A DNA stretch of 64,000 nt from Mannheimia sp. USDA-ARS-USMARC-1261 (GTDB lineage: Bacteria > Pseudomonadota > Gammaproteobacteria > Enterobacterales > Pasteurellaceae): assembly GCF_000521605.1 (NCBI RefSeq), contig NZ_CP006942.1, positions 1,612,001-1,676,000 of the forward strand, in the 5' to 3' direction. Shown one piece after another: positions 1 to 64,000 of this stretch (position 1 is the first letter of the stretch; the number at the start of each line of letters is the position of its first letter). The translations under genes were made by a program, and so were the position numbers. The notes beneath the pieces are model-generated. The model had not been told where the DNA came from, made no database searches, and was given only the letters and a program-made list of their open reading frames with translations.

Positions 1-93
1 AGTTTCGGTGAATCAGCACCGGCGGACCAATTATTCAAACTCTTTGGCTTTACTGTTGAAAACGTAGTTGCAAAAGCGAAAGAGATCTTATAA
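1..93 (+). CDS. tktA: Transketolase, C-terminal fragment (5' end outside window)
   Basis: The first 30 codons of the window read in frame to a TAA and end in [14 protein letters not shown]. That tail and the preceding [16 protein letters not shown] match the conserved C-terminus of bacterial transketolase, the thiamine-diphosphate enzyme that moves two-carbon units in the pentose phosphate pathway. No catalytic motif lies inside this piece, so the call rests on the tail alone. A rho-independent terminator follows at 108-134. Confidence 0.85.
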
Positions 94-107
94 TCCTTAC
101 ATCGTAT

Positions 108-134
108 AAAAGCGGGATAAATTCCTGCTTTTTT
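108..134 (+). terminator. Terminator of transketolase
   Basis: AAAAGCGGG and CCTGCTTTTTT pair around a 7-nt loop, with one G-T pair, and the stem runs into a T tract. It starts 15 bp after the transketolase stop. Confidence 0.75.
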
Positions 135-151
135 GTACTTGTTATAGGCAA

Positions 152-237
152 ACAAGCGGTCAATTTTTGATAATTTTTTGCATAAATGGCTAATGTGCCG
201 ATAATTTGCAAAATATTTATAAAATTTGACCGCTTGT
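152..237. repeat. Inverted pair of Apl-type uptake signal sequences
   Basis: ACAAGCGGT at 152-160 and ACCGCTTGT at 229-237 face each other across an AT-rich spacer. This is the core 9-mer of the Apl-type DNA uptake sequence, which recurs dozens of times in the window. Inverted pairs such as this lie between genes and may also form stem-loops. Confidence 0.8.
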
Positions 238-246
238 TTATTAAAA

Positions 247-657
247 CTAAGGATTAATTCTTAATAATTCTATACGATATAACACAGGCTTTTTAGCTTT
301 GCTTCCCTCTTCTTGGTAGCCTAAATGTTTAGGAATATTAAATTCATAAACTGAGCCTACCGGCATCAGCATCAAACTTTGTTGAAGTCCCAGAAACATA
401 TCTCGCACAGGTAAAATTACAGGAACATTATTCAGAGTGCCTTCAAATAACTCGCCTTTCTCGTTATAAGATTTAAAACGAATTTCCACATCATCATTGA
501 TGCTCGGCTTTTTGCCATTGCTTGCTTTAATCACTTTATATTGCAAGCCTTGTTCCGTAGTTTGATAACTTTGATTAGCCAAAACGGCAGCAGGTAAACT
601 CACTCCGCCAATTAATAATGCTAAACTAAAAGTATAAAATGATTTCATCATTTTCAT
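247..657 (-). CDS. Periplasmic FKBP-type peptidyl-prolyl isomerase-like protein
   Basis: 136 aa with a typical Sec signal peptide (basic start MKMMK, hydrophobic core to about residue 24, cleavage near VLAN). The rest fits a single short FKBP domain: a GLQYKVI strand typical of FkpA/Mip proteins, DDVEIRFKSYNEKGELFE, VGSVYEFNIPKHLGY, and a final LYRIELLRI strand. The usual DxT/Y...F pocket is only partly kept (FKSYNEKGELFEGT), so catalytic activity is uncertain. It lacks the N-terminal dimerisation domain of FkpA/Mip. Start chosen because GAGG lies 7 nt upstream. Stand-alone gene, divergent from ppc. Confidence 0.7.
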   Translation of the reverse strand: MKMMKSFYTFSLALLIGGVSLPAAVLANQSYQTTEQGLQYKVIKASNGKKPSINDDVEIRFKSYNEKGELFEGTLNNVPVILPVRDMFLGLQQSLMLMPVGSVYEFNIPKHLGYQEEGSKAKKPVLYRIELLRINP

Positions 658-828
658 CAGATTCCTCTCTTGTGATAAAAAAGCATTTAGTTGCCAGTTG
701 TAGATTAGACAACAATTTTTTGTTTTTGATCATTTAATTCAAATTTTTAATTAAATCTATTTGCTATTTCTACCCATTTTAGGCATATTTAGACTTAATT
801 AAATTTATGTTTAGCATAGGAAATTTTT

Positions 829-3468
829 ATGAATCAGCCATATTCAAGCATACACCACAATATTCAAATGTTAGGGGAATTTTTAGGCGAAACTATTCGT
901 GATGCACAAGGCGACTATATTCTTGATTTAATTGAGAGTATTCGCGTTTTATCCAGAAACTCACGTTCCGGTGATGAAACTGCCCGTAATCAATTATTAG
1001 ATAAATTAGCCAACATTTCTAACAATGATGTTCTGCCTGTTGCTCGTGCATTTAGCCATTTTTTAAACTTAACGAATATTGCCGAACAGCATCAAACTAT
1101 TTCTCGCCACCATACGAATACATCATTGGGTAGTCGTTCTCTAGATTCACTTTTTCTTCGTTTAAAATCACAAAATATTCCTGTTGAAAAAGTGATTAAA
1201 ACGGTTGAAAGCCTAATAATTGATTTAGTGCTAACAGCTCATCCTACGGAAGTAACTCGCCGTTCACTTGGACACAAACACGTTGAAATCAATAAATGTT
1301 TAGATCTTTTAGAACATAATGACTTAACTGAAGCAGAAAGTTATAAAATCAAACGCCGTTTAATGCAGCTGATAGCTTTAGCTTGGCACACCAATGAAAT
1401 TAGAACTCAACGTCCAACACCTGTTGATGAAGCCAAAGGCGGTATGGCAGTCATTGAAAACAGCTTGTGGACTGCTGTGCCTGAGTTCTGCCGCCAACTC
1501 AATTTCTATTTAGAAAAACACTTTGGAGTACAATATCCTGTTAGCCTTGCTCCTGTTCGTTTTTCTTCTTGGATGGGTGGCGATCGTGATGGTAATCCGT
1601 TTGTAACCGCTGAAACCACTCGCCGTGTATTAAGAATGAATCGTTGGAAAGCGGCTGAGTTATTCTTAGAAGATATTAAACAGCTCACCGAAGAGCTCTC
1701 TATTACACAATGTACACCAGACTTTCGTGCAAAATATGGCGAGCATTTAGAGCCTTATCGTGTGGTACTGAAAGCATTACGCCAGAAATTGGCTAATACC
1801 GAAATTTACTATGCAGAACTCTTAGAAGATAAAATCTCAACTATTGATGAAACTGAAATTTTAACTTCAGATGAGCAACTCTGGCAGCCTCTATTTGACT
1901 GTTATGAATCCTTACAAGCTTGTGGTATGCGAATTATCGCAAATGGTGCATTACTTGATTGCTTACGCCGAGTCAGATGCTTTGGTTTAGGATTATCACG
2001 CTTAGATATTCGCCAAGAAAGCACTCGCCACGAAATGGCGATTGCAGAAATCACTCGCTATATCGGCTTAGGTGATTACTCGCATTGGACAGAAGATGAT
2101 AAACAAGCCTTCTTAGTGCGTGAGCTTACCTCTCGCCGCCCATTAATTCCACATAACTGGACACCAAGCCCTGAAACCAAAGAGGTACTAGATACTTGTA
2201 AAATCGTCGCAGAGCAACCTAAAGGCGTAATTTCTGCTTATGTAATTTCAATGGCTCGTGAAGCCTCAGACGTTCTAGCGGTGCATTTATTGCTCAAAGA
2301 AGCCGGTTGCAAATTCACTATTCCTGTTGCACCACTATTTGAAACTCTCGGCGATTTAGATCACAGTGAAAAAGTGATGACCGATTTATTTAATATCGGC
2401 TGGTATCGTGGCATTATCAATAATTACCAGATGATTATGATTGGTTATTCCGATTCTGCCAAAGACGCAGGAATGTTAGCCGCCGGCTGGGCACAATATC
2501 GAGCTCAAGAAGCGTTAGTCAATTTATGTGAAAAATACAATATTGAACTTACCCTGTTTCACGGGCGTGGAGGGACTATCGGACGTGGCGGAGCTCCGGC
2601 TCACGCTGCTTTACTCTCACAACCTCCTCGTTCACTGAAAAATGGTTTACGAGTAACCGAGCAAGGCGAAATGATCCGCTTTAAATTAGGATTACCGGCT
2701 GTGGCAGTAGAAAGTTTAGAGCTTTACGCTAGTGCGATTTTAGAAGCGAATATTTTCCCTCCACCAGAGCCGAAACAAGAGTGGCGAGATGTATTAGCAA
2801 AAGGCTCGGAAATTTCCTGCCAAATTTACCGTGATATGGTACGTGGTGAAGCTGATTTCGTACCATATTTCAGAGCAGCAACGCCAGAGCAAGAGCTTTC
2901 TCGCTTACCTCTTGGCTCACGCCCGGCAAAACGCAATCCGAAAGGTGGCGTTGAGAGCTTAAGAGCTATCCCGTGGATTTTCGCTTGGATGCAAAACCGC
3001 CTAATGCTCCCTGCTTGGTTAGGTGCGGGGCAAGCATTGCAGCAACTCATTGACGAAGGCGATGAAAAACTATTAAAAGAGATGTGTAATGAATGGCCTT
3101 TCTTCTCAACACGTATTGGAATGCTTGAGATGGTATTTAGTAAAGCCGACGTTTGGTTGGCGGAATATTACGATCAACGTTTAGTTGATCCAAACTTGCA
3201 CCGTTTAGGCAAAGCACTACGCACGCAATTACAAGCCGATCTCAAAACCGTACTCGCCCTTGCTCACGACGGTCAATTAATGGCAGATTTACCTTGGGTT
3301 GCAGAATCTATCGCTCTGCGTAACGTGTACACAGATCCGCTTAACTTACTACAGGTGGAATTATTGCACCGCATTCGTAGTCAAAGCGAAAATGTTGATC
3401 CTGAACTTGAGCAAGCCCTGATGATTACCATCACAGGTATCGCAGCCGGTATGCGAAATACAGGCTAA
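829..3468 (+). CDS. ppc: Phosphoenolpyruvate carboxylase
   Basis: 879 aa, full length for the bacterial family. It carboxylates PEP to oxaloacetate to refill the TCA cycle. The catalytic histidine block [13 protein letters not shown] is at about residues 134-146 (His137; His138 in E. coli). [10 protein letters not shown] is near 250, the glycine-rich loop [16 protein letters not shown] near 577, and the C-terminus ends MRNTG as in E. coli. The gene is alone on the plus strand. Its natural downstream region, an inverted USS pair, has been split by the IS element at 3513-4579, so its 3' end may be changed. Confidence 0.97.
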
Positions 3469-3512
3469 TTATGCGATAAGCGGTCCGATTTAGTCAAAAA
3501 TTAGCAAAATTT

Positions 3513-4579
3513 GGTATAGTGGACAAAATTGAGTCTGTAAATTAGGTTAAAACCTTGTAATATAAGGCTTTAACCTACTTTTTATAAAAATGCCTAAAAA
3601 ATTGCATTTTCTGCTCATCTTTTAATCTCAAAAAATACGGTAAAATTAACGGTATCCAACGCTATAAATGCCTTGATTGTAACCGTAACTTTGTCGCATC
3701 TAAGCGACTTAATTCCGAAGAAATTTGGTTTAAGTACAGTTCTCAAAAACAAACGATTCAACAACTTGCTTTTGAATACCAATGTTCTGAACGGACGATT
3801 AGAAGGCATCTCGAAAAAGCGACAAAAGCCGAGCAAAAATCTCTTCCTCAAACAGTAAATATCGTGATGGATACCACTCACTTTAAACAACGTTTTGCTG
3901 TACTTATCCTAATGGATTCCTTATCTTTAAAGCCGATTTATTTTCACTTTATTTCTGCGGAGAAAAATCAATATTATTTTGACGCTATCTCAGCGTTAAT
4001 TGAAAAAGGAATTAACATTCAATCAATTACCTGTGATGGAAGAAGAGGATTATTAAATGCTTACCCCAATATTCCTACCCAAATGTGCCACTTCCATCAA
4101 ATCGGGCGAGGTATTTTTTATTTAACAAAATCACCAAAATCAGAGGCAGGAAAAGAGCTACTATCGCTTTATTACTCACTTAAATTTCAAACACAAGAGA
4201 CACTTACTCTAGCCCTATCTGTATGGTTAAATAAACATAAAGGTTATTTCAATGAACATTCTGCAACCAACCCAAAACGATTTAAACATAAGCGATTACG
4301 GAGTGCTTATTGGGGTTTAAAACGTAGCATAAACTATCTATTTACCTATCAAGCGTATCCCGAGTTAAACATTGCACATACAACCAACTTGGTGGAGTCA
4401 TTTTTTAGACAAATGAAAGTCAAATTAGTGCCACATCAAGGACTAACTGATGAACATAAGATGATGTTTATAAAGGATTTTGTTTGCCAAAAGAGTTGAA
4501 AATAAAGCCATAGCAGACTCAAAAATGTCCACTATGGCTAGTTCATTGGGAAATCAGACTCAATTTTGTCCACTATCCC
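3513..4579 (+). mobile_element. IS256/mutator-like insertion sequence with about 25-bp inverted repeats
   Basis: The terminal inverted repeats are GG(T/G)ATAGTGGACAAAA followed by TTGAGTCTG, at 3513-3537 and reverse-complemented at 4555-4579, with one mismatch in about 25 bp. CAAAATT occurs just outside both ends (3505-3511 and 4580-4586) and is the likely target duplication; an eighth base differs. IS256-superfamily elements usually duplicate 8-9 bp. A partial extra copy of the end motif (ATGTCCACTATGG) lies inside the right end. The element carries one transposase gene and sits between ppc and lptD, inside an inverted USS pair. Confidence 0.85.
3590..4499 (+). pseudogene. Mutator-type DDE transposase, frame interrupted near the start
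   Basis: The reading frame ending at 4499 stays open back to about 3588 but has no normal start there. It encodes a zinc-ribbon (CIFC then RYKCLDCNRNF), a helix-turn-helix (IQQLAFEYQCSERTIRRHL), then the DDE core: D in VMDTTHF, D in ITCDGRRG, the CHFHQ motif, and E in NLVESFFRQMK. The only nearby ATG, at 3590, reads MPKKLHF and is one base out of phase. Removing one A from the six-A run at 3596-3601 would give MPKNCIFC fused to the rest. Either the gene is broken by an A insertion, or it uses slippage or an internal GTG/ATG at 3864/3867 that would lose the DNA-binding part. The family name is inferred from motifs (IS1249/IS256-like). Confidence 0.7.
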
Positions 4580-4599
4580 CAAAATTCTAAATAAATTAG

Positions 4600-4608
4600 A
4601 CCGCTTGT
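4600..4608 (-). repeat. Uptake signal core
   Basis: ACCGCTTGT just outside the right end of the IS. Its partner on the other side is a degenerate ATAAGCGGTC near 3476-3485. Before the insertion the two formed an inverted USS pair behind ppc. Confidence 0.6.
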
Positions 4609-4614
4609 AATTGA

Positions 4615-4647
4615 GTATAAAAAAGCGAGAACAATGTTCTCGCTTTT
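4615..4647 (-). terminator. Terminator of lptD
   Basis: AAAAGCGAGAAC and GTTCTCGCTTTT form a perfect 12-bp stem with a 3-nt loop, starting 2 bp after the lptD stop. A T tract follows on the minus strand, and the stem also has T residues on the plus side, so it could work both ways. Confidence 0.85.
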
Positions 4648-4649
4648 TT

Positions 4650-6983
4650 TTAATTGATACCGTAAGGTTCAGTATAAGGAATAATGCCTCGTTTTAACAT
4701 TCTCGATACGCCATTGCTATAACTTGTGCCAAAACGTAACTCAAAGTTAATCCCGAATTTATTATCGTAGTAAAAATCGTTAATCGTATCAGGCGAACCG
4801 ACAGGCGTTGAAACTAAGCGGCGAGCCACATAGACATTCGCTGCCCAACAACAAGTGTTGTAGTTCAGAGAAAGCTGCCCTTCAACCGGTTTCTTCAAAG
4901 CAATATCATGATAATAACTCGTCATTATCGATACTTTATCCGTCAATTCCCAACCTAATACTCCACCAATTTGCTTGATAGATTGACCATATCTATTCGT
5001 ATTTAAGTTTTGATTGATATAATCTTTACTTGCATAACGATAGTTAAGCTGAATCAATTTGTCTGATTGCGGTTTATATTGCAATGACATATTCGCTAAA
5101 GAAGTTTGATTTAAGCGAGTGTCATATTGATAACTACCGTGCCAGTTCCACTTTTTATGGAATTTCCAGTTAGATTCTGCCGCCCACGAAGAAGAACGTT
5201 TAGCAGTGCTATTATCCGATGTATCATCAATTTTTGATGGGCTTAAATAATAGGTTTGACCTAAACTAAAGTTGAATACCTCTTCGCCCGTTTCATTGTT
5301 AAAGAAGCGAGTTGTTCCACCGGCTGTAATTAAATTTGCTGAAGCAATTCTATCTAAACCACTATAACGGCGGTCGTTAAATAGTGAGAAGTAATCATTT
5401 TGCAATAGTGCCGAATCATAACCTAAACTCACACTTTTCTGGCGTTTAGAACCAATATCGCTTTGATTTTTGTATGGACGATAAATATATTGCAATCTCG
5501 GCTCAATCGTTTGATTAAAACCGGAGAATAGCTGTTTATCTGATGCTAAAACCGTTTTGAAATCTAACTTAATTTGAGGCAATACTCGGCTTACGCTTTT
5601 CTTGATCTCTTCCGTACTTTCACTTCCTTTACTTTGCAAATAATGAGTTGCATATAACTTAGTTTCTAAATTCAAACTACCGTAGCGGTTTGCAAATGGG
5701 AAGTTCAACGTTGGCTCAGCGTGGAAACGCCACGCTTTTGGCATTAGTTTACTATCATTTTCAAAACGAGCAGCTTGAGCGAAGAATTTGAAATCGCCAC
5801 CTTTAATTAAATCGTTTTTGTAGTAATTAAAGTCAATTTGTGGGAGTACACGGTAAGGTCCGATATCCAATTCATCGAAGGTTTGGAATTTTTTACCTGA
5901 AATCGAAATATTGTAATTCGGTTGATAGTAACCTAATCTAAAATTTTGTGTTGCGTAGCCGTCTGTACTGTTACCATAGTTTGAATCAAAATCAGAGAAA
6001 TAGCGTCTATCGCTAACTTTGGTGTAATCCACCGAGAAACGCCAATCGGTTAAGAAACTCATTGCGTGTCGCCAGTGGAGCAAATAACGTTTACGATCAT
6101 CATTTTCCGGTTGATATTCACTGAGACGATCTTTCGCCATATACTCTGTTGCCACCAAGCCTTGACCGATTTTAGTTAGATAACGAAACTCCGGACTAAC
6201 TTGCCAGCCACGACGGGAATAGTAAGTTGGTGTGATTGTCGCATCCATATTCGGTGCAATATTCCAGTAAAATGGTTGAGAGTAAGTCCAACCATTTTTG
6301 CTTGAACGCTCAAAACTTGGAATAAGTAACCCAGTGCGACGACGATCGCCTATAGGAAATTGTAAATAAGGTGAGTAGAAAACAGGTACACCTAAGACTT
6401 TGAAACGAGCGTGCCACATTTCAGCATACTCGTCATCAACGTGTTGGATCATCTCATTCGCGTCAATTTGCCAAGAATTGTCATCGGGTAAACAAAAAGT
6501 GAAGCTGGCATTTTTAAGCGTACGTTTGCTATCCCCAAATTCACCATACTCTGCTGTACCTCGCCCTTGTCTGCCGACTAATTGATAGTTAGCATTACTT
6601 AAGTTGGCATCTTTGGAAAGCAGATTAATAGTAGCATCAGCTCCAGTGGCTTGAATCAAATTGTCTTGATAGTTAAAGTTGCCTTGCAAATATGCCATTC
6701 GGGCATTTTCGCCGTCTTGTTCCACTCGAACCTGATCAGCCACAATTGAACGATTGCCTTGTTTAATAGTCACATCACCCGTGTAAGTTGCATCACGAGG
6801 CTGATTAATCACCGCACTGTCAGACTCAATGGTAACAGGCATTCTGAGCTGTTCGCCTTCTACTACCTCACCTTGAAATTGAGGTACACCAAGCAAGCAT
6901 TGTTGCTTTAGATCAGCTACTGCATAATTACTATAACAAGCTGCCATCACAGCAAGAGAAAGTAAGCTATAACGCTGTTTCAT
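4650..6983 (-). CDS. lptD: LPS-assembly outer membrane protein LptD
   Basis: 777 aa from the chosen ATG. An in-frame upstream start would add 9 residues, but GAAAGGAAAAATA sits correctly before this ATG. LptD is the outer membrane beta-barrel that, with LptE, inserts lipopolysaccharide into the outer leaflet. A signal peptide ([23 protein letters not shown]) is followed by an OstA/LptA-like domain ([20 protein letters not shown]) and then a long barrel rich in alternating aromatic strands. A C-terminal Cys pair ([11 protein letters not shown]) and N-terminal cysteines fit the disulfides known in LptD. Length is normal. No surA or pdxA follows; hemN lies upstream on the same strand. Confidence 0.95.
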
Positions 6984-7092
6984 TATTTTTCCTTTCTGAA
7001 TTGGGAACAAGCAGTTGAATTTGAACGTTTTTTTGCAAATCCGATTATTTTATATTTTGCAAAAAATCTTAAAAAAATAACCGCTTGTTCTA

Positions 7093-8460
7093 CTAGATAA
7101 TACGGGAAAACTGCTGTCTTCTCGCTAATTGTCTTGAATATACATCAAAACATAAGCAAATATTACGGATTAACAAACGTCCACGCGGTAACACCACAAT
7201 GCCATCATCGTTAATCGTTAATAATTCATCTTCCGCTAACGGCTCTAATAAAGTCAGATCTTCAGCAAAATAGGCTTTAAAATCAATACCGTATTGCTTT
7301 TCAATAGTTGCAAAATCTAATTTGAAATTACAAATCAAGGCTTTAATCACATCACGGCGAATACAGTCATCTTGGGTAAGTGCAATACCTTTATGTAAAG
7401 CAATGCCACTTTCTTCCACATCAGCATAATATTGCTGTAACTCTTTGCGATTTTGAGCGTAAGTATCGCCCAGTAAGCTGATTGCTGAAACGCCCATACC
7501 TAACAAATCGCACTCTTCTTGTGTTGTATAGCCTTGAAAGTTACGGTGTAAAATCCCTTTTTCTTGGGCAACCGCAAGTTCATCATCAGGTTTGGCAAAG
7601 TGATCCATACCGATAAATTTATAACCGTTTTCGCCTAAGAATTCGATCGATTTTTGTAAGATCGTAAGCTTTGTTTCCGGTGCCGGCAGTAGCTCTTCTT
7701 TGATTTTAACCTGTGCTGCAAAACGACTTGGCAAGTGTGCGTAATTAAACACACTCATACGATCCGGATTTAATTCTACCACACGTTGTAACGTGTACAT
7801 AAAGCTCTCAACATTTTGTTTCGGTAAGCCGTAAATTAAGTCTACATTGGTTGAAACAAAACCAAGTTCTTTTGCACGCTTCATTAACGCAAAAATAAAC
7901 TCTTCATCTTGCTCACGGTTTACTAAGCGTTGCACTTCTTTGTCGAAATCTTGAATCCCCATACTAATTCGGTTAAAACCGATAGCTTTTAGGTGATCTA
8001 ACATATCTAGTTCAATTTCACGCGGATCCATCTCGATACTGATTTCAGCATCTTCGCTAATTTCAAAATGAGTACGCAACATTTGCATCAAACGTGCAGA
8101 TTGATCTTCATCTAAATAAGTTGGAGTACCACCGCCCCAGTGAATTTGCGTAACCAAGCGATTTGTAAATAGCGGTGCTCGGGTTTTAATTTCACGCTCT
8201 AAATAATCTAAATATATTTCAACTTTATGGCGATGGCGGGTAATCACTTTATTACAGCCACAGAAATAGCACAGTTTATGACAAAACGGAATATGTACAT
8301 AAAGCGAAAGCGGACGCTCAGGATAACGAGCAGCCGCTGCAATAAAATCATCATTAGTATAATTTTCGTTAAACTCTAATGCCGTTGGGTAAGAGGTGTA
8401 ACGAGGACCTGAATGGTTATATTTTTGAATAAGGGCTAAATCCCAAATAATTTCCGACAT
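7093..8460 (-). CDS. hemN: Oxygen-independent coproporphyrinogen III oxidase (radical SAM)
   Basis: 455 aa. It decarboxylates coproporphyrinogen III to protoporphyrinogen IX in haem synthesis without oxygen. The radical-SAM cysteines are C60-x3-C64-x2-C67 in HIPFCHKLCYFCGCN, followed by WGGGTPTYL near residue 108 and GIQDFD near 172. The C-terminal HemN domain (GRLLIRNICLCFD) is present, which separates it from the shorter HemW. The start overlaps the stop of the DUF2489 gene (TAATG), so the two are probably translationally coupled. The order yihI-DUF2489-hemN resembles E. coli yihI-hemN. Confidence 0.95.
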   Translation of the reverse strand: MSEIIWDLALIQKYNHSGPRYTSYPTALEFNENYTNDDFIAAAARYPERPLSLYVHIPFCHKLCYFCGCNKVITRHRHKVEIYLDYLEREIKTRAPLFTNRLVTQIHWGGGTPTYLDEDQSARLMQMLRTHFEISEDAEISIEMDPREIELDMLDHLKAIGFNRISMGIQDFDKEVQRLVNREQDEEFIFALMKRAKELGFVSTNVDLIYGLPKQNVESFMYTLQRVVELNPDRMSVFNYAHLPSRFAAQVKIKEELLPAPETKLTILQKSIEFLGENGYKFIGMDHFAKPDDELAVAQEKGILHRNFQGYTTQEECDLLGMGVSAISLLGDTYAQNRKELQQYYADVEESGIALHKGIALTQDDCIRRDVIKALICNFKLDFATIEKQYGIDFKAYFAEDLTLLEPLAEDELLTINDDGIVVLPRGRLLIRNICLCFDVYSRQLARRQQFSRII

Positions 8461-8930
8461 TAGACTGCCTTTCTCATTTCTTCAATATCTTTTAATAATT
8501 GCTCGCACTCGATTTTAATCTCGGCTTCAAGCTCAGCTTCTTTTGCCTCACGTTCTAAATCAAGTTTCATTCGTTCATTGCGTTTTAAATTTTTACGTTC
8601 ATCTAAAATCGGCATATTTTCCACCACTTCATATAACGCCCACATCGCATTATAGTGGCTTAATTTTTTACCCAATACATCTAACAGAGGCTTTAAACGT
8701 AAAACGCCTTCGGAAAGATCGCATTGTTCAGAAATCATTGCTCTGGTAATCACGTCAATGCTTTCTAAAATACGTAGATAGCGGGCTTTTTGTGATTGTT
8801 TAGCTTCTTCAATCAACTCTTGCTCACGTCTTTTTTGTAAACGGACTTTAAGCATTAAATGGATTGCATAACCAGCCATTGAAATCAGAATAAGTATAGC
8901 TAGTACAATCAGGAATATTTTTAGCATCAT
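8460..8930 (-). CDS. DUF2489 protein with one N-terminal membrane anchor
   Basis: 156 aa. Residues 3-27 (LKIFLIVLAILILISMAGYAIHL, abridged here to its ends) form one transmembrane helix. The remainder is charged and alpha-helical, ending in a Glu/Lys-rich probable coiled coil. It matches the DUF2489 family known between yihI and hemN in Vibrio and Pasteurellaceae; its function is unknown. It lies between yihI and hemN and overlaps the hemN start by one base. Confidence 0.75.
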   Translation of the reverse strand: MMLKIFLIVLAILILISMAGYAIHLMLKVRLQKRREQELIEEAKQSQKARYLRILESIDVITRAMISEQCDLSEGVLRLKPLLDVLGKKLSHYNAMWALYEVVENMPILDERKNLKRNERMKLDLEREAKEAELEAEIKIECEQLLKDIEEMRKAV

Positions 8931-8943
8931 AATTTGCTATCCG

Positions 8944-9531
8944 TTAGCGGAATTTATTAATATCCATTGTTTCAAATTGGCGTAATAACGCATCACCGTT
9001 ATCACCGTCTTCATCTTCAAATTCAATGCCAAGTTCCGTCATTAATTCATCAATGCGGTCTAAACATTCATTCATAAATTTCTGATCTTCAAGCGATAAC
9101 GTTTTGCCTGCTTCTAAATCATCTAATAGCTGATTTAAGCATTCATTATTTTCTAATTGCTCTAACTCTTGCTCAGGTGAAAGCGTTGGTTTTACAGGTT
9201 CAACCGGAACAGGCTTAATCGTACGCCCTTTTTCCGGTTGATTAACAAATTCCACCATTAACGGCACTTTTTTACGGCTACCGATACGTGGATCTTTTAC
9301 TTCTTTCTCAACCGCTTTTTTCTGCTCTGCCGGATCAGCATTACGAGAACCAGTCGGTAAACCTTTATGCTTGCGTTTACGCTTTTCCTCACGAGCTTGA
9401 GCATCTAACTCATAACGGGTTAATTTACGATTTTTACCACCACCTAATTTAGGGGTTGGTTGCTTTGGTTTATCTGTTTTTCTTGCCGGCATAATATCAG
9501 TAATGCGGCGTGTTTTTTTCGTACGACTCAT
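8944..9531 (-). CDS. yihI: Der GTPase-activating protein YihI
   Basis: 195 aa. In E. coli YihI stimulates the GTPase of the ribosome-assembly factor Der. The N-terminus is strongly basic and disordered ([26 protein letters not shown] near residues 29-45, GLPTGSRN near 58), and the C-terminal third is acidic, with a helical [18 protein letters not shown] segment near 125-142. This two-part layout and length match the family. First gene of yihI-DUF2489-hemN. Confidence 0.9.
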
Positions 9532-9551
9532 AATTGTTTCATCATCTAGTT

Positions 9552-9598
9552 TTAATAAAACGCTATTCTACAAGGAATTACCTTGCCTTAATAGCGTT
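9552..9598 (-). terminator. Nested hairpin terminator after yacL
   Basis: Outer stem AACGCTATT/AATAGCGTT (9559-9567 with 9590-9598) encloses an inner CAAGG/CCTTG stem. TTTTATT follows on the minus strand. It separates glnE-yacL from yihI. Confidence 0.65.
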
Positions 9599-9606
9599 GA
9601 TTTCAA

Positions 9607-9984
9607 TTAATGGTAAGTTTGCATAAAGTGCCGATAGGCTTTCAGAAATTTTTCAAAATCATCTAAGCCACAAAACGCAATACTCTCTTCATTGTAAAAT
9701 TGAAAACCTTCTTCCATTTCTTCTTCGTCAAAAGCCGCATCTAAGTTATTCGCTTTTGCCATCACCTCATCATAATCAAAATAAATACTGTATTCACGTC
9801 CTTCAAATACGCATTCATAATGATTTGGGAAAGCCGCTCTGCACTTTTCAATTTCAGCAAAAATGGTTTCCAACTCTTTCGGATTACCTGTAATTTCAGT
9901 ATTCAACCAACGGGCAAATGCCTCGTGATCCATCGAACATTTTGCCACAATCCCGTGAATACTATGCGTAAATTGATATTCCAT
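9607..9984 (-). CDS. yacL: UPF0231 family protein YacL
   Basis: 125 aa from the ATG at 9984, chosen over a longer frame because AGGAGA lies 6 nt upstream and MEYQF is the family's usual N-terminus. A small acidic cytosolic protein of unknown function. Family hallmarks visible are FARWLNTEI near 25, an [19 protein letters not shown] block near 65-82, and an Asp/Glu patch ([17 protein letters not shown]). It lies 80 bp behind glnE on the same strand. Confidence 0.85.
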
Positions 9985-10031
9985 ACCTATTCTCCTTTGA
10001 ATTGGTCTGTTTGGTTGGCTATTATAGCCTA

Positions 10032-10040
10032 ACAAGCGGT
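10032..10040 (+). repeat. Uptake signal core between glnE and yacL
   Basis: ACAAGCGGT in the short gap between glnE and yacL, followed by TGTTTTTTGGAAAAATTTT. The downstream AT-rich stretch is typical of the extended USS. Confidence 0.6.
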
Positions 10041-10064
10041 TGTTTTTTGGAAAAATTTTACCAT

Positions 10065-12956
10065 TTAGTTCAATAATGATTGCCACATTTTTCTCACAAA
10101 CTCCCTCTCTTCCACAAATTCTGCTGCCTCAACTACACTTTCTTTGCGGAGTAAGTTTAAATGGTGAATTTTGTTGCGAAGTGATGTGTAGCAATGTTTG
10201 AGCTGCTCGCTCTCTTGTAGACTTAAAATGCCGCATTCCACCGCACTGTCGAAAATCCGCACGTTATCAGACCATACCGCCATTTGTGGATTTTCATTAC
10301 TGTGAGCCAGCACCAAATATTGAGCAATAAATTCAATATCAGTAATGCCGCCCTGATCGGTTTTGATATGGAATTTGTCTTGCGAATGGGAACTTAGGTG
10401 CTGATACATTTTCTCCCGCATTTCGCAAATTTCTTGGCGTAATTGACCGCTTGTGCGAGGTAATGCCAAGGTAGATTGACGGATGCGTTCAAACTCTTGC
10501 TTTAAATACTCTGCCCCAAACACACATCTTGCCCGCACAAGGGCTTGACTTTCCCACGTCCAAGCTTCATTTTGTTGGTAGTGTTCATAGGCATTAAAGG
10601 TGCTGACTAAAAGCCCTGCTTCACCGGACGGGCGAAGTCGCATATCCACTTCATATAACACGCCGGCACTGGTGTTAAGGTTAAAAATCGAGTTAATTTT
10701 TTGAGCAAGTTTTAAGTAAAACTGATGGCTTGAAATTTCCTTTTTACCGCCAATCGTTTGGCTATCTTCTGGAGCATTATGCAAAAAAACCAGATCAAGG
10801 TCTGAATTATAGCCTAGTTCAATCCCACCTAATTTTCCATAGCCAATAACCGCAAAGCCTTTTTCATCAGACTCTAAATGTTCAGGTGTACCGAAACGCC
10901 GGCTAACCTGCTTCCACGCCATATTCACTACCGCATTGATAATGGCTTGTGCTAAGTAAGTAAGGTGATCGCTGATCTTCATAACGGGCAGCCCCCCCAA
11001 AATATCAGCAGCCGATATACGTAAAATTTGGGTTTGTTTAAACTGACGTAAACCATCAATCAAGGCTTCTTCATCTTCTTCTGGAATGCGGATTAAATAA
11101 TCCTGTAAGGTAGATTGATACTGCTCAAGCTCTAGCACTTCGGTTAAGCCGTTGTATCTTATCAGTTCATCAAGCAACATTGGGTAGCGAGCAATTTGCT
11201 CGGCAATCATTACCGATTTGCTACAGAGTGTTAATAGCTGTGGCAAGATCTGTTCACGCTCCACCATCAATTCCAGATAGGTTGTACGGGTTGTGATTTT
11301 ATCTACGATGTTGAGCAAACGAGGTAAAAGTAATAAATAATCTTCACGCTCAAAAATGCTGTCTGCGATTTTCGGCATTAAATTGCGAAGCACTTCTCGC
11401 CCTCTTACTCCAATCGGGCGTTTTACCCAATCTTGGAAAGTCGTAGAAAAATGGTGGAAAATCGTCTCATAATCGCTTTCTGCGACTCGGGGATAATTTT
11501 TTAATATGGCAGACAAATCTTCTAATGAGATGTTGTAATTCAGAATATCTTTCCATTCAGCTAATTTTTCATTTAGTGGAGAGGCTTCATCTTCATTTTC
11601 TTCCTCACCAATCAATTCATTAAAAATGTGGCGAACCTCATTTTGGTGGCAACTTAACACCGCTAAAAATCCTGCCCAATCGCTAAATGAGTGTTCTATA
11701 AAAATGCTATCTTCGCTATTTAAGGCTTGCTGCCAATAGCTCCGACAAGCAAAAATAAGACGAGCTTGATCATCAAGATCTGTCGGTAAAGTTTGCGTTT
11801 GTTTATCATCAATCGCTTGTAGTACATTCTCCACTTGACGATAAAAAATATAGGCATTATGCAGTTTTTCTACCTGTGATTGCGTTAATAAATTCAGCTC
11901 ACTCAAGCTAGGGAGTACTTTTAACAGGCTGCGTTCCTGTAAAATTTTATCTCGCCCGCCACGAATCATCTGGAAAGTTTGTACAATAAATTCTACTTCC
12001 CGAATACCACCGGCACCAAGTTTGATGTTATCCGTTAAACTACGACGAACCACCTCACGGCTGATTTTTTGCTTCATTTCACGTAGAGATTGGATTGCAG
12101 AAAAATCCAAATAACGACGATAAACAAAAGGTCGTAACATCTGTTTTAAGTAGCGATGATTGATGTTTTGACTCTCTTCGCCCAAAATTTTGGCTTTAAT
12201 CATCGCATAACGTTCCCAATCACGCCCTTGCTCTTGGTAGTAATCCTCCATTGCGGCAAAACTGAATACTAACGCTCCGCTGTCGCCAAAAGGACGAAGC
12301 CGCATATCAGTACGGTATACAAAGCCATCAGCGGTAATATCATCAAGAGCTTTAATTAAACGCTGACCGAGTCGGGTAAAAAATTTGCTGTTTTCAATCG
12401 GCTTACGTCCCCCCACTGTTTCGCCGGCATCAGGGTAAGTAAAGATGAGATCAATATCAGATGAAAAATTTAGCTCTCCTCCACCAAGTTTCCCCATTCC
12501 TAAAATCAGCATTTCTTGCCTTTCCCCCAAGCTATTCATTGGCGTACCATATTCTTCACAACACTTTTTAAATAGCCAATCTCTTGCGGTTAAAATCAGA
12601 CTTTCAGCTAAGTCTGATAAGCGTTGAAATACAAATTCAACTGTAGCAAGTTTGTTTGATTGCAAAAAGCTCAATCGAGCTAATTCACGATGGCGAAATT
12701 GTCGCAATGCTCTGCTAAGTTGTTCCTCATTTTCAATCGTTGCTAAAAGCTCATTTAAACGAGTGGCATAATTACCACACTCCTCTACTGTTGGAGGAAA
12801 ATGAACCCATTGCTCCAGTAAATCAGGATGTTTCTGCAAGGTTTGTTTGACTAAATTAGACATTGCCATCGCCACAACAAGCGGTTGAATTTGCTCAGAA
12901 TTTTGCAAATCGGCTGGTAAATTAAGTTGGGATTGGGAAATTAGAGTGGTAAGCAT
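10065..12956 (-). CDS. glnE: Bifunctional glutamine synthetase adenylyltransferase/deadenylase
   Basis: 963 aa from the ATG at 12956; a GTG at 12995 would add 13 residues. GlnE attaches and removes AMP on glutamine synthetase according to the PII/nitrogen state. Two nucleotidyltransferase domains are visible: an N-terminal one with [20 protein letters not shown] and a C-terminal one with [20 protein letters not shown], both with the G-x-L-G-G...S-D-x-D metal motif. RLRPFG and RLRPSG recur in each half. Length is normal. Downstream of yciI on the same strand. Two mutually exclusive hairpins cover the start region (12975-13028). Confidence 0.95.
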
Positions 12957-12974
12957 AAATTTAGGCTCAAAATT

Positions 12975-13028
12975 GGGAATGGATTGGTATTGCACACTTT
13001 ATCCATTCCCCTCTTTGCTAAAGAGGGG
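12975..13028 (-). promoter_or_regulatory. Overlapping, mutually exclusive hairpins at the glnE start
   Basis: Two perfect inverted repeats share bases. GGGAATGGAT (12975-12984) can pair with ATCCATTCCC (13001-13010). CCCCTCTTT (13008-13016) can pair with AAAGAGGGG (13020-13028). They overlap at 13008-13010, so only one can form at a time. The GTG candidate start of glnE (12993-12995) lies in the loop of the first. There is no T tract, so it is not a plain terminator. A regulatory role is inference. Confidence 0.4.
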
Positions 13029-13036
13029 AGAAAAAA

Positions 13037-13318
13037 TTAAAACACTTTCTTAAACGGCTTAACAATCACATCGCCATATACACCTGCATCAACATAAGGG
13101 TCTTGGCTTGCCCATTGTTGAGCCTCTTCAAGAGAGTTAAATTCAGCAATAACCGTCGAACCTGTTACGCCTGTGCCATCTTCCGTTGGGTTAGGACCGG
13201 CAATTAATAAACGCTCTTCAGCCTGCAATTTCTCTAAACGAGCTAAATGTGCAGGACGTACTTCTAAACGTTTTTCCAACGTGTTCGGATTATCTTGTGC
13301 AAAAATGACGTAATACAT
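13037..13318 (-). CDS. yciI: YciI family protein
   Basis: 93 aa of the YCII ferredoxin-like fold, related to muconolactone isomerase-type proteins; biochemical role unknown. Seen are [17 protein letters not shown], a conserved [11 protein letters not shown] block with the family's His near residue 24, and the C-terminal [21 protein letters not shown]. Last of yciC-yciB-yciA-yciI, as in E. coli. Confidence 0.92.
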
Positions 13319-13319
13319 A

Positions 13320-13784
13320 CTATTCTCCTTGTTCAGTAGTAGTTGGGGTAATTAATGATAAAGCTTCATCTAATTCCGGATTATTCTCTCTTGGCACAGC
13401 TCGAGGTTTACCTTCTTTATCAGTAGCAACATAAGTAAATAACGCTTCTGTTACCAGAAAACGTTCACGCGTGCCTTCATAAACCTGCTTGATAAACACT
13501 TCAACTTTTACTTGCATTGAAGAACGACCAACGTGCATCAATTTGCCGTAGCAACACACCACATCGCCGACAGAGATTGGTCTGTGGAAAATCATTTTAT
13601 CTACTGTTACCGTAACAACTCTGCCTTTCGCAAGTTCTTTCGCTAAAATTGCACCGCCTAAGTCCATCTGCGACATAATCCAACCACCAAAAATATCACC
13701 ATTAGCATTGGTGTCTGATGGCATTGCAAGCGTTCTTAAAATCAGTTTCCCTTCAGGATCTTTTTCATAAGGTTCATTTTTCAT
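13320..13784 (-). CDS. yciA: Acyl-CoA thioesterase YciA
   Basis: 154 aa hotdog-fold thioesterase that hydrolyses a broad range of acyl-CoAs. The conserved block [20 protein letters not shown] (residues about 22-41) holds the catalytic Asn/Asp region, and [20 protein letters not shown] is also typical. Its 5' end overlaps yciB by 11 bp, indicating coupling. In E. coli it is also linked to membrane genes yciB/yciC. Confidence 0.93.
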
Positions 13785-14331
13785 CTTGTTTTTCCTGTTT
13801 TTCAGCCTCTTTTAGGTAAGGGTAAAGTACAAAACCCGTTATAACTGTTGCAACCAATGTTAATCCGATAATGCCAAAGGATTTAAAATCAACCCAAACA
13901 TCTTCGGATAAATATTGGCTAATATAAATATTGAGTAACATACAAATAATAAAGAAAATAGCCCAACCGAAGTTGATTTTATTCCACACTTGCTCCGGCA
14001 AATTAATTTCCTTACCGAGTAATTTTTTAATTAACGGTGCTTTAAACACAAATTGGCTTACTAATAGCACGAGAGCGAAAAGTGAATAAACGATGGTAAC
14101 TTTCCATTGTAAATATTTCACTTCATTAAAATAAGCACTGAGCAAACCAAAAAAGACCACTGCTCCGCTCATAATAAGTTGTTGCTTTTCAATTTTACCG
14201 TAAAGCACTTTTAAGACTATCATTTGTGCGATCGTTGCCACAACTAACACAATTGATGCCATTTGAATGCCGTCCATTTTGTAAAAGACAAAAAACAGAA
14301 TCAGCGGAATAAATTCAAGTAATTGTTTCAT
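13774..14331 (-). CDS. yciB: Inner membrane-spanning protein YciB (septation protein A family)
   Basis: 185 aa with about five hydrophobic segments, starting [22 protein letters not shown] as in the YciB/IspZ family. YciB is reported to affect cell envelope synthesis and division. [12 protein letters not shown] near residues 122-133 is the typical family stretch. It overlaps yciA by 11 bp and lies 11 bp after yciC, within the yciCBAI group. Confidence 0.92.
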
Positions 14332-14342
14332 TTAATCTCCTA

Positions 14343-15089
14343 TTAATTTGCCGGCATTTGGCGATAAACTTGATAAAAGCGGAAACTAAAAATTGCCATA
14401 AATACATTAATTACCGCACTGAAAACAACGGTAATTAGTGCCCCGACAAAATCATTACCAAAAACCACCAATAATCGAGATAGCATTCCCGGTAATAAAT
14501 AAGAGATCACACAAAATAAAATTAATGGCAACATTTTTCCACGCGACAATTGGAAGGTAAATTTAATACTTTCTGATAAGGTTTTCTGTGGTTTTTCTAA
14601 TAAATAAGCATAAATAACGATCGACAATTTAATGAAAAAATAAAAACCAACCACTAGCATAGGCAAAGCAATAATCACAGTTTCAGGCGATGCCATCGCA
14701 AAAGAAGCCCCCAACGAAAGAGGAAGTACCATAATAAATTGCAACATTAAAACAGGTAAAAAGTGTTTTAATGCTCCACCCGCATTTTGGAAAAAGTGCT
14801 GATAGTTGCCATTATTGATAGATTGAATGTTTAAAATCATCAATACTGTCATAAATAAATTGGCAATTCCTAATAAAACAGTTGGCATTAAAATAGCTAA
14901 TAATTTTGAGCTATCAATTTGAATTTGTTGTGGCTGCTGATTTGCAACCATTTCCGGCGAAGTTGGCAATAATAAAATAAATACCAGCTGCACCACCACA
15001 ATAGTCATTATCGCAAACAGTGTGAAAGATTGCTGATTACGCATAAAATTCCAACTTTGTTGTAATAAATCCACAAATTTAATTGGCAT
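14343..15089 (-). CDS. yciC: UPF0259 membrane protein YciC
   Basis: 248 aa with about six predicted membrane helices, starting with a soluble MPIKFVDLLQQSWNFMRNQ stretch followed by TTFA-like hydrophobic segments. Function unknown beyond a genetic link to yciB in envelope homeostasis. First gene of the yciC-yciB-yciA-yciI set. Confidence 0.88.
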   Translation of the reverse strand: MPIKFVDLLQQSWNFMRNQQSFTLFAIMTIVVVQLVFILLLPTSPEMVANQQPQQIQIDSSKLLAILMPTVLLGIANLFMTVLMILNIQSINNGNYQHFFQNAGGALKHFLPVLMLQFIMVLPLSLGASFAMASPETVIIALPMLVVGFYFFIKLSIVIYAYLLEKPQKTLSESIKFTFQLSRGKMLPLILFCVISYLLPGMLSRLLVVFGNDFVGALITVVFSAVINVFMAIFSFRFYQVYRQMPAN

Positions 15090-15219
15090 AAAATATCCTT
15101 CAAATAAGTTGTAAACACTTTGTTGTAAAGTATAGCAAGTGTTAACCCAAACTGCATTAACCTATTGTAGATTTTAGTAAGTTAGCTACAATAAAAGAAA
15201 AGATTGAAAGAGAAAAACT

Positions 15220-15657
15220 ATGTTAAGCCTGTTTGAAGCGGGGCAACGCTATCTAAACACGTTGCCTAATCAGAAAAAATTGGCAAATTTTATGCCTGAT
15301 TATCACATTATTCGCCTTGTTAAATTTTCTTCTAAAGTAATGCCTGCTTTTGCGTGCTTTGCTTTAGTATGGCAATACTTTTTTACCGATCCCACACAGT
15401 CTGTTGTAGCTAATTCTGTTATTACGGCTATTTTTGCGATCTCTATCCCTTTTCAAGGGCTTTATTGGCTGGGTAAGCGGGCAAAATCGCCACTTTCCTT
15501 ATCATTGTTGGAATGGTATGAATCGCTCAGGCAAAAGCTAATTACCGCTCAAATCAAACTTGAAGAAGAACAAGCGGTGCCTTCTTTCCAAGATTTTGCA
15601 AATTTACTGAAATTAGCGGAAGAAACGTGGGGAAATGAATACTTCAATGAGCTTTAA
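15220..15657 (+). CDS. yfbV: UPF0208 membrane protein YfbV
   Basis: 145 aa with two hydrophobic segments (about residues 41-60 and 66-84) in an otherwise charged protein. The N-terminus FEAGQRYLNTLPNQKKLA and the GLYWLGKRAKSPLS block after the second helix match YfbV, which in E. coli influences macrodomain organisation near ter. Divergent from yciC. A USS core lies near 15570 inside the gene. Confidence 0.9.
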   Translation: MLSLFEAGQRYLNTLPNQKKLANFMPDYHIIRLVKFSSKVMPAFACFALVWQYFFTDPTQSVVANSVITAIFAISIPFQGLYWLGKRAKSPLSLSLLEWYESLRQKLITAQIKLEEEQAVPSFQDFANLLKLAEETWGNEYFNEL

Positions 15658-15664
15658 AAGTCTA

Positions 15665-15700
15665 AAAGAAAAAAGCTCCACTCAAATAAGTGAGCGGAGC
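15665..15700 (-). terminator. Terminator downstream of tRNA-Asn
   Basis: GCTCC...GGAGC with inner CACT/AGTG-type pairing forms a hairpin at 15675-15700, followed on the minus strand by TTTTTTCTTTT. It also lies just after the yfbV stop. Confidence 0.7.
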
Positions 15701-15788
15701 AAAACTTTTGTTCTAATTCTGGAGGTTTGAATTACTGTTTTATAAAAGGAGACAAATAAAACAAGAACAAAAGAAAATAAAAAATCTT

Positions 15789-15864
15789 TGGCTCCTCCTG
15801 CGGGACTCGAACCTGCGACATATGGATTAACAGTCCACCGTTCTACCGACTGAACTAAGGAGGA
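15789..15864 (-). tRNA. asnT: tRNA-Asn (anticodon GTT)
   Basis: On the minus strand 76 nt run from TCCTCCTTAGTTCAG to GGAGGAGCCA. The acceptor stem TCCTCCT pairs with AGGAGGA, the D-arm holds AGTCGGTAGAACG, the anticodon loop is CTGTTAA (GTT), the T-loop is GGTTCGAGTCC, and CCA is encoded. Followed by a terminator. Confidence 0.95.
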
Positions 15865-15967
15865 ATTAACGATGTGCATAATAGGCTAAAACGTTTTAGC
15901 CGTCAAATAAAATAATGAACATTCGTTCATTATTTACATTTATTTACGCTCTTAGCATTGAAAATAC

Positions 15968-16717
15968 TTAATTAGAGGTACAAACAGAGCAGTTTTTTTG
16001 CTTAGGCAGTGCCATTTCTCGTATTGAAAAATGTAAACCATCAATCATCAACAATTTTCCCGATAATATTTTGCCAATATTCAGCAACACTTTTATCGCT
16101 TCTAACGCTTGAAAACTACCAATGACACCAACAATTGGAGCAATTACGCCAGCTTCAACACAACTCAATGTGCCATCGCCAAATAAGCTACTCAAACACT
16201 GATAGCAAGGCTCATTATCTTGATAAGTAAATACACTAATTTGCCCCTCAAAACGGATTGCCGAGCCTGATACAAGCGGTCGCTTTTGGTTAAAACATTG
16301 CAAGTTCAGTTGATTACGAACAGTAACATTATCGGTACAATCTAGCACTAAATCTGTTTTAGCAATGAGTTCTGCCCACTGTTCATCGCTACATTTTTGG
16401 TTGATAACTTCAATTTGAATATTTGGATTAATCGCTGACAAACGAGCTTTTGCCGATTCAACTTTAGGCAACCCAATGGTTTCATCGGTATGCAAAATTT
16501 GACGTTGCAAATTAGAAAGTGAAACTGTATCAAAATCAACCAAAGTGAGATGCCCTACCCCGGCTGAAGCAAGATATTGCGAAGCCGCACAGCCTAAACC
16601 GCCCAAGCCAACAATTAAAATACGGCTCGATTTTAATTTTTCCTGCCCGTCAAAATCGACACTTTTGAGAATAATTTGGCGGTTATAACGAAGAGTTTCG
16701 TGATCAGTCAGTTCCAT
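15968..16717 (-). CDS. moeB: Molybdopterin-synthase adenylyltransferase MoeB
   Basis: 249 aa from the ATG at 16717 (a TTG four codons upstream is less likely). It activates MoaD by C-terminal adenylation for molybdopterin synthesis. The nucleotide-binding loop is VGLGGLGCAASQYLASAG near residues 37-54, the catalytic Asp follows in DCTDNVTVRNQLN, and zinc cysteines are seen in CYQC and the C-terminal CSVC. It begins 12 bp after the moeA stop, as in the moeAB operon. Confidence 0.95.
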   Translation of the reverse strand: MELTDHETLRYNRQIILKSVDFDGQEKLKSSRILIVGLGGLGCAASQYLASAGVGHLTLVDFDTVSLSNLQRQILHTDETIGLPKVESAKARLSAINPNIQIEVINQKCSDEQWAELIAKTDLVLDCTDNVTVRNQLNLQCFNQKRPLVSGSAIRFEGQISVFTYQDNEPCYQCLSSLFGDGTLSCVEAGVIAPIVGVIGSFQALEAIKVLLNIGKILSGKLLMIDGLHFSIREMALPKQKNCSVCTSN

Positions 16718-16729
16718 ATTCTCCCTCAA

Positions 16730-17959
16730 CTAACCGAGTAACGAATTAAACGGCTGAATCGTTACCTTTTCCCCAGCCTCTACATTGCCACGCTCTGCTT
16801 CAAGCACGATAAAACAGTTACTTTCATTAAAAGCACTAAAAATATGCGAACCTTGTGTACCAATAGGTCGAACTTCCAGCCCTCCTTGCTGATTAGCGTA
16901 GTAATAGCCACGTTGGAAATCTTGACGACCAACTGCTTTTTTCAATTTTTCGGCACTACAAGCGGTTAAATTTTGCGTAAGATTTGCAATTTTATCTGCT
17001 GATAAACCTGATAATTTCGCTAAAGCAGGCTGTACTAATTGGTAGAAGGTTACTAATGCGGAAACCGGATTTCCCGGTAAACCAAAGAACCACGCCTTTT
17101 CCAATTTACCAAATGCGAAAGGTTTGCCCGGTTTCATTGCAATTTTCCAGAAGCCGATTTCGCCTAATTTCTCCAATACTGTTTTAGTAAAATCTGCCTC
17201 GCCGACCGATACTCCACCGCTAGTAATCACCACATCAGCTTTTTCTTGTGCATCAATGAAAGTTTGTTCAAATAAGGTTTCATCATCTGGCAAAATACCG
17301 TAATCTAAAATCTCACAGTTGAGTTTTTCCAGCATTAAACGTACTGCAAAACGGTTGGTATCGTAAATTTTCCCTTCACTCAAAGGCTCTCCAACCGATG
17401 TTAATTCATCGCCAGTAGATAAAATCGCTACTTTTAATTTTGCAAAAACAGGCACAGAGGCAATGCCGAGTGAAGCTAACAATGGCAAACTTGCAACATT
17501 CAATAGCGAACCTTTTTTCAATACTAATGCACCTTGCTTGACATCATCCCCAATACGACGAATGTTACTACCTAATTTTGGAATATTGTTAAAAGTTACA
17601 GAACCATCTGCATTTAAAGTGGTTTCCTCTTGCATTACAACGGCATCAACACCTTTTGGCATTAAGGCTCCCGTCATAATACGCACACATTCGCCTGCTT
17701 GGAGTTCGCCACTAAACGGATTACCTGCAAAGGCTTTTCCTGCTACCTTTAAGGTTAAATTTTGCTCTAAATCTGCAATGCGTACTGCATAACCGTCCAT
17801 TGCTGAATTATCAAAATTAGGCACATTAATAGGCGAGGAAATATCTTCCGCCAACACTCGGTTTGCACATTCATTTAATGGTAAATATTCAATCATTGTT
17901 GGAGCAGGCAAACGAGAAAGCATATTCTCTAATGCATCTGCAAGAGGTAAAAGAGCCAT
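16730..17959 (-). CDS. moeA: Molybdopterin molybdenumtransferase MoeA
   Basis: 409 aa. It inserts molybdate into adenylated molybdopterin to finish the cofactor. The N-terminal domain has PNFDNSAMDGYAVR. The MogA-like domain has VAILSTGDEL (near 185), GKIYDTNR, and TSGGVSVGEADFTK. MKPGKPFAFGKL and GLPGNPVSALVTFYQLV follow. Length is normal. First gene of moeA-moeB. Confidence 0.96.
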   Translation of the reverse strand: MALLPLADALENMLSRLPAPTMIEYLPLNECANRVLAEDISSPINVPNFDNSAMDGYAVRIADLEQNLTLKVAGKAFAGNPFSGELQAGECVRIMTGALMPKGVDAVVMQEETTLNADGSVTFNNIPKLGSNIRRIGDDVKQGALVLKKGSLLNVASLPLLASLGIASVPVFAKLKVAILSTGDELTSVGEPLSEGKIYDTNRFAVRLMLEKLNCEILDYGILPDDETLFEQTFIDAQEKADVVITSGGVSVGEADFTKTVLEKLGEIGFWKIAMKPGKPFAFGKLEKAWFFGLPGNPVSALVTFYQLVQPALAKLSGLSADKIANLTQNLTACSAEKLKKAVGRQDFQRGYYYANQQGGLEVRPIGTQGSHIFSAFNESNCFIVLEAERGNVEAGEKVTIQPFNSLLG

Positions 17960-17985
17960 AAATTTATTCTATTCCTATTCAAAAA

Positions 17986-18603
17986 TCAGCTAACTTGCAC
18001 GAAGAAATCACGCACACCAATAAGCAAATTATTCACTGCAATTGCCGCTAAAATTAATCCCATCACACGGCTAATAATTGCCGCCCCTGCATTACCAATT
18101 AAATGCTGAATTCTATTTGCAGCTAACAATAATAAATAAGTAATTGCTAAAACAAGCACCATAATGCTAGCGGTAATAAATTGATCGCTAATACTAAAAC
18201 GGTGATTATCGGTTAATAGTACGATTGCCATCATCGCCCCCGGAGAAGCAATAGAAGGAACAGCTAACGGATAAACCGCTAATTCATTTAAATTACTGCT
18301 CATTCTGATTTCTTGATCCGGCTTACTTTCGCCAAAAATCATCGTTAAAGCAAATAATAAAAGCACTAAGCCACCTGCAGCTTGGAAAGCCGGTAGAGGA
18401 ATTTGCATTGACTCCAATAAAATCTGCCCACCGATTAAGAAGAAAATTAAGATTCCCCCTGCAATGAGTACCGCATTTAACGCAATTTTGCGACGTGCTT
18501 CGATCGGCAAACCAATCGTTTTCGCCAAATAAACAGGAACAGATCCAACCGGGTCAATAACCGCCCAAAGAACCACAAATTGCACCGCTAATGAATCAAA
18601 CAT
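17986..18603 (-). CDS. yhgN: MarC family inner membrane protein (YhgN-like)
   Basis: 205 aa, six hydrophobic segments. It starts with FVVLWAVIDPVGSVPVYLA, the MarC/UPF0056 signature, and the second half has the conserved AVPSIASPGAMMAIVLLT. Transport substrate unknown. A single gene between moeA and the ATPase gene. Confidence 0.88.
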   Translation of the reverse strand: MFDSLAVQFVVLWAVIDPVGSVPVYLAKTIGLPIEARRKIALNAVLIAGGILIFFLIGGQILLESMQIPLPAFQAAGGLVLLLFALTMIFGESKPDQEIRMSSNLNELAVYPLAVPSIASPGAMMAIVLLTDNHRFSISDQFITASIMVLVLAITYLLLLAANRIQHLIGNAGAAIISRVMGLILAAIAVNNLLIGVRDFFVQVS

Positions 18604-18672
18604 ATTTTCTCTCCCTGTTATTTTGAATTTGGAAAAATTCTAACATAAAACGACCGCTTGTAGAGCGATGAG

Positions 18673-19884
18673 CTATAAATAACTCAGTGGTAATGCTACT
18701 AAATTTTCACTTAAATAAAGTTTAGTCGGATATTGGTTAATTATCACTCCCTGCCCGAGCGTCCATTCAGGCGAAAGCGGACTTAATAAATCAAAACTTT
18801 TCGCCATTTTTTTATTTGGGCTTGCAGTAACTTTAATTTCCACCGGATAAAGTGTGCGGTTATATTCGATAATTAAATCAATCTCTTTTTGATTAGTATC
18901 CCGATAAAAATAAAGAGGTGGTTCAATGCCTTGATTATTAAAGGATTTAATTACTTGGCTTACGACAAAAGTTTCAAAAAACTGACCGCTTTTCGCCCCA
19001 CTCGAAATAGTTTCAGGGGTAAGCCATTTAGTTAAGTACGCCATTAACCCCGTATCTAAAAAATAGACTTTTGGGGTTTTTATAGCCCGTTTCAAATGGT
19101 TGTTATGATAAGGCTGCAACAAATAAATAATGCCCGAAGTTTGTAAAATTGCTACCCAACGTTTAATCGTTTCATTCGATACACCAACCTCTTGGGCGAT
19201 ATTGCTGTAATTCAGCAGCTCGCCACTACGAGAGGCAATCGACACCATAAAACGGGTAAAATCTGTCGTGCTGGCAATATTGGTTAATTGGCGAACATCT
19301 CGCTCAATATAAGTGGCGACATAAGAACGGTAATAAATTTCCCAGTCGGTTTCTTGGGCATACAACCGTGGCATATCGCCTTTGTGAATAAGCTGCCAAA
19401 TATTTTCCGGCTGTTTTAATTCTTGCTCACGGGCGAGCAAATAATCACTGTTTGGCACAAAAGGCTGATTAAAACTCACCCCTAGAATTTCACGTAAGGA
19501 AAGCCCTTGCAATTTTAAAATCGCTATCCGCCCGGCAAGGGTCTCGCTCACATTTTGCATTAACTCAAATGCCTGTGAACCTGACAGCAAAAATAAACCG
19601 TTTTGCTGTTTTCGGTCAATTTCTAGTTTTAACAAAGAGAAAATTTCAGGCACATACTGCACCTCGTCTAAAATCAACTTCCCCTGATGATTTAAGAAAA
19701 ACAGCCGAGACTCATCTTTTGCTTGTTGCAATAGCATAGGATCATCAAAAGTAATATATTGATAATCTTGCCCGATATGTTGTAGCAGTGTTGATTTGCC
19801 TACCTGCCTTGCCCCTGTTACCAAAATCGCCGGAAATTGTTTAACTAAACGTGTTACTAATGATTGCATTTGGCGAGAGATCAT
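18673..19884 (-). CDS. AAA_14/DUF4143 ATPase of unknown function
   Basis: 403 aa. The N-terminal P-loop ATPase has Walker A VTGARQVGKSTLLQ (about residues 22-35), Walker B KLILDEVQYVPE (near 70), and an LSGSQAFEL sensor-like motif near 100. A winged-helix-like segment (NYSNIAQEVGVSNETIKRWV) lies near residues 220-239, and the C-terminal DUF4143 domain has FYRDTNQKEIDLIIEYN, which resembles a restriction-nuclease-like core (D...E-I-D). Proteins of this type are common, patchy and of unknown role. A good GGAGGGTAA site precedes the ATG. Its upstream region holds three 35-bp palindromes at 52-bp pitch, suggesting autoregulation (inference). Confidence 0.85.
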   Translation of the reverse strand: MISRQMQSLVTRLVKQFPAILVTGARQVGKSTLLQHIGQDYQYITFDDPMLLQQAKDESRLFFLNHQGKLILDEVQYVPEIFSLLKLEIDRKQQNGLFLLSGSQAFELMQNVSETLAGRIAILKLQGLSLREILGVSFNQPFVPNSDYLLAREQELKQPENIWQLIHKGDMPRLYAQETDWEIYYRSYVATYIERDVRQLTNIASTTDFTRFMVSIASRSGELLNYSNIAQEVGVSNETIKRWVAILQTSGIIYLLQPYHNNHLKRAIKTPKVYFLDTGLMAYLTKWLTPETISSGAKSGQFFETFVVSQVIKSFNNQGIEPPLYFYRDTNQKEIDLIIEYNRTLYPVEIKVTASPNKKMAKSFDLLSPLSPEWTLGQGVIINQYPTKLYLSENLVALPLSYL

Positions 19885-19905
19885 TTACCCTCCTGAAATA
19901 AAATT

Positions 19906-20044
19906 AAGTTTGATTTAACATAGCATATTGAATTGAACTTAATTAATAATGAATTTTTAGTTTAATTCAATATAACATAGTTAATTAAACTTAACAACAA
20001 ACCAAAATTAAGTTTAATTCAACATTATATATTGAATTAAACTT
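19906..20044. repeat. Three 35-bp palindromes repeated at exactly 52-bp pitch
   Basis: Half-site AAGTTTAATTCAA and its inverse TTGAATTAAACTT occur as three inverted pairs: 19906-19918/19928-19940, 19958-19970/19980-19992 and 20010-20022/20032-20044, with one or a few mismatches in the first two. Every pair has a 9-bp spacer, so half-sites are 22 bp apart, and successive palindromes start 52 bp apart. A weaker half-site-like AATTTTGATTGTA follows at 20061. The array fills the gap between the ATPase gene and yheS and looks like a repeated operator. Confidence 0.8.
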
Positions 20045-20128
20045 AATTTTCATCTCAAACAATTTTGATTGTATTAAAATTTACTATGCTAAAATATGCA
20101 AAATTTTTAACAAAACAGACCGCTTGTA

Positions 20129-22066
20129 ATGATATTTTTTACAGATTTAATTTTAAAACGAGGACATTCCGTCCTGATTGAAAACAGCTCCGCCACCATT
20201 CATACGGGGCAGAAGGTAGGTTTGGTGGGTAAAAACGGGTGTGGAAAATCCTCTCTTTTTGCCTTACTTAAAAATGAGCTACAGCCTGAAGGCGGCGATG
20301 TTTCACTCCCAAAAAATTGGGCAATTTCGTGGGTAAATCAAGAAACACCTGCGTTAGATATTTCCTCTCTTGATTATGTGATTCAAGGTGATAGAGAATA
20401 CACAAAATTAATAGCAGAGCTTGATGAAGCGAATGCAAAAAATGACGGCAATCGCATTGCCACTATCCACTCCCATCTCGACACCATTGATGCGTGGACA
20501 ATTCAAGCCAGAGCTTCTACCTTGCTCAACGGCTTAGGCTTTAGCACCGAGCAATTACAACTGCCTGTGAAATCTTTCTCGGGCGGTTGGCGTATGCGTT
20601 TAAATCTCGCTCAAGCGTTGATTTGCCGTTCCGATTTATTGCTACTCGATGAACCAACCAACCACTTAGATTTAGATGCCGTGATTTGGCTCGAACGCTG
20701 GCTCACTAACTATCGTGGTACGTTATTACTGATTTCCCACGACCGTGATTTTCTTGATCCGATTATCGACCGAGTGATTCACATCGAACACCAAAAACTC
20801 AATGAATACACAGGCAATTACACCTCGTTTGAAATTCAGCGAGCAACTAAAATCGCACAACAAAATGCCGCTTATCAGCAACAACAACGAAAAGTTGCTC
20901 ATTTACAGAGCTTTATTGACCGTTTCAAAGCCAAAGCGACCAAAGCCAAACAGGCTCAAAGCCGTATTAAAGCATTGGAAAAAATGGAACTTATCGCCCC
21001 TGCGTACGCAGATTCACCGTTTGAATTTGAATTCCGCCCACCACTTGCCTTACCAAGCCCATTGCTGATGATGGAAAAAGTGAGTGCAGGTTACGCAGAT
21101 AAAACCGTGCTGGAATCGGTGAAATTGAATTTAGTGCCCGGCTCTCGAATTGGTTTGCTTGGCAGAAATGGGGCGGGTAAATCCACGCTGATTAAATTAC
21201 TGGCGGGCGAAATTCTTCCCCAAAATGGTGATGTACAACTGGCAAAAGGCGTTCAACTTGGCTATTTCGCCCAACACCAAGTGGATACCTTGCGTTTTGA
21301 TGAAAGCCCACTTTGGCATTTGCAGAAAATCGCACCGGAAAAAACTGAACAAGAATTGCGTAACTACTTGGGCGGCTTTGATTTTAAAGGCGATAAAGTC
21401 GTGCAAGCGGTACAATCCTTTTCGGGCGGTGAAAAAGCCCGTTTAGTTCTTGCCTTAATTGTGTGGCAACGCCCTAATCTTCTGCTATTGGACGAACCGA
21501 CTAACCATTTAGATTTAGAAATGCGACAAGCTCTTGTTGATGCTCTGACGTATTATGAAGGATCGCTGGTAGTGGTTTCGCACGACCGCCACTTGCTCCG
21601 CAGCACTGTGAACGAATTTTACTTGGTACACAATCACAAAGTGGAAGAATTTAAAGGCGATTTAGACGATTATCAAAAATGGTTGAACGAGCAAAATGCC
21701 TTAGCGAATGAGCCGAAATCGGTACTTGCAAAAAATTCGGAAAATGCAACCGCTTGTGAGCCGACAGCCAATGAAAACAGTGCGGCAAACCGCAAAGAGC
21801 AAAAGCGTTTAGAAGCCGAACTCCGCCAACAAACCGCCCCGCTGCGTAAAAAAATCACGCAGTTGGAAAAAGAATTGGAAAAAGCCTCTGAAAAACTGAA
21901 TAAGCTAGAAGAAATGCTTGGCGATAGCCAGCTCTACGAGGCAGAAAATAAAGCCAAACTCACCGAAACTCTTGCTCAACAAGTTGATACTAAAAAACAG
22001 GTGGAGGAAATTGAAATGCAGTGGTTGGAGGCACAGGAAGAGTTGGAAGGGATGTTGGCAGACTAA
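20129..22066 (+). CDS. yheS: ABC-F family ATPase YheS
   Basis: 645 aa, a cytosolic ABC-F protein with two ATPase domains and no membrane part. ABC-F proteins act on ribosomes; YheS has a proposed role in relieving stalled translation. Walker A GLVGKNGCGKSSLF (about 30-43) and GLLGRNGAGKSTL; signatures SFSGGWRMRLNLAQ and SFSGGEKARLVLA; two LLLDEPTNHLDL Walker B motifs. A charged coiled coil ends the protein. The N-terminus MIFFTDLILKRG matches the family. No Shine-Dalgarno is visible: a USS core (ACCGCTTGT) ends 2 nt before the ATG. Confidence 0.94.
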   Translation: MIFFTDLILKRGHSVLIENSSATIHTGQKVGLVGKNGCGKSSLFALLKNELQPEGGDVSLPKNWAISWVNQETPALDISSLDYVIQGDREYTKLIAELDEANAKNDGNRIATIHSHLDTIDAWTIQARASTLLNGLGFSTEQLQLPVKSFSGGWRMRLNLAQALICRSDLLLLDEPTNHLDLDAVIWLERWLTNYRGTLLLISHDRDFLDPIIDRVIHIEHQKLNEYTGNYTSFEIQRATKIAQQNAAYQQQQRKVAHLQSFIDRFKAKATKAKQAQSRIKALEKMELIAPAYADSPFEFEFRPPLALPSPLLMMEKVSAGYADKTVLESVKLNLVPGSRIGLLGRNGAGKSTLIKLLAGEILPQNGDVQLAKGVQLGYFAQHQVDTLRFDESPLWHLQKIAPEKTEQELRNYLGGFDFKGDKVVQAVQSFSGGEKARLVLALIVWQRPNLLLLDEPTNHLDLEMRQALVDALTYYEGSLVVVSHDRHLLRSTVNEFYLVHNHKVEEFKGDLDDYQKWLNEQNALANEPKSVLAKNSENATACEPTANENSAANRKEQKRLEAELRQQTAPLRKKITQLEKELEKASEKLNKLEEMLGDSQLYEAENKAKLTETLAQQVDTKKQVEEIEMQWLEAQEELEGMLAD

Positions 22067-22128
22067 TGTTTTCCCTTTTACATTATAACTGGGTTAGGTA
22101 GACTAACCCAGCACACGGACAAATAGAA

Positions 22129-22515
22129 TTATCTTGAATTAGCTTCCTTTAATAATTTTTCAATTTCATCAGCTTTCTCAATGGTCATATCCATATATTT
22201 ATAGCTTGATGAAATTCCAGCCAAAGATCCGCCTTCATATTCCATAGCTGCCGCTTTCACACTTAAGTCTTTATATTTAATCCAAGCTCTTTGAGCTTCT
22301 TTAAATGCTTTGGAATGATTAGGGGAAAGGGTTTTCAGATACTGATTATAAACTTTATTTAAACGCTTCTCCTGACGGTTAGTTTCCTCAGAAATGCAAT
22401 TTGCCAGATCTACGTTATTAGATTCATTACTTCTACATTTAATAAATGTCGAAGAATAATTAACTTCTGCCGTAGCCATAGCTGGCAACATAATAAGTAG
22501 GGCATATTTTTTCAT
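22129..22515 (-). CDS. Secreted LprI/DUF1311-family protein
   Basis: 128 aa with a signal peptide (MKKYALLIMLPAMATAEV). The mature part has the LprI-type pattern: paired cysteines (FIKCRSNE and LANCISEE), NKVYNQYLKTL, and AFKEAQRAWIKYKD, where the RAWI...Y element is the family mark. Mycobacterial LprI inhibits lysozyme; a similar periplasmic role here is only inference. Single gene with AAGGAG before the ATG. Confidence 0.75.
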   Translation of the reverse strand: MKKYALLIMLPAMATAEVNYSSTFIKCRSNESNNVDLANCISEETNRQEKRLNKVYNQYLKTLSPNHSKAFKEAQRAWIKYKDLSVKAAAMEYEGGSLAGISSSYKYMDMTIEKADEIEKLLKEANSR

Positions 22516-22623
22516 AAAATCTCCTTAAAGTCGTGATTAAAACTTTTTGGATTTTACAATTGTTTTTTTTTTGCACAATATGCTATTTTTATACCCACCT
22601 AAATTTAGGTAAATTAGCTAAAC

Positions 22624-22656
22624 AAAAAGGCATTGAACCACAAACTCAATGCCTTT
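22624..22656 (-). terminator. Terminator of the GST gene
   Basis: AAAGGCATTGA pairs with TCAATGCCTTT around a 9-nt loop, and T residues follow on the minus strand. It is 19 bp after the GST stop. Confidence 0.75.
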
Positions 22657-22674
22657 ATTTTCAATGCAAGCTCT

Positions 22675-23295
22675 CTATACTCTCGGCTTGGTTTCAGCCA
22701 AAATACTGTATTTATTATTCATTTCTGCCGCCCAAGCGGTTAAATTTGGGTGATTTTTTGCAAGATCATAGCCGATTTTTTCTAAGCGGAACGCCCACCA
22801 GTCAATTAATGCAACTGCGGTTAATGTGCCTAAATTAAGCTCCATACCAAATTCTTGTATGGCTTCTTCTAAGTGTTGGAAAGTGCGGATATTTCTTTCC
22901 ATTAATTGTTCGTGGCGACTTACCCACCATTCATTTTCGGGGCGAACCATTTTTTCTTGGATAATGGTGTGCATTGTGTTTTCCATTATACCGTCTGCCA
23001 AATTATGCAAGGCTAATACCGCCCAGCGTGGTTTGCCCTCTTTTGGCAGTAAAGGCGTATTATTGCCTTTTTGGTCGAGATACTCGCTGATGAGCAAACT
23101 ACCGAATAACCAGCGTCCGCAATTACGTTGTAAAGCCGGAATACGCCCTAGCGGATTGTCTTGGTTGTGTGGTGAGTTTGGATCCATTGCGGCAGTTACC
23201 CGCAACATTTCCACTTTGTCATCAAGATGGTGATGTTTAATAACCGCAAGGGCTTTTCGAGCAAAAGGGCTTGTTGTTGAGTACCAAAGTTTCAT
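22675..23295 (-). CDS. Glutathione S-transferase family protein (YibF-like)
   Basis: 206 aa. The thioredoxin-fold N-terminal domain has the active-site region YSTTSPFARKALAV (about residues 5-18), DNPLGRIPAL with the cis-Pro, and LFGSLLISEYLD for the glutathione site. The alpha-helical C-terminal domain has LGTLTAVALIDWWAFR. TSPFARK places it near E. coli YibF. Substrate unknown. Confidence 0.85.
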   Translation of the reverse strand: MKLWYSTTSPFARKALAVIKHHHLDDKVEMLRVTAAMDPNSPHNQDNPLGRIPALQRNCGRWLFGSLLISEYLDQKGNNTPLLPKEGKPRWAVLALHNLADGIMENTMHTIIQEKMVRPENEWWVSRHEQLMERNIRTFQHLEEAIQEFGMELNLGTLTAVALIDWWAFRLEKIGYDLAKNHPNLTAWAAEMNNKYSILAETKPRV

Positions 23296-23326
23296 ACTGT
23301 TCTCCGTTTCTTTTTAGTAACATAAA

Positions 23327-23953
23327 TTAGCAAATTTTTTGCCAAAAATGACCGCTTGTAGGCTCTGCTTGAACACAGATATGCTCATTTTCATATTCAA
23401 ATTCAAGCTGGTAGGCGTGTAAATAAACCCTATCCGCCTCTGTGCCTGAATAAAGTTTATCGCCTAAAATCGGGCTACCTAAACTTTTCATTGCCACTCT
23501 TAGTTGGTGGGTTTTACCTGTTTTCGGTTGCAAAATAAAATGGCGAAGTGATGGCTCAAGCGAATTAGAGTTAAATTGTGTTACCGCTGGGTTCTCTTTA
23601 CTGTGGCATAATTTCCAAGCTCCATTACGGCTTTTTTCCATATCACCCACAATTTTCCCCTGCTTTTTCTTCGGTTTTTTATCGCTCAACGCCCAATAGG
23701 TTTTCTGAATTTTATGTTGTTCAAACAGATGATAAAACTTCGCTGCTGCTTCTTTATTTAACGCTAAAATTAACAAGCCGGAGGTGATTTTATCCAACCG
23801 ATGAACCAACCACACCTGCTCAACATTCAACTGGCGAGCTACCATTTCTGTTAAGCCGATTTCCGCTTCGTCTTTATGCACACTTAAACCATCAGGCTTA
23901 TTGATAATAATAAAATCGGGGTGCTGATAACAAATAGGCAATGTTAAGGTCAT
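23327..23953 (-). CDS. RluA-family RNA pseudouridine synthase (TIGR01621-like)
   Basis: 208 aa, without an S4 domain. The catalytic block VHRLDKITSGLLILALN lies near residues 50-66 with Asp54 as nucleophile; FIIINKPDGLSVHKD and KTGKTHQLRVAMKSLG are the other family motifs. Short Rlu-like proteins of this kind are found in Haemophilus and Vibrio, and the RNA target is not established. USS core next to the stop. Confidence 0.85.
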   Translation of the reverse strand: MTLTLPICYQHPDFIIINKPDGLSVHKDEAEIGLTEMVARQLNVEQVWLVHRLDKITSGLLILALNKEAAAKFYHLFEQHKIQKTYWALSDKKPKKKQGKIVGDMEKSRNGAWKLCHSKENPAVTQFNSNSLEPSLRHFILQPKTGKTHQLRVAMKSLGSPILGDKLYSGTEADRVYLHAYQLEFEYENEHICVQAEPTSGHFWQKIC

Positions 23954-24000
23954 TTTGCTATAATCTCATTTATTTTTAACTATTTTAGCAAGGAATTACG

Positions 24001-24660
24001 ATGGCTGTTACCATTTATTTAGTTCGACACGGCAGAACCGTTTGGAATATTGAAGGTAGATTGCAAGGCTCTGGCGACTCAGCCCTTGTGGAAGAAGGCA
24101 TTATTGGGGCAAAGAAAACTGGCATTGCGTTAAAAGATGTGCCTTTTACCGCTGCTTATTCCAGTATGCAAAAACGGGCTCAAGATACCGCAAACTACAT
24201 TTTAGCGGAAAATAAATTGAGTAATATCCCTCACTTTCATCATAAAGGGCTGAACGAATTTGATTTCGGTAGTTGGGAGGGAATGAAATCCCTTGATTTA
24301 CAAGAGAATGAAGAATATTGGGTAATGAAACGCACGCCGGCTGAATATCTCGCTAAAACAAACGGTGGCGAGCGGTTCGAACAACTTTATCAACGTGCTA
24401 CCCAAGCGTTTAATCAAATTGCTCAACTTCATCAAAATGATGGCAAAGTGTTGATTGTTTCACACGGAATGACCTTAACTCTGCTTACCGCTGTGTTAAA
24501 AGGCATTGCGTGGCAAGATTTTCGTAATGAAGAAAAACATAGTTTTATCATTAACACAGCGATTACCAAAGTGGAAGTGGATAATGGCAAAGTAACGGTC
24601 TTAGAGTTTAATAATATCGACCATTTGGATAATATTCCAACAAGCCAATATAAACGATAA
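24001..24660 (+). CDS. Histidine phosphatase (phosphoglycerate mutase-like)
   Basis: 219 aa. The phosphohistidine motif LVRHGRTVWN is at residues 7-16 (His10), followed by GRLQGSGDSALVEEG, with the second catalytic His in VLIVSHGMTLTLL near residue 154 and the Glu in LNEFDFGSWEGM near 90. It belongs to the GpmB/CobC branch. In these proteins the physiological substrate is often not phosphoglycerate, so I do not assign one. Confidence 0.85.
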   Translation: MAVTIYLVRHGRTVWNIEGRLQGSGDSALVEEGIIGAKKTGIALKDVPFTAAYSSMQKRAQDTANYILAENKLSNIPHFHHKGLNEFDFGSWEGMKSLDLQENEEYWVMKRTPAEYLAKTNGGERFEQLYQRATQAFNQIAQLHQNDGKVLIVSHGMTLTLLTAVLKGIAWQDFRNEEKHSFIINTAITKVEVDNGKVTVLEFNNIDHLDNIPTSQYKR

Positions 24661-24694
24661 TGTTAAGGGCGGAACATTGTCCGCCCTACAATTT

Positions 24695-25741
24695 CTAATC
24701 AGAAAATACTTTTTCTTTTGTTTCCGTTTTAGCAAACACTGTATTTTTCACTGACGTTAATAACTCTTGGCGAATAGCGGAAATTCTTGGTCGCTCATTA
24801 GCTTGAAAAGCAACTGGGCGACAAAATTCCATTGCTTTGATGCCAAGCCTTGCAGTGAGTAAACCCACGCCAATACCTTGTGCAGCACGGAGCGACAGTT
24901 TTGCCGTGAGGTTTTGCGAGAAGAAATCCATTCCTACATCGGTAGCGATTTCCGTTGCTCCGGCAAATACCATATTTTTTAACACCATTTTGAATAGTTT
25001 TAAGCGGCTGATGTAACCCAATTCCATTCCGTAGGCTTTGGTAATTTTATTCACTAAGGCAATATTTCTTGCTGCCATTAGTAATACATCAACGACGGCA
25101 AGTGGACTGACAGCCACAATAACCGCATTTTCTGCCGCATTACGGGAAATCATCTGCTTAACTTGTTTATCAATCGGCTTGAGTACATTTTCGCTGAAAA
25201 GATATAGCACCTCTTTGGCATTATAAGCCTCATTAAGCTGGCTTTTCCAACGTTGTTCGGCTTGAGCAATGGTCGGTAAATGATTGAGGTTATTTGCAAT
25301 ATCTTCACAAAATTTGACCGCTTGTTCGCCATCATTTGAGGGAAGTTGTTCCAATAAAAGCTGCTGACTGACTTGTTGATTTTTCTGATGATTACGCAGA
25401 TAAACCAATTTACGCCATTCAGAGACAATCACGCCCACACCGAACAAGCTAATAATAAAAAAGACTATTGAGAAAGCAAAATAGATCCACTCTTTTTGTT
25501 GGAAAGTATCGATTAACCATTGAATACTTTGAGCAATCACCGCCACGCCAAATAAGGCAAGCGTTGCAAGCAACACTCGAACCCAAAAGCGAGAAGGTTT
25601 TAGGCTTTCTTCAATAATCAGTTCTGCCTCAACAGCTTTAGCTTCTTCCTCAATAATTGAATTTTCAAGATCAAACTCTTGTTTAGGCTCAAAATACTCG
25701 GTTATTTTTAGCTCTTCTTCATTAAAAATTTGTTTACTCAT
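24695..25741 (-). CDS. ycjF: UPF0283 inner membrane protein YcjF (DUF697)
   Basis: 348 aa. Acidic cytosolic N-terminus, two transmembrane helices at about residues 55-77 and 84-106, then a DUF697 domain with NAVIVAVSPLAVVDVLLMAARN and the C-terminal GIGVGLLTARLGIKAMEFCRP. Function unknown. In E. coli it follows the GTPase gene ycjX; here the gene directly upstream, with no gap, is dusC, so the usual partner is not next to it. Confidence 0.88.
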   Translation of the reverse strand: MSKQIFNEEELKITEYFEPKQEFDLENSIIEEEAKAVEAELIIEESLKPSRFWVRVLLATLALFGVAVIAQSIQWLIDTFQQKEWIYFAFSIVFFIISLFGVGVIVSEWRKLVYLRNHQKNQQVSQQLLLEQLPSNDGEQAVKFCEDIANNLNHLPTIAQAEQRWKSQLNEAYNAKEVLYLFSENVLKPIDKQVKQMISRNAAENAVIVAVSPLAVVDVLLMAARNIALVNKITKAYGMELGYISRLKLFKMVLKNMVFAGATEIATDVGMDFFSQNLTAKLSLRAAQGIGVGLLTARLGIKAMEFCRPVAFQANERPRISAIRQELLTSVKNTVFAKTETKEKVFSD

Positions 25742-26692
25742 TTAGCCCACCGCCTTTTCAATATGTGCTTTTAGACCATCATAGCCGTGTTCAGTTTTCA
25801 AAATATCAAATAATTCGACTGCTTGTGGATATTCTTTATCCAAATAGCGTAACCATTGCTTTATACGGGCGACGTGGTAAAAACCTGTGTCAAACTGATT
25901 TTCCATCTGAACATACTTAAACAATAGTTGCAAAACCTCACTCCACGCCATTTTTAGCTCGTTATATTTCACAACCTTGCTCAAATTTGGCGTATTTAAT
26001 GCCCCTCTGCCAATCATCAAAGTATTGCAAGCGGTCATTTCTTGGCAATTTTTTGCAGATTCAAAATCCCAAATTTCGCCATTGGCAATAACAGGAATAG
26101 TTAAACGCTTTTGAATCTCACCAATCGCTTGCCAGTTAATACGTTCGGCACGATAGCCATCCGATTTTGTTCGCCCGTGTACAGTTATTTCATTCGCTCC
26201 GCCTTGCTGAACCGCATCGGCAATTTCAAAACATTGCTCGGCAGAATCCCAGCCCAAACGCACTTTTACAGACACAATCTGTTCATTTGGCACAGCTTCT
26301 CGCATTGCTTTTGTCGCTCGGTAAATTAAATCAGGATCTTTAAGTAGCGATGCCCCTCCATTACTACCATTTACCGTTTTAGATGGGCAACCACAGTTGA
26401 GATCTACTCCGTGCGAGCCCAGCTCAATCGCAAGTGATGCATTTTCAGCCAACCACTGGGGGTGTTGCCCTAAAATCTGCACTCGCACTGGCGTGCCGGA
26501 ATCCGTTAATCCGCCTTGATAAAGCTCCGGTGCTAAACGATAAAAAGCTTTTTTCGGTAATTTTTGATCCACAACCCGCACAAATTCAGAAATACAGAGA
26601 TCGTATTCATTCACAGAGGTTAAAAGGTTACGAACGAAAGGATCTAACACCCCCTGCATTGGGGCGAGAATAACTTTTGGAATTGAGTTCAT
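25742..26692 (-). CDS. dusC: tRNA-dihydrouridine(16) synthase DusC
   Basis: 316 aa flavoenzyme that reduces U16 in tRNA. It starts [20 protein letters not shown], the Dus FMN-binding start; [20 protein letters not shown] near residues 95-114 has the catalytic cysteine; VSVKVRLGW and [13 protein letters not shown] follow. Cys-Gly-Cys-Pro-Ser and length are typical of DusC. Its stop abuts the ycjF start. A USS core lies within the gene near 26030. Confidence 0.92.
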
Positions 26693-26708
26693 TAGTTAAA
26701 ATAAAATG

Positions 26709-26765
26709 ACAAGCGGTTGAATTTTATAAAAATTTTGCAAAAAATGTGTACATTCAACCGCTTGA
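26709..26765. repeat. Inverted uptake-signal pair between dusC and the YjdF-like gene
   Basis: ACAAGCGGT at 26709-26717 and ACCGCTTGA at 26757-26765 can pair around an AT-rich loop. They sit between two tandem genes, where the hairpin could act as a weak terminator. Confidence 0.6.
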
Positions 26766-26768
26766 AAG

Positions 26769-27404
26769 TTAAAAATGTCTATCGTGAATACGCAAATCAG
26801 GGCGAGTAATCACATAAATTATCAGAGCGGTAATTGCCCCTAAGGTATCGGCTAACATATCTTTTTGAGCATCCCAAATATCGCCTTGCGAGCCTAAAAA
26901 TTCAATACCTGCATTGCCACCTTCTATCACCGCATATTGCCACTCAATAATTTCATAGGCTGCCGCCACCGACATTATAAAAAATAGCGAGAAAAAGAGG
27001 GCAACGCCAAAGGTACATTTACGTTTACGCAATAACCATTCTGCCATTGGGTAGCTATAAAAACCGATAATATAATGTGCCACACGGTCAAAATGGTTAC
27101 GTTCTTCCCCTAAAAATTGTGTTAGAAATTGATTCGCCCAATCAAACGGCACATTGGCAAAAGTATATTTTGCCCCAATTAAATGCATAATTAACCAAAG
27201 CGACATTAGAAAATAAGCTAAGCCGCTAAACTGAAATTTTGGGTAAGTGATAATCAGCAAGCCGAATACGACAAAAATGGGGGCAACTTCCGCATACCAT
27301 ACCGCTCTATCTGTTGGATTAAAACCAGACCAAACAGCAATAACGGTAATAACTATAGCTAAAAACAGCGGAATGATATGCGAACGTGAATCCATTATTT
27401 CCAT
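26769..27404 (-). CDS. YjdF-like inner membrane protein (DUF2238)
   Basis: 211 aa (an ATG three codons in, at MDSRSH, is equally possible). About six hydrophobic segments. Typical DUF2238 elements are LIGAKYTFANVPFDW, RNHFDRVAHYIIGFYSYP with a conserved His/Asp cluster, YEIIEWQYAVI, and LGSQGDIWDAQKDMLADTLGA. Function unknown. Its 5' end overlaps the djlA stop by 10 bp, implying coupling. Confidence 0.85.
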   Translation of the reverse strand: MEIMDSRSHIIPLFLAIVITVIAVWSGFNPTDRAVWYAEVAPIFVVFGLLIITYPKFQFSGLAYFLMSLWLIMHLIGAKYTFANVPFDWANQFLTQFLGEERNHFDRVAHYIIGFYSYPMAEWLLRKRKCTFGVALFFSLFFIMSVAAAYEIIEWQYAVIEGGNAGIEFLGSQGDIWDAQKDMLADTLGAITALIIYVITRPDLRIHDRHF

Positions 27405-28267
27405 CCTTTTACTTTGCAGATGAGATCATAGGCGGATTGAATTTGTTGGGCTTTTTCTTTCGCTAATTCCATCATTTCATCAGGTAAACCTTTTGCTGCT
27501 AATTTATCCGGGTGATGTTCGTTCATTAGCTTGCGGTAAGCTCGCTTAACCGTATTTTGATCGTCTTGTGCCGTTACACCTAACACAGTATAAGCCGCTT
27601 CAATACTCGGTTTTGCCGGCTGTTGATAACCATATCCACCACCTTGAGAACTGTAGCCACTTTGCGACTGCTGATGATAGCTTCCACCTTGTTGGTAATA
27701 GCCCCCGGTGCGGAATTGTTGAGCTGCCATAATCATCGCGATCATTTGCTCAAATTGGAAACGAGACATTCCCATTGTTTCTGCAATCGTAAAGAGAATT
27801 TGTTGTTCGTTTGCATCCAATTCGCCATCTTGCAACGCCGCTTGCATTTGTACTTCAACAAAGAAACGCAGTAAATCGGTTCTTGCACCACAGGCTTCAC
27901 GAAACTCTTGAATAACTTGACGCAATGGGAAATTAGGCTCTTTACCTAAAGTGAAAGCCTCTTGAGCCAATTGTTGAGCTGCACCGTCTAATTTTAGGCG
28001 AGCCATTAATGCACGGGCTAATTCAATATCGGCTTCGGTTACACGACCTTTGGCTTTCGCAATATGTCCTAAGACTGCAAAGGTAGTTTGAGTGAAAAGC
28101 GATTGGCGAGTAAGGTTTTTACCAAAAGTACTTGAGCGTACTGTGCCTAAGGCATAGAGTTTTTTATCTGCCAAATGCCCAATAAATGCCCCTAATAGCC
28201 CACCAAATAGACCGTGAAAAATTTGGTAACCCAAAATAAAGCCAATTATTTTTCCAATAAATTGCAT
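27395..28267 (-). CDS. djlA: Co-chaperone DjlA
   Basis: 290 aa membrane-anchored J-protein that works with DnaK. One N-terminal transmembrane segment rich in glycine (IIGFILGYQIFHGLFGGLLG) like DjlA's dimerising helix; a TerB-like middle domain (VTEADIELARALMARL, DGELDANEQQILFTIAETMG); a Gln/Gly/Tyr-rich linker near residues 190-215; and a C-terminal J domain with YRKLMNEHHPDKLAAKG including the HPD motif. Confidence 0.95.
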   Translation of the reverse strand: MQFIGKIIGFILGYQIFHGLFGGLLGAFIGHLADKKLYALGTVRSSTFGKNLTRQSLFTQTTFAVLGHIAKAKGRVTEADIELARALMARLKLDGAAQQLAQEAFTLGKEPNFPLRQVIQEFREACGARTDLLRFFVEVQMQAALQDGELDANEQQILFTIAETMGMSRFQFEQMIAMIMAAQQFRTGGYYQQGGSYHQQSQSGYSSQGGGYGYQQPAKPSIEAAYTVLGVTAQDDQNTVKRAYRKLMNEHHPDKLAAKGLPDEMMELAKEKAQQIQSAYDLICKVKGWK

Positions 28268-28332
28268 TTTTTATCCTTTTCGTAAACTAAGTGGTGCTAT
28301 TCTAACAAAATTTATGGCAAAGATTAATGATT

Positions 28333-29214
28333 TCACTTTGCTTGCTTTTTCGTTAAAACGAACATAAACCAACTTGCTATAAAAATAATTGCATAACCTA
28401 GCCAGCTCCACACATCAGGGTATTGCTCAAAAAGTAGTGCTCCTAAAACCGCACTAAAGATTACTGATGCGTAGCTATAGATTGAGATATCTTTAGCAGC
28501 TGCGTATTTATATGCTGTAGTTACACAAAACTGTCCAACTGCTGACGCGATGCCCGCTAGAATTAAGTACACTAATTGCATAGAAGTCAGTGGTACATAA
28601 TCAATGGCGACAAAAGGTAATAATATCAAGGTCGAGAACGCAGAAAAAAAGAAAACAATGGTATTTGGCGATTCTAATTTTTCTGTTTTTGACAATAATC
28701 TCAAACATAAGTAGGCAATCGCGGCAAAAACAGAGCCAATAATACCAATTAAATAAGGGATAAATTGAATATCAAATGCAGGTTTAATAATAAAAAGTGC
28801 ACCAATAAAGGCAACAATACATAAGAGCCACTGTGCTATAGAAGCTTTTTCTTTCAAAAAGATAGCAGATAGAATAATCAAAATAAAAGAAGTTAGCTTG
28901 CCAATCATATCTACATCACTTAATACGAGATGATCTATGATATAAACACCAACTAAAATACCGATTAGACCAGTAACCGAACGACAAAGTAACAAAAGCC
29001 GATTTTCTTTATGCCCGAAGAATAATTGACGATTTTTCCAAACAATATAGCCGCTTATTAATGCCGTAATACTATTACGGAAAATGGCTTTTTCAGCTAC
29101 AGGCAATTCACCAGATAAGCGAAGAAATACTGCCATAGTAGCAAAGCTTAATGCCAATAAAAGTACACAAAATATAGCTTTAAATAACGGAGATAAGGCA
29201 TTCCAGAAATTCAT
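28333..29214 (-). CDS. DMT superfamily (EamA) transporter
   Basis: 293 aa with about ten hydrophobic helices and two EamA-type repeats: AIFRNSITALISGYIVW and the LTSFILIILSAIFLKEKA segment of the first half, and VGQFCVTTAYKYAAAKDISIYSY of the second. An integral inner membrane permease of the drug/metabolite type; substrate unknown. Single gene downstream of the tol-pal terminator. Confidence 0.85.
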   Translation of the reverse strand: MNFWNALSPLFKAIFCVLLLALSFATMAVFLRLSGELPVAEKAIFRNSITALISGYIVWKNRQLFFGHKENRLLLLCRSVTGLIGILVGVYIIDHLVLSDVDMIGKLTSFILIILSAIFLKEKASIAQWLLCIVAFIGALFIIKPAFDIQFIPYLIGIIGSVFAAIAYLCLRLLSKTEKLESPNTIVFFFSAFSTLILLPFVAIDYVPLTSMQLVYLILAGIASAVGQFCVTTAYKYAAAKDISIYSYASVIFSAVLGALLFEQYPDVWSWLGYAIIFIASWFMFVLTKKQAK

Positions 29215-29227
29215 AATATAGATATTT

Positions 29228-29258
29228 AAAAAAAGAAAGCCCTGATTATTCAGGGCTT
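29228..29258 (-). terminator. Terminator of the tol-pal operon
   Basis: AAGCCCTGA (29237-29245) and TCAGGGCTT (29250-29258) form a perfect 9-bp stem with a 4-nt loop, followed on the minus strand by TTCTTTTTTT. It lies 21 bp after the pal stop. Confidence 0.85.
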
Positions 29259-29279
29259 CATTTTAGAATCAACTAAGAA

Positions 29280-29753
29280 TTAGTATTCTAATACTGCACG
29301 ACGGTTTTTCGCGTAGTCAGATTCAGAATGACCTAATACAGCTGGTTTCTCTTCACCGTAAGAAACAGTTGAAGTATTGTTAGCACCTTTAGCTGCTAAG
29401 TAACCTTTAACTGCATCTGCACGACGTTGACCTAATGCGATGTTGTACTCTGGAGTACCACGCTCATCCGCGTGACCAGCAATAGTTACGTTACCTTGAG
29501 TTTTAGCTAATAATTGAGCGTGAGCGTCTAATAATTGACGGTATTCACCTTCAACTGCATAGCTATCAAAACCAAAGTATACTGTGTTGTATTGTGCTTT
29601 TAATTGCTCAGCTGTTAAACCACCGAATTCGCCTGCTGCATTCGCTGCTGCGTTTGCATTTGCGTTTGCTGCTGCATCATCAGATGAGCTGCTACATGCT
29701 GCTAATGCGAAAGCTGGTACTGCTACCATTAAAACTTTAGCAAATTTTTTCAT
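29280..29753 (-). CDS. pal: Peptidoglycan-associated lipoprotein Pal
   Basis: 157 aa lipoprotein with signal peptide and lipobox ALAAC (Cys20). A low-complexity Ala/Asn linker (about residues 27-43) precedes an OmpA-like domain: [34 protein letters not shown] with the diaminopimelate-binding Asp/Arg, and [20 protein letters not shown]. It ties the outer membrane to peptidoglycan and binds TolB. Last gene of the tol cluster. Confidence 0.97.
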
Positions 29754-29780
29754 TTGTTGCTCCTAATTAGAGAAATATTA

Positions 29781-31067
29781 TTATTTAGTTAAGTATGGGG
29801 ACCACGCAGGGAATTTATAATGTCCGCCTGCTCCCGGCAAATTAGCTTTAAAACGCCCATCTGCGGATACCAATTGTAGCACTTTACTCGTACCTTTGGT
29901 AGAGCTATAAATAACCATAATGCCATTTGGTGAAATACTTGGACTTTCGTCTAAGAAAGTTGAACTCAGTACTTCCGTGCCACCTGAAGCGAGATCGCGT
30001 TTCACAACTCTATCACCGGCAATCATGATTAGATTCTTACCATCAGATGATACTTTAGCATTGTAGCTACCACTACCCCCCATTGGGCTTGCACCGCCAC
30101 CTGATGAACTCATTCTATACACTTGTGGAGAACCGGCACGGTCAGAAGTGAAGTAGATTGTACTCCCGTCTGGAGACCAGCTCGGCTCAGTATTATTTCC
30201 TGCATTTGCAGTTAATTTGCTTGGTGTTCCACCGTTGCTACCCACCACATAAATATTTAACTCACCATCTTGGTTAGAAGCAAATGCAATACGAGAACCG
30301 TCTGGTGAGAATGCCGGTGCACCGTTATGCCCTTTTAATGCAGCTACAACACGGCGAGAACCTGAACGGATATCGTGCACAACAACCTGTGCTTTTTTGT
30401 TCTCAAAGGTAACATAGGCTAATTTGCTACCATCCGGAGACCATTCTGGAGACATTAATGGCTCTTTACTTGTTGTAATAGTGAAAGCGTTGAAGCCATC
30501 ATAATCCGATACACGTAATTCATAAGATGATACGCCACGTTGTACTACATAAGCAATTTTCGTTCTAAATGCACCACGAATTTGAGTTAATTTTTCAAAT
30601 ACTTGATCACTTACTGTGTGAGCACCTTGACGGATTTGTGCTGCTGGCACAATGAATGAGCCTTGAGCAATTACACCACCTGCAGTCCCTGAAGTCCCTA
30701 GCGTATCAATTAATTGATAAGCTACGTTATAACCGCCGCCAGTGCTACTTACTTGTCCTACAACAATATTATCAATCCCAATAGCACTCCATTGATCTGC
30801 TACTACTTCTCCAGCAGAACCCGGTTGTGCAGGCATTTGAGAACGTTCAAGCGGTGTAAATTTACCACTATTTCGCAAATCGTCAGAAATAATCTGTGCC
30901 ACATCAGCAGGCACGCCACTTGCTTTAAACGGCACAACCGCAATCGGTTGAGCCATACTTACACCTTCATCAATAGAAATTCGAACATCAGAATCTGCCA
31001 TCACTTGGCTTGTAACCAATGTAGAAACTATCGCTATTACACTCGATATACGAGAGAATAATTTCAT
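29781..31067 (-). CDS. tolB: Tol-Pal system periplasmic protein TolB
   Basis: 428 aa with a signal peptide (cleavage after VMA). N-terminal domain about 26-165 ([12 protein letters not shown]), then a six-bladed beta-propeller with repeated [16 protein letters not shown] motifs ([46 protein letters not shown]). It links TolA to Pal during outer membrane constriction. 27 bp before pal. Confidence 0.97.
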
Positions 31068-31083
31068 TTTTAACCCTCTAAAG

Positions 31084-32346
31084 TTATTTAACTTTTAAAC
31101 TAAAATCAAGCGTTGGAGATTTAAACATATTATAGACTGCATCTGATGGTGCAGGCGGCACTTTTCTGGTTGCCACAATTGCACTTACCGCTGCATCACA
31201 CACTGCTTTATCGCCACTAACTACTTGATAATTAGTAATTGTACCATCTCGACTTAAGAAAATCTTAACATCGCATTGTTTTCCTGCAAAGCTTGGATCA
31301 ACACGATATTTAGATTGAATTAATTTCTTAATTCGCTGACCGTATGCATTACCATCGACATTCGCACCTTGACCAAGACCACTTGTACCGCCTGATCCTT
31401 GAGAACCCGATGAGTTTTTATTACCGCCTTTGCTTGAACCACCGCCAATGTCGCCACCATCTAGGAAATCGTCAAGTGCTTTGTTATTCTTCGCTTGAGC
31501 AGCTTTTGCTTCAGCAGCGGCTTTTGCTTTAGCCTCTTTCTCTGCTTTTTCTTTAGCTTCTTTTTCAGCTTTTGCTTTGGCTTCTTTTTCTGCTTTTTCT
31601 TTAGCTTCTTTTTCGGCTTTCGCTTTAGCCTCTTTCTCAGCTTTTTCCTTAGCTTCTTTCTCTGCTTTTTCCTTAGCTTCTTTCTCTGCTTTTTCCTTAG
31701 CTTGTTTCTCTTTTAGCTCTTTCTGCTCTTGTAATTTCTTTTCAGCTTCAGCTTTTTTTTGTTGCTCAAGTTTCTTCTCTTGGGCTTCTTTCGCTTTTCT
31801 TTCTTCTTCAGCTTGTTTAGCAGCAGCTTCCAAACGCTTAGCTTCTGCATCTGCTTTTAATTTTGCTGCTTCAGCTGCTTTTTTACGTGTAGCCTCTTCG
31901 GCTGCTTGTTGCTTTTTAATTTCTTCTTGTTTCGCTTGCTCTTGCTTTTGCTGTTCTTGAAGTTTTTGCTGCTCTTGCAACTTTTGCTGACGTTGCTTTT
32001 CTTGAATTGCCGCTAATTCAGCTTTCTTTTGTTGCTCAATTTCTTCCGGAGTTGGCTTTTCTTCCGCTTCTTCAACAGTTTCTTCAGGCTCTTCTCTAGG
32101 CTCTACCGTTGGCTTAGCTGGTTTAGAGCCCTTTTTCTCCGCCATCAATTGCCCATATTCCGCCGCCACTTGCCCGGTATCAACCATTACGGCTTCGAAG
32201 CTGTCGCTATCACCGCCACTACCTCCAGCCGCTGCTAATTCCGTTTTGGTGAAAAGAGACCCAAGCAATAATAATCCAATCAATAATATATGTAATAAGA
32301 TCGAAATAATAACTGCAAGCTCTAGTCTATCTTGTTGAGATTTCAC
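31084..32346 (-). CDS. tolA: Cell envelope integrity protein TolA
   Basis: 420 aa. One N-terminal transmembrane helix (about 10-35) anchors it to TolQR; a long Lys/Glu/Ala helix (about 90-285) spans the periplasm and contains near-perfect [20 protein letters not shown] repeats between about 220 and 275. A Gly/Ser-rich linker follows, and the C-terminal domain ([38 protein letters not shown]) is the TolB/Pal-contacting part. Length varies among strains because of the repeat; long antisense frames over it are composition artefacts. Confidence 0.95.
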
Positions 32347-32362
32347 ACGTTATCCTTGCTGA

Positions 32363-32803
32363 TTATTTGCCTTCAGTCATTAAACCCACTGATTTAACCC
32401 CTGCATCTTTAAGTAATGTGATACCTTTCATAATTTCTTCATAAGGTACAACTTTATCACCGGCAACTAAAAATAATGTATTATTATCTTTTTGAAATTG
32501 CTCTCCGGCATAAGCGATCACTTCTGCTTCAGAAATATTATCTTGCCCATTACTTTGCACATAGTTACCATCAATTTTTAATTTATATGCCCCCACACCC
32601 GCCACTTCTAAAATAACAGGCGTTTTATCTTCATTTGATACAGATTGACTATGTGTATCTTCAGGTAAATTAACTTCCACACTTTGACTGATAATAGGTG
32701 CTGTTGCCATAAAAATAAGCAATAGTACTAACAATACGTCTAGGAATGGAACAATATTAATTTCCGATTTAATGTCATTACGTTTTACACGACGAATCGA
32801 CAT
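32363..32803 (-). CDS. tolR: Tol-Pal system protein TolR
   Basis: 146 aa ExbD/TolR family. One transmembrane helix near residues 14-37 preceded by SEINIVPFLDVLLVLLLIFM, in which the conserved Asp (FLDVLL) takes part in proton use. The periplasmic domain ends LKDAGVKSVGLMTEG, as usual. It lies between tolQ and tolA. Confidence 0.96.
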   Translation of the reverse strand: MSIRRVKRNDIKSEINIVPFLDVLLVLLLIFMATAPIISQSVEVNLPEDTHSQSVSNEDKTPVILEVAGVGAYKLKIDGNYVQSNGQDNISEAEVIAYAGEQFQKDNNTLFLVAGDKVVPYEEIMKGITLLKDAGVKSVGLMTEGK

Positions 32804-32881
32804 ATTTCCCTCTTTTAAGATGCTTTTGCATCTATCATTAATTTATATAACGTAACACTTTTAGCTACGCATTATTACTTT

Positions 32882-32940
32882 ACAAGCGGTCGATTTTTTT
32901 ACTGAATTTTGCAAATTTTTATCAAAAAGAGACCGCTTGA
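32882..32940. repeat. Inverted uptake-signal pair inside the tol operon
   Basis: ACAAGCGGT at 32882-32890 and ACCGCTTGA at 32932-32940 in the 139-bp tolQ-tolR gap. The pair could fold into a stem-loop in the mRNA. The second arm differs from the core at its last base. Confidence 0.6.
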
Positions 32941-32942
32941 TA

Positions 32943-33623
32943 CTATCTTTTTGAAAAGGCTTGACGATGTAATAAGGTCGTAAATTCATCAATGAAATTC
33001 ACATAACCTTGTTCTACTTTACCTAAACGTAAGTTTAAACGGTTATATGCCATAACTGCTGGAATTGCCGCAAATAGACCAATCGCGGTTGCAATTAATG
33101 CTTCTGCAATACCCGGTGCAACAGATTGTAAGGTTGCTTGTTTAACTGCACTTAACCCCATAAATGAGTGCATAATTCCCCATACTGTACCAAATAAGCC
33201 AATATATGGGCTAATTGAACCTACTGTGCCTAAAAACGGGATGTAGTTTTCTAGGCTTTCCATTTCACGGTTTAACGCCAAATTCATTGCACGAGTTGAA
33301 CCTTGAATGATAGATTCAGGTGCATCAGGATTTGCTTGTTGTAAGCGGTTAAATTCTTTAAATCCAACATAGAAAATTTGTTCTGAGCCTGTTAAAGCAT
33401 CACGACGGTTTTCTAAACCTTGATGTAAGCGGTTTAAATCTTCGCCAGACCAAAAACGATCTTCAAACGTCAATGAGTCTTTTCTCGCTTTTGTTAATAC
33501 CTTACTACGCTGGATAATAACCGCCCAAGATAAAATTGAAAATACAACAAGGATCAACATTACGATCTTGACCACAATACTTGCTTCTAAAAACAACGAT
33601 AGAAGGCTAAATTCAGTTTGCAT
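32943..33623 (-). CDS. tolQ: Tol-Pal system protein TolQ
   Basis: 226 aa MotA/TolQ/ExbB proton channel subunit. Three transmembrane helices: about 15-38, 130-155 ([24 protein letters not shown]) and 165-190 ([25 protein letters not shown]). These carry the family's conserved Thr/Gly/Pro residues. It powers TolA with TolR. 21 bp after ybgC. Confidence 0.97.
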
Positions 33624-33644
33624 TAATAAAACTCCGAATAGTTT

Positions 33645-34046
33645 TTAAATAGAAAAATTAATTTTTTGTAATGCTTGACGAATATCATCAGGAATTGCAA
33701 CAGGTTTCATTTTAACGAGATCAACACTGGCAACTGTTACAGTTGCCTCACTTAAGCAGATATCTTGTTTCCACAAGGTTTGCTTAAACACCAAAGTAGC
33801 TTTTTTAAACTCTGAAATGGTTGTTTCTACGTTTAATAAATCATCTAAACGTGCAGGTAGCTTATAGTCTATCTCAATTTTTTTCACGACAAAAGCGAGA
33901 GATTTTGCAAAAAGTGCCTGCTGAGAAAAATTGTATTGCCTTAAAAATTCCGTTCTAGCTCGCTCGAAAAAATTAAGATAGTTAGCGTGATAAACTACCC
34001 CACCAGCATCAGTATCTTCGTAATAAACCCGAATCGGAAAATGCAT
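33645..34046 (-). CDS. ybgC: Acyl-CoA thioester hydrolase YbgC
   Basis: 133 aa from the ATG at 34046, preceded by AGAGGAAAAAGT; a longer frame upstream has no such site and is not family-like. Hotdog thioesterase of the Tol-Pal cluster, active on short-chain acyl-CoA, with the catalytic-Asp motif YYEDTDAGGVVYHANYLNFF at about residues 7-26. The gene leads the tolQRAB-pal run as in E. coli. Confidence 0.93.
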   Translation of the reverse strand: MHFPIRVYYEDTDAGGVVYHANYLNFFERARTEFLRQYNFSQQALFAKSLAFVVKKIEIDYKLPARLDDLLNVETTISEFKKATLVFKQTLWKQDICLSEATVTVASVDLVKMKPVAIPDDIRQALQKINFSI

Positions 34047-34182
34047 ACTTTTTCCTCTTTCTTCAAAATGAAAAAACGCCCAAAATTTAGGCGGAAAATT
34101 GATTGCTATTGTAGAGATAGACAAATCGTTGTGCAAGTATATTTTGAGTTTAATCGTAAAAATATTTTTTACCTATCAAAAA

Positions 34183-34213
34183 CAAATAGAGGCATTAAAA
34201 ATGCCTCTATTTC
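34183..34213 (-). terminator. Terminator of the cyd operon, overlapping the ybgE stop
   Basis: AAATAGAGGCAT (34184-34195) and ATGCCTCTATTT (34201-34212) form a perfect 12-bp stem with a 5-nt loop, then TTTGTTTTTG on the minus strand. The ybgE stop codon (34207-34209) lies within the stem. Confidence 0.85.
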
Positions 34214-34494
34214 ATTAATAAAATACATAAAGATGGAATGACAATAAGATAACCTACTATCGGTAAAAAAATTGCTTTCCAAATCGTTGAACGAATTTCA
34301 AATCCAACCCCGTGTATCCACAAAATTGCCATACCATAAAAGATGAGCATCACTAAATACGGTGTTTTTCCTCCAAAAGTAAGAGCAAAAGCGGTCGAAT
34401 TTAGTAAAATTATTGCAAATAATGCGGTGGCTAAAATAAAAGAAAGGGCTTTTAACAAGCCCTTTGCTGTTAAGTTATAAAGAGTATTAATCAT
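34207..34494 (-). CDS. ybgE: Cyd operon membrane protein YbgE
   Basis: 95 aa, three hydrophobic helices, matching YbgE (AFALTFGGKTPYLVMLIFYG, ILWIHGVGFEIRSTIWK). Function unknown, but it is conserved at the end of cydABX. Its ATG shares one base with the cydX stop (TAATG), so they are translationally coupled. The terminator stem covers its last codons. Confidence 0.9.
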   Translation of the reverse strand: MINTLYNLTAKGLLKALSFILATALFAIILLNSTAFALTFGGKTPYLVMLIFYGMAILWIHGVGFEIRSTIWKAIFLPIVGYLIVIPSLCILLMK

Positions 34495-34592
34495 TACTCG
34501 TCAAACTTACCTGTTTTTTCAATGCTGATGGTGATTACTGTTGCAAAGAAAATTGCAAGCATTACACCTAACACCCAAGTTACATAAAACAT
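34494..34592 (-). CDS. cydX: Cytochrome bd oxidase small subunit CydX
   Basis: 32 aa, reading MFYVTWVLGVMLAIFF then ATVITISIEKTGKFDE. A single transmembrane helix with the conserved WVLG near its start. CydX is the small subunit needed for stability and activity of cytochrome bd. It lies 14 bp after cydB with AGGAGAG upstream, and its stop overlaps the ybgE start by one base. Confidence 0.95.
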   Translation of the reverse strand: MFYVTWVLGVMLAIFFATVITISIEKTGKFDE

Positions 34593-34606
34593 AATGCACT
34601 CTCCTA

Positions 34607-35740
34607 TTAGTAAGCTGATTTATTGTGTTCTAAGTAACTCGCATCTAAGCGACCATACATTTTGATGTATGACCAAATAGTATAGCCTAATACTGTTGGA
34701 ACGAAGATACACGCTACTACTAACATTACTGTTAATGTTGTTTGACTTGCGGTTGCATCCCACATCGTTAAACTCATATTAGGATGAGTAATTGATGGCA
34801 TTACAAATGGGAACATTGAAACTGCCGCCGTTGTAATTACCCCAACAATCATAATAGATGATGAGAAGAACGCAAAGCCGGAACGATTTGCTCTTGATGC
34901 AACGATAGTAAGCAATGCACCAATTACCGCTAATGCCGGAATGATCCATAATACAGGCATTGCCGCATAATTTCTGAACCAAGCACCTGTTTCAACTGCT
35001 ACTGTTTTATTAGTAAATACAGATTGTGCATTGTGATCAATTTGGCTTGTTACTACAAAACCATCTTTGAAATATAACCATACACCTGCAAGAACAAAAG
35101 CAACTAATACAACTGCTGCTGTAACTTGTGCTACTTTTCTTGAATTATTATGGAGCTCATCTGTGGTTTTCATTTGTAACCAAGTTGCACCCTGTGTTGT
35201 TAGCATCATTAAACTAATCACACCACATAATAATGCAAATGGATTTAATAAACCAAAGAATGTACCTGTGTATTGTGATTGGTTAATGCTGTTAAATTCA
35301 AATGGTACACCTTGTAATAAGTTACCAAATGCAACACCGAATACTAATGATGGTACAAATCCACCGATTAATAGTCCCCAGTCCCAAGCATTACGCCATT
35401 TCGGACTATCAATTTTGGCACGATACTCAAAACCAACAGGGCGGAAAAATAACGCTGCTAATACGAGCACCATTGCAATATAGAAACCTGAGAACGAGGT
35501 TGCATATACTGTAGGCCACGCTGCAAATAATGCACCGCCAGCGGTTAATAACCACACTTGGTTACCATCCCAGTGAGGAGCAACTGTGTTGATCATAATA
35601 CGGCGTTCAACATTACTCTTACCAATCACAGGTAAAAGGTTTAATACGCCCATAGTAAAGCCATCAGTAATGGCGAAACCAATTAATAATACTATGATTA
35701 AAATCCACCAAATAAAGCGGAGAAATTCATAATCGAGCAT
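34607..35740 (-). CDS. cydB: Cytochrome bd quinol oxidase subunit II
   Basis: 377 aa, about eight transmembrane helices. The N-terminus LRFIWWILIIVLLIGFAITDG and APHWDGNQVWLLTAGGALFAAW near residue 55 are conserved in CydB, along with FRPVGFEYRAK near 100. It pairs with CydA in the high-affinity terminal oxidase of the cytoplasmic membrane. 12 bp after cydA. Confidence 0.97.
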   Translation of the reverse strand: MLDYEFLRFIWWILIIVLLIGFAITDGFTMGVLNLLPVIGKSNVERRIMINTVAPHWDGNQVWLLTAGGALFAAWPTVYATSFSGFYIAMVLVLAALFFRPVGFEYRAKIDSPKWRNAWDWGLLIGGFVPSLVFGVAFGNLLQGVPFEFNSINQSQYTGTFFGLLNPFALLCGVISLMMLTTQGATWLQMKTTDELHNNSRKVAQVTAAVVLVAFVLAGVWLYFKDGFVVTSQIDHNAQSVFTNKTVAVETGAWFRNYAAMPVLWIIPALAVIGALLTIVASRANRSGFAFFSSSIMIVGVITTAAVSMFPFVMPSITHPNMSLTMWDATASQTTLTVMLVVACIFVPTVLGYTIWSYIKMYGRLDASYLEHNKSAY

Positions 35741-35752
35741 TTTTAACTCCTA

Positions 35753-37303
35753 TTATTTAGCTGATTGTTCAAAGTAGTAACGACCTGTTTTTAATGCACT
35801 TGGTCCAAGTCGTCCGTATTTAAACATTAAGTACATTTCTATGATTAAGAACAGTGTATATAAACCACATAACAAGCCGATCGTAAACCATAAATCGCCT
35901 GTTGTTAATGCAGAGTTTGCTACACCAACAGGTAACATCTCATAGATAGCCCACGGCTGACGACCATACTCAGCTAAGAACCAACCAGATTCAATTGCGA
36001 TCCACGGTAATGGGATACCACATAATAACGTTCTTAATAGGAAACGACTTTGCCCTACTCTACCACGCATATTTTGAACAAACGCAGCAATGATCAATAC
36101 CAACATAATCACACCTGAAAGCATCATCACACGGAATGCCCAGAAAGTAGGACCTACATTTGGAATAGTATTATCCGCTGCTTTTTGGATTTGCTCTTCT
36201 GTTGCATCAACTACATTGTCTGTATATTGTTTTAACAATAAGCCAAAACCTAAATCTTTTTGCACTGCTTTAAAGGCTTCTTTATCTGCTTCTGTATAGT
36301 TACCAGAACGTAATTTTTCTAGTAAACCGTAAGCAACAATACCGTTACGAACACGTTGTTCATTGATTACACGGATATCTTTTAAGCCTGTAATTTCAGT
36401 ATCTAAAGAACGCGTTGCAATAATACCGGCGGCATAAGGAATATGAATTGAGAATTCATTTTTCATTTCTGCTGTATTTGGAATAACAAATGCATTCCAC
36501 GCAGCCGGAGCAGGTTGAGTTTCAAATTCACCTTCCATTGCAGCTAATTTTGTTGGCTGAGCTTTACCGATTTCATAACCGGACTCATCGCCCATAATTA
36601 ATACTGCAATGATCGATAATAAACCAAAACTTGCACCTACAGAGAATGAACGTTTAGCAAATCCTAAATCACGACCTTTTAAGATGTAGTATGCACTAAT
36701 ACCTAATACGAAAATAGAACCACAAACATAACCTGCTGTTACAGTATGTAAAAATTTAGATTGCGTAACCGGATTTAGTAACAATTCAGAGAAGCTTGAA
36801 AGTTCCATACGCATTGTTTCAAAGTTAAACTCTGAAGCAACCGGATTTTGCATCCAACCATTAGCTACTAAAATCCACAATGCAGATAAGTTAGAACCAA
36901 ATGCAACACAGTAAGTCGTTAATAAGTGTTTAGCTTTTGATAAACGTTCCCAACCAAAGAAGAACAAGCCCACAAATGTAGATTCTAAGAAGAATGCCAT
37001 TAAGCCTTCAATCGCTAATGGAGCACCAAAGATATCACCTACATAATGAGAGTAATATGACCAGTTCATACCAAACTGGAATTCCATTGTAATACCAGTT
37101 GTTACACCTAGAGCAAAGTTAATACCAAATAACTTACCCCAGAATTTAGTCATATCTTTATATACTTCTTTACCCGTAGTTACATAAAGTGTTTCCATCA
37201 CAACAAGTACGAAAGAAAGACCTAATGTAAGCGGTACGAATAAGAAGTGATAGAGTGCAGTTAAAGCAAACTGCAAACGTGAGAGTTCAACTACGTCTAA
37301 CAT
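35753..37303 (-). CDS. cydA: Cytochrome bd quinol oxidase subunit I
   Basis: 516 aa, about nine transmembrane helices. [20 protein letters not shown] near residues 9-28 has the conserved haem-ligand His (about 18), [20 protein letters not shown] is typical, and a Q-loop with [22 protein letters not shown] lies near 235-256. It oxidises quinol with reduction of O2 to water at low oxygen. First gene of cydABX-ybgE. Confidence 0.98.
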
Positions 37304-37710
37304 CTCAAACCTCTTATTTATTAATATAATAATTTGACAAATAGATTACCGAAAAGTAATCGCCCACAAATTTTCACTCAATTCTAACAATAACCCAAAT
37401 TGGTTAAATTTATAATAAAGTGTCGGAAAGTATTCTACCTGTAAATAACCAATTAAAAAATAGTAATTTTGTTATATTCGTCACAAAATTGGTTTATTTA
37501 TGTAATAAATTCTATATAACCCACTAAATAACTAGGTTATAACAAACAAATTTATAACAAATAATTTACCATTTTAATATATGGATCTTTTGGCAAAAAA
37601 GATCCACTTAATAGATGACTTTTATTTAAACTTCTGCTAGTATCGGCTGGCTTTATATTTAATAATAAGCAAAACATTGAATTTATTAACACTTAATGTG
37701 TGGAGAACGC
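37304..37710. other. AT-rich divergent regulatory region between cydA and the DUF5339 gene
   Basis: A 407-bp gap with no gene. It must hold the cydA promoter (minus) and the promoter of the small secreted-protein gene (plus). I find no clear FNR or ArcA box by eye. The only strong structure is a perfect stem TGGATCTTTT (37582-37591) with AAAAGATCCA (37597-37606), loop GGCAA, about 105 bp before the plus-strand gene; there is no T tract. Confidence 0.5.
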
Positions 37711-38037
37711 ATGCTTAAAAGAATTTTAGGAGTTACACTTTGTGCAGTACTGGTTTCCGCTACTGCAATTGCGAATGTGAAAACTTCATCACTTACAGTT
37801 GCAAAACCTACTTTAAGTAAAACATTACCAACTGAATGTGAGAAAATGTTTAACACCGCAAATAAATTAGTTTCTGATGCAGAAAAACAGCCGGGTACTC
37901 ATACTCAATTGGTTAAAATGAAAAATAAACTTTCTTCAACAAAGCAACAGATCCTTAAAATGGATACTGTTTTACAACAAAAAAGTTGTGAGAAAGGTTT
38001 AACCGCATTAAATAACCTAAGGCAAAAACATCAATAA
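37711..38037 (+). CDS. Small secreted protein, DUF5339-like
   Basis: 108 aa from the ATG at 37711, preceded by TGGAGA at proper spacing (a longer frame starting 15 bp upstream is less likely). Signal peptide MLKRILGVTLCAVLVSATAIA. The mature part has two cysteines (LPTECEKMF and QQKSCEKGL), probably one disulfide, and predicted helices. It looks like the DUF5339 proteins of Pasteurellaceae; function unknown. Followed by its own terminator. Confidence 0.7.
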   Translation: MLKRILGVTLCAVLVSATAIANVKTSSLTVAKPTLSKTLPTECEKMFNTANKLVSDAEKQPGTHTQLVKMKNKLSSTKQQILKMDTVLQQKSCEKGLTALNNLRQKHQ

Positions 38038-38042
38038 GAAAA

Positions 38043-38072
38043 AGCCAAGCTAGAATAGCTTGGTTTTTTATT
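38043..38072 (+). terminator. Terminator of the DUF5339 gene
   Basis: AGCCAAGCT and AGCTTGGTTTTTTA form a hairpin with a 5-nt loop and a T6 tract, 6 bp after the stop. Confidence 0.85.
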
Positions 38073-38192
38073 ACAAACTTTTCTACAAAAATGACCGCTT
38101 GTAGTTCTAATAAATAAAATAAAAGCTACTGAGTTTGATCTGCACCCCAAAAGTTGGACTAAACCACCAACTGATTAAGGTGCAGATTTTTT

Positions 38193-38702
38193 ATAACTAA
38201 ATACAACCAATCTTTCAAACAACAAGTGATCGAATTTTATCTTCAAAACGGGAAAAATCGATCGCTCCCCCGTCAGCATTTTCAGCTTGCCAGAACAACA
38301 TTAGAGCGTTGGATTCACCAATATAATCGTAATGGTCTCAATGGGTTAGCTGTTTTAGGTAAAAAGCGGATTTACTCACCCGAATTTAAATTATCCGTTG
38401 TACAAGCGGTCAAAAACGGACAATTTTCTGCAAGAAACGCTTGCTTTCATTTTGGGATTGCCAATTCAGGTATCATCAGTCAATGGTTGCAAGCTTTTGA
38501 TAAACAGGGTATAAACGGTTTATTTCCCAAACTCAAAGGTCGTCCGACAATGAAACCGAAATACCCGAAAATGCCACCCCCACCCCAAACCGAAAAAGAA
38601 CGCTTGCGTTATCGCATTTTAGAATTGGAAGCGGAGGTCGCTATCCTAAAAAAGTTGCAGGAACTCAACCAAGAAAAAATGCGGAAAAGGCAGGTCTCGT
38701 AA
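38193..38702 (+). pseudogene. IS3-family OrfA, copy 1 (start codon ATA)
   Basis: The frame aligned with copy 2's OrfA begins at 38193 with ATA where copy 2 has ATG (then TKYNQSF in both). A GTG at 38226 would drop 11 residues. The product has two helix-turn-helix units (LARTTLERWIHQYNRNG and FHFGIANSGIISQWLQAFDK) and a C-terminal leucine-zipper-like RYRILELEAEVAILKKL. It would bind the IS ends. Loss of the start probably lowers or abolishes its expression. It contains a USS core at 38402-38410. Confidence 0.65.
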
Positions 38703-38707
38703 AAAGG

Positions 38708-39520
38708 TTGCGAAATCACTTTCCGCTTGAAATGCTATTGCCACTTATCGGTTTAAAACGCAGCACTTATTTTTATCATCTTGCCGATAAAGTGGATAAA
38801 AATGCTATGATTGAGCAAAAAATTGCTGAGATTTATCACGAAAATAAGGGGAATTACGGTTATCGCCGTATCACGTTAATGCTGAGAAAAATTTGGACGA
38901 TTAACCACAAAAAAGTCCAAGCGATAATGCAAAAATTGGGTTTGAAGGGAAAATGCAAACGCCGGAAATATCGCTCGTATCAAGGGGAAGTGGGTAAGAT
39001 TGCGGACAATCTGTTGGGACGCAATTTCCAAACCACCAAGCCAAATGAGAAATGGGTTACCGATATCACGGAATTTAAATGTGCGAAAGGCAAGCTCTAT
39101 TTATCGCCAATTAAGGATTTATTCAATGGTGAAATTATCGCCTATGATTTAGCAGAAAGTCCCAATTTTGAGCAGATTAGCCGAATGATGAGCCAAGCTG
39201 TCGCAAGGCTTAACGGTGCAAAACCGATACTGCATTCTGACCAAAGTTGGCAATACCAGATGGCAGGTTTTAGGGAAATTTGTCGAAAAAACGGCATTAC
39301 GCCAAGTAGGTCAAGAAAGGGAAACTGCTTGGATAATGGGGCGATGGAAAGTTTTTTCGGGCGGCTCAAAACGGAATGTTATTTTGGCAAGCGGTTTGAT
39401 ACCTTTGCCGAGCTTGAGCAGACGATTCACGACTACATTCATTACTACAACAATGAGCGTATTCAAGTGAAACTAAAAGGACTCAGCCCTGTGGAATACA
39501 GAACTCAGTCCTTGAATTAA
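38708..39520 (+). CDS. IS3-family transposase OrfB, copy 1
   Basis: 270 aa with an rve-type DDE integrase core: D in WVTDITEF (near 113), D in ILHSDQSWQYQM (near 178) and E in NGAMESFFGRLKTE (near 212). The HTH-21-like N-terminal part has NYGYRRITLMLRK. All three acidic residues remain. Compared with copy 2 it has HSDQS instead of HSDQG. The start given is a GTG/TTG-type codon; in the family OrfB is normally made as an OrfAB frameshift fusion. Confidence 0.85.
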   Translation: MRNHFPLEMLLPLIGLKRSTYFYHLADKVDKNAMIEQKIAEIYHENKGNYGYRRITLMLRKIWTINHKKVQAIMQKLGLKGKCKRRKYRSYQGEVGKIADNLLGRNFQTTKPNEKWVTDITEFKCAKGKLYLSPIKDLFNGEIIAYDLAESPNFEQISRMMSQAVARLNGAKPILHSDQSWQYQMAGFREICRKNGITPSRSRKGNCLDNGAMESFFGRLKTECYFGKRFDTFAELEQTIHDYIHYYNNERIQVKLKGLSPVEYRTQSLN

Positions 39521-39582
39521 ATGAGTCTAACTTTTTGGGGTCAGATCACTTAGGAATCTCTTTTTTATTTCTACATTGAAGA

Positions 39583-39616
39583 ATAAAAAAATCCCCAAAC
39601 AAAAATGTTTGGGGAT
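39583..39616 (-). terminator. Terminator of tRNA-Ser
   Basis: ATCCCCAAACA (39591-39601) and TGTTTGGGGAT (39606-39616) form a perfect 11-bp stem with a 4-nt loop, followed on the minus strand by TTTTTTT. Confidence 0.85.
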
Positions 39617-39699
39617 AACCTAAAAAAATAAAAAAGTATTTCTACTTTTACTTAACCAAGGAAATATCTATGAAAACAGTAAGGAATCTTTCATTATGA

Positions 39700-39789
39700 T
39701 GGCGGTGAGAGAGGGATTCGAACCCTCGATACAGTTTCCCATATACACGCTTTCCAGGCGTGCTCCTTCAACCACTCGGACATCTCACC
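39700..39789 (-). tRNA. serX: tRNA-Ser (anticodon GGA)
   Basis: 90 nt on the minus strand, from GGTGAGATGTCCGAGTGG to CTCTCACCGCCA. Acceptor stem GGTGAGA/TCTCACC, anticodon loop CTGGAAA (GGA), a long variable arm (TATATGGGAAACTGTAT), T-loop GGTTCGAATCC, CCA encoded. The long variable arm and discriminator G fit serine. Confidence 0.95.
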
Positions 39790-39882
39790 AAATCAACAAA
39801 AAGATAGTATAAATATAGCAATATTACGACTTTATTTCAAGTATTTTCTTCACAAAATAAATTAAATCAAATTTTGAACGGA

Positions 39883-40194
39883 TTACTGCCCAATACCTAA
39901 ACAATTTGGCGATTTTGGCACAATTCCACCAATTTCAGCCCACTCACTTTGTGTGTATAAATGGAGAGCCAATGCGTGAACGCCATTTTCCAATTCTTCC
40001 GCCAAACAAGCGTAAACTGCCTGATGACGGGCAACGGCTCTTTTCCCTTCAAATTTGTCAGATACCAATGTCAGTTTAAAATGGGATTCAGCCCCCCTAC
40101 CAGAACTGTGCATATAGCTTTCATTTTCAATATTCAACACAATTGGCGAAAATTCGTTGTTTATTTTATTAATAATTGTTTGTTCTACTAACAT
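39883..40194 (-). CDS. bolA: BolA family protein
   Basis: 103 aa. The BolA fold is seen in NNEFSPIVLNIENESYMHSS (His near 29), GRGAESHFKLTLVSDKFEGK, and RHQAVYACLAEELENGVHAL. BolA proteins work with monothiol glutaredoxins in Fe-S handling and affect cell shape. It is divergent from yajG, the same neighbour as in E. coli. Confidence 0.93.
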   Translation of the reverse strand: MLVEQTIINKINNEFSPIVLNIENESYMHSSGRGAESHFKLTLVSDKFEGKRAVARHQAVYACLAEELENGVHALALHLYTQSEWAEIGGIVPKSPNCLGIGQ

Positions 40195-40282
40195 TTTTAT
40201 TCTCTTTCATTGAAAATTAAGGCTAAATAATACTATACTAGTGAAAATTTTTCTCATAATTTATTAAACAGAAGGATTTATT

Positions 40283-40870
40283 ATGAAATTATCTAAAAAA
40301 ACCTTAGTTTTAGCGACAACCTTTGCAGCAGCTTTATTAGCAGGTTGTCAAAGCCAATCAAATACTTTAACTTTTGCAACACCAACCCCAACTGCGGTAT
40401 TTAACACCAACAATCAAACTGCTGCGGTAAATGTGATGACACAAGATTTACGCACCTCACGCGAAATTGCAAGCTACACTAAAAACGGTGAATTAATTCG
40501 TTTAACCGCTGTGCCGGAAGTGGCTGCAATGTTCCAACAAGCAGTACAGCAAGACCTTAACGCAAAAGGCTTCCAAATTGTGCAAGGTGCAGCAAATGCA
40601 AATGTTACTGTGAATATTCGTAAATTCTTCGCAACAGTTGAGCAAGGCAATTTACGCTATAAAGCTGATGCACAAGTTGGTGTTGAAGTTACTGTTCAAG
40701 GTTCAAGAGGCAACTTCAGCAAAAACTTCAACGCAACACGTGGTTATGAAGGAGCATTTGGTGCAAACAACGATGAAATCAAAAAAGTGCTAGACCAAGC
40801 CTATTCTGATGTTGTTAAAGCAATTTATAACGATAACGAAATCGCAGCAGCAATTCATCAATTCAAGTAA
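40283..40870 (+). CDS. yajG: YajG family lipoprotein
   Basis: 195 aa with signal peptide and lipobox LLAGC (Cys22). The mature protein has YajG-type features: VNVMTQDLRTSREIASYT, a VPEVAAMFQQAVQQDLNAKGF helix, and repeated Asn/Ala-rich strands. Function unknown; in E. coli yajG lies beside bolA and ampG. Strong AGAAGGA site before the ATG. Confidence 0.88.
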   Translation: MKLSKKTLVLATTFAAALLAGCQSQSNTLTFATPTPTAVFNTNNQTAAVNVMTQDLRTSREIASYTKNGELIRLTAVPEVAAMFQQAVQQDLNAKGFQIVQGAANANVTVNIRKFFATVEQGNLRYKADAQVGVEVTVQGSRGNFSKNFNATRGYEGAFGANNDEIKKVLDQAYSDVVKAIYNDNEIAAAIHQFK

Positions 40871-40889
40871 TTGATATTGAATTCATCTT

Positions 40890-40947
40890 ACAAGCGGTTA
40901 AATTTGCTCAGTTTTTTGCAAAAAATTGAAAAAATTTAACCGCTTGT
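40890..40947. repeat. Inverted uptake-signal pair after yajG
   Basis: ACAAGCGGTTAAATTT (from 40890) and AAATTTAACCGCTTGT (to 40947) are perfectly inverted for 16 bp around a T/A-rich loop containing TTTTTTGCAAAAAA. It can form a strong stem and may terminate yajG. Confidence 0.8.
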
Positions 40948-41046
40948 TGTTTTCTATTTTGTGATGTTGCTCGAAAAATCAGAGAAATTTGCTTGATTAA
41001 ACGATTAGTAAAGTCCAAAATGTAGAAATCTTGAAAGGAGGAAAAT

Positions 41047-41220
41047 ATGAACAATCCTTATCATAATGTTAGCGAAGAATATCTTGAGTATCTCGCTAAA
41101 AAAATACAGCAAGGCAAGGAAGATATTAAAAATGGTCGAGTTTACTCACCTAAAGAGGTAAGAGCAAAAGTCATTGCAGCCGCTTTTATGGGTGCTGAGA
41201 ATGCCAAAAAAGTCGCATAA
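41047..41220 (+). CDS. Putative antitoxin of a type II TA pair
   Basis: 57 aa, starting MNNPYHNVSEEYLEYL and containing VYSPKEVRAKVIAAAF. A strong AGGAGG site lies 5 nt upstream. No clear family motif can be seen by eye; the short length, helical character and 20-bp overlap with the downstream RelE/ParE-like gene make it the likely antitoxin. It lies between yajG and rsmE, which are core genes. Confidence 0.65.
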   Translation: MNNPYHNVSEEYLEYLAKKIQQGKEDIKNGRVYSPKEVRAKVIAAAFMGAENAKKVA

Positions 41221-41491
41221 TATCCATTATACGCAAGAAGCCTTAACGGATTTAGAGAATATTGCTATTTCTGTTAGTGAATTTACTGGCTATGCCAGTA
41301 GTGGCATTCGGTTACTAGAAGAATTGGAAAATAGTATTAGTAATTTAGCAATTTTTCCGACTATGGGCGTAAAAGGTGTAATACCTGATACGAGAGAACT
41401 ATACTACAATGGCTATAGAATAGTATATGAAGTGAATGCGAACGAAATTTCCATTATTACTATTTTGCATTGTTCAAGACTTTATCCTTAA
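41201..41491 (+). CDS. RelE/ParE-family toxin
   Basis: 96 aa from the ATG at 41201, inside the antitoxin's end (the frame is open 9 codons further upstream). The fold pattern fits RelE/ParE: HNIHYTQEALTDLENIAISV, LLEELENSISNLAIFPTMG, a central DTRELYYNGYRIVYEV with the Arg/Tyr typical of ParE, and a final ISIITILHCSRLYP. ParE homologues attack gyrase and RelE homologues cleave mRNA; which applies cannot be told here. Confidence 0.8.
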   Translation: MPKKSHNIHYTQEALTDLENIAISVSEFTGYASSGIRLLEELENSISNLAIFPTMGVKGVIPDTRELYYNGYRIVYEVNANEISIITILHCSRLYP

Positions 41492-41509
41492 TAAATTTTT
41501 ACTTAAGAT

Positions 41510-41545
41510 AAGGCAGATAATCTAAGCTGATTAATCTGCCTTTGA
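41510..41545 (+). terminator. Possible terminator of the TA pair
   Basis: AAGGCAGAT (41510-41518) pairs with ATCTGCCTT (41534-41542); the loop is 15 nt and only a weak T stretch follows. Confidence 0.4.
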
Positions 41546-41566
41546 TGTATTTTAAATAGATATAAA

Positions 41567-42298
41567 ATGAGAATCCCAAGAATTTACCACCCAGAACTAT
41601 TAGCTAATCAGCAAAGTTGTATTTTAAGTGAAGATGCATTTAATCACGTTGGGCGTGTGCTACGAATGAAAGAAGGCGAGCAGATTATTTTGTTTGATGG
41701 CTCGAACCATATTTTTCACGCCACATTACAAGCGGTCGAAAAACGCCAAATTATTGCAAAAATTGATTCAAGTGAATTAGACGATAGAGAGTCTAATTTG
41801 CCTATTCATTTAGGGCAAGTGATCTCCAGAGGAGATAGAATGGAATTTACCATTCAAAAATCAGTGGAATTGGGTGTAAAAATTATTACCCCACTTTGGT
41901 CTGAGCGTTGCGGCGTAAAGCTCAATGATGAACGACAAGATAAAAAACTACAACAATGGCAAAAAATTGCGATTGCTGCGTGCGAGCAATGCGGACGAAA
42001 TGAAATTCCTGAAATTCGCCCGATTATGAAGCTCACCGATTGGTGCAAAGAGCAAGATGAAATGCTAAAACTTAACCTGCATCCAAGAGCCAAATATACC
42101 ATTCGTGAACTGCCAAATGTACCAAGTGCAGGAGTACGCTTATTAATTGGCTCAGAAGGCGGATTATCGGCAGAAGAAGTTGCGATGACAGAAAGCGAAG
42201 GCTTTACCGAAGTATTGTTAGGCAAACGAGTATTACGCACAGAAACTGCCTCACTTGCCGCCATTACTGCCCTACAAGTGTGTTTTGGAGATATTTAA
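41567..42298 (+). CDS. rsmE: 16S rRNA m3U1498 methyltransferase RsmE
   Basis: 243 aa SPOUT methyltransferase. N-terminal PUA-like domain with [19 protein letters not shown]; knotted SAM-binding end with [14 protein letters not shown] near 192-205 and [21 protein letters not shown]. It methylates U1498 in 16S rRNA. Its stop overlaps the start of yqgE by one base. Confidence 0.96.
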
Positions 42299-42858
42299 TG
42301 CTAGAAAATTTACAAGGCAAATTTCTGATTGCCACCCCAGAAATGGACGATGATTATTTTGAACGTACCGTTATCTATATTTGTGAGCATAATCAGCAAG
42401 GGGCGATGGGGGTTGTAATTAACACGCCAACTGATCTTTCTGTACTTGAATTGCTTACCCGTATGGATTTCCAAATGGCAAAGCAGCGTGATTATAATAA
42501 AGATCAAATGGTGCTCAGCGGAGGACCGGTTAATCAAGACAGGGGCTTTATCATTCACACCAAAACAGAAAATGATTTTATTCACACTTATCCGATCACG
42601 GATAGAATCACACTCACAACTTCAGGCGATGTGTTAGACTCTTTCGGTACTCCCGAATCGCCGGAAAAATTTATTGTTTGCTTAGGCTGCTCAACGTGGC
42701 GAACCAACCAACTGGAGCAAGAAATTGCACAAAATTATTGGATTGTGTCTGAAGCAAATGAAAAAACATTATTTGAAACCGGCTATTTAGATCGCTGGGC
42801 AGAAGCCTATGAAATGATGGGGCTTTCAGGTATACCAGCCAGAGCAGGGAGAGCTTAA
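42298..42858 (+). CDS. yqgE: UPF0301 family protein YqgE (AlgH-like)
   Basis: 186 aa from the ATG that overlaps the rsmE stop (TAATG), rather than an in-frame ATG six codons upstream inside rsmE. Seen are [25 protein letters not shown] at the start (quoted in part as [19 protein letters not shown]), [25 protein letters not shown], and [16 protein letters not shown]. Function unknown; the gene is widely linked to ruvX. Confidence 0.9.
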
Positions 42859-43271
42859 TGTCCGAAACCGTTATTGCCTTCGATTTCGGCACAAATAGCA
42901 TTGGTTGTGCTGTTGGTCAAAGTATTACCGGCACGGCTCAAGGCTTGAATTCATTTAAAGCCCGAGACGGTATTCCAAAATGGGAAGAAATTGGTAAACT
43001 GTTGCAAGAATGGAAGCCCGATATTTTAGTTGTCGGCTTACCATTAAATATGGACGGAACAGAACAGCCTTTAACCCAAAGAGCCCGAAAATTCGCTAAC
43101 CGCTTAAACGGACGTTTTAATTTGCCTGTTGAGTTACAAGATGAACGTTTAACCACCGTTGAAGCCAAAGCGGAAATTTTTTCTCGTGGTGGCTACAAAG
43201 CATTAAAAAAGGATAAAGTGGACTCCATTTCCGCTTGTTTAATTTTAGAAAGCTGGTTTGAAAATCGGTAA
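42858..43271 (+). CDS. ruvX: Holliday junction resolvase-like protein RuvX (YqgF)
   Basis: 137 aa RNase H-like fold. [16 protein letters not shown] near residues 6-21 has the first Asp, [19 protein letters not shown] follows, and [11 protein letters not shown] near 94-104 and the Asp in KDKVDSISA complete the site. YqgF is needed for pre-16S rRNA 5' maturation. Its ATG overlaps the yqgE stop. Confidence 0.94.
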
Positions 43272-43316
43272 TTTGCAAAAAATTAACGATTTTCGACCGC
43301 TTGTAAAAGGATATTT

Positions 43317-44372
43317 ATGATACTTTCATCTAGCCGTAGTTTAGTTTCTATCGCTGCAATCATTATTATTTTAGCCGGTATTAAATTGTCTAGTGAGATT
43401 GTAGTGCCATTTCTACTCGCACTTTTCATTGCGATTATTTGCTCGCCAATGATTAATTTTATGACGAAGCGGAAAATTCCGCTATGGTTAGCAATTACAC
43501 TCTTGCTGATAGTGATTCTGTTAGGTTTTACCTTTTTTGCAGGCATTATTAATAGCTCATTGCAAGAGTTTACCGGCTCAATACCGCAATATAAAACGCA
43601 GCTCTCAACCAGAGTTCGTGCCCTTTTGGAATTTGCACAGCAGTGGAATTTACCAATTCATATTTCACAGGAAGAACTGATGAGCAAATTTGACCCAAGC
43701 TCCATTATGAATTTTGTCAGTTCGCTATTGGTGGGGCTTTCCGGTACATTATCAAATATTTTTGTGGTCTTTTTAATCGTCATTTTTATGCTAATGGAAA
43801 TGCCTGTAGCGAAATATAAACTGGCTTTAGCATTGAGTGAAGATGATGATTTACGCAATGAAAAAGAGTACATTAACCAAGTATTAGAAGGCGTAATCGG
43901 TTATTTAGGCGTAAAAACCTTTGTTAGTCTTCTTACCGGTATTTTTGTATGGATTTTATTAACATCGTTAGATGTCCAATACGCTATTTTATGGGCAATG
44001 TTTAGCTTCTTACTTAACTATGTTCCAAATATCGGTTCAATTTTGGCAGGCATTCCTATTGTTATTCAAGCCCTCATATTAAATGGCTTTTCAATCGGGC
44101 TAGGAACATTAATCGGTATGGTTGCCATTAATATGGTTATCGGTAATGCCTTAGAGCCTCGTTTAATGGGTAAAAAGCTAGGACTTTCAACTCTAGTGGT
44201 ATTCCTTTCACTTCTGTTTTGGGGCTGGTTGCTCGGAGCGGTGGGAATGTTGCTTTCTGTTCCTTTAACAATGGCGTGTAAAGTAGCGTTAGAATCAAAT
44301 AAAGACACAAGAAAATATGCCGTATTATTCAGTGATTTAGAAGAAGTGCCAAGAGGCAAAAAATATCACTAA
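43317..44372 (+). CDS. AI-2E family transporter (PerM/TqsA-like)
   Basis: 351 aa with about seven to eight hydrophobic segments. Typical features are VPFLLALFIAIICSPMINF near 38-56, a soluble middle part, and the C-terminal FLLNYVPNIGSILAGIPIVIQA, with GNALEPRLMGKKLGLSTLVVFL as the family signature (quoted as EPRLMGKKLGLSTLVVF). Some members export autoinducer-2 and others move ions; substrate not assignable. A terminator follows at 44388. Confidence 0.88.
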   Translation: MILSSSRSLVSIAAIIIILAGIKLSSEIVVPFLLALFIAIICSPMINFMTKRKIPLWLAITLLLIVILLGFTFFAGIINSSLQEFTGSIPQYKTQLSTRVRALLEFAQQWNLPIHISQEELMSKFDPSSIMNFVSSLLVGLSGTLSNIFVVFLIVIFMLMEMPVAKYKLALALSEDDDLRNEKEYINQVLEGVIGYLGVKTFVSLLTGIFVWILLTSLDVQYAILWAMFSFLLNYVPNIGSILAGIPIVIQALILNGFSIGLGTLIGMVAINMVIGNALEPRLMGKKLGLSTLVVFLSLLFWGWLLGAVGMLLSVPLTMACKVALESNKDTRKYAVLFSDLEEVPRGKKYH

Positions 44373-44387
44373 ATAACTTGACGAGCG

Positions 44388-44421
44388 AAAAAGAGTTGCT
44401 AGAATTTGGCAACTCTTTTTT
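44388..44421 (+). terminator. Terminator of the AI-2E-family gene
   Basis: AAAAAGAGTTGC and GCAACTCTTTTTT form a 12-bp stem with a 9-nt loop and a T6 tract, 16 bp after the stop. Confidence 0.85.
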
Positions 44422-44450
44422 ATTTCACAAACTGAAATAAATCAGATTGT

Positions 44451-44634
44451 TCGGATGAAGGTAGCTGGAGAGAAATGAATTAACATTTCACCGACGAGGT
44501 AAACTCTTTCAGGTGCAACTAAGTTGCGAGGACTGTTACTGGACGAACCCTTGGAGAGAGCTGATGAAAAATCAGCCGCCGAAGGCGAAAATGCAGCAAT
44601 GTGTGAAACGCTCAGGCAAAAGGACAGGGGAGAA
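44451..44634 (+). promoter_or_regulatory. Tandem glycine riboswitch upstream of the AGCS symporter
   Basis: Two successive glycine-aptamer-like units. Unit 1 (about 44451-44533) has GGAGAGAAATGA, CACCGACGAGGTAAACTC, TTTCAGG and GAGGACTG. Unit 2 (about 44540-44632) has GGAGAGAGCTGA, CAGCCGCCGAAGGCGAAAAT, AAACGCTCAGGCAAAAGGAC and AGGGG. These are the conserved gcvT-motif elements. It precedes a predicted alanine/glycine:cation symporter, as known in Haemophilus. The linker and order fit the cooperative two-aptamer type. Expression platform not resolved. Confidence 0.9.
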
Positions 44635-44646
44635 AAGTTATACAAT

Positions 44647-44715
44647 ACAAGCGGTTGTTTTTTGCTGATTTTTTGCTGATTTTTTGCAAAAAATTTCCGT
44701 TTTTTAACCGCTTGT
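44647..44715. repeat. Inverted uptake-signal pair between riboswitch and symporter start
   Basis: ACAAGCGGTT from 44647 and AACCGCTTGT to 44715 pair perfectly over 10 bp. The loop contains a tandem TGCTGATTTTT repeat and TTTTTTGCAAAAAA. Its place between aptamer and start codon makes it a candidate part of the expression platform, but no T tract follows. Confidence 0.7.
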
Positions 44716-44765
44716 TCTAGCATTCCTTTTCTTTCCTTGTAAGTTATTTTTACGAGGAACATTTA

Positions 44766-46133
44766 ATGTCAATCGACACCATTCTTAATCAAATCAATAG
44801 TTTTATTTGGGGTCCGCCGCTTCTGATTTTAATTTCAGGCGTGGGGATTTATCTCACTCTTGCCTTAAAAGGCATTCAATTAAGCCAACTTGGGCGAGCG
44901 TTCGTTTATATGTTCAAACCTGAAAAAGGGAAAGGGCAATCGGGAGACATCTCAGCTTTTGCCGCCCTTGCTACTGCCCTTGCAGCGACTATCGGTACAG
45001 GGAATATTGTTGGCGTTGCCACCGCAATTCATTCGGGCGGACCAGGTGCATTATTTTGGATGTGGCTCATCGCCCTATTCGGTATGGCAACTAAATACGC
45101 CGAAGGCTTGCTTGCGATTAAATATCGTACTAAAGATAAAGCAGGCTTTGTTGCCGGCGGACCAATGTACTATATCGAATTAGGTATGGGTAAAAAATGG
45201 CGTTGGCTCGCTAAAGCCTTTGCTTTTTTCGGAGTATTAGTGGCGTTACTCGGTATTGGCACTTTCCCACAAGTAAATGGGATTACGCACGCCTTAGAAA
45301 GTACCTTCGATGTGCCAATTCTCTTTAGTGCTATTATTTTAACGCTGATTGTAACTGCAATTATTCTTGGCGGTGTAAAACGTATTTCTAAAATTGCAAC
45401 CATTGTTGTGCCGTTTATGGCTATCGCTTATGTTGTTGCTTCACTGTGTGTGATTATTCTCAACGCCGAAAAAGTACCACAAGCTATCGCTACTATTGTT
45501 CACGCTGCCTTTAATCCGCAAGCAGCATTAGGTGGAGCATTTGGTTTTACGGTAATGCAAGCCATTCAGCTGGGTGTAGCACGCGGTATTTTCTCGAATG
45601 AATCAGGCTTAGGCTCAGCCCCGATTGCCGCCGCTGCTGCTCAAACCAAAGAACCTGTGAGACAGGGCTTAATTTCAATGACAGGCACATTTTTAGATAC
45701 TATCATTGTTTGTACAATGACAGGCTTGGTTATTATTATTTCAGGTGCTTGGACAGGTGATATTAAAGGTGCAGCTCTCACTACCACTGCCTTTACTCAA
45801 GGCTTAGACAGCTCATTTGGTGCAATTATTGTAACAGTTGGCTTAGTTTTCTTCGCATTCACCACTATTTTAGGCTGGTGTTATTATGGTGAACGTTGTT
45901 TTGTCTATTTAACACGTGGACGAACCCAATACATCAAGCTCTATCGCATTTTATTTATTGCGTTAATTGCCGCTGCCCCATTTTTACAACTCAATACTAT
46001 CTGGACAATTGCCGATATTGTAAACGGTTTAATGGCATTCCCAAATCTCATTGCAATTATTGCTTTACGCAAAGTAATTATTAGCGAAACCAAAGATTTC
46101 TTTGCTCGCCTTAAAAAAGGCGAAACAGAATAA
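44766..46133 (+). CDS. Alanine/glycine:cation symporter (AGCS family)
   Basis: 455 aa, about ten transmembrane helices. AGCS signatures are ALATALAATIGTGNIVGVAT near 64-83, GGPGALFWMWLIALFGMATK, and GVARGIFSNESGLGSAPIAA near 270-289. It imports glycine or alanine with Na+ or H+. The tandem glycine riboswitch upstream supports glycine as a substrate or signal. GAGGAA precedes the ATG, and a strong terminator follows. Confidence 0.94.
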   Translation: MSIDTILNQINSFIWGPPLLILISGVGIYLTLALKGIQLSQLGRAFVYMFKPEKGKGQSGDISAFAALATALAATIGTGNIVGVATAIHSGGPGALFWMWLIALFGMATKYAEGLLAIKYRTKDKAGFVAGGPMYYIELGMGKKWRWLAKAFAFFGVLVALLGIGTFPQVNGITHALESTFDVPILFSAIILTLIVTAIILGGVKRISKIATIVVPFMAIAYVVASLCVIILNAEKVPQAIATIVHAAFNPQAALGGAFGFTVMQAIQLGVARGIFSNESGLGSAPIAAAAAQTKEPVRQGLISMTGTFLDTIIVCTMTGLVIIISGAWTGDIKGAALTTTAFTQGLDSSFGAIIVTVGLVFFAFTTILGWCYYGERCFVYLTRGRTQYIKLYRILFIALIAAAPFLQLNTIWTIADIVNGLMAFPNLIAIIALRKVIISETKDFFARLKKGETE

Positions 46134-46143
46134 AAACTGATAG

Positions 46144-46173
46144 AATATAGGGCAATTTAGCCCTATATTTTTA
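46144..46173 (+). terminator. Terminator of the symporter gene
   Basis: AATATAGGGC and GCCCTATATT form a perfect 10-bp stem with loop AATTTA, followed by TTTAT. Only a few bases separate it from the next ATG at 46177. Confidence 0.8.
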
Positions 46174-46176
46174 TTT

Positions 46177-46845
46177 ATGAAATTTTTATACACCTTTATT
46201 TTTTACCTATTGTTTTCAATTAGTTATGCAAATGAGCGACAAATCAATTGCAAAGTGGTGGGAATTAGCGATGGCGACACCCTAAGTTGCTTAGTAAACA
46301 AAGCACCGCTCAAAGTGAGATTGATACATATTGATGCACCTGAACAATCCCAGCCTTATGGAAATAGAGCTAAACAAGCTCTGGCTCAGTTAGTATTTAA
46401 ACAAAACATTACTGCCGTGATTTCAGGCTACGATCGCTATCAACGCTTACTTGCTACCCTCTATTTAAACGGTAAAAACATCAACTTAGCCTTAGTAGAA
46501 AACGGTATGGCGTGGGCTTATACCACAAAGCGAGAGTACATTGAGGCACAAAATCAAGCAAAACACGCCAAAATCGGCTTATGGCAGGACAAATTCCCCA
46601 TCAATCCAAGCCAATGGCGAAAAGAGCATACATCAGCCTTACCACAAGCGGTCAAAAAACCGGGAAATATTGCAAATCCACCACAAGCAATTAACTGCAA
46701 AATTAAATTAAGCTGCAACCAAATCGGCAATTACGAACAAGCAAAACACTACTTCCAACAATGCGGTTGGAAAGCGTTAGATGGTAATAATGACGGCATT
46801 CCGTGTAATAAACTGTATCGGAAAGCTCAGCAAAATAGATATTAA
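46177..46845 (+). CDS. Secreted thermonuclease-like protein with excalibur-type C-terminus
   Basis: 222 aa. Signal peptide (MKFLYTFIFYLLFSISYA). SNase domain about 22-145: VVGISDGDTLSCLV, RLIHIDAPEQSQPYGNRAKQ with catalytic Arg/Asp/Glu pattern, ALVENGMAWAY and AKIGLWQ. The C-terminal part has two cysteine-rich stretches, with YFQQCGWKALDGNNDGIPCN resembling a Ca-binding excalibur motif. Probably a periplasmic or exported nuclease. No Shine-Dalgarno is visible: the symporter terminator hairpin ends just before the ATG. Confidence 0.85.
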   Translation: MKFLYTFIFYLLFSISYANERQINCKVVGISDGDTLSCLVNKAPLKVRLIHIDAPEQSQPYGNRAKQALAQLVFKQNITAVISGYDRYQRLLATLYLNGKNINLALVENGMAWAYTTKREYIEAQNQAKHAKIGLWQDKFPINPSQWRKEHTSALPQAVKKPGNIANPPQAINCKIKLSCNQIGNYEQAKHYFQQCGWKALDGNNDGIPCNKLYRKAQQNRY

Positions 46846-46846
46846 T

Positions 46847-47098
46847 TTAACATTCATTCAAAGAAATAATTCTATCTGCTGATTGAATTGTAGATTGTCT
46901 ATGAGCAATAATAATCCTTGTTATATTCATTTGTGAAATCGCTTGATTAACAAACTTCTCATTTTCTTCATATAAATGGCTGGTTGCTTCGTCTATCAAG
47001 AGAATTTTAGGCTTTTTATATAAAGCTCTAGCAATAAATAATCGTTGTCTTTGTCCGCCGACTTTTCGAAATATTTACTTCATCGTCGCTGGAATGCC
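46847..47098 (-). pseudogene. C-terminal remnant of a peptide-export-type ABC transporter ATPase
   Basis: Minus-strand reading gives DDEVNISKS, a one-base shift, then [20 protein letters not shown] and [34 protein letters not shown] and a stop at 46847. These are the ABC signature (S/GGQRQR), Walker B with the catalytic Glu, and the H-loop. The sequence resembles bacteriocin/lactococcin- or RTX-type exporters. Everything upstream of the signature motif, including Walker A and the membrane part, is missing. Confidence 0.75.
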
Positions 47099-47108
47099 CT
47101 ACTTTTAA

Positions 47109-47234
47109 TCATTTCTCATAATGCTTTACTAAATCAGCATAGTCATTCCTCGTTTTTTCAATTTCAACTAAATAAGCCTGCTTATCTTGATAAATTTTTT
47201 GACTGATATGCAATAGCTTCTTGTCTAAACACAT
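47109..47234 (-). CDS. Hypothetical 41-aa ORF
   Basis: Starts MCLDKKLLHISQKIYQDKQA and ends in a charged helical stretch (KTRNDYADLVKHYEK). AGGAAG lies 7 nt before the ATG. No family recognised. It lies upstream of the ABC remnant on the same strand and could be a leftover of the same cluster. Confidence 0.35.
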   Translation of the reverse strand: MCLDKKLLHISQKIYQDKQAYLVEIEKTRNDYADLVKHYEK

Positions 47235-47327
47235 AACTAAGCTTCCTATATAAATCCACATATAGATTCATATACAGCTTAATATTAATTAACATTTAAT
47301 TATATAAAAATAACGAATATATCATTG

Positions 47328-47480
47328 CTATTCTTTTCTAAAAAAATACCAAATAAATAAAACACAAAAAAACATTACATCATAAACAATCTCACTAAAA
47401 CCAAATGGTAGCAATGGATAAATAAAATTAGAAACCATAAAATAAATAAAACCAATAAAAACCACCATTAAAATACTCAT
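47328..47480 (-). CDS. Hypothetical 50-aa membrane protein
   Basis: Begins MSILMVVFIGFIYFMVSNFI and ends FFCVLFIWYFFRKE: two hydrophobic helices and a basic tail. GAGGTG lies 6 nt upstream of the ATG. Small two-helix proteins next to peptide exporters are often immunity proteins, but that is only a guess here. AT-rich like the rest of this locus. Confidence 0.4.
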   Translation of the reverse strand: MSILMVVFIGFIYFMVSNFIYPLLPFGFSEIVYDVMFFCVLFIWYFFRKE

Positions 47481-47611
47481 AACAACACCTCACTATAAAA
47501 AACAATCATACTTCCTATACTGAATTCCATTTCAAACGAAAACAAAATAACAACTTCATTATAATAGCCACATAAAATAACAATACATCCTCTATATACT
47601 GACTTACTGAT

Positions 47612-47897
47612 TTAAATCATATAGACCAAAATCCCCATTTTTATTAATGTTTTCATTCTATCCAGTGCATCTGGAATTTGCTTCTCTATACTTTTAATAA
47701 AGGTATCAAATACAGGATCAAAACTCAATTTACCTACTACCAAACCAGCAAAAATTGGCATACCAAGAATTGGTATATTTGTTCTCTTTATATGTAATGA
47801 ATTCCGGACTACTACAAGCTAAGAGTAATATAGATAAGATTACACTATGTCTACTAACAATATTCGTATTCACTATACTTTCATTTTTAATGTTCAT
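47612..47897 (-). pseudogene. Frameshifted small lipoprotein-like gene
   Basis: The ATG at 47897 overlaps the stop of the upstream 74-aa ORF (ATGA). The first frame gives a signal-like segment SVILSILLLACSSPEF with a lipobox, then stops at 47730. Another frame continues with IPILGMPIFAGLVVGKLSFD, DTFIKSIEKQIPDALDRMK and a stop at 47612. Joined they would make a protein of about 90 aa. No family recognised. Confidence 0.45.
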
Positions 47898-48118
47898 TTC
47901 ATAGTCTCCCCATTTCTTCTAACATTCTTCCTATACATAAGAAAAGAGTTCACAATCATAAATAAAGCAATCAATACGAAAATCATAAAAAAGCCCACCA
48001 TAGCTAAATCGCTAGGAACGTCAGAAAGGTCAAACTGTGCTATGATATAGTTCAAAGCTAGAGAGAACAGATAATAGAATAATATGATTTTCAAATAATT
48101 GAGTAAGTTATTTTTCAT
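47894..48118 (-). CDS. Hypothetical 74-aa membrane protein
   Basis: Two hydrophobic helices (about residues 9-27 and 40-60) separated by a short acidic loop (FDLSDVPSDLAM), and a basic tail MYRKNVRRNGETMK. GAGGT lies upstream of the ATG, and the stop overlaps the start of the next, frameshifted gene. Not recognised. It looks like the first gene of the minus-strand decayed cluster. Confidence 0.5.
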   Translation of the reverse strand: MKNNLLNYLKIILFYYLFSLALNYIIAQFDLSDVPSDLAMVGFFMIFVLIALFMIVNSFLMYRKNVRRNGETMK

Positions 48119-48186
48119 CTACAATACCTCAACTCAGAAAAAACGCATCTACAAAATAACATTCATTCTCATTTAAGGCAAATTAT

Positions 48187-49383
48187 ATGCGTAACCAACA
48201 ATTTCGTACCTATTTTCCCTTTTTCACCCAAGCTGACGGTTGGACTTATTTAGACTCCGCCGCTACAACGCTAAAACCTGATGTTTTGATTCAAGCAACC
48301 AGCGAATTTTACGCCTCTGCCGGTTCGGTACATCGCAGTCAGTACGATTTGCCGCAAACCGAGCAATATGAGCTGGCTCGTGATTTGGTAATGAAACGTT
48401 TTAATGTGGAAGCCCGTGAAGCAGTGATTTGGACGAGCGGCACAACTCAAAGCATTAATACTGTGGCTTATGGCTTGGAGCATCAAATTGCAGAAGGTGA
48501 TGAAATTGTGATTTCAGTAGCGGAACATCACGCTAATTTTATTCCTTGGCAACAGTTGGCACAGCGTACAGGAGCGAAACTCGTGGTGTTGCCACTTAAT
48601 GATAAGTATGAAATTGAGCTTGAAACCCTTAAAAATGCGTTATCGGAAAAAACCAAAATTGTTGCATTTAATTTAGTTTCTAACGTAACAGGAGTTCGCC
48701 AGCCAGCGGAACAAATAATCCCGCTTATCCGCCAATCTTGCTCTGCTAAAATTGTGTTAGATATTGCTCAAGCTGTATGTTGTGAGCAAGTGGATGTGCA
48801 AAAACTTGATGCCGATTTCTACACTTTTTCCGCCCATAAAATGTATGGTCCAAACGGAGTGGGCGTGCTGACCGGTAAATTGCAAAGTTTGGAGCAAATT
48901 CGACCGCTTGTATTCGGTGGCAAAATGCTGAAAAACGTTACTGAAAGTGAACTAACTGTAGCAGATTTGCCTTACCGGTTGGAAGCAGGCACGCCAAATA
49001 TTGTAGGTATTATTGGTTTTGGACAAGTTTTGGCTTGGTTAGAGAAATGGAATTTTACAGAACTTAATCAACAACTTTATACGTTAGCAGAATACACCCG
49101 CAAGCGGTTAAATTCTTATCAACATTTGCAAATTATCGGACAACAAAATACACCGACTATTAGTTTTGTGGTTAAAGATCAACACCCTGCCGATATTGCC
49201 GCTTTTTTGACCCAGAGTAAAATCGCTATTCGACACGGCGAACATTGTGCTAAGCCTTATTTGCGTTATTTGCAAGAAAGCGGCACACTTCGCCTTTCGT
49301 TGGCTCATTACAATACAAAAGAGGATATTGAGCATTTTTTCAACGCCTTAAATTTTGCACTCGAAATTTTGCAAGAAAGCTAA
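48187..49383 (+). CDS. csdA: Cysteine desulfurase (CsdA/SufS type)
   Basis: 398 aa PLP enzyme, class V aminotransferase fold. YLDSAATTLKPD near residues 21-32; catalytic cofactor-binding Lys in FSAHKMYGPNGVGVLTG (about 218); the sulfur-accepting Cys in IRHGEHCAKPYLRY (about 357). It takes sulfur from cysteine for Fe-S cluster or thiolation pathways. No sufE/csdE or suf gene is adjacent, which fits CsdA better than a suf operon. Confidence 0.9.
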   Translation: MRNQQFRTYFPFFTQADGWTYLDSAATTLKPDVLIQATSEFYASAGSVHRSQYDLPQTEQYELARDLVMKRFNVEAREAVIWTSGTTQSINTVAYGLEHQIAEGDEIVISVAEHHANFIPWQQLAQRTGAKLVVLPLNDKYEIELETLKNALSEKTKIVAFNLVSNVTGVRQPAEQIIPLIRQSCSAKIVLDIAQAVCCEQVDVQKLDADFYTFSAHKMYGPNGVGVLTGKLQSLEQIRPLVFGGKMLKNVTESELTVADLPYRLEAGTPNIVGIIGFGQVLAWLEKWNFTELNQQLYTLAEYTRKRLNSYQHLQIIGQQNTPTISFVVKDQHPADIAAFLTQSKIAIRHGEHCAKPYLRYLQESGTLRLSLAHYNTKEDIEHFFNALNFALEILQES

Positions 49384-49489
49384 GCTAAATCAAAAAATAC
49401 ATATTTTTTAGTAGAACGAAAAGGCTGAATATTGTAATCTTTACACTAGTTTCTATTTTAAATTTAATTTATCAAAAAGGTGTTTTTAG

Positions 49490-50464
49490 ATGAGTAAAAA
49501 AATCAAGAAAATTGCGATTTTAACCAGCGGTGGCGATGCACCGGGTATGAATGCCGCTATTCGTGGTGTGGTGCGTGCAGCATTAAATGAAGGATTAGCA
49601 GTTTGTGGCGTTCAAGATGGTTATTCAGGGCTTTATCACGATAAAGTGATTCCACTAGACAGACGCTCTGTATCAGAAACTATCAATCGTGGCGGTACAT
49701 TCTTAGGTTCAGCACGCTTTCCTGAATTCAAACGCCCTGAAGTACGTAAAAAATGCGTAGAAACATTAAAAAAATATGATATTGATGCGTTAGTTGTTAT
49801 TGGTGGCGATGGCTCTTATATGGGAGCGAAGTTATTAACTGAGGAATTTGGTTATCCGTGTATCGGTATTCCGGGCACGATTGATAATGATATCGTAGGT
49901 ACTGATTATACTATCGGCTATCAAACTGCGTTAGAAACCGCTTTAGAAGCAATTGACCGTTTACGTGATACATCAAGTTCTCACCAACGTATTTCTATTG
50001 TTGAAATAATGGGTCGCCATTGTGGTGATTTAACCATTAGTGCAGCCTTAGCCGGCGGTTGTGAATATGTGATCGTGCCGGAAAAAGGACTAGACAAAGA
50101 ATCTTTAATGAATAGTATTTCTGATGGTTTCCAAAAAGGTAAACGCCATTCTATCATTGCAATTACTGAGTTAATGACTGATGTTCACGAATTAGCAAAA
50201 GAGATTGAAGAGCGTTTCGGACACGAAACTCGTGCAACTGTGTTAGGTCATACCCAACGTGGTGGTGCACCTTGTGCATTTGACCGTATTTTAGCCTCTC
50301 GTATGGGCGTTTATGCGGTGGAATTATTATTACAAGGTTTTGGCGGACACTGTGTCGGTATTCAAAACGAGCAGTTAGTTCATCACGATATTATTGATGC
50401 AATTAATAATATGCGTCGTCCGTTTAAAGAAGAATTATACGAGACCTCTAGAAAATTATTCTAG
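49490..50464 (+). CDS. pfkA: ATP-dependent 6-phosphofructokinase
   Basis: 324 aa, group [21 protein letters not shown] at residues 10-26, [14 protein letters not shown] near 97, [17 protein letters not shown] near 123-139 with catalytic Asp127, and GLPIVEIMGR-equivalent [14 protein letters not shown] near 164. It commits fructose-6-phosphate to glycolysis. Followed by a strong terminator. Confidence 0.98.
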
Positions 50465-50480
50465 GATTTCTTAAAATTTA

Positions 50481-50507
50481 AAGGCGACTAAAATAGTCGC
50501 CTTTTTA
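50481..50507 (+). terminator. Terminator of pfkA
   Basis: AAGGCGACTA and TAGTCGCCTT form a perfect 10-bp stem with an AAA loop and a T5 tract, 17 bp after the stop. Confidence 0.9.
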
Positions 50508-50530
50508 TTTTCACCTAATAAGGAAATCGA

Positions 50531-51238
50531 ATGTTCAAAGAAAAACCCGTTATTTCCAACCAACACGGTGCATTAGCAATGGCAATGCTGCCTTTTCTTT
50601 ATGCGGTCATCACAAGTGGATTTACACCTTTGCATATTTTCTTTGGGCTTTCTTGGCTATTCCTCTATCTTTTCTCTTACCCTTTTCTCTCTTTATTTAG
50701 CAAAAAACCAACCGAACGTAATAAAAAATGGGCAAAAATTTACTTCGCTTTAAGTTTACTCTTTGCTTTGCCTGTTATTTATAATGTGCCTGCTATTTTG
50801 CAATTTTTAGTGATAATTCTACCGCTTGGATTAATTCAAATTTACTTTGCCAAACAAAAAGATGAACGGAATTTGTGGAATGATATTGCAGGCATTTTAA
50901 CTTTTGGGGTAATGGGAATAGCCGCTTATTATATTGTTACAAAACAATATAATATTGAGATACTACTCCACCCTACGCTGTTTTTTATTGCCACAACGTT
51001 CTATGTAAAAAGTATGGTGAGAGAACGTAAAAACCCTGTATATATGGAGCTCAGCATCGCAACACACCTACTATTAACTCTTATTTATTGTTTGAGTTCA
51101 ATGCAAGCGGTCTTTTTTGCCTATTTAATTGCAACTGCTCGTGCGATTATTGTGCCGAGTTTAGGCTTGAATGTAAAACAGATCGGAATGTTGGAATTTC
51201 CCGTTATTCTGTTTTTTTTGATTGCGTTGGTTTTATGA
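50531..51238 (+). CDS. YwiC-like membrane protein
   Basis: 235 aa with about eight hydrophobic helices. The start (ISNQHGALAMAMLPFLYAVI) with its conserved QHG and PFLYA pattern, SYPFLSLFSKK near 55, and a late MLEFPVILFFLIALVL fit the YwiC-like family. Function unknown. Its own terminator is split by IS3 copy 2. Confidence 0.8.
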   Translation: MFKEKPVISNQHGALAMAMLPFLYAVITSGFTPLHIFFGLSWLFLYLFSYPFLSLFSKKPTERNKKWAKIYFALSLLFALPVIYNVPAILQFLVIILPLGLIQIYFAKQKDERNLWNDIAGILTFGVMGIAAYYIVTKQYNIEILLHPTLFFIATTFYVKSMVRERKNPVYMELSIATHLLLTLIYCLSSMQAVFFAYLIATARAIIVPSLGLNVKQIGMLEFPVILFFLIALVL

Positions 51239-51324
51239 TTTTTCTATAACAAAAAAACTCTGAGCTTTGATCTGCCCCCCAAAAGTTGGACTAAACAACC
51301 AACAGATTAAGGTGCAGATTTTTT

Positions 51325-51834
51325 ATGACTAAATACAACCAATCTTTTAAACAACAAGTGATCGAGTTTTATCTTCAAAATGGGAAAAATCGTTCATTCA
51401 CCTGTCAGCATTTTCAGCTGGAGAAAAGCACATTACGACTTTGGATTAACCAATATCATTATTATGGTTCCAATGGGTTAGCCGTACTCGGTACTAAACA
51501 AACCTATTCCCCTGAATTTAAATTATCGGTCGTACAAGCGGTCAAAAACGGACAATTTTCTGCAAGACGGGCGGCGTTATATTTTGGGATACCTAATCAC
51601 AGTATGGTAATTCAATGGTTGAAAGCCTTTGATAAACAAGGTATAAACGGCTTATTTCCCAAACCGAAAGGTCGTCCGTCAATGAAACCTAAATACCCGA
51701 AAATGCCGCCCCCGCCGAAAACCGAAGAAGAACGCTTGCGTTACCGTATTTTGGAGCTGGAAGCGGAGAATGCTATCCTAAAAAAGTTGCAGGCACTCAA
51801 CCAAGCAAAAATGCGGAAAAAGCCAGTATCGTAA
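51325..51834 (+). CDS. IS3-family OrfA, copy 2
   Basis: 169 aa with ATG start (MTKYNQSFKQQVIEFYLQ). Two helix-turn-helix units (LEKSTLRLWINQYHYYG; YFGIPNHSMVIQWLKAF) and a C-terminal leucine-zipper-like segment (RYRILELEAENAILKKLQAL). It overlaps toward OrfB in the -1 frame, with AAAAAG near the end (51812-51822) as a possible slippage point. Contains a USS core at 51534-51542. Confidence 0.9.
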   Translation: MTKYNQSFKQQVIEFYLQNGKNRSFTCQHFQLEKSTLRLWINQYHYYGSNGLAVLGTKQTYSPEFKLSVVQAVKNGQFSARRAALYFGIPNHSMVIQWLKAFDKQGINGLFPKPKGRPSMKPKYPKMPPPPKTEEERLRYRILELEAENAILKKLQALNQAKMRKKPVS

Positions 51835-51839
51835 AAGCA

Positions 51840-52652
51840 TTGCGAGTAGCGTTTCCGCTTGAAATCCTGTTGCAACTTGTCGGCTTGAAACGCAGTACGT
51901 TCTTTTATCACTTGCCTGAGAAAGACGATAAAAATGCGGCAATCAAGCAGGAAATTGCCGCTATATTTCACAAAAATCACGGAAACTACGGCTATCGCCG
52001 CATTACGCTGGTGTTGAAAAAAACCAAGAAAATCAACCACAAAAAAGTGCAATCGATAATGCAGGCGTTGGAATTGAAAGGAAAATGTCCGCGTAGAAAA
52101 TACCGTTCTTACCAAGGTGAAGTGGGTAAAATCGCCGATAATCTGTTGCAACGGAATTTCCACTCAACTGCGCCCAATGAAAAGTGGGTAACGGATATTA
52201 CTGAGTTCAAATACCCTGAAGGTAAGCTCTATCTTTCACCGATTAAAGATTTATTTAACGATGAAATCATTGCTTACGACTTGGCAGGAAGCCCGAATTT
52301 TGAACAGATTACCCAAATGATGACACAAGCTATCGCAAGGCTTGACGGGGCGAAACCGATTTTGCATTCCGACCAAGGTTGGCAGTATCAAATGGCGGAA
52401 TTTAGGACAATCTTGCGGAAAAATGGCATCACGCAAAGTATGTCGAGAAAAGGAAACTGCTTGGATAATGGGGCGATGGAGAGCTTTTTCGGGAGGTTAA
52501 AAACGGAGTGTTATTTAGGCAGACAGTTTGAGACGCTTACAGAGCTTGAAAAAACGATTCATGATTACATTCATTACTACAATAATGAGCGTATTCAAGT
52601 GAAGCTAAAAGGACTGAGCCCTGTGGAGTACAGAACTCAGTCCTTGAATTAG
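51840..52652 (+). CDS. IS3-family transposase OrfB, copy 2
   Basis: 270 aa DDE transposase: D in WVTDITEF, D in ILHSDQGWQYQM, E in NGAMESFFGRLKTE, with the IS3-type KGNCLDNGAMESF context. N-terminal HTH-like region NYGYRRITLVLKK. The listed start is a TTG at 51840; translation as an OrfAB fusion is more likely, as in the family. Confidence 0.9.
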   Translation: MRVAFPLEILLQLVGLKRSTFFYHLPEKDDKNAAIKQEIAAIFHKNHGNYGYRRITLVLKKTKKINHKKVQSIMQALELKGKCPRRKYRSYQGEVGKIADNLLQRNFHSTAPNEKWVTDITEFKYPEGKLYLSPIKDLFNDEIIAYDLAGSPNFEQITQMMTQAIARLDGAKPILHSDQGWQYQMAEFRTILRKNGITQSMSRKGNCLDNGAMESFFGRLKTECYLGRQFETLTELEKTIHDYIHYYNNERIQVKLKGLSPVEYRTQSLN

Positions 52653-52705
52653 AGCAGTCTAACTTTTTGGGGTCAGATCACTTATCAGAGGTTTTTTAAT
52701 TATTC

Positions 52706-52828
52706 TTATTGTGCTGCTTTCTGGATTTGATCACCAGCTTTCTCAACATCCTTGCCTACGCCATCAACAGTGTTACACGCTGTTAAGAAAGTTGCACTTG
52801 CTAAAATTGCTAATACTAATTTTTTCAT
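52706..52828 (-). CDS. ecnB: Entericidin-like small lipoprotein
   Basis: 40 aa: MKKLVLAILASATFLTACNT, then VDGVGKDVEKAGDQIQKAAQ. Lipobox LTAC (Cys18) and a short amphipathic helix with the DGVGKDVEKAG pattern of entericidin A/B. AAGGAG lies 7 nt upstream. Entericidins are linked to a toxin/antidote lipoprotein pair in enteric bacteria; only one is present here. It lies between IS3 copy 2 and rluD. Confidence 0.85.
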   Translation of the reverse strand: MKKLVLAILASATFLTACNTVDGVGKDVEKAGDQIQKAAQ

Positions 52829-52907
52829 AAAACGCTCCTTATTTTTGTGTTTGTTATGAAAACAATTTCAATATAACAACTCTAAACTACAAATGCAATA
52901 CTTCAAA

Positions 52908-53888
52908 TTAATAATCTAGTTCATCTTTATAAAGCTCGTAATCCGCTTTTAATGCTTGAATGAGTTCCACAAAATCTTCCGGTAATGGAGCGTACCATTC
53001 CATCAATTCCCCTGTAATCGGGTGTTCTAAGCGTAGCATAATAGCGTGTAATGCTTGGCGTTGAAAACTGCGTAAAACAGATAAAAATTCCTCACTTGCT
53101 CCTTTTGGTGGGCGAGGTCTGCCACCATAAAGTTGATCACCCAATAACGGGTGAGCAATATGTGCCATATGCACGCGAATTTGGTGAGTACGCCCGGTTT
53201 CCAAACGTAAACGTAAGCGAGTGTAGTTACGGAAACGCTCCATAATACGATAATGGGTTACTGCCGGTTTTCCCATCGGGTGAACCGCCATTGCAGTACG
53301 CTTAGTCGGGTGGCGAGCCATTGGTTCATCAACTTTACCACCTTGAGTCATAATGCCGCTTGCGACTGCTTCATACTCACGCGTAATACGGCGTTTTTGT
53401 AATGCTGTTACTAGGTGAGTTTGGGCTGGAATATTTTTCGCTACCACCATTAAGCCTGTTGTATCTTTATCTAAACGATGCACAATGCCGGCTCGTGGGA
53501 CTTCTGCAATCGGCGGATAATAATGCAACAACGCATTTAATACCGTACCATCAGGGTTGCCGGCTCCGGGGTGAACCACTAAATCTTTTGGTTTATTGAT
53601 AACAATAATATCGTCATCTTCATACACAATATTGAGCGGAATATCTTGCGGTTCAAAACGAATTTCTTCTTCGATTTCAGCAGTAATTTCCACCGTTTCG
53701 CCACCAAATACTTTTTCTCGTGCTTTATTGATGATATTGCCGTTCACTTTTACTAAATCGCTTTCAATCCACACTTTAATGCGTGAACGTGAATAATCCG
53801 GAAAAAGTTGTGCCAGTGCTTGATCTAAGCGAGCACCTAATAGGTCAGCAGTAATTTCTGCGGTTAAAATCTTTTTTTGAGTAGTCAT
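52908..53888 (-). CDS. rluD: 23S rRNA pseudouridine(1911/1915/1917) synthase RluD
   Basis: 326 aa. N-terminal S4 RNA-binding domain (GARLDQALAQLFPDYSRSRI near 19-38), catalytic GIVHRLDKDTTGLMVVAKN near 134-152 with the nucleophilic Asp, and RLRLETGRTHQIRVHMAHI near 222. It modifies helix 69 of 23S rRNA. Divergent from bamD, as in E. coli. Confidence 0.96.
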   Translation of the reverse strand: MTTQKKILTAEITADLLGARLDQALAQLFPDYSRSRIKVWIESDLVKVNGNIINKAREKVFGGETVEITAEIEEEIRFEPQDIPLNIVYEDDDIIVINKPKDLVVHPGAGNPDGTVLNALLHYYPPIAEVPRAGIVHRLDKDTTGLMVVAKNIPAQTHLVTALQKRRITREYEAVASGIMTQGGKVDEPMARHPTKRTAMAVHPMGKPAVTHYRIMERFRNYTRLRLRLETGRTHQIRVHMAHIAHPLLGDQLYGGRPRPPKGASEEFLSVLRSFQRQALHAIMLRLEHPITGELMEWYAPLPEDFVELIQALKADYELYKDELDY

Positions 53889-54027
53889 TAAAATATAAAT
53901 CCTAATTAGTCATTTGCTTACTTGCGTGATGTTATATAAAATAGTGAGATGAACTTCATAAGTTATTCTTAGTCTGAGGTATTGTACATTAACTTTTGGT
54001 CTCAGACACTTTTTATAGGTAAAACAT

Positions 54028-54804
54028 ATGCGTAAATTTAAAACTCTTGCCACATTAGCATTAGCAGGGCTTGTTGTAGGTTGTTCAAGTTCTAATAAAG
54101 ACATCGAAGAATCAAACGTTCAAGATCTTTATAGCAAAGGGCAAACCTATTTACAAGACGGCGATTATAACTCTGCTATTCGTTATTTAGAGGGAGTGAG
54201 TGCTAAAGGTGGTCAATATTCAGGTCTTGGTGAACAAACCCAATTAAGTTTAATTTATGCACAATATAAAGTAGGCGAATATTATAAAGCATTAGATGCT
54301 GCAGAACGTTTCGCCCGTTCTTATCCAAATGCAGCCAATATGGATTATGTATTCTACCTAGCCGGTCTTTCAAATGCACGCTTAGGTGATAATTTTATCC
54401 AAGATTTATTTAAAGTAAATCGTGCTTCTCGTGCAGTGGATAATGTGCGTAACGCTTACGGTAACTTCCAAACTATCGTTCAGCACTATCCACAAAGCCA
54501 ATATGCTCAAGATGCTCAAAATTGGATGAACTATTTATTCAACCGTTTATCCGAACACGAATTATCGATCGTAAAATTCTATGATAAACGTAATGCGTAC
54601 GTTGCAGTAGTAAATCGCGTAGAAGAAATGTTGCGTTTCTATCCAAATACCGAAGCAACTAAAAATGCCCTTCCTTATCTGAAAGAAGCATTTAAACAAA
54701 TGGGTATTCAAGATTCAGAGCAAAAAACCGAACTATTAATTAAAGAATACGAAAATAAAACCTTACCAAACCCGGCAAAACCGGAATATGGTGAACAATT
54801 CTAA
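54028..54804 (+). CDS. bamD: Outer membrane assembly lipoprotein BamD
   Basis: 258 aa lipoprotein, lipobox LVVGC (Cys19). Five TPR-like repeats follow ([22 protein letters not shown], then [24 protein letters not shown] in part, and others), with the conserved [19 protein letters not shown] near 90-108. It is the essential BAM subunit that binds BamA and substrates. A 7-bp inverted repeat GTCTGAG/CTCAGAC lies in its leader at 53972-54007. Confidence 0.96.
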
Positions 54805-54822
54805 TTAAATATACCAGAATAT

Positions 54823-54844
54823 TAGGGGCGGTTTCGCCCCTTTT
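54823..54844 (+). terminator. Terminator of bamD
   Basis: GGGGCG and CGCCCC pair around GTTT, followed by TTTT, 20 bp after the stop. Confidence 0.85.
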
Positions 54845-54876
54845 GGCTTTATAACTTATTAGCTCATTAGGAAATT

Positions 54877-55908
54877 ATGCGAATTTTAGGTATTGAAACC
54901 TCTTGCGATGAAACCGGCGTTGCCATTTATGATGAAGAAAAAGGCTTAGTAGCAAATCAGCTCTACAGCCAAATTGATATGCACGCTGATTATGGCGGTG
55001 TTGTACCGGAGCTTGCTTCTCGAGATCATATCCGCAAAACGCTCCCACTCATCCAAGAAGCCCTAAAAGAAGCTAACCTTCAGCCTTCAGATATTGATGG
55101 TATTGCTTATACTGCAGGTCCGGGCTTGGTTGGAGCATTATTAGTAGGCTCAACCATTGCCCGCTCTTTGGCATATGCTTGGAATGTGCCGGCTCTTGGA
55201 GTACACCATATGGAAGGGCATCTACTTGCTCCAATGTTGGAAGAAAACGCTCCCGAATTTCCATTTGTGGCGTTATTAATTTCGGGTGGGCATACTCAAT
55301 TAGTGAAAGTCGATGGTGTCGGCAAATACGAATTAATGGGCGAATCGATTGATGATGCAGCAGGCGAAGCCTTTGACAAAACCGGGAAATTATTAGGTTT
55401 AGATTACCCGGCAGGGGTTGCGATGTCAAAACTTGCCGAATCTGGCACACCAAATCGTTTTAAATTCCCACGCCCGATGACCGACCGACCGGGCTTAGAT
55501 TTCAGCTTTTCCGGCTTAAAAACTTTTGCTGCAAATACCATTAAAGCCAACGCAAACGAAAATGGCGAAATTGACGAGCAAACTCGTTGCGATATTGCTC
55601 ACGCGTTCCAACAAGCGGTAGTGGATACTATTTTAATTAAGTGCAAACGGGCATTAGAACAAACAGGCTATAAACGGCTAGTGATGGCAGGCGGTGTAAG
55701 TGCCAACAAGCAATTACGTGCCGATGTTGCCGAAATGATGCAAAAACTCAAAGGCGAAGTATTTTACCCTCGCCCGCAATTTTGTACCGACAACGGTGCG
55801 ATGATTGCCTACACAGGTTTTTTACGTTTAAAAAACGGCGAACACAGCGATTTAAGTATTAGCGTAAAACCTCGCTGGGCGATGACCGAACTACCGCCAA
55901 TTAAATAG
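54877..55908 (+). CDS. tsaD: tRNA N6-threonylcarbamoyladenosine transferase TsaD
   Basis: 343 aa Kae1/Qri7 family. [17 protein letters not shown] at residues 3-19; metal-binding [11 protein letters not shown] near 110-118; [30 protein letters not shown] near 161-176; a late [13 protein letters not shown] and the [10 protein letters not shown] motif. It transfers the threonylcarbamoyl group to A37 of tRNA. USS core near 55613 in the gene. Confidence 0.98.
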
Positions 55909-55985
55909 CATTGCAAGCGGTCAAATTTCTTGGTAATTTTGCAAAAATATCTCTTTCAAACAACAACATATTTTAAGGATAAAAA

Positions 55986-56291
55986 ATGAACACAGCACAA
56001 TTCCACCAATCTGTTGAACAAGTATGGCAGCAAATTGAAGAAAAAATTGATGACGAAGGTTTATCGGTTGATACCGAAATTCAAGGTGCAGTTTGCACTT
56101 TAACCTTTGATGACGAATCACAAATCATTATTAACAAACAAGAAGCGATGTTAGAACTATGGCTTGCCAGCAAATTAGGTGGCATTCATTTTAAAAACAT
56201 TGATGGAGAGTGGGTTACAGATGAAGGTCGCACCTTCTGGCAACATTTAGAAGAAGCCTTTGCTCGACACGGTGAAAGCATTTCTTTCTAA
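55986..56291 (+). CDS. cyaY: Iron-sulfur assembly protein CyaY (frataxin)
   Basis: 101 aa. Acidic first helix (QVWQQIEEKIDDEG near 13-26) typical for iron binding, then beta strands with TLTFDDESQIIINKQEAMLE and ELWLASKLGGIHFK. It modulates IscS activity. Adjacent recQ; a USS pair lies upstream. Confidence 0.93.
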   Translation: MNTAQFHQSVEQVWQQIEEKIDDEGLSVDTEIQGAVCTLTFDDESQIIINKQEAMLELWLASKLGGIHFKNIDGEWVTDEGRTFWQHLEEAFARHGESISF

Positions 56292-56402
56292 TTGTTTGTA
56301 AGGGCGTACTGAAGTGCGTCCTTTTATAATTTATATTTGTAAAATTTTTCCTCAAATAAACCGCTTGCGGAGGCACATATTGCTTCCCCACATATAAAAA
56401 TA

Positions 56403-58202
56403 ATGAATACCACCGCAATTTCTGTTTTAAATAATGTTTTTGGCTATCAAAAATTCCGAGACGGGCAAGAAGAAGTCATTTCTGCCGTGTTGGAAAATCG
56501 TGATTGCCTTGTAATTATGACAACAGGCGGTGGAAAATCCCTTTGCTATCAAGTACCGGCTCTATGTTTGGACGGCATAACGCTCGTTATTTCGCCACTG
56601 ATTTCATTAATGAAAGATCAAGTAGATCAGCTCATTACCAATGGTATTGAAGCTGCCTATTTAAACTCTACTCAAACACTCGAAGAACAACAGATTGTAG
56701 AGCAAAAAGCCTTATCAGGTAAATTAAAATTACTTTATCTTTCCCCTGAGAAAGTGATGACACAAGGCTTTTTCCATTTTATCTCACTCTGTAAAATTAG
56801 TTTTATTGCAGTAGATGAAGCCCATTGTGTTTCCCAATGGGGACACGATTTCCGCCCTGAATACACTCTACTTGGTGGCTTGCGAAATACGTTTCCTAAC
56901 GTGCCGTTAATGGCACTAACCGCCACGGCAGACCCAACAACACGAGCGGATATTCTTCACCATTTACGTCTAAATAATCCACATATTTATTTAGGTAGTT
57001 TTGATCGCCCGAATATTCGCTATACGGTACAAGAAAAATTTAAGCCACTTGAGCAGTTGCTGAAATTCATCAATAAACAACAGGGAAAAAGTGGAATTAT
57101 TTATTGCAATAGCCGTAAAAAAGTGGAAGAAATTACTGAAAAATTAGCTTCCAGAAATATTAGCGTGCTGGGCTATCACGCAGGAATGAGTTTTGAACAA
57201 CGAGAATTTGTACAAAATGCATTTCAGCGAGATGACATTCAAATTGTGGTGGCAACAATTGCTTTTGGAATGGGGATCAACAAATCAAACGTCCGTTTTG
57301 TTGTACACTTCGATCTTCCCCGTTCTATCGAATCTTATTACCAAGAAACAGGACGTGCCGGACGAGATGATCTTCCTTCGGAAGCAATACTTTTCTACGA
57401 TCCAAGCGATTATGGCTGGCTACAAAAAATCCTCTTAGAAGAGCCAAAAAGCGAACAAAGAGACATCAAACAGCACAAGTTACACGCTATCGGCGAATTT
57501 GCGGAATCACAAACTTGCCGCCGCTTAGTTTTACTCAATTACTTTGGCGAACATAAACAAGAAGATTGCAAAAACTGCGATATTTGCTTAGATCCGCCAC
57601 AAAAATATGATGGCTTACTCGATGCTCAAAAAGTGATGTCGGTTATTTATCGAACAGGGCAGATTTTCGGTCAGCACCACATTATTGCTGTACTTCGTGG
57701 AATGAATAACTTAAAAATTCGTGAACACAATCACGATCAACTTTCAGTTTACGGTATTGGGAAAGAACAGAGCCAGCATTATTGGCAGAATGTGGTAAGG
57801 CAACTCATTCATTTAGGACTGATTTATCAAAATATAGCTAATCATTCAGCTCTTCAATTAACCGAAAGTGCAAGACCTTTTTTGCGTGGTGAGAAATCGT
57901 TACAATTAGCATTGCCACGCTTGGGTATTTCCGCCACAGCATTTGTGCAAAAACAAGCAAGCCATCGTTATGATAAAGACCTATTCGCTCGTCTTCGCTT
58001 CTTGCGTAAACAGATTGCCGATAAGGAAAATATTCCGCCTTATATTGTATTTAATGATGCCACGCTACAAGAAATGGCGGAATTCCTGCCGACTTCAAAA
58101 GTGGAAATGCTCGAAATAAACGGTGTCGGTGAGCGAAAATTTGAACGATTTGGTCAAGCATTTATGACATTAATCAAAGAACATCAAAATAACCGAAAAT
58201 AG
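56403..58202 (+). CDS. recQ: ATP-dependent DNA helicase RecQ
   Basis: 599 aa. Helicase core with Walker [13 protein letters not shown] (about 39-50), [17 protein letters not shown] (about 139-155), ALTATAD, and motif [14 protein letters not shown] zinc cysteines in C-R-R...CKNCDICLD near 370-398; winged helix; C-terminal HRDC ([27 protein letters not shown]). A 3'-5' helicase in recombination and repair. ORF length normal. Confidence 0.97.
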
Positions 58203-58359
58203 GGAGCTAAATAAGGGTTTATTATTGCATAAGCATTGAAAATCCTATAGAATCCGAACGTTTATCTGTTTTTTATAAAATAAAACGGACACTATAAAAA
58301 TACTTAACCGCTTTCAAGCGGTCTTATTTAACCAAAAATTTACTAGAAGGAATAAGGCT

Positions 58360-58902
58360 ATTAAACCTGTAAAACGTGTTCAAACAAACCGTGCACACCG
58401 TATTAATGAAGAAATTCGTGGTGTGAAAGAAGTTCGCTTAACTGATGAAAATGGCGAACAACTTGGTATTGTATCAATTCAAGAAGCATTAACAAAAGCT
58501 GAAGAAGCTGAATTAGACTTAGTAGAAATCAGTCCAAATGCTGAACCGCCTGTTTGTCGTATTATGAACTACGGTAAGTTCATCTATGAAAAAGAAAAAG
58601 CGGCAAAAGAGCAAAAGAAAAAGCAAAAAGTGGTACAAGTGAAGGAAATTAAATTCCGTCCGGGTACAGATGATGGCGATTACCAAGTCAAATTGCGTAG
58701 CATTCTTCGCTTCTTAGAAGATGGCGATAAAGTAAAAATTACGGTTCGCTTCCGCGGGCGTGAAATGGCTCACCAAGAGATCGGTATGGACGTTTTAGAA
58801 CGTGTGAAAGCAGATACTGCTGAGATTGCAGCTGTTGAATCTGCTCCGGGCAAATTGGAAGGTCGCCAAGTTGTGATGGTTATCGCACCGAAGAAAAAAT
58901 AA
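58360..58902 (+). CDS. infC: Translation initiation factor IF-3 (AUU start)
   Basis: 180 aa from ATT at 58360. The first residues after the start read [18 protein letters not shown], matching E. coli IF-3 (GGKRVQTARPNRINGEI), and AAGG lies just upstream; the first in-frame GTG at 58423 would delete the conserved N-terminus. [19 protein letters not shown] and [18 protein letters not shown] are family marks. IF-3 rejects its own AUU start, the known autoregulation. First gene of infC-rpmI-rplT. Confidence 0.93.
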
Positions 58903-58911
58903 TTCACTTGC

Positions 58912-59005
58912 AAAAAGCGAGCTTATTCTGTAAAATTCGCTCGTTTTTCGTAAAGAGAAACAAAAGCAGACAGGCACACTCAGCAGCCTGAGCTGCTTTT
59001 TTAGA
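58912..59005 (+). promoter_or_regulatory. Attenuator-like hairpins between infC and rpmI
   Basis: A first stem CGAGC/GCTCG flanked by A5/T5 covers 58912-58957. A second, perfect AGCAGC (58982-58987), CTGA loop, GCTGCT (58992-58997) runs into TTTTTT, the form of an intrinsic terminator. AAAAGCAG upstream (58963-58970) can pair with CTGCTTTT instead and would block it. This suggests regulated read-through from infC to rpmI. Known operons of this type are controlled by L20; sequence evidence for L20 binding is not shown here. Confidence 0.55.
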
Positions 59006-59109
59006 TTGCGGTGAAAGCCGTAAAGTAGCGTAATCAGTGCAACCAAGTAACTCATAAGAGTTCGCCTGATTATTCATTTAAACCAAAAACAATGCGGAGT
59101 TTTTTAACA

Positions 59110-59307
59110 ATGCCTAAAATTAAAACAGTACGTGGTGCTGCTAAGCGTTTCAAAAAAACAGCTTCTGGCGGTTTCAAACGTAAACAATCTCACTTACGTC
59201 ATATTTTGACTAAGAAAACCACTAAACGTAAACGTCACTTACGTCATAAATCAATGGTAGCGAAAGCAGACCAAGTTTTAGTAGTAGCGTGTTTACCATA
59301 CGCATAA
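59110..59307 (+). CDS. rpmI: 50S ribosomal protein L35
   Basis: 65 aa from the ATG at 59110 ([17 protein letters not shown]), as in all L35 proteins; the in-frame codon six earlier is not used. Strongly basic, with [26 protein letters not shown] lies upstream. It is a 23S rRNA-binding protein, in the middle of the infC operon. Confidence 0.98.
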
Positions 59308-59401
59308 GCCTAAGGCTGCGTTAAAAACACAAACGTACGAATAGTAATTCTTAGGGGCGAGAAGTCGTCCATAAATCAAAATAGACAATTTAGGAGATTA
59401 A

Positions 59402-59758
<357 letters not shown>

Positions 59759-59776
59759 TTTTAAAGAATAGAGATG

Positions 59777-59801
59777 AGGACGCCTAGTGCGTCCTTTTTT
59801 A
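59777..59801 (+). terminator. Terminator of infC-rpmI-rplT
   Basis: AGGACGC and GCGTCCT around CTAGT, followed by T6, 18 bp after rplT. Confidence 0.9.
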
Positions 59802-59891
59802 TTTTATCGATAAAAATGACAAATCTTTAAGATAAAAATAGAAAACAAGCGGTCTAAATTAACAAATTTTTTGCAAATATAAGGAAATGAT

Positions 59892-60167
59892 ATGAAAAAA
59901 ATTATGCTACTCGTTTCATCAATCGTCATTACTGCTTGTTCAACTCCAGCACAACAAAGCACTGTGCCAATGGATATGCAAGCCGTTCACGATTATCAAC
60001 AACGAATATTAACTAAACAAACTGTGGATAAAAATGCTCAACCAAACAATGAAGCACTAAACCAAAGTGATAGACGCTCAAAAAGTACAATTTATCCAAT
60101 TCGCCCTGTAATTTACCCAAGTATTGATGTGGGCTATCATCACGGCTGGCATCACAGGTATTGGTAA
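59892..60167 (+). CDS. Small lipoprotein of unknown function
   Basis: 91 aa with signal peptide and lipobox VITAC (Cys16). Mature part is polar with a central NNEALNQSDRRSKSTIYPIR segment and a C-terminus rich in aromatic and His residues (DVGYHHGWHHRYW). AAGGAA lies before the ATG, with a USS core upstream. I do not recognise a family; the His-rich tail could bind metal (inference). Confidence 0.65.
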   Translation: MKKIMLLVSSIVITACSTPAQQSTVPMDMQAVHDYQQRILTKQTVDKNAQPNNEALNQSDRRSKSTIYPIRPVIYPSIDVGYHHGWHHRYW

Positions 60168-60175
60168 TTTTCAAA

Positions 60176-60204
60176 ATAAAAGGGCTATTTAATAGCCCTT
60201 GTTG
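60176..60204. terminator. Bidirectional terminator between the lipoprotein gene and purT
   Basis: AAGGGCTATT (60180-60189) and AATAGCCCTT (60191-60200) with a 1-nt spacer, so effectively a short loop. Ts follow on the minus strand (TTTTATTTTG), better suited to purT. Confidence 0.75.
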
Positions 60205-61386
60205 TTATAAGCTGATATCTAGCTGATCATAGGCTCTACGAGCCTTTTCCAATGCTTTATCGGTGTTTTCATCACGAGCTAAAATCACTCCCAAACGGCG
60301 GTGTCCATTCACTTCGCCTTTGCCGAATAAACGAATGTTGGTGCCGATTTCTGCCAGCACATTTTCCAAGCCGCCGAAACGCACGTTATCCGATTTGCCT
60401 TCCACCACAATCGCTTTTGATGCCGCCGGGCTGATGCGGTGAATTTCCGGAATTGGTAAACCTAAAATCGCACGGGCGTGTAGAGCAAACTGCGAAAGCT
60501 CTTGCGATGCCATTGTGACCATTCCAGTATCGTGTGGGCGTGGCGAGACTTCATTAAAGATAATCTCATCGCCACACACAAACAGTTCCACACCGAAAAT
60601 GCCCCGTCCGCCAAGTGCTGTAGTAATTTTTTCTGCAGTTTCTTGTGCACGTTTCAAGGCAATTTCCGACATTACTTGTGGCTGCCACGATTCACGGTAG
60701 TCGCCGTCAATTTGAATATGTCCGATTGGGGCTAGAAATGATGTGCCGTGAATATGGCGAACGGTAAGCAGGGTAATTTCATAATCAAATTTGATAAAGC
60801 CTTCGACAATCACTCGCCCACCGCCGGCACGACCTCCCTCTTGCGAATAGTCCCACGCTTTTTGAATATCTGCTTCGGATTTAATCACCGACTGACCGTG
60901 CCCAGACGACGACATAATCGGTTTTACCACGCACGGAATGCCAATTTCACTAATCGCCTGTTGGAATTGCTCAAAATTATCCACAAAACGGTAAGGCGAG
61001 GTTTTCAGCCCCAATTCTTCCGCCGCCAAACGACGAATACCCTCACGGTTCATTGTTAATTTGGTTGCTTTTGCTGTCGGCACAACATTGTAGCCCTCGC
61101 TTTCCAATTCAACAAGTGTATCAGTTGCAATCGCTTCCACTTCCGGCACGATAAAATCCGGTTTCTCTTTTTCAACCAAGGCACGCAACGCTGTCCCGTC
61201 TAACATTGAAATGGTATAAGCACGGTGTGCCACTTGCTGTGCCGGTGCGTTTTCGTAGCGATCCACCGCAATCACTTCCACGCCCAAGCGTTGCAGTTCG
61301 ATCACCACTTCTTTGCCTAATTCGCCTGAACCCAGCATCATTACCCTAATCGCACTTTGTCTTAAAGGTGTACCAATTGTTGTCAT
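60205..61386 (-). CDS. purT: Formate-dependent phosphoribosylglycinamide formyltransferase PurT
   Basis: 393 aa from the ATG at 61386, which has GGAGGAAAT before it; an in-frame start 12 codons upstream lies in the PurR box. ATP-grasp enzyme: [21 protein letters not shown] near 14-34 (family start; cited as [17 protein letters not shown]), [14 protein letters not shown] near 154, [20 protein letters not shown] near 267. It makes formyl-GAR from GAR, formate and ATP in purine synthesis. Confidence 0.96.
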
Positions 61387-61406
61387 ATTTCCTCCCCAAA
61401 AATCAA

Positions 61407-61422
61407 AAGCAAACGTTTGCAT
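61407..61422. promoter_or_regulatory. PurR operator upstream of purT
   Basis: AAGCAAACGTTTGCAT, whose core GCAAACGTTTGC is a perfect 12-bp palindrome, matches the PurR consensus ACGCAAACGTTTGCGT. It lies about 20 bp before the purT start. Confidence 0.85.
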
Positions 61423-61660
61423 TCGTAAATTATACTTAAAATTATCTCAGATAGATAGAATGAGAGATGTAATTATTTCATCGACAATATTGTAAAATCT
61501 TTATAAAAAATGACCACTTGTAGACATAAAATCGCTAGTCAATTTGATGCAAAATCGCTATACTTTATCGCCCTAAAATTTAGGGAAAATATCTTCTTTC
61601 TTAGAAGTGAATAAAAGCATTGCCACAGTTTGTGGTGTAACAATACAATAGAGGTTTTCA

Positions 61661-62224
61661 ATGTCAGCTCCAAATTCAGGAACTAACCCGGCTCCGCTCG
61701 GTTTATGCGGCTTTGCACTTACGACTTTTTTATTAAGTTTAATTAATAATGGCACATTTAGTGGCGAAAACGTTGGTTTAGTATTAGCAATGGGCTTTGC
61801 CTTCGGCGGTACTGCACAGATGATCGCAGGTATGTTTGAATTTGCTAAAGGTAACACCTTCGGCTTTACGGCTTTCACCAGCTACGGTGCATTCTGGTGG
61901 TCTTTTGCATTATTTAAAGTGTTCTTTGCTTCAACTGTATCTCCGGAGTTTATCGGCTGGTATTTAGTGGCTTGGGGAACATTCACATTTATGATGTTCA
62001 TCGGTACTTTAACCAAACCACGTGCGTTACAAGCGATTTTCTTAAGCTTAACTATTACGTTCTACTTATTAGCAGCGGGCGATTTCACCCACAACAGTAG
62101 TATCACGCATATCGGTGGTAACTTTGGTTTATTAACGGCATTCTTAGCGTTCTACTTAGCAGCGGCAGATATTATCAACGAAAGCTTTGGCAGAACGGTT
62201 TTACCAATCGGTGAGCCTAAATAA
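61661..62224 (+). CDS. satP: Acetate/succinate uptake transporter (SatP/GPR1-FUN34-YaaH)
   Basis: 187 aa, six transmembrane helices. The N-terminal NPAPLGLCGFALTTFLLS holds the NPAPLGL motif diagnostic of the YaaH family, with FAFGGTAQMIAGMFEFAKGN and YGAFWWSFAL. It imports acetate (with H+) or succinate. The plus-strand gene is divergent from purT; its leader is AT-rich. Confidence 0.92.
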   Translation: MSAPNSGTNPAPLGLCGFALTTFLLSLINNGTFSGENVGLVLAMGFAFGGTAQMIAGMFEFAKGNTFGFTAFTSYGAFWWSFALFKVFFASTVSPEFIGWYLVAWGTFTFMMFIGTLTKPRALQAIFLSLTITFYLLAAGDFTHNSSITHIGGNFGLLTAFLAFYLAAADIINESFGRTVLPIGEPK

Positions 62225-62237
62225 TTTAAGTAATAAC

Positions 62238-62273
62238 AAAAGGCTGAATGTGATGAACATTCAGCCTTTTTAT
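62238..62273 (+). terminator. Terminator of satP
   Basis: AAAAGGCTGAATG and CATTCAGCCTTTT form a 13-bp stem with a 7-nt loop and T tract. Confidence 0.9.
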
Positions 62274-62304
62274 TTGCAAAATAGGTGAGAAAAACAACCG
62301 CTTG

Positions 62305-64000
62305 TTAGCTTTCTTTCTCTACTTTTTCACGTTCGACTTTTTCTACATCAACTTTTGCCATCGCTCCTTGAATGGTTTGTTGCACTTCAATAGAAATCAA
62401 ACTTCTTAGTAATGCCTCAGTTTCTTGCACTTTTTCGGTAACTAAATTATCGCCACCATCAAAGTAGCCTTGTTCTTTCAAACTATTAGTAAATGTTGAA
62501 AAAATGGCTTTATCAAAGAATTCGGGAGCATTAATACCGTGTAGTACCGACAAACGCTGTGCTACTGAACTACTCTCTTTTTCTAATGCAATGCGACTAA
62601 TATCCGGTTGTTCAAGCAATAAACTTAAACTGATGTAGTAACGCTGTAAAATCTCACGCACGCCAGCCGAATGAAGTTGTAATGTACGAATATGCAGACG
62701 GTTAATCATCAACATATCACTTTCATTTTTAATGATGCCTTGACGAACAAACTCATTGATGATGGCTTCAACCTGTTCTGCTACTTCTTCTTGCTTAAAG
62801 TGTAAAAATAACTCTGCTTGCAAGAACGGATAAATTTGATTAACCGATTGAATAACCAAATCTTTTGAAATCGCCTCGTGATGTAACACAAAGCTTGCTA
62901 CCAGTGAAGGCAATACAAATAGATGTTGTACATTATTGCGATAGTAAGTCATCAATACTGCTGCTTCACGCTCTAAACGAACTAATTCGCCGAAATTGTC
63001 TTTCTCAATGGTTACTCCGGAACGAGGTAATTGAATAACGTGCTCAAGCATTTCAGCTGCACTTTCTTCCGGCAGAGTCATATCTTTAGAATAAAGCACA
63101 TTACGGAATAGTTGAACATAGCTCTCAAGTTGCTCAATAAGCTGTTCACGAGATAAAGCTCTCTGGCGTGAAGCCAATAATGCCGAACCGACTAAATTCT
63201 TGGCATTTACCGCTGCCGCTTTATTGATATTTACCATCACTTGATGAGAGATTTGATCTACTGCTTCATTCAACCATTTAGGGCGAGTATCTTCAGTTTG
63301 CTCCTTCCATTCAGGGAAATATTGATTTAGATAATTGTTTACCTGAATCGGCTCGCCAAAATTCACATAGCCTTGACCTAAATTTTTCAGTTTTTTAAGT
63401 ACGCGTAATACTAAACCTGCATTTTCTTTCTCTTTTGCCGCCCCTCGCAGCTCTTTGGCATAAGTATCCACTTCCAGAACGTGTTCATAGCCAATATATA
63501 CCGGCACAATGCTTAATGGACGATTTAAGCCACGTTGAAGTGCTTGTAAAGTCATCGACATCATACCTGTTTTAGGCTGTAACAAACGCCCTGTGCGAGA
63601 ACGTCCACCTTCGATAAAATACTCCACCGAATAGCCACGATAGAATAACTCCGCCAAATATTCACGGAAAATAGTGGAATATAAACGGTTTCCTTTAAAA
63701 GTACGGCGAATGAAAAAAGCTCCCCAACTACGGAAAATCGGACCTGCCGGCCAGAAATTCAAGTTGATCCCTGCTGCAATATGCGGTGGTACAACACCGT
63801 GATGATAAAGCAGATAAGATAAAAGCAAATAGTCCATATGGCTACGGTGGCACGGCACGTACACAATTTCGTGCCCTTCTAAGGCAAGTTTTCTGACGCG
63901 ATCTGAATTTTGCACATTAATGCCTTGATATAACTTGTTCCAAAGCCAACTCAGTACACGATCGGCAATACGCAAACTATCGTGTTTTACATCAGCCGCA
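62305..64000 (-). CDS. plsB: Glycerol-3-phosphate acyltransferase PlsB (5' end outside window)
   Basis: The frame runs from the window end ([20 protein letters not shown]) to a stop at 62305, about 564 residues of a protein usually about 810 aa. Acyltransferase motifs: [15 protein letters not shown] (HX4D), [28 protein letters not shown], and [10 protein letters not shown]. It makes lysophosphatidate at the inner membrane. The C-terminus [16 protein letters not shown] matches E. coli. A Glu/Lys-rich tail ([17 protein letters not shown]) is unusual. Confidence 0.96.

Follow-up and report, generated by a model that had tools for sequence, protein, structure and literature searches.

Three palindromes upstream of a Mannheimia DUF4143 ATPase gene as the putative operator of a self-repressing, likely mobile gene

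Three palindromes lie between a DUF4143/AAA_14 ATPase gene and a YheS-like ABC-F gene in the stretch of Mannheimia chromosome analysed here, which is 64 kb long and is called the window below (Table 1). We propose, with high confidence, that this array is the operator of a self-repressing ATPase and is bound by the protein's own winged helix. Comparison of relatives reveals linkage of the site to the gene, its position at the promoter, its spacing and the covariation of its core with the recognition helix, and these features make it very probable that the ATPase itself binds the site, as an autorepressor; from them we infer binding, repression and cooperativity. In the mechanism that we envisage, the winged helix would bind the palindromes as a dimer or a larger oligomer. 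The proximal palindrome of relatives has its dyad where transcription of the gene is expected to begin, so that the bound protein should block transcription, a negative autoregulation; in Pasteurellaceae, a second copy (here also a third), placed about whole helical turns away, would hold neighbouring AAA+ dimers side by side on one face of the DNA. Such cooperativity is plausible, as is movement of the gene, and both are less certain than the operator reading.

Table 1. Features of the ATPase locus (window positions).
Feature	Position	Strand	Details
AAA_14/DUF4143 ATPase gene, 403 aa	18673..19884	-	PF13635 E 2.2e-46, PF13173 E 2.2e-27
Helix-turn-helix, residues 226-249	19138..19209	-	model helices 226-233, 237-249
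Palindrome 1, nearest ATPase start	19907..19939	.	11/15 pairs
Palindrome 2	19959..19991	.	13/15 pairs
Promoter-like TTGTTA-17-TATATT	19969..19997	-	consensus scan; second hexamer inside palindrome 2
Palindrome 3, distal	20011..20043	.	14/15 pairs
YheS-like ABC-F gene, locus neighbour	20129..22066	+	NCBIfam PRK10636.1, 1091 bits

An earlier note on this sequence had described three palindromes starting at 19906, 19958 and 20010 at an exact 52-bp pitch, and this was borne out: the start-to-start distances are 52 and 52 bp, and Tandem Repeats Finder gives the array a score of 172. The unit that it proposed, two 13-bp half-sites around a 9-bp spacer, is exact for the third palindrome and mismatched in the first two, as the note itself had stated; comparison of relatives showed that the unit is better written as two 15-bp arms around 3 bases, a 33-bp core, and the alignment of the repeats extends it to about 45 bp. 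When the 244-bp region was shuffled 2000 times with its dinucleotides preserved, no single palindrome exceeded 13 pairs, a value reached in 19 of the 2000. Three evenly spaced palindromes with at least 12 pairs each appeared in 0 of 500 shuffles, a test stricter than the observation, in which unit 1 has 11 pairs. These data exclude a chance origin of the array. The rest of the window holds 14 other places with at least 12 pairs, none with the array sequence, and the palindrome is not scattered through the genome, where the only matches to its pattern with up to 3 mismatches are these three places. Regular spacing of three copies is also what an iteron array of a replicon would display, an alternative that the earlier note had raised and that was not supported. 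The locus is chromosomal, the four genes scanned around the array with Pfam (DUF4143 ATPase, ABC-F, MarC and LprI) are not replication genes, and in most relatives one or two copies are present, at the ATPase promoter, leaving this reading with a negligible probability.

The ATPase comprises an AAA+ domain, a winged helix and a C-terminal domain with D336 and E349-x-K351, and its AlphaFold2 model, built from 76 sequences, has a pLDDT of 93.1. The Walker A/B residues G24, R26, Q27, G29, K30, D73 and E74 are invariant in 76 sequences. Residues E334, D336, E349 and K351, conserved in at least 90% of the 76, would fit a PD-(D/E)xK nuclease, and the protein has a weak match to a CARF_PDDEXK profile (E 0.0094). 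The Pfam scan of the ATPase returned AAA_14, DUF4143 and a sub-threshold HTH_28 only, with no transposase domain; a REP/RAYT or IS200/IS605-like element, considered as a candidate, was rejected because that scan showed no HUH/Y1 transposase. NCBIfam profiles contained no family for the ATPase, and solved structures searched by sequence gave no match. By structure, the AAA+ domain and winged helix superpose on STAND/NLR ATPases of the SSO1545, PABY2304, RPP1 and CED-4 types (2qen, Z 15.2, 248 residues aligned, rmsd 5.0; 2fna_A, Z 14.3, 248, 4.6; 7dfv_A, RPP1, Z 13.7, 233, 4.3; 4m9s_A, CED-4, Z 12.9, 242, 4.8). The common fold shows no function. Unlike these proteins, the window ATPase, with its 403 residues, has no long sensor repeat domain, and its winged helix appears to read DNA. 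The protein also matches the PADLOC profile PDC-S01 over its whole length (E 4.5e-105). According to the available part of the source, PDC-S01 is a phage defence candidate detected 29,494 times in Bacteria and 9,986 times in Archaea, the fourth most common defence across all prokaryotes, and most such candidates await validation (PMC12988326). That part of the source mentions no operator for PDC-S01 (PMC12988326), and the palindrome described here is limited to a subfamily. Our literature search of open-licence papers turned up no work testing a PDC-S01 protein and, apparently, no description of this palindrome.

Three findings go beyond the earlier note: the gene stands at many loci, solo palindromes occur in gene-less relatives, and the site belongs to a family that extends to other phyla with changed arms. 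The 80 relatives compared include Neisseria, Moraxella, Acinetobacter, many Firmicutes and two archaea. A first pass covered the 79 with enough upstream DNA: a site of 15-3-15 geometry with 12 or more of its 15 positions paired stood no more than 130 bp upstream in 53 of them, compared with 1.7% of 1465 control windows. A wider set, overlapping the first pass and searched in a 47-position window before the gene, gave at least 11 of 15 pairs in 72 of 103 loci, many of them mutually related (22/25 in Pasteurellaceae, 50/78 outside), against 1.9% of 1889 control windows; the other 31 of the 103 have no palindrome of 11 pairs. The duplicate loci L218, L219 and L242 were dropped, as was L241, whose coordinates identify it with the L195 gene; L164 and L165, which carry one gene, were both kept in the counts. 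In 42 of the 78 loci outside Pasteurellaceae, between 12 and 30 bp separate the end of the site from the start of the match. The arms read AGTTTAATT in Pasteurellaceae, Neisseria, Moraxella and Acinetobacter, and CGGCTAAAAT, CGACTAAAAT and others elsewhere. When two overlapping locus sets were pooled and binned by identity to the window protein, the site was present in 25/31 loci at 60% or more, 27/39 at 45-60%, 22/46 at 38-45%, 7/10 at 30-38% and 2/31 below 30% or unaligned. We conclude that the palindrome is a feature of a subfamily, mostly of proteins more than about 38% identical to the window protein, and not of all DUF4143 proteins. One archaeal genome of 1.6 Mb (G185, that of L176; loci L289-L308) has 48 DUF4143 matches; 20 stretches were taken from it and 14 examined, and one of the 14 reached 11 pairs or more, with a sequence that does not resemble the family. 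This set is an expansion of another branch without the palindrome, and indicates that the palindrome is not general to DUF4143.

Within Pasteurellaceae, the palindrome pattern occurs in 38 of 140 genomes and 18 of 43 genera, and a reversed control pattern in 6. An ATPase match was found in 28 of the 140 genomes, and 26 have an orthologue, whole or broken, of at least 65% identity. Just upstream of its start, 23 of these 26 carry at least two palindromes, two carry one and one carries none. The proposal of the earlier note that a repeated dimer-binding operator precedes the DUF4143 ATPase is supported by this linkage, by the promoter position in distant relatives and by the near-whole-turn spacing. 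Neither of the two observations that the note had named as refuting it, random scatter of the palindrome through the genome and a lack of conserved spacing at orthologous loci, was made. Spacing is conserved among the orthologues: the pitch is 52 bp in three loci (Mannheimia), 62 bp in two, 63 bp in fifteen, 64 bp in two and 73 bp in one, so that all 23 multi-palindrome loci fall at 52, 62-64 or 73 bp, near 5, 6 or 7 turns of 10.5 bp. Because few independent events underlie these values, they are suggestive of helical phasing of the Pasteurellaceae palindromes. Outside the family, doubles were found at 72 bp (L181) and, off phase, at 60 bp (L250, L252) and 71 bp (L170). The GAT-type cores of Pasteurellaceae are usually asymmetric, with ACGAT in one arm and AAGAT in the other, and are mostly oriented alike relative to the gene; a plain homodimer site would have no need of such asymmetry. 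At the Mannheimia locus, the ABC-F gene is present in the window genome and in six of six congeners, whether or not the ATPase gene is there, and the congener M. haemolytica DSM 10531 (G001) has the ATPase gene at the same place. The ATPase gene is broken in L092, L113, L114 and L115, that is, in G001 (M. haemolytica DSM 10531), G029, G061 and G161, which fits frequent loss.

The position of the site relative to the promoter differs in clarity between two classes of arms. In the CG class, the promoter consensus is TTGA, 17 bp, then TAWAAT filling arm positions 5-10; both hexamers match sigma70 in at least 4 of 6 bases at the exact places in 24 of 44 sites, and the second alone in 34. Transcription in this class should start on the palindrome dyad, as expected of a repressor site. 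In the AG class (23 sites), to which the window locus belongs, TTTAAT in the left arm probably serves as the -10 element, and the -35 element is weaker. The promoter of the window is itself weak and is not at the consensus place in palindrome 1. Besides the site listed in Table 1, the consensus scan found a second promoter-like site, ATGAAA-18-TATAAT, inside palindrome 3, and the signal is weak, five such sites being found where 2.5 are expected. This geometry also bears on whether the palindromes are RNA hairpins or terminators, as the long paired arms with A and T tails of many distal and solo copies might suggest. We did not adopt this reading, since with transcription expected to begin at the dyad the relatives' mRNA would contain one arm only. 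Moreover, a terminator scan found none at 19800-20200, and some loci, including the one in the window, are flanked by divergent genes and so have no need of a terminator; hairpins or terminators are accordingly very improbable. An Rfam gathering scan of the window found nothing at the array, the only hits being one glycine riboswitch and two tRNAs.

If the ATPase reads the site, its recognition helix and the core of the palindrome should change together. In the AlphaFold2 model, residues 236-238 stand at the start of the recognition helix, 237-249. Covariation was computed over 67 loci with a clean site, a set selected for having a palindrome and taken without L196 and L172 (sites unlike the family) and one short protein; 358 variable columns were compared with core positions 11-14, with the arm class fixed. 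Residue 238 ranked first of the 358, 237 second and 236 fourth; columns 153 (third) and 294 (fifth), which lie outside the helix-turn-helix, also rank high. G at core position 13 is found in 59 of 62 half-sites of D238 proteins vs 5 of 72 of the others. With one sequence per 80% cluster (34 clusters), the D238/G13 table reads 11, 2 / 1, 20 (Fisher 3e-6). The CG class alone gives 6, 0 / 1, 19 (Fisher 3e-5), and the AG class alone, which holds the window, gives 5, 2 / 0, 1 and is not significant (p 0.375). The rule holds across unlike arms, for example in Pasteurellaceae and Lachnospiraceae. None of 13 further loci with at least 10 pairs, outside the covariation set, has D238, so that they bear on the D238-G13 rule in part only. 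By unconditioned mutual information, the whole helix-turn-helix is not enriched (Mann-Whitney p 0.16 corrected, 0.92 raw); conditioned, the recognition-helix window 232-246 (14 variable columns) is modestly enriched (p 0.038). The covariation at residue 238 supports the suggestion of the earlier note that the ATPase itself is the putative binder.

We then turn to the distribution of the gene and of its palindromes. A crude count, which treats accessory genes at one locus as different (L105, L106 and L114, for instance, are all uvrB-pepP), gives 22 neighbour pairs among the 26 Pasteurellaceae loci; uvrB, pepP, queC, dps, infB and rbfA are the names that we presume for the translated neighbour genes. 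Four loci that are filled in some genomes carry one solo palindrome in gene-less relatives: queC-dps (G073 filled, G076 solo), marC-abcF (window, G006 and G001 filled, G002-G005 solo), uvrB-pepP (G061, G066 and G067 filled, G016, G063 and G065 solo) and infB-rbfA (G145 and G011 filled, G143 solo). At queC-dps and marC-abcF, the solo corresponds to the distal palindrome of the filled site, which in the window is palindrome 3. In G066 and G067, the palindrome equivalent to the uvrB-pepP solo is found some 300 bp past the gene, and in G061 it is decayed; the infB-rbfA solo of G143 appears to be what was left of the proximal copy when the gene was lost. Overall, 16 solo sites were inspected in 15 genomes, 12 of them in genomes without an orthologue; five weak matches with 3 mismatches (G003, G007, G063, G143, G156) look like chance and were left out of the solos.

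That solo palindromes survive in genomes without the ATPase gene counts against the autorepressor reading. In four gene-less Mannheimia species, the solo arms stay recognisable, with 34-37 of 42 positions identical between species, vs 32-56% identity, gaps counted, in other intergenic sequence; the contrast is smaller on the ABC-F side, because the 80 bases adjoining the solo there are 60-87% identical. Arm changes are matched on both sides in G002 and partly in G005, and not in G004. Either loss of the ATPase gene was recent and repeated, or the solo is useful in itself, perhaps at the ABC-F promoter. Such persistence could also be explained if a separate dimeric regulator, rather than the ATPase, bound the palindromes. 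We regard this as improbable: the site accompanies the ATPase gene across phyla, its core follows the ATPase's own recognition helix, and the 26 Pasteurellaceae loci have no other constant neighbour gene.

In six groups of near-identical genes that are followed by differing DNA, similarity ends between -1 and +13 bp relative to the stop codon: L156/L158; L162 vs L163/L166; L201/L208/L209; Acetobacterium L182/L183/L184; Neisseria L149/L151; and the Moraxella bovis plasmids L211/L212. The first four groups also have a nearby left end, some 65 to 105 bp ahead of the start and near the -35 element. Taken together, the many loci, the loss of similarity at the stop codon and the solos in gene-less relatives suggest that the ATPase gene is likely a mobile single-gene unit. 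Among 72,556 plasmid records, 317 carry DUF4143 proteins of any closeness, 30 of these at 60-80% identity; among 50,697 phage records, 6 carry them.

These observations raise the question of whether the palindromes are also, or mainly, movement sites, in which case a unit made of promoter, proximal palindrome and open reading frame would insert beside a palindrome or bring one along, the solos being its targets or scars. Along with the many loci, the solos at loci filled elsewhere, their distal position at queC-dps and marC-abcF and the ends of similarity near the stop codon, palindromes at the 3' end would agree with this: the gene in L181 is flanked by palindromes identical over 48 bp, L143 has a 3' palindrome 4 bp past the stop, and in G145 the stop is overlapped by one. 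Against it, most genes have no 3' copy, the G143 solo resembles a proximal remnant, and the Pfam scan found no transposase domain. In addition, the upstream DNA is common within the Neisseria pair and within the Moraxella pair, and in two groups the flank returns further on. L163 and L166 have their flanks in common, and in L162 the L163 flank is met again 1.8 kb along; L183 and L184 have a common flank 0.1 and 1 kb after the gene, reappearing about 0.9 kb further on. Insertion after the gene explains the break equally well in these two groups. A role in movement is thus possible and is put forward tentatively, at a probability well below that of the operator.

Several further observations were made at these loci. 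L118 (G063:C2), an 8.7-kb contig with inverted uvrB- and pepP-like pieces and two palindromes, probably represents a copy of the chromosomal locus that arose in assembly, given its uvrB- and pepP-like genes, and was not used as evidence. A gene of cluster C30, about 278 aa and apparently membrane-bound, stands beside palindromes in L107, L118 and L124, and a pair of small genes (clusters C60 and C61) does so in L106 and L114. The Chloroflexi-type loci L195 and L200 have both flanks in common, and their DUF4143 genes have no listed similarity above 78%; this is perhaps one locus occupied twice.

The operator reading places the ATPase beside known systems that act through inverted repeats. BrxR and CapW are reportedly WYL-domain repressors acting at defence-locus promoters through inverted repeats. 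The likeness lies in a defence gene, here a candidate one, controlled at its promoter in this way; the difference is that those regulators have genes of their own, whereas here the DNA-reading helix appears to be part of the effector-like ATPase. Also comparable are toxin-antitoxin operons and restriction-modification C proteins, small mobile units that repress their own promoter through palindromes. In contrast, the window unit is one gene, for an AAA+ ATPase with a nuclease-like C-terminal domain, not for a small regulator. The proposed autoregulated mobile gene is of a known kind, and it belongs to a very abundant protein family. A bolder reading, which we consider unlikely, takes the gene of this subfamily to be a selfish mobile element of some 1.3 kb, in addition to or in place of being a defence gene. 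Its NLR-like product, ending in a nuclease-like domain, would use the winged helix to read the palindrome at the gene's own start site; the element would insert beside palindrome copies and leave solos, and the palindrome would be both operator and landing site. More broadly, a subfamily of PDC-S01 proteins gains a promoter, a predicted DNA target and a predicted contact, between residue 238 and half-site base 13. The winged helix of a STAND/NLR-like ATPase, our results suggest, can be a working DNA reader, raising the question of whether some defence genes called by profile are mobile elements.

Elsewhere in the window, 40 bases before the ABC-F start (within 20080-20128), with ACCGCTTGT, match many places in Pasteurellaceae genomes, probably owing to the DNA uptake signal sequence. 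Arrays of 15-, 18- and 24-bp tandem repeats at 31498-31989, with eight copies of the 24-bp unit at 31520-31711, are perhaps a low-complexity coding stretch. The glycine riboswitch aptamer lies at 44541-44637 (Rfam RF00504, 70.4 bits) and is followed, at 44658-44687, by 2.7 copies of the 11-bp tandem repeat TTTTTTGCTGA.
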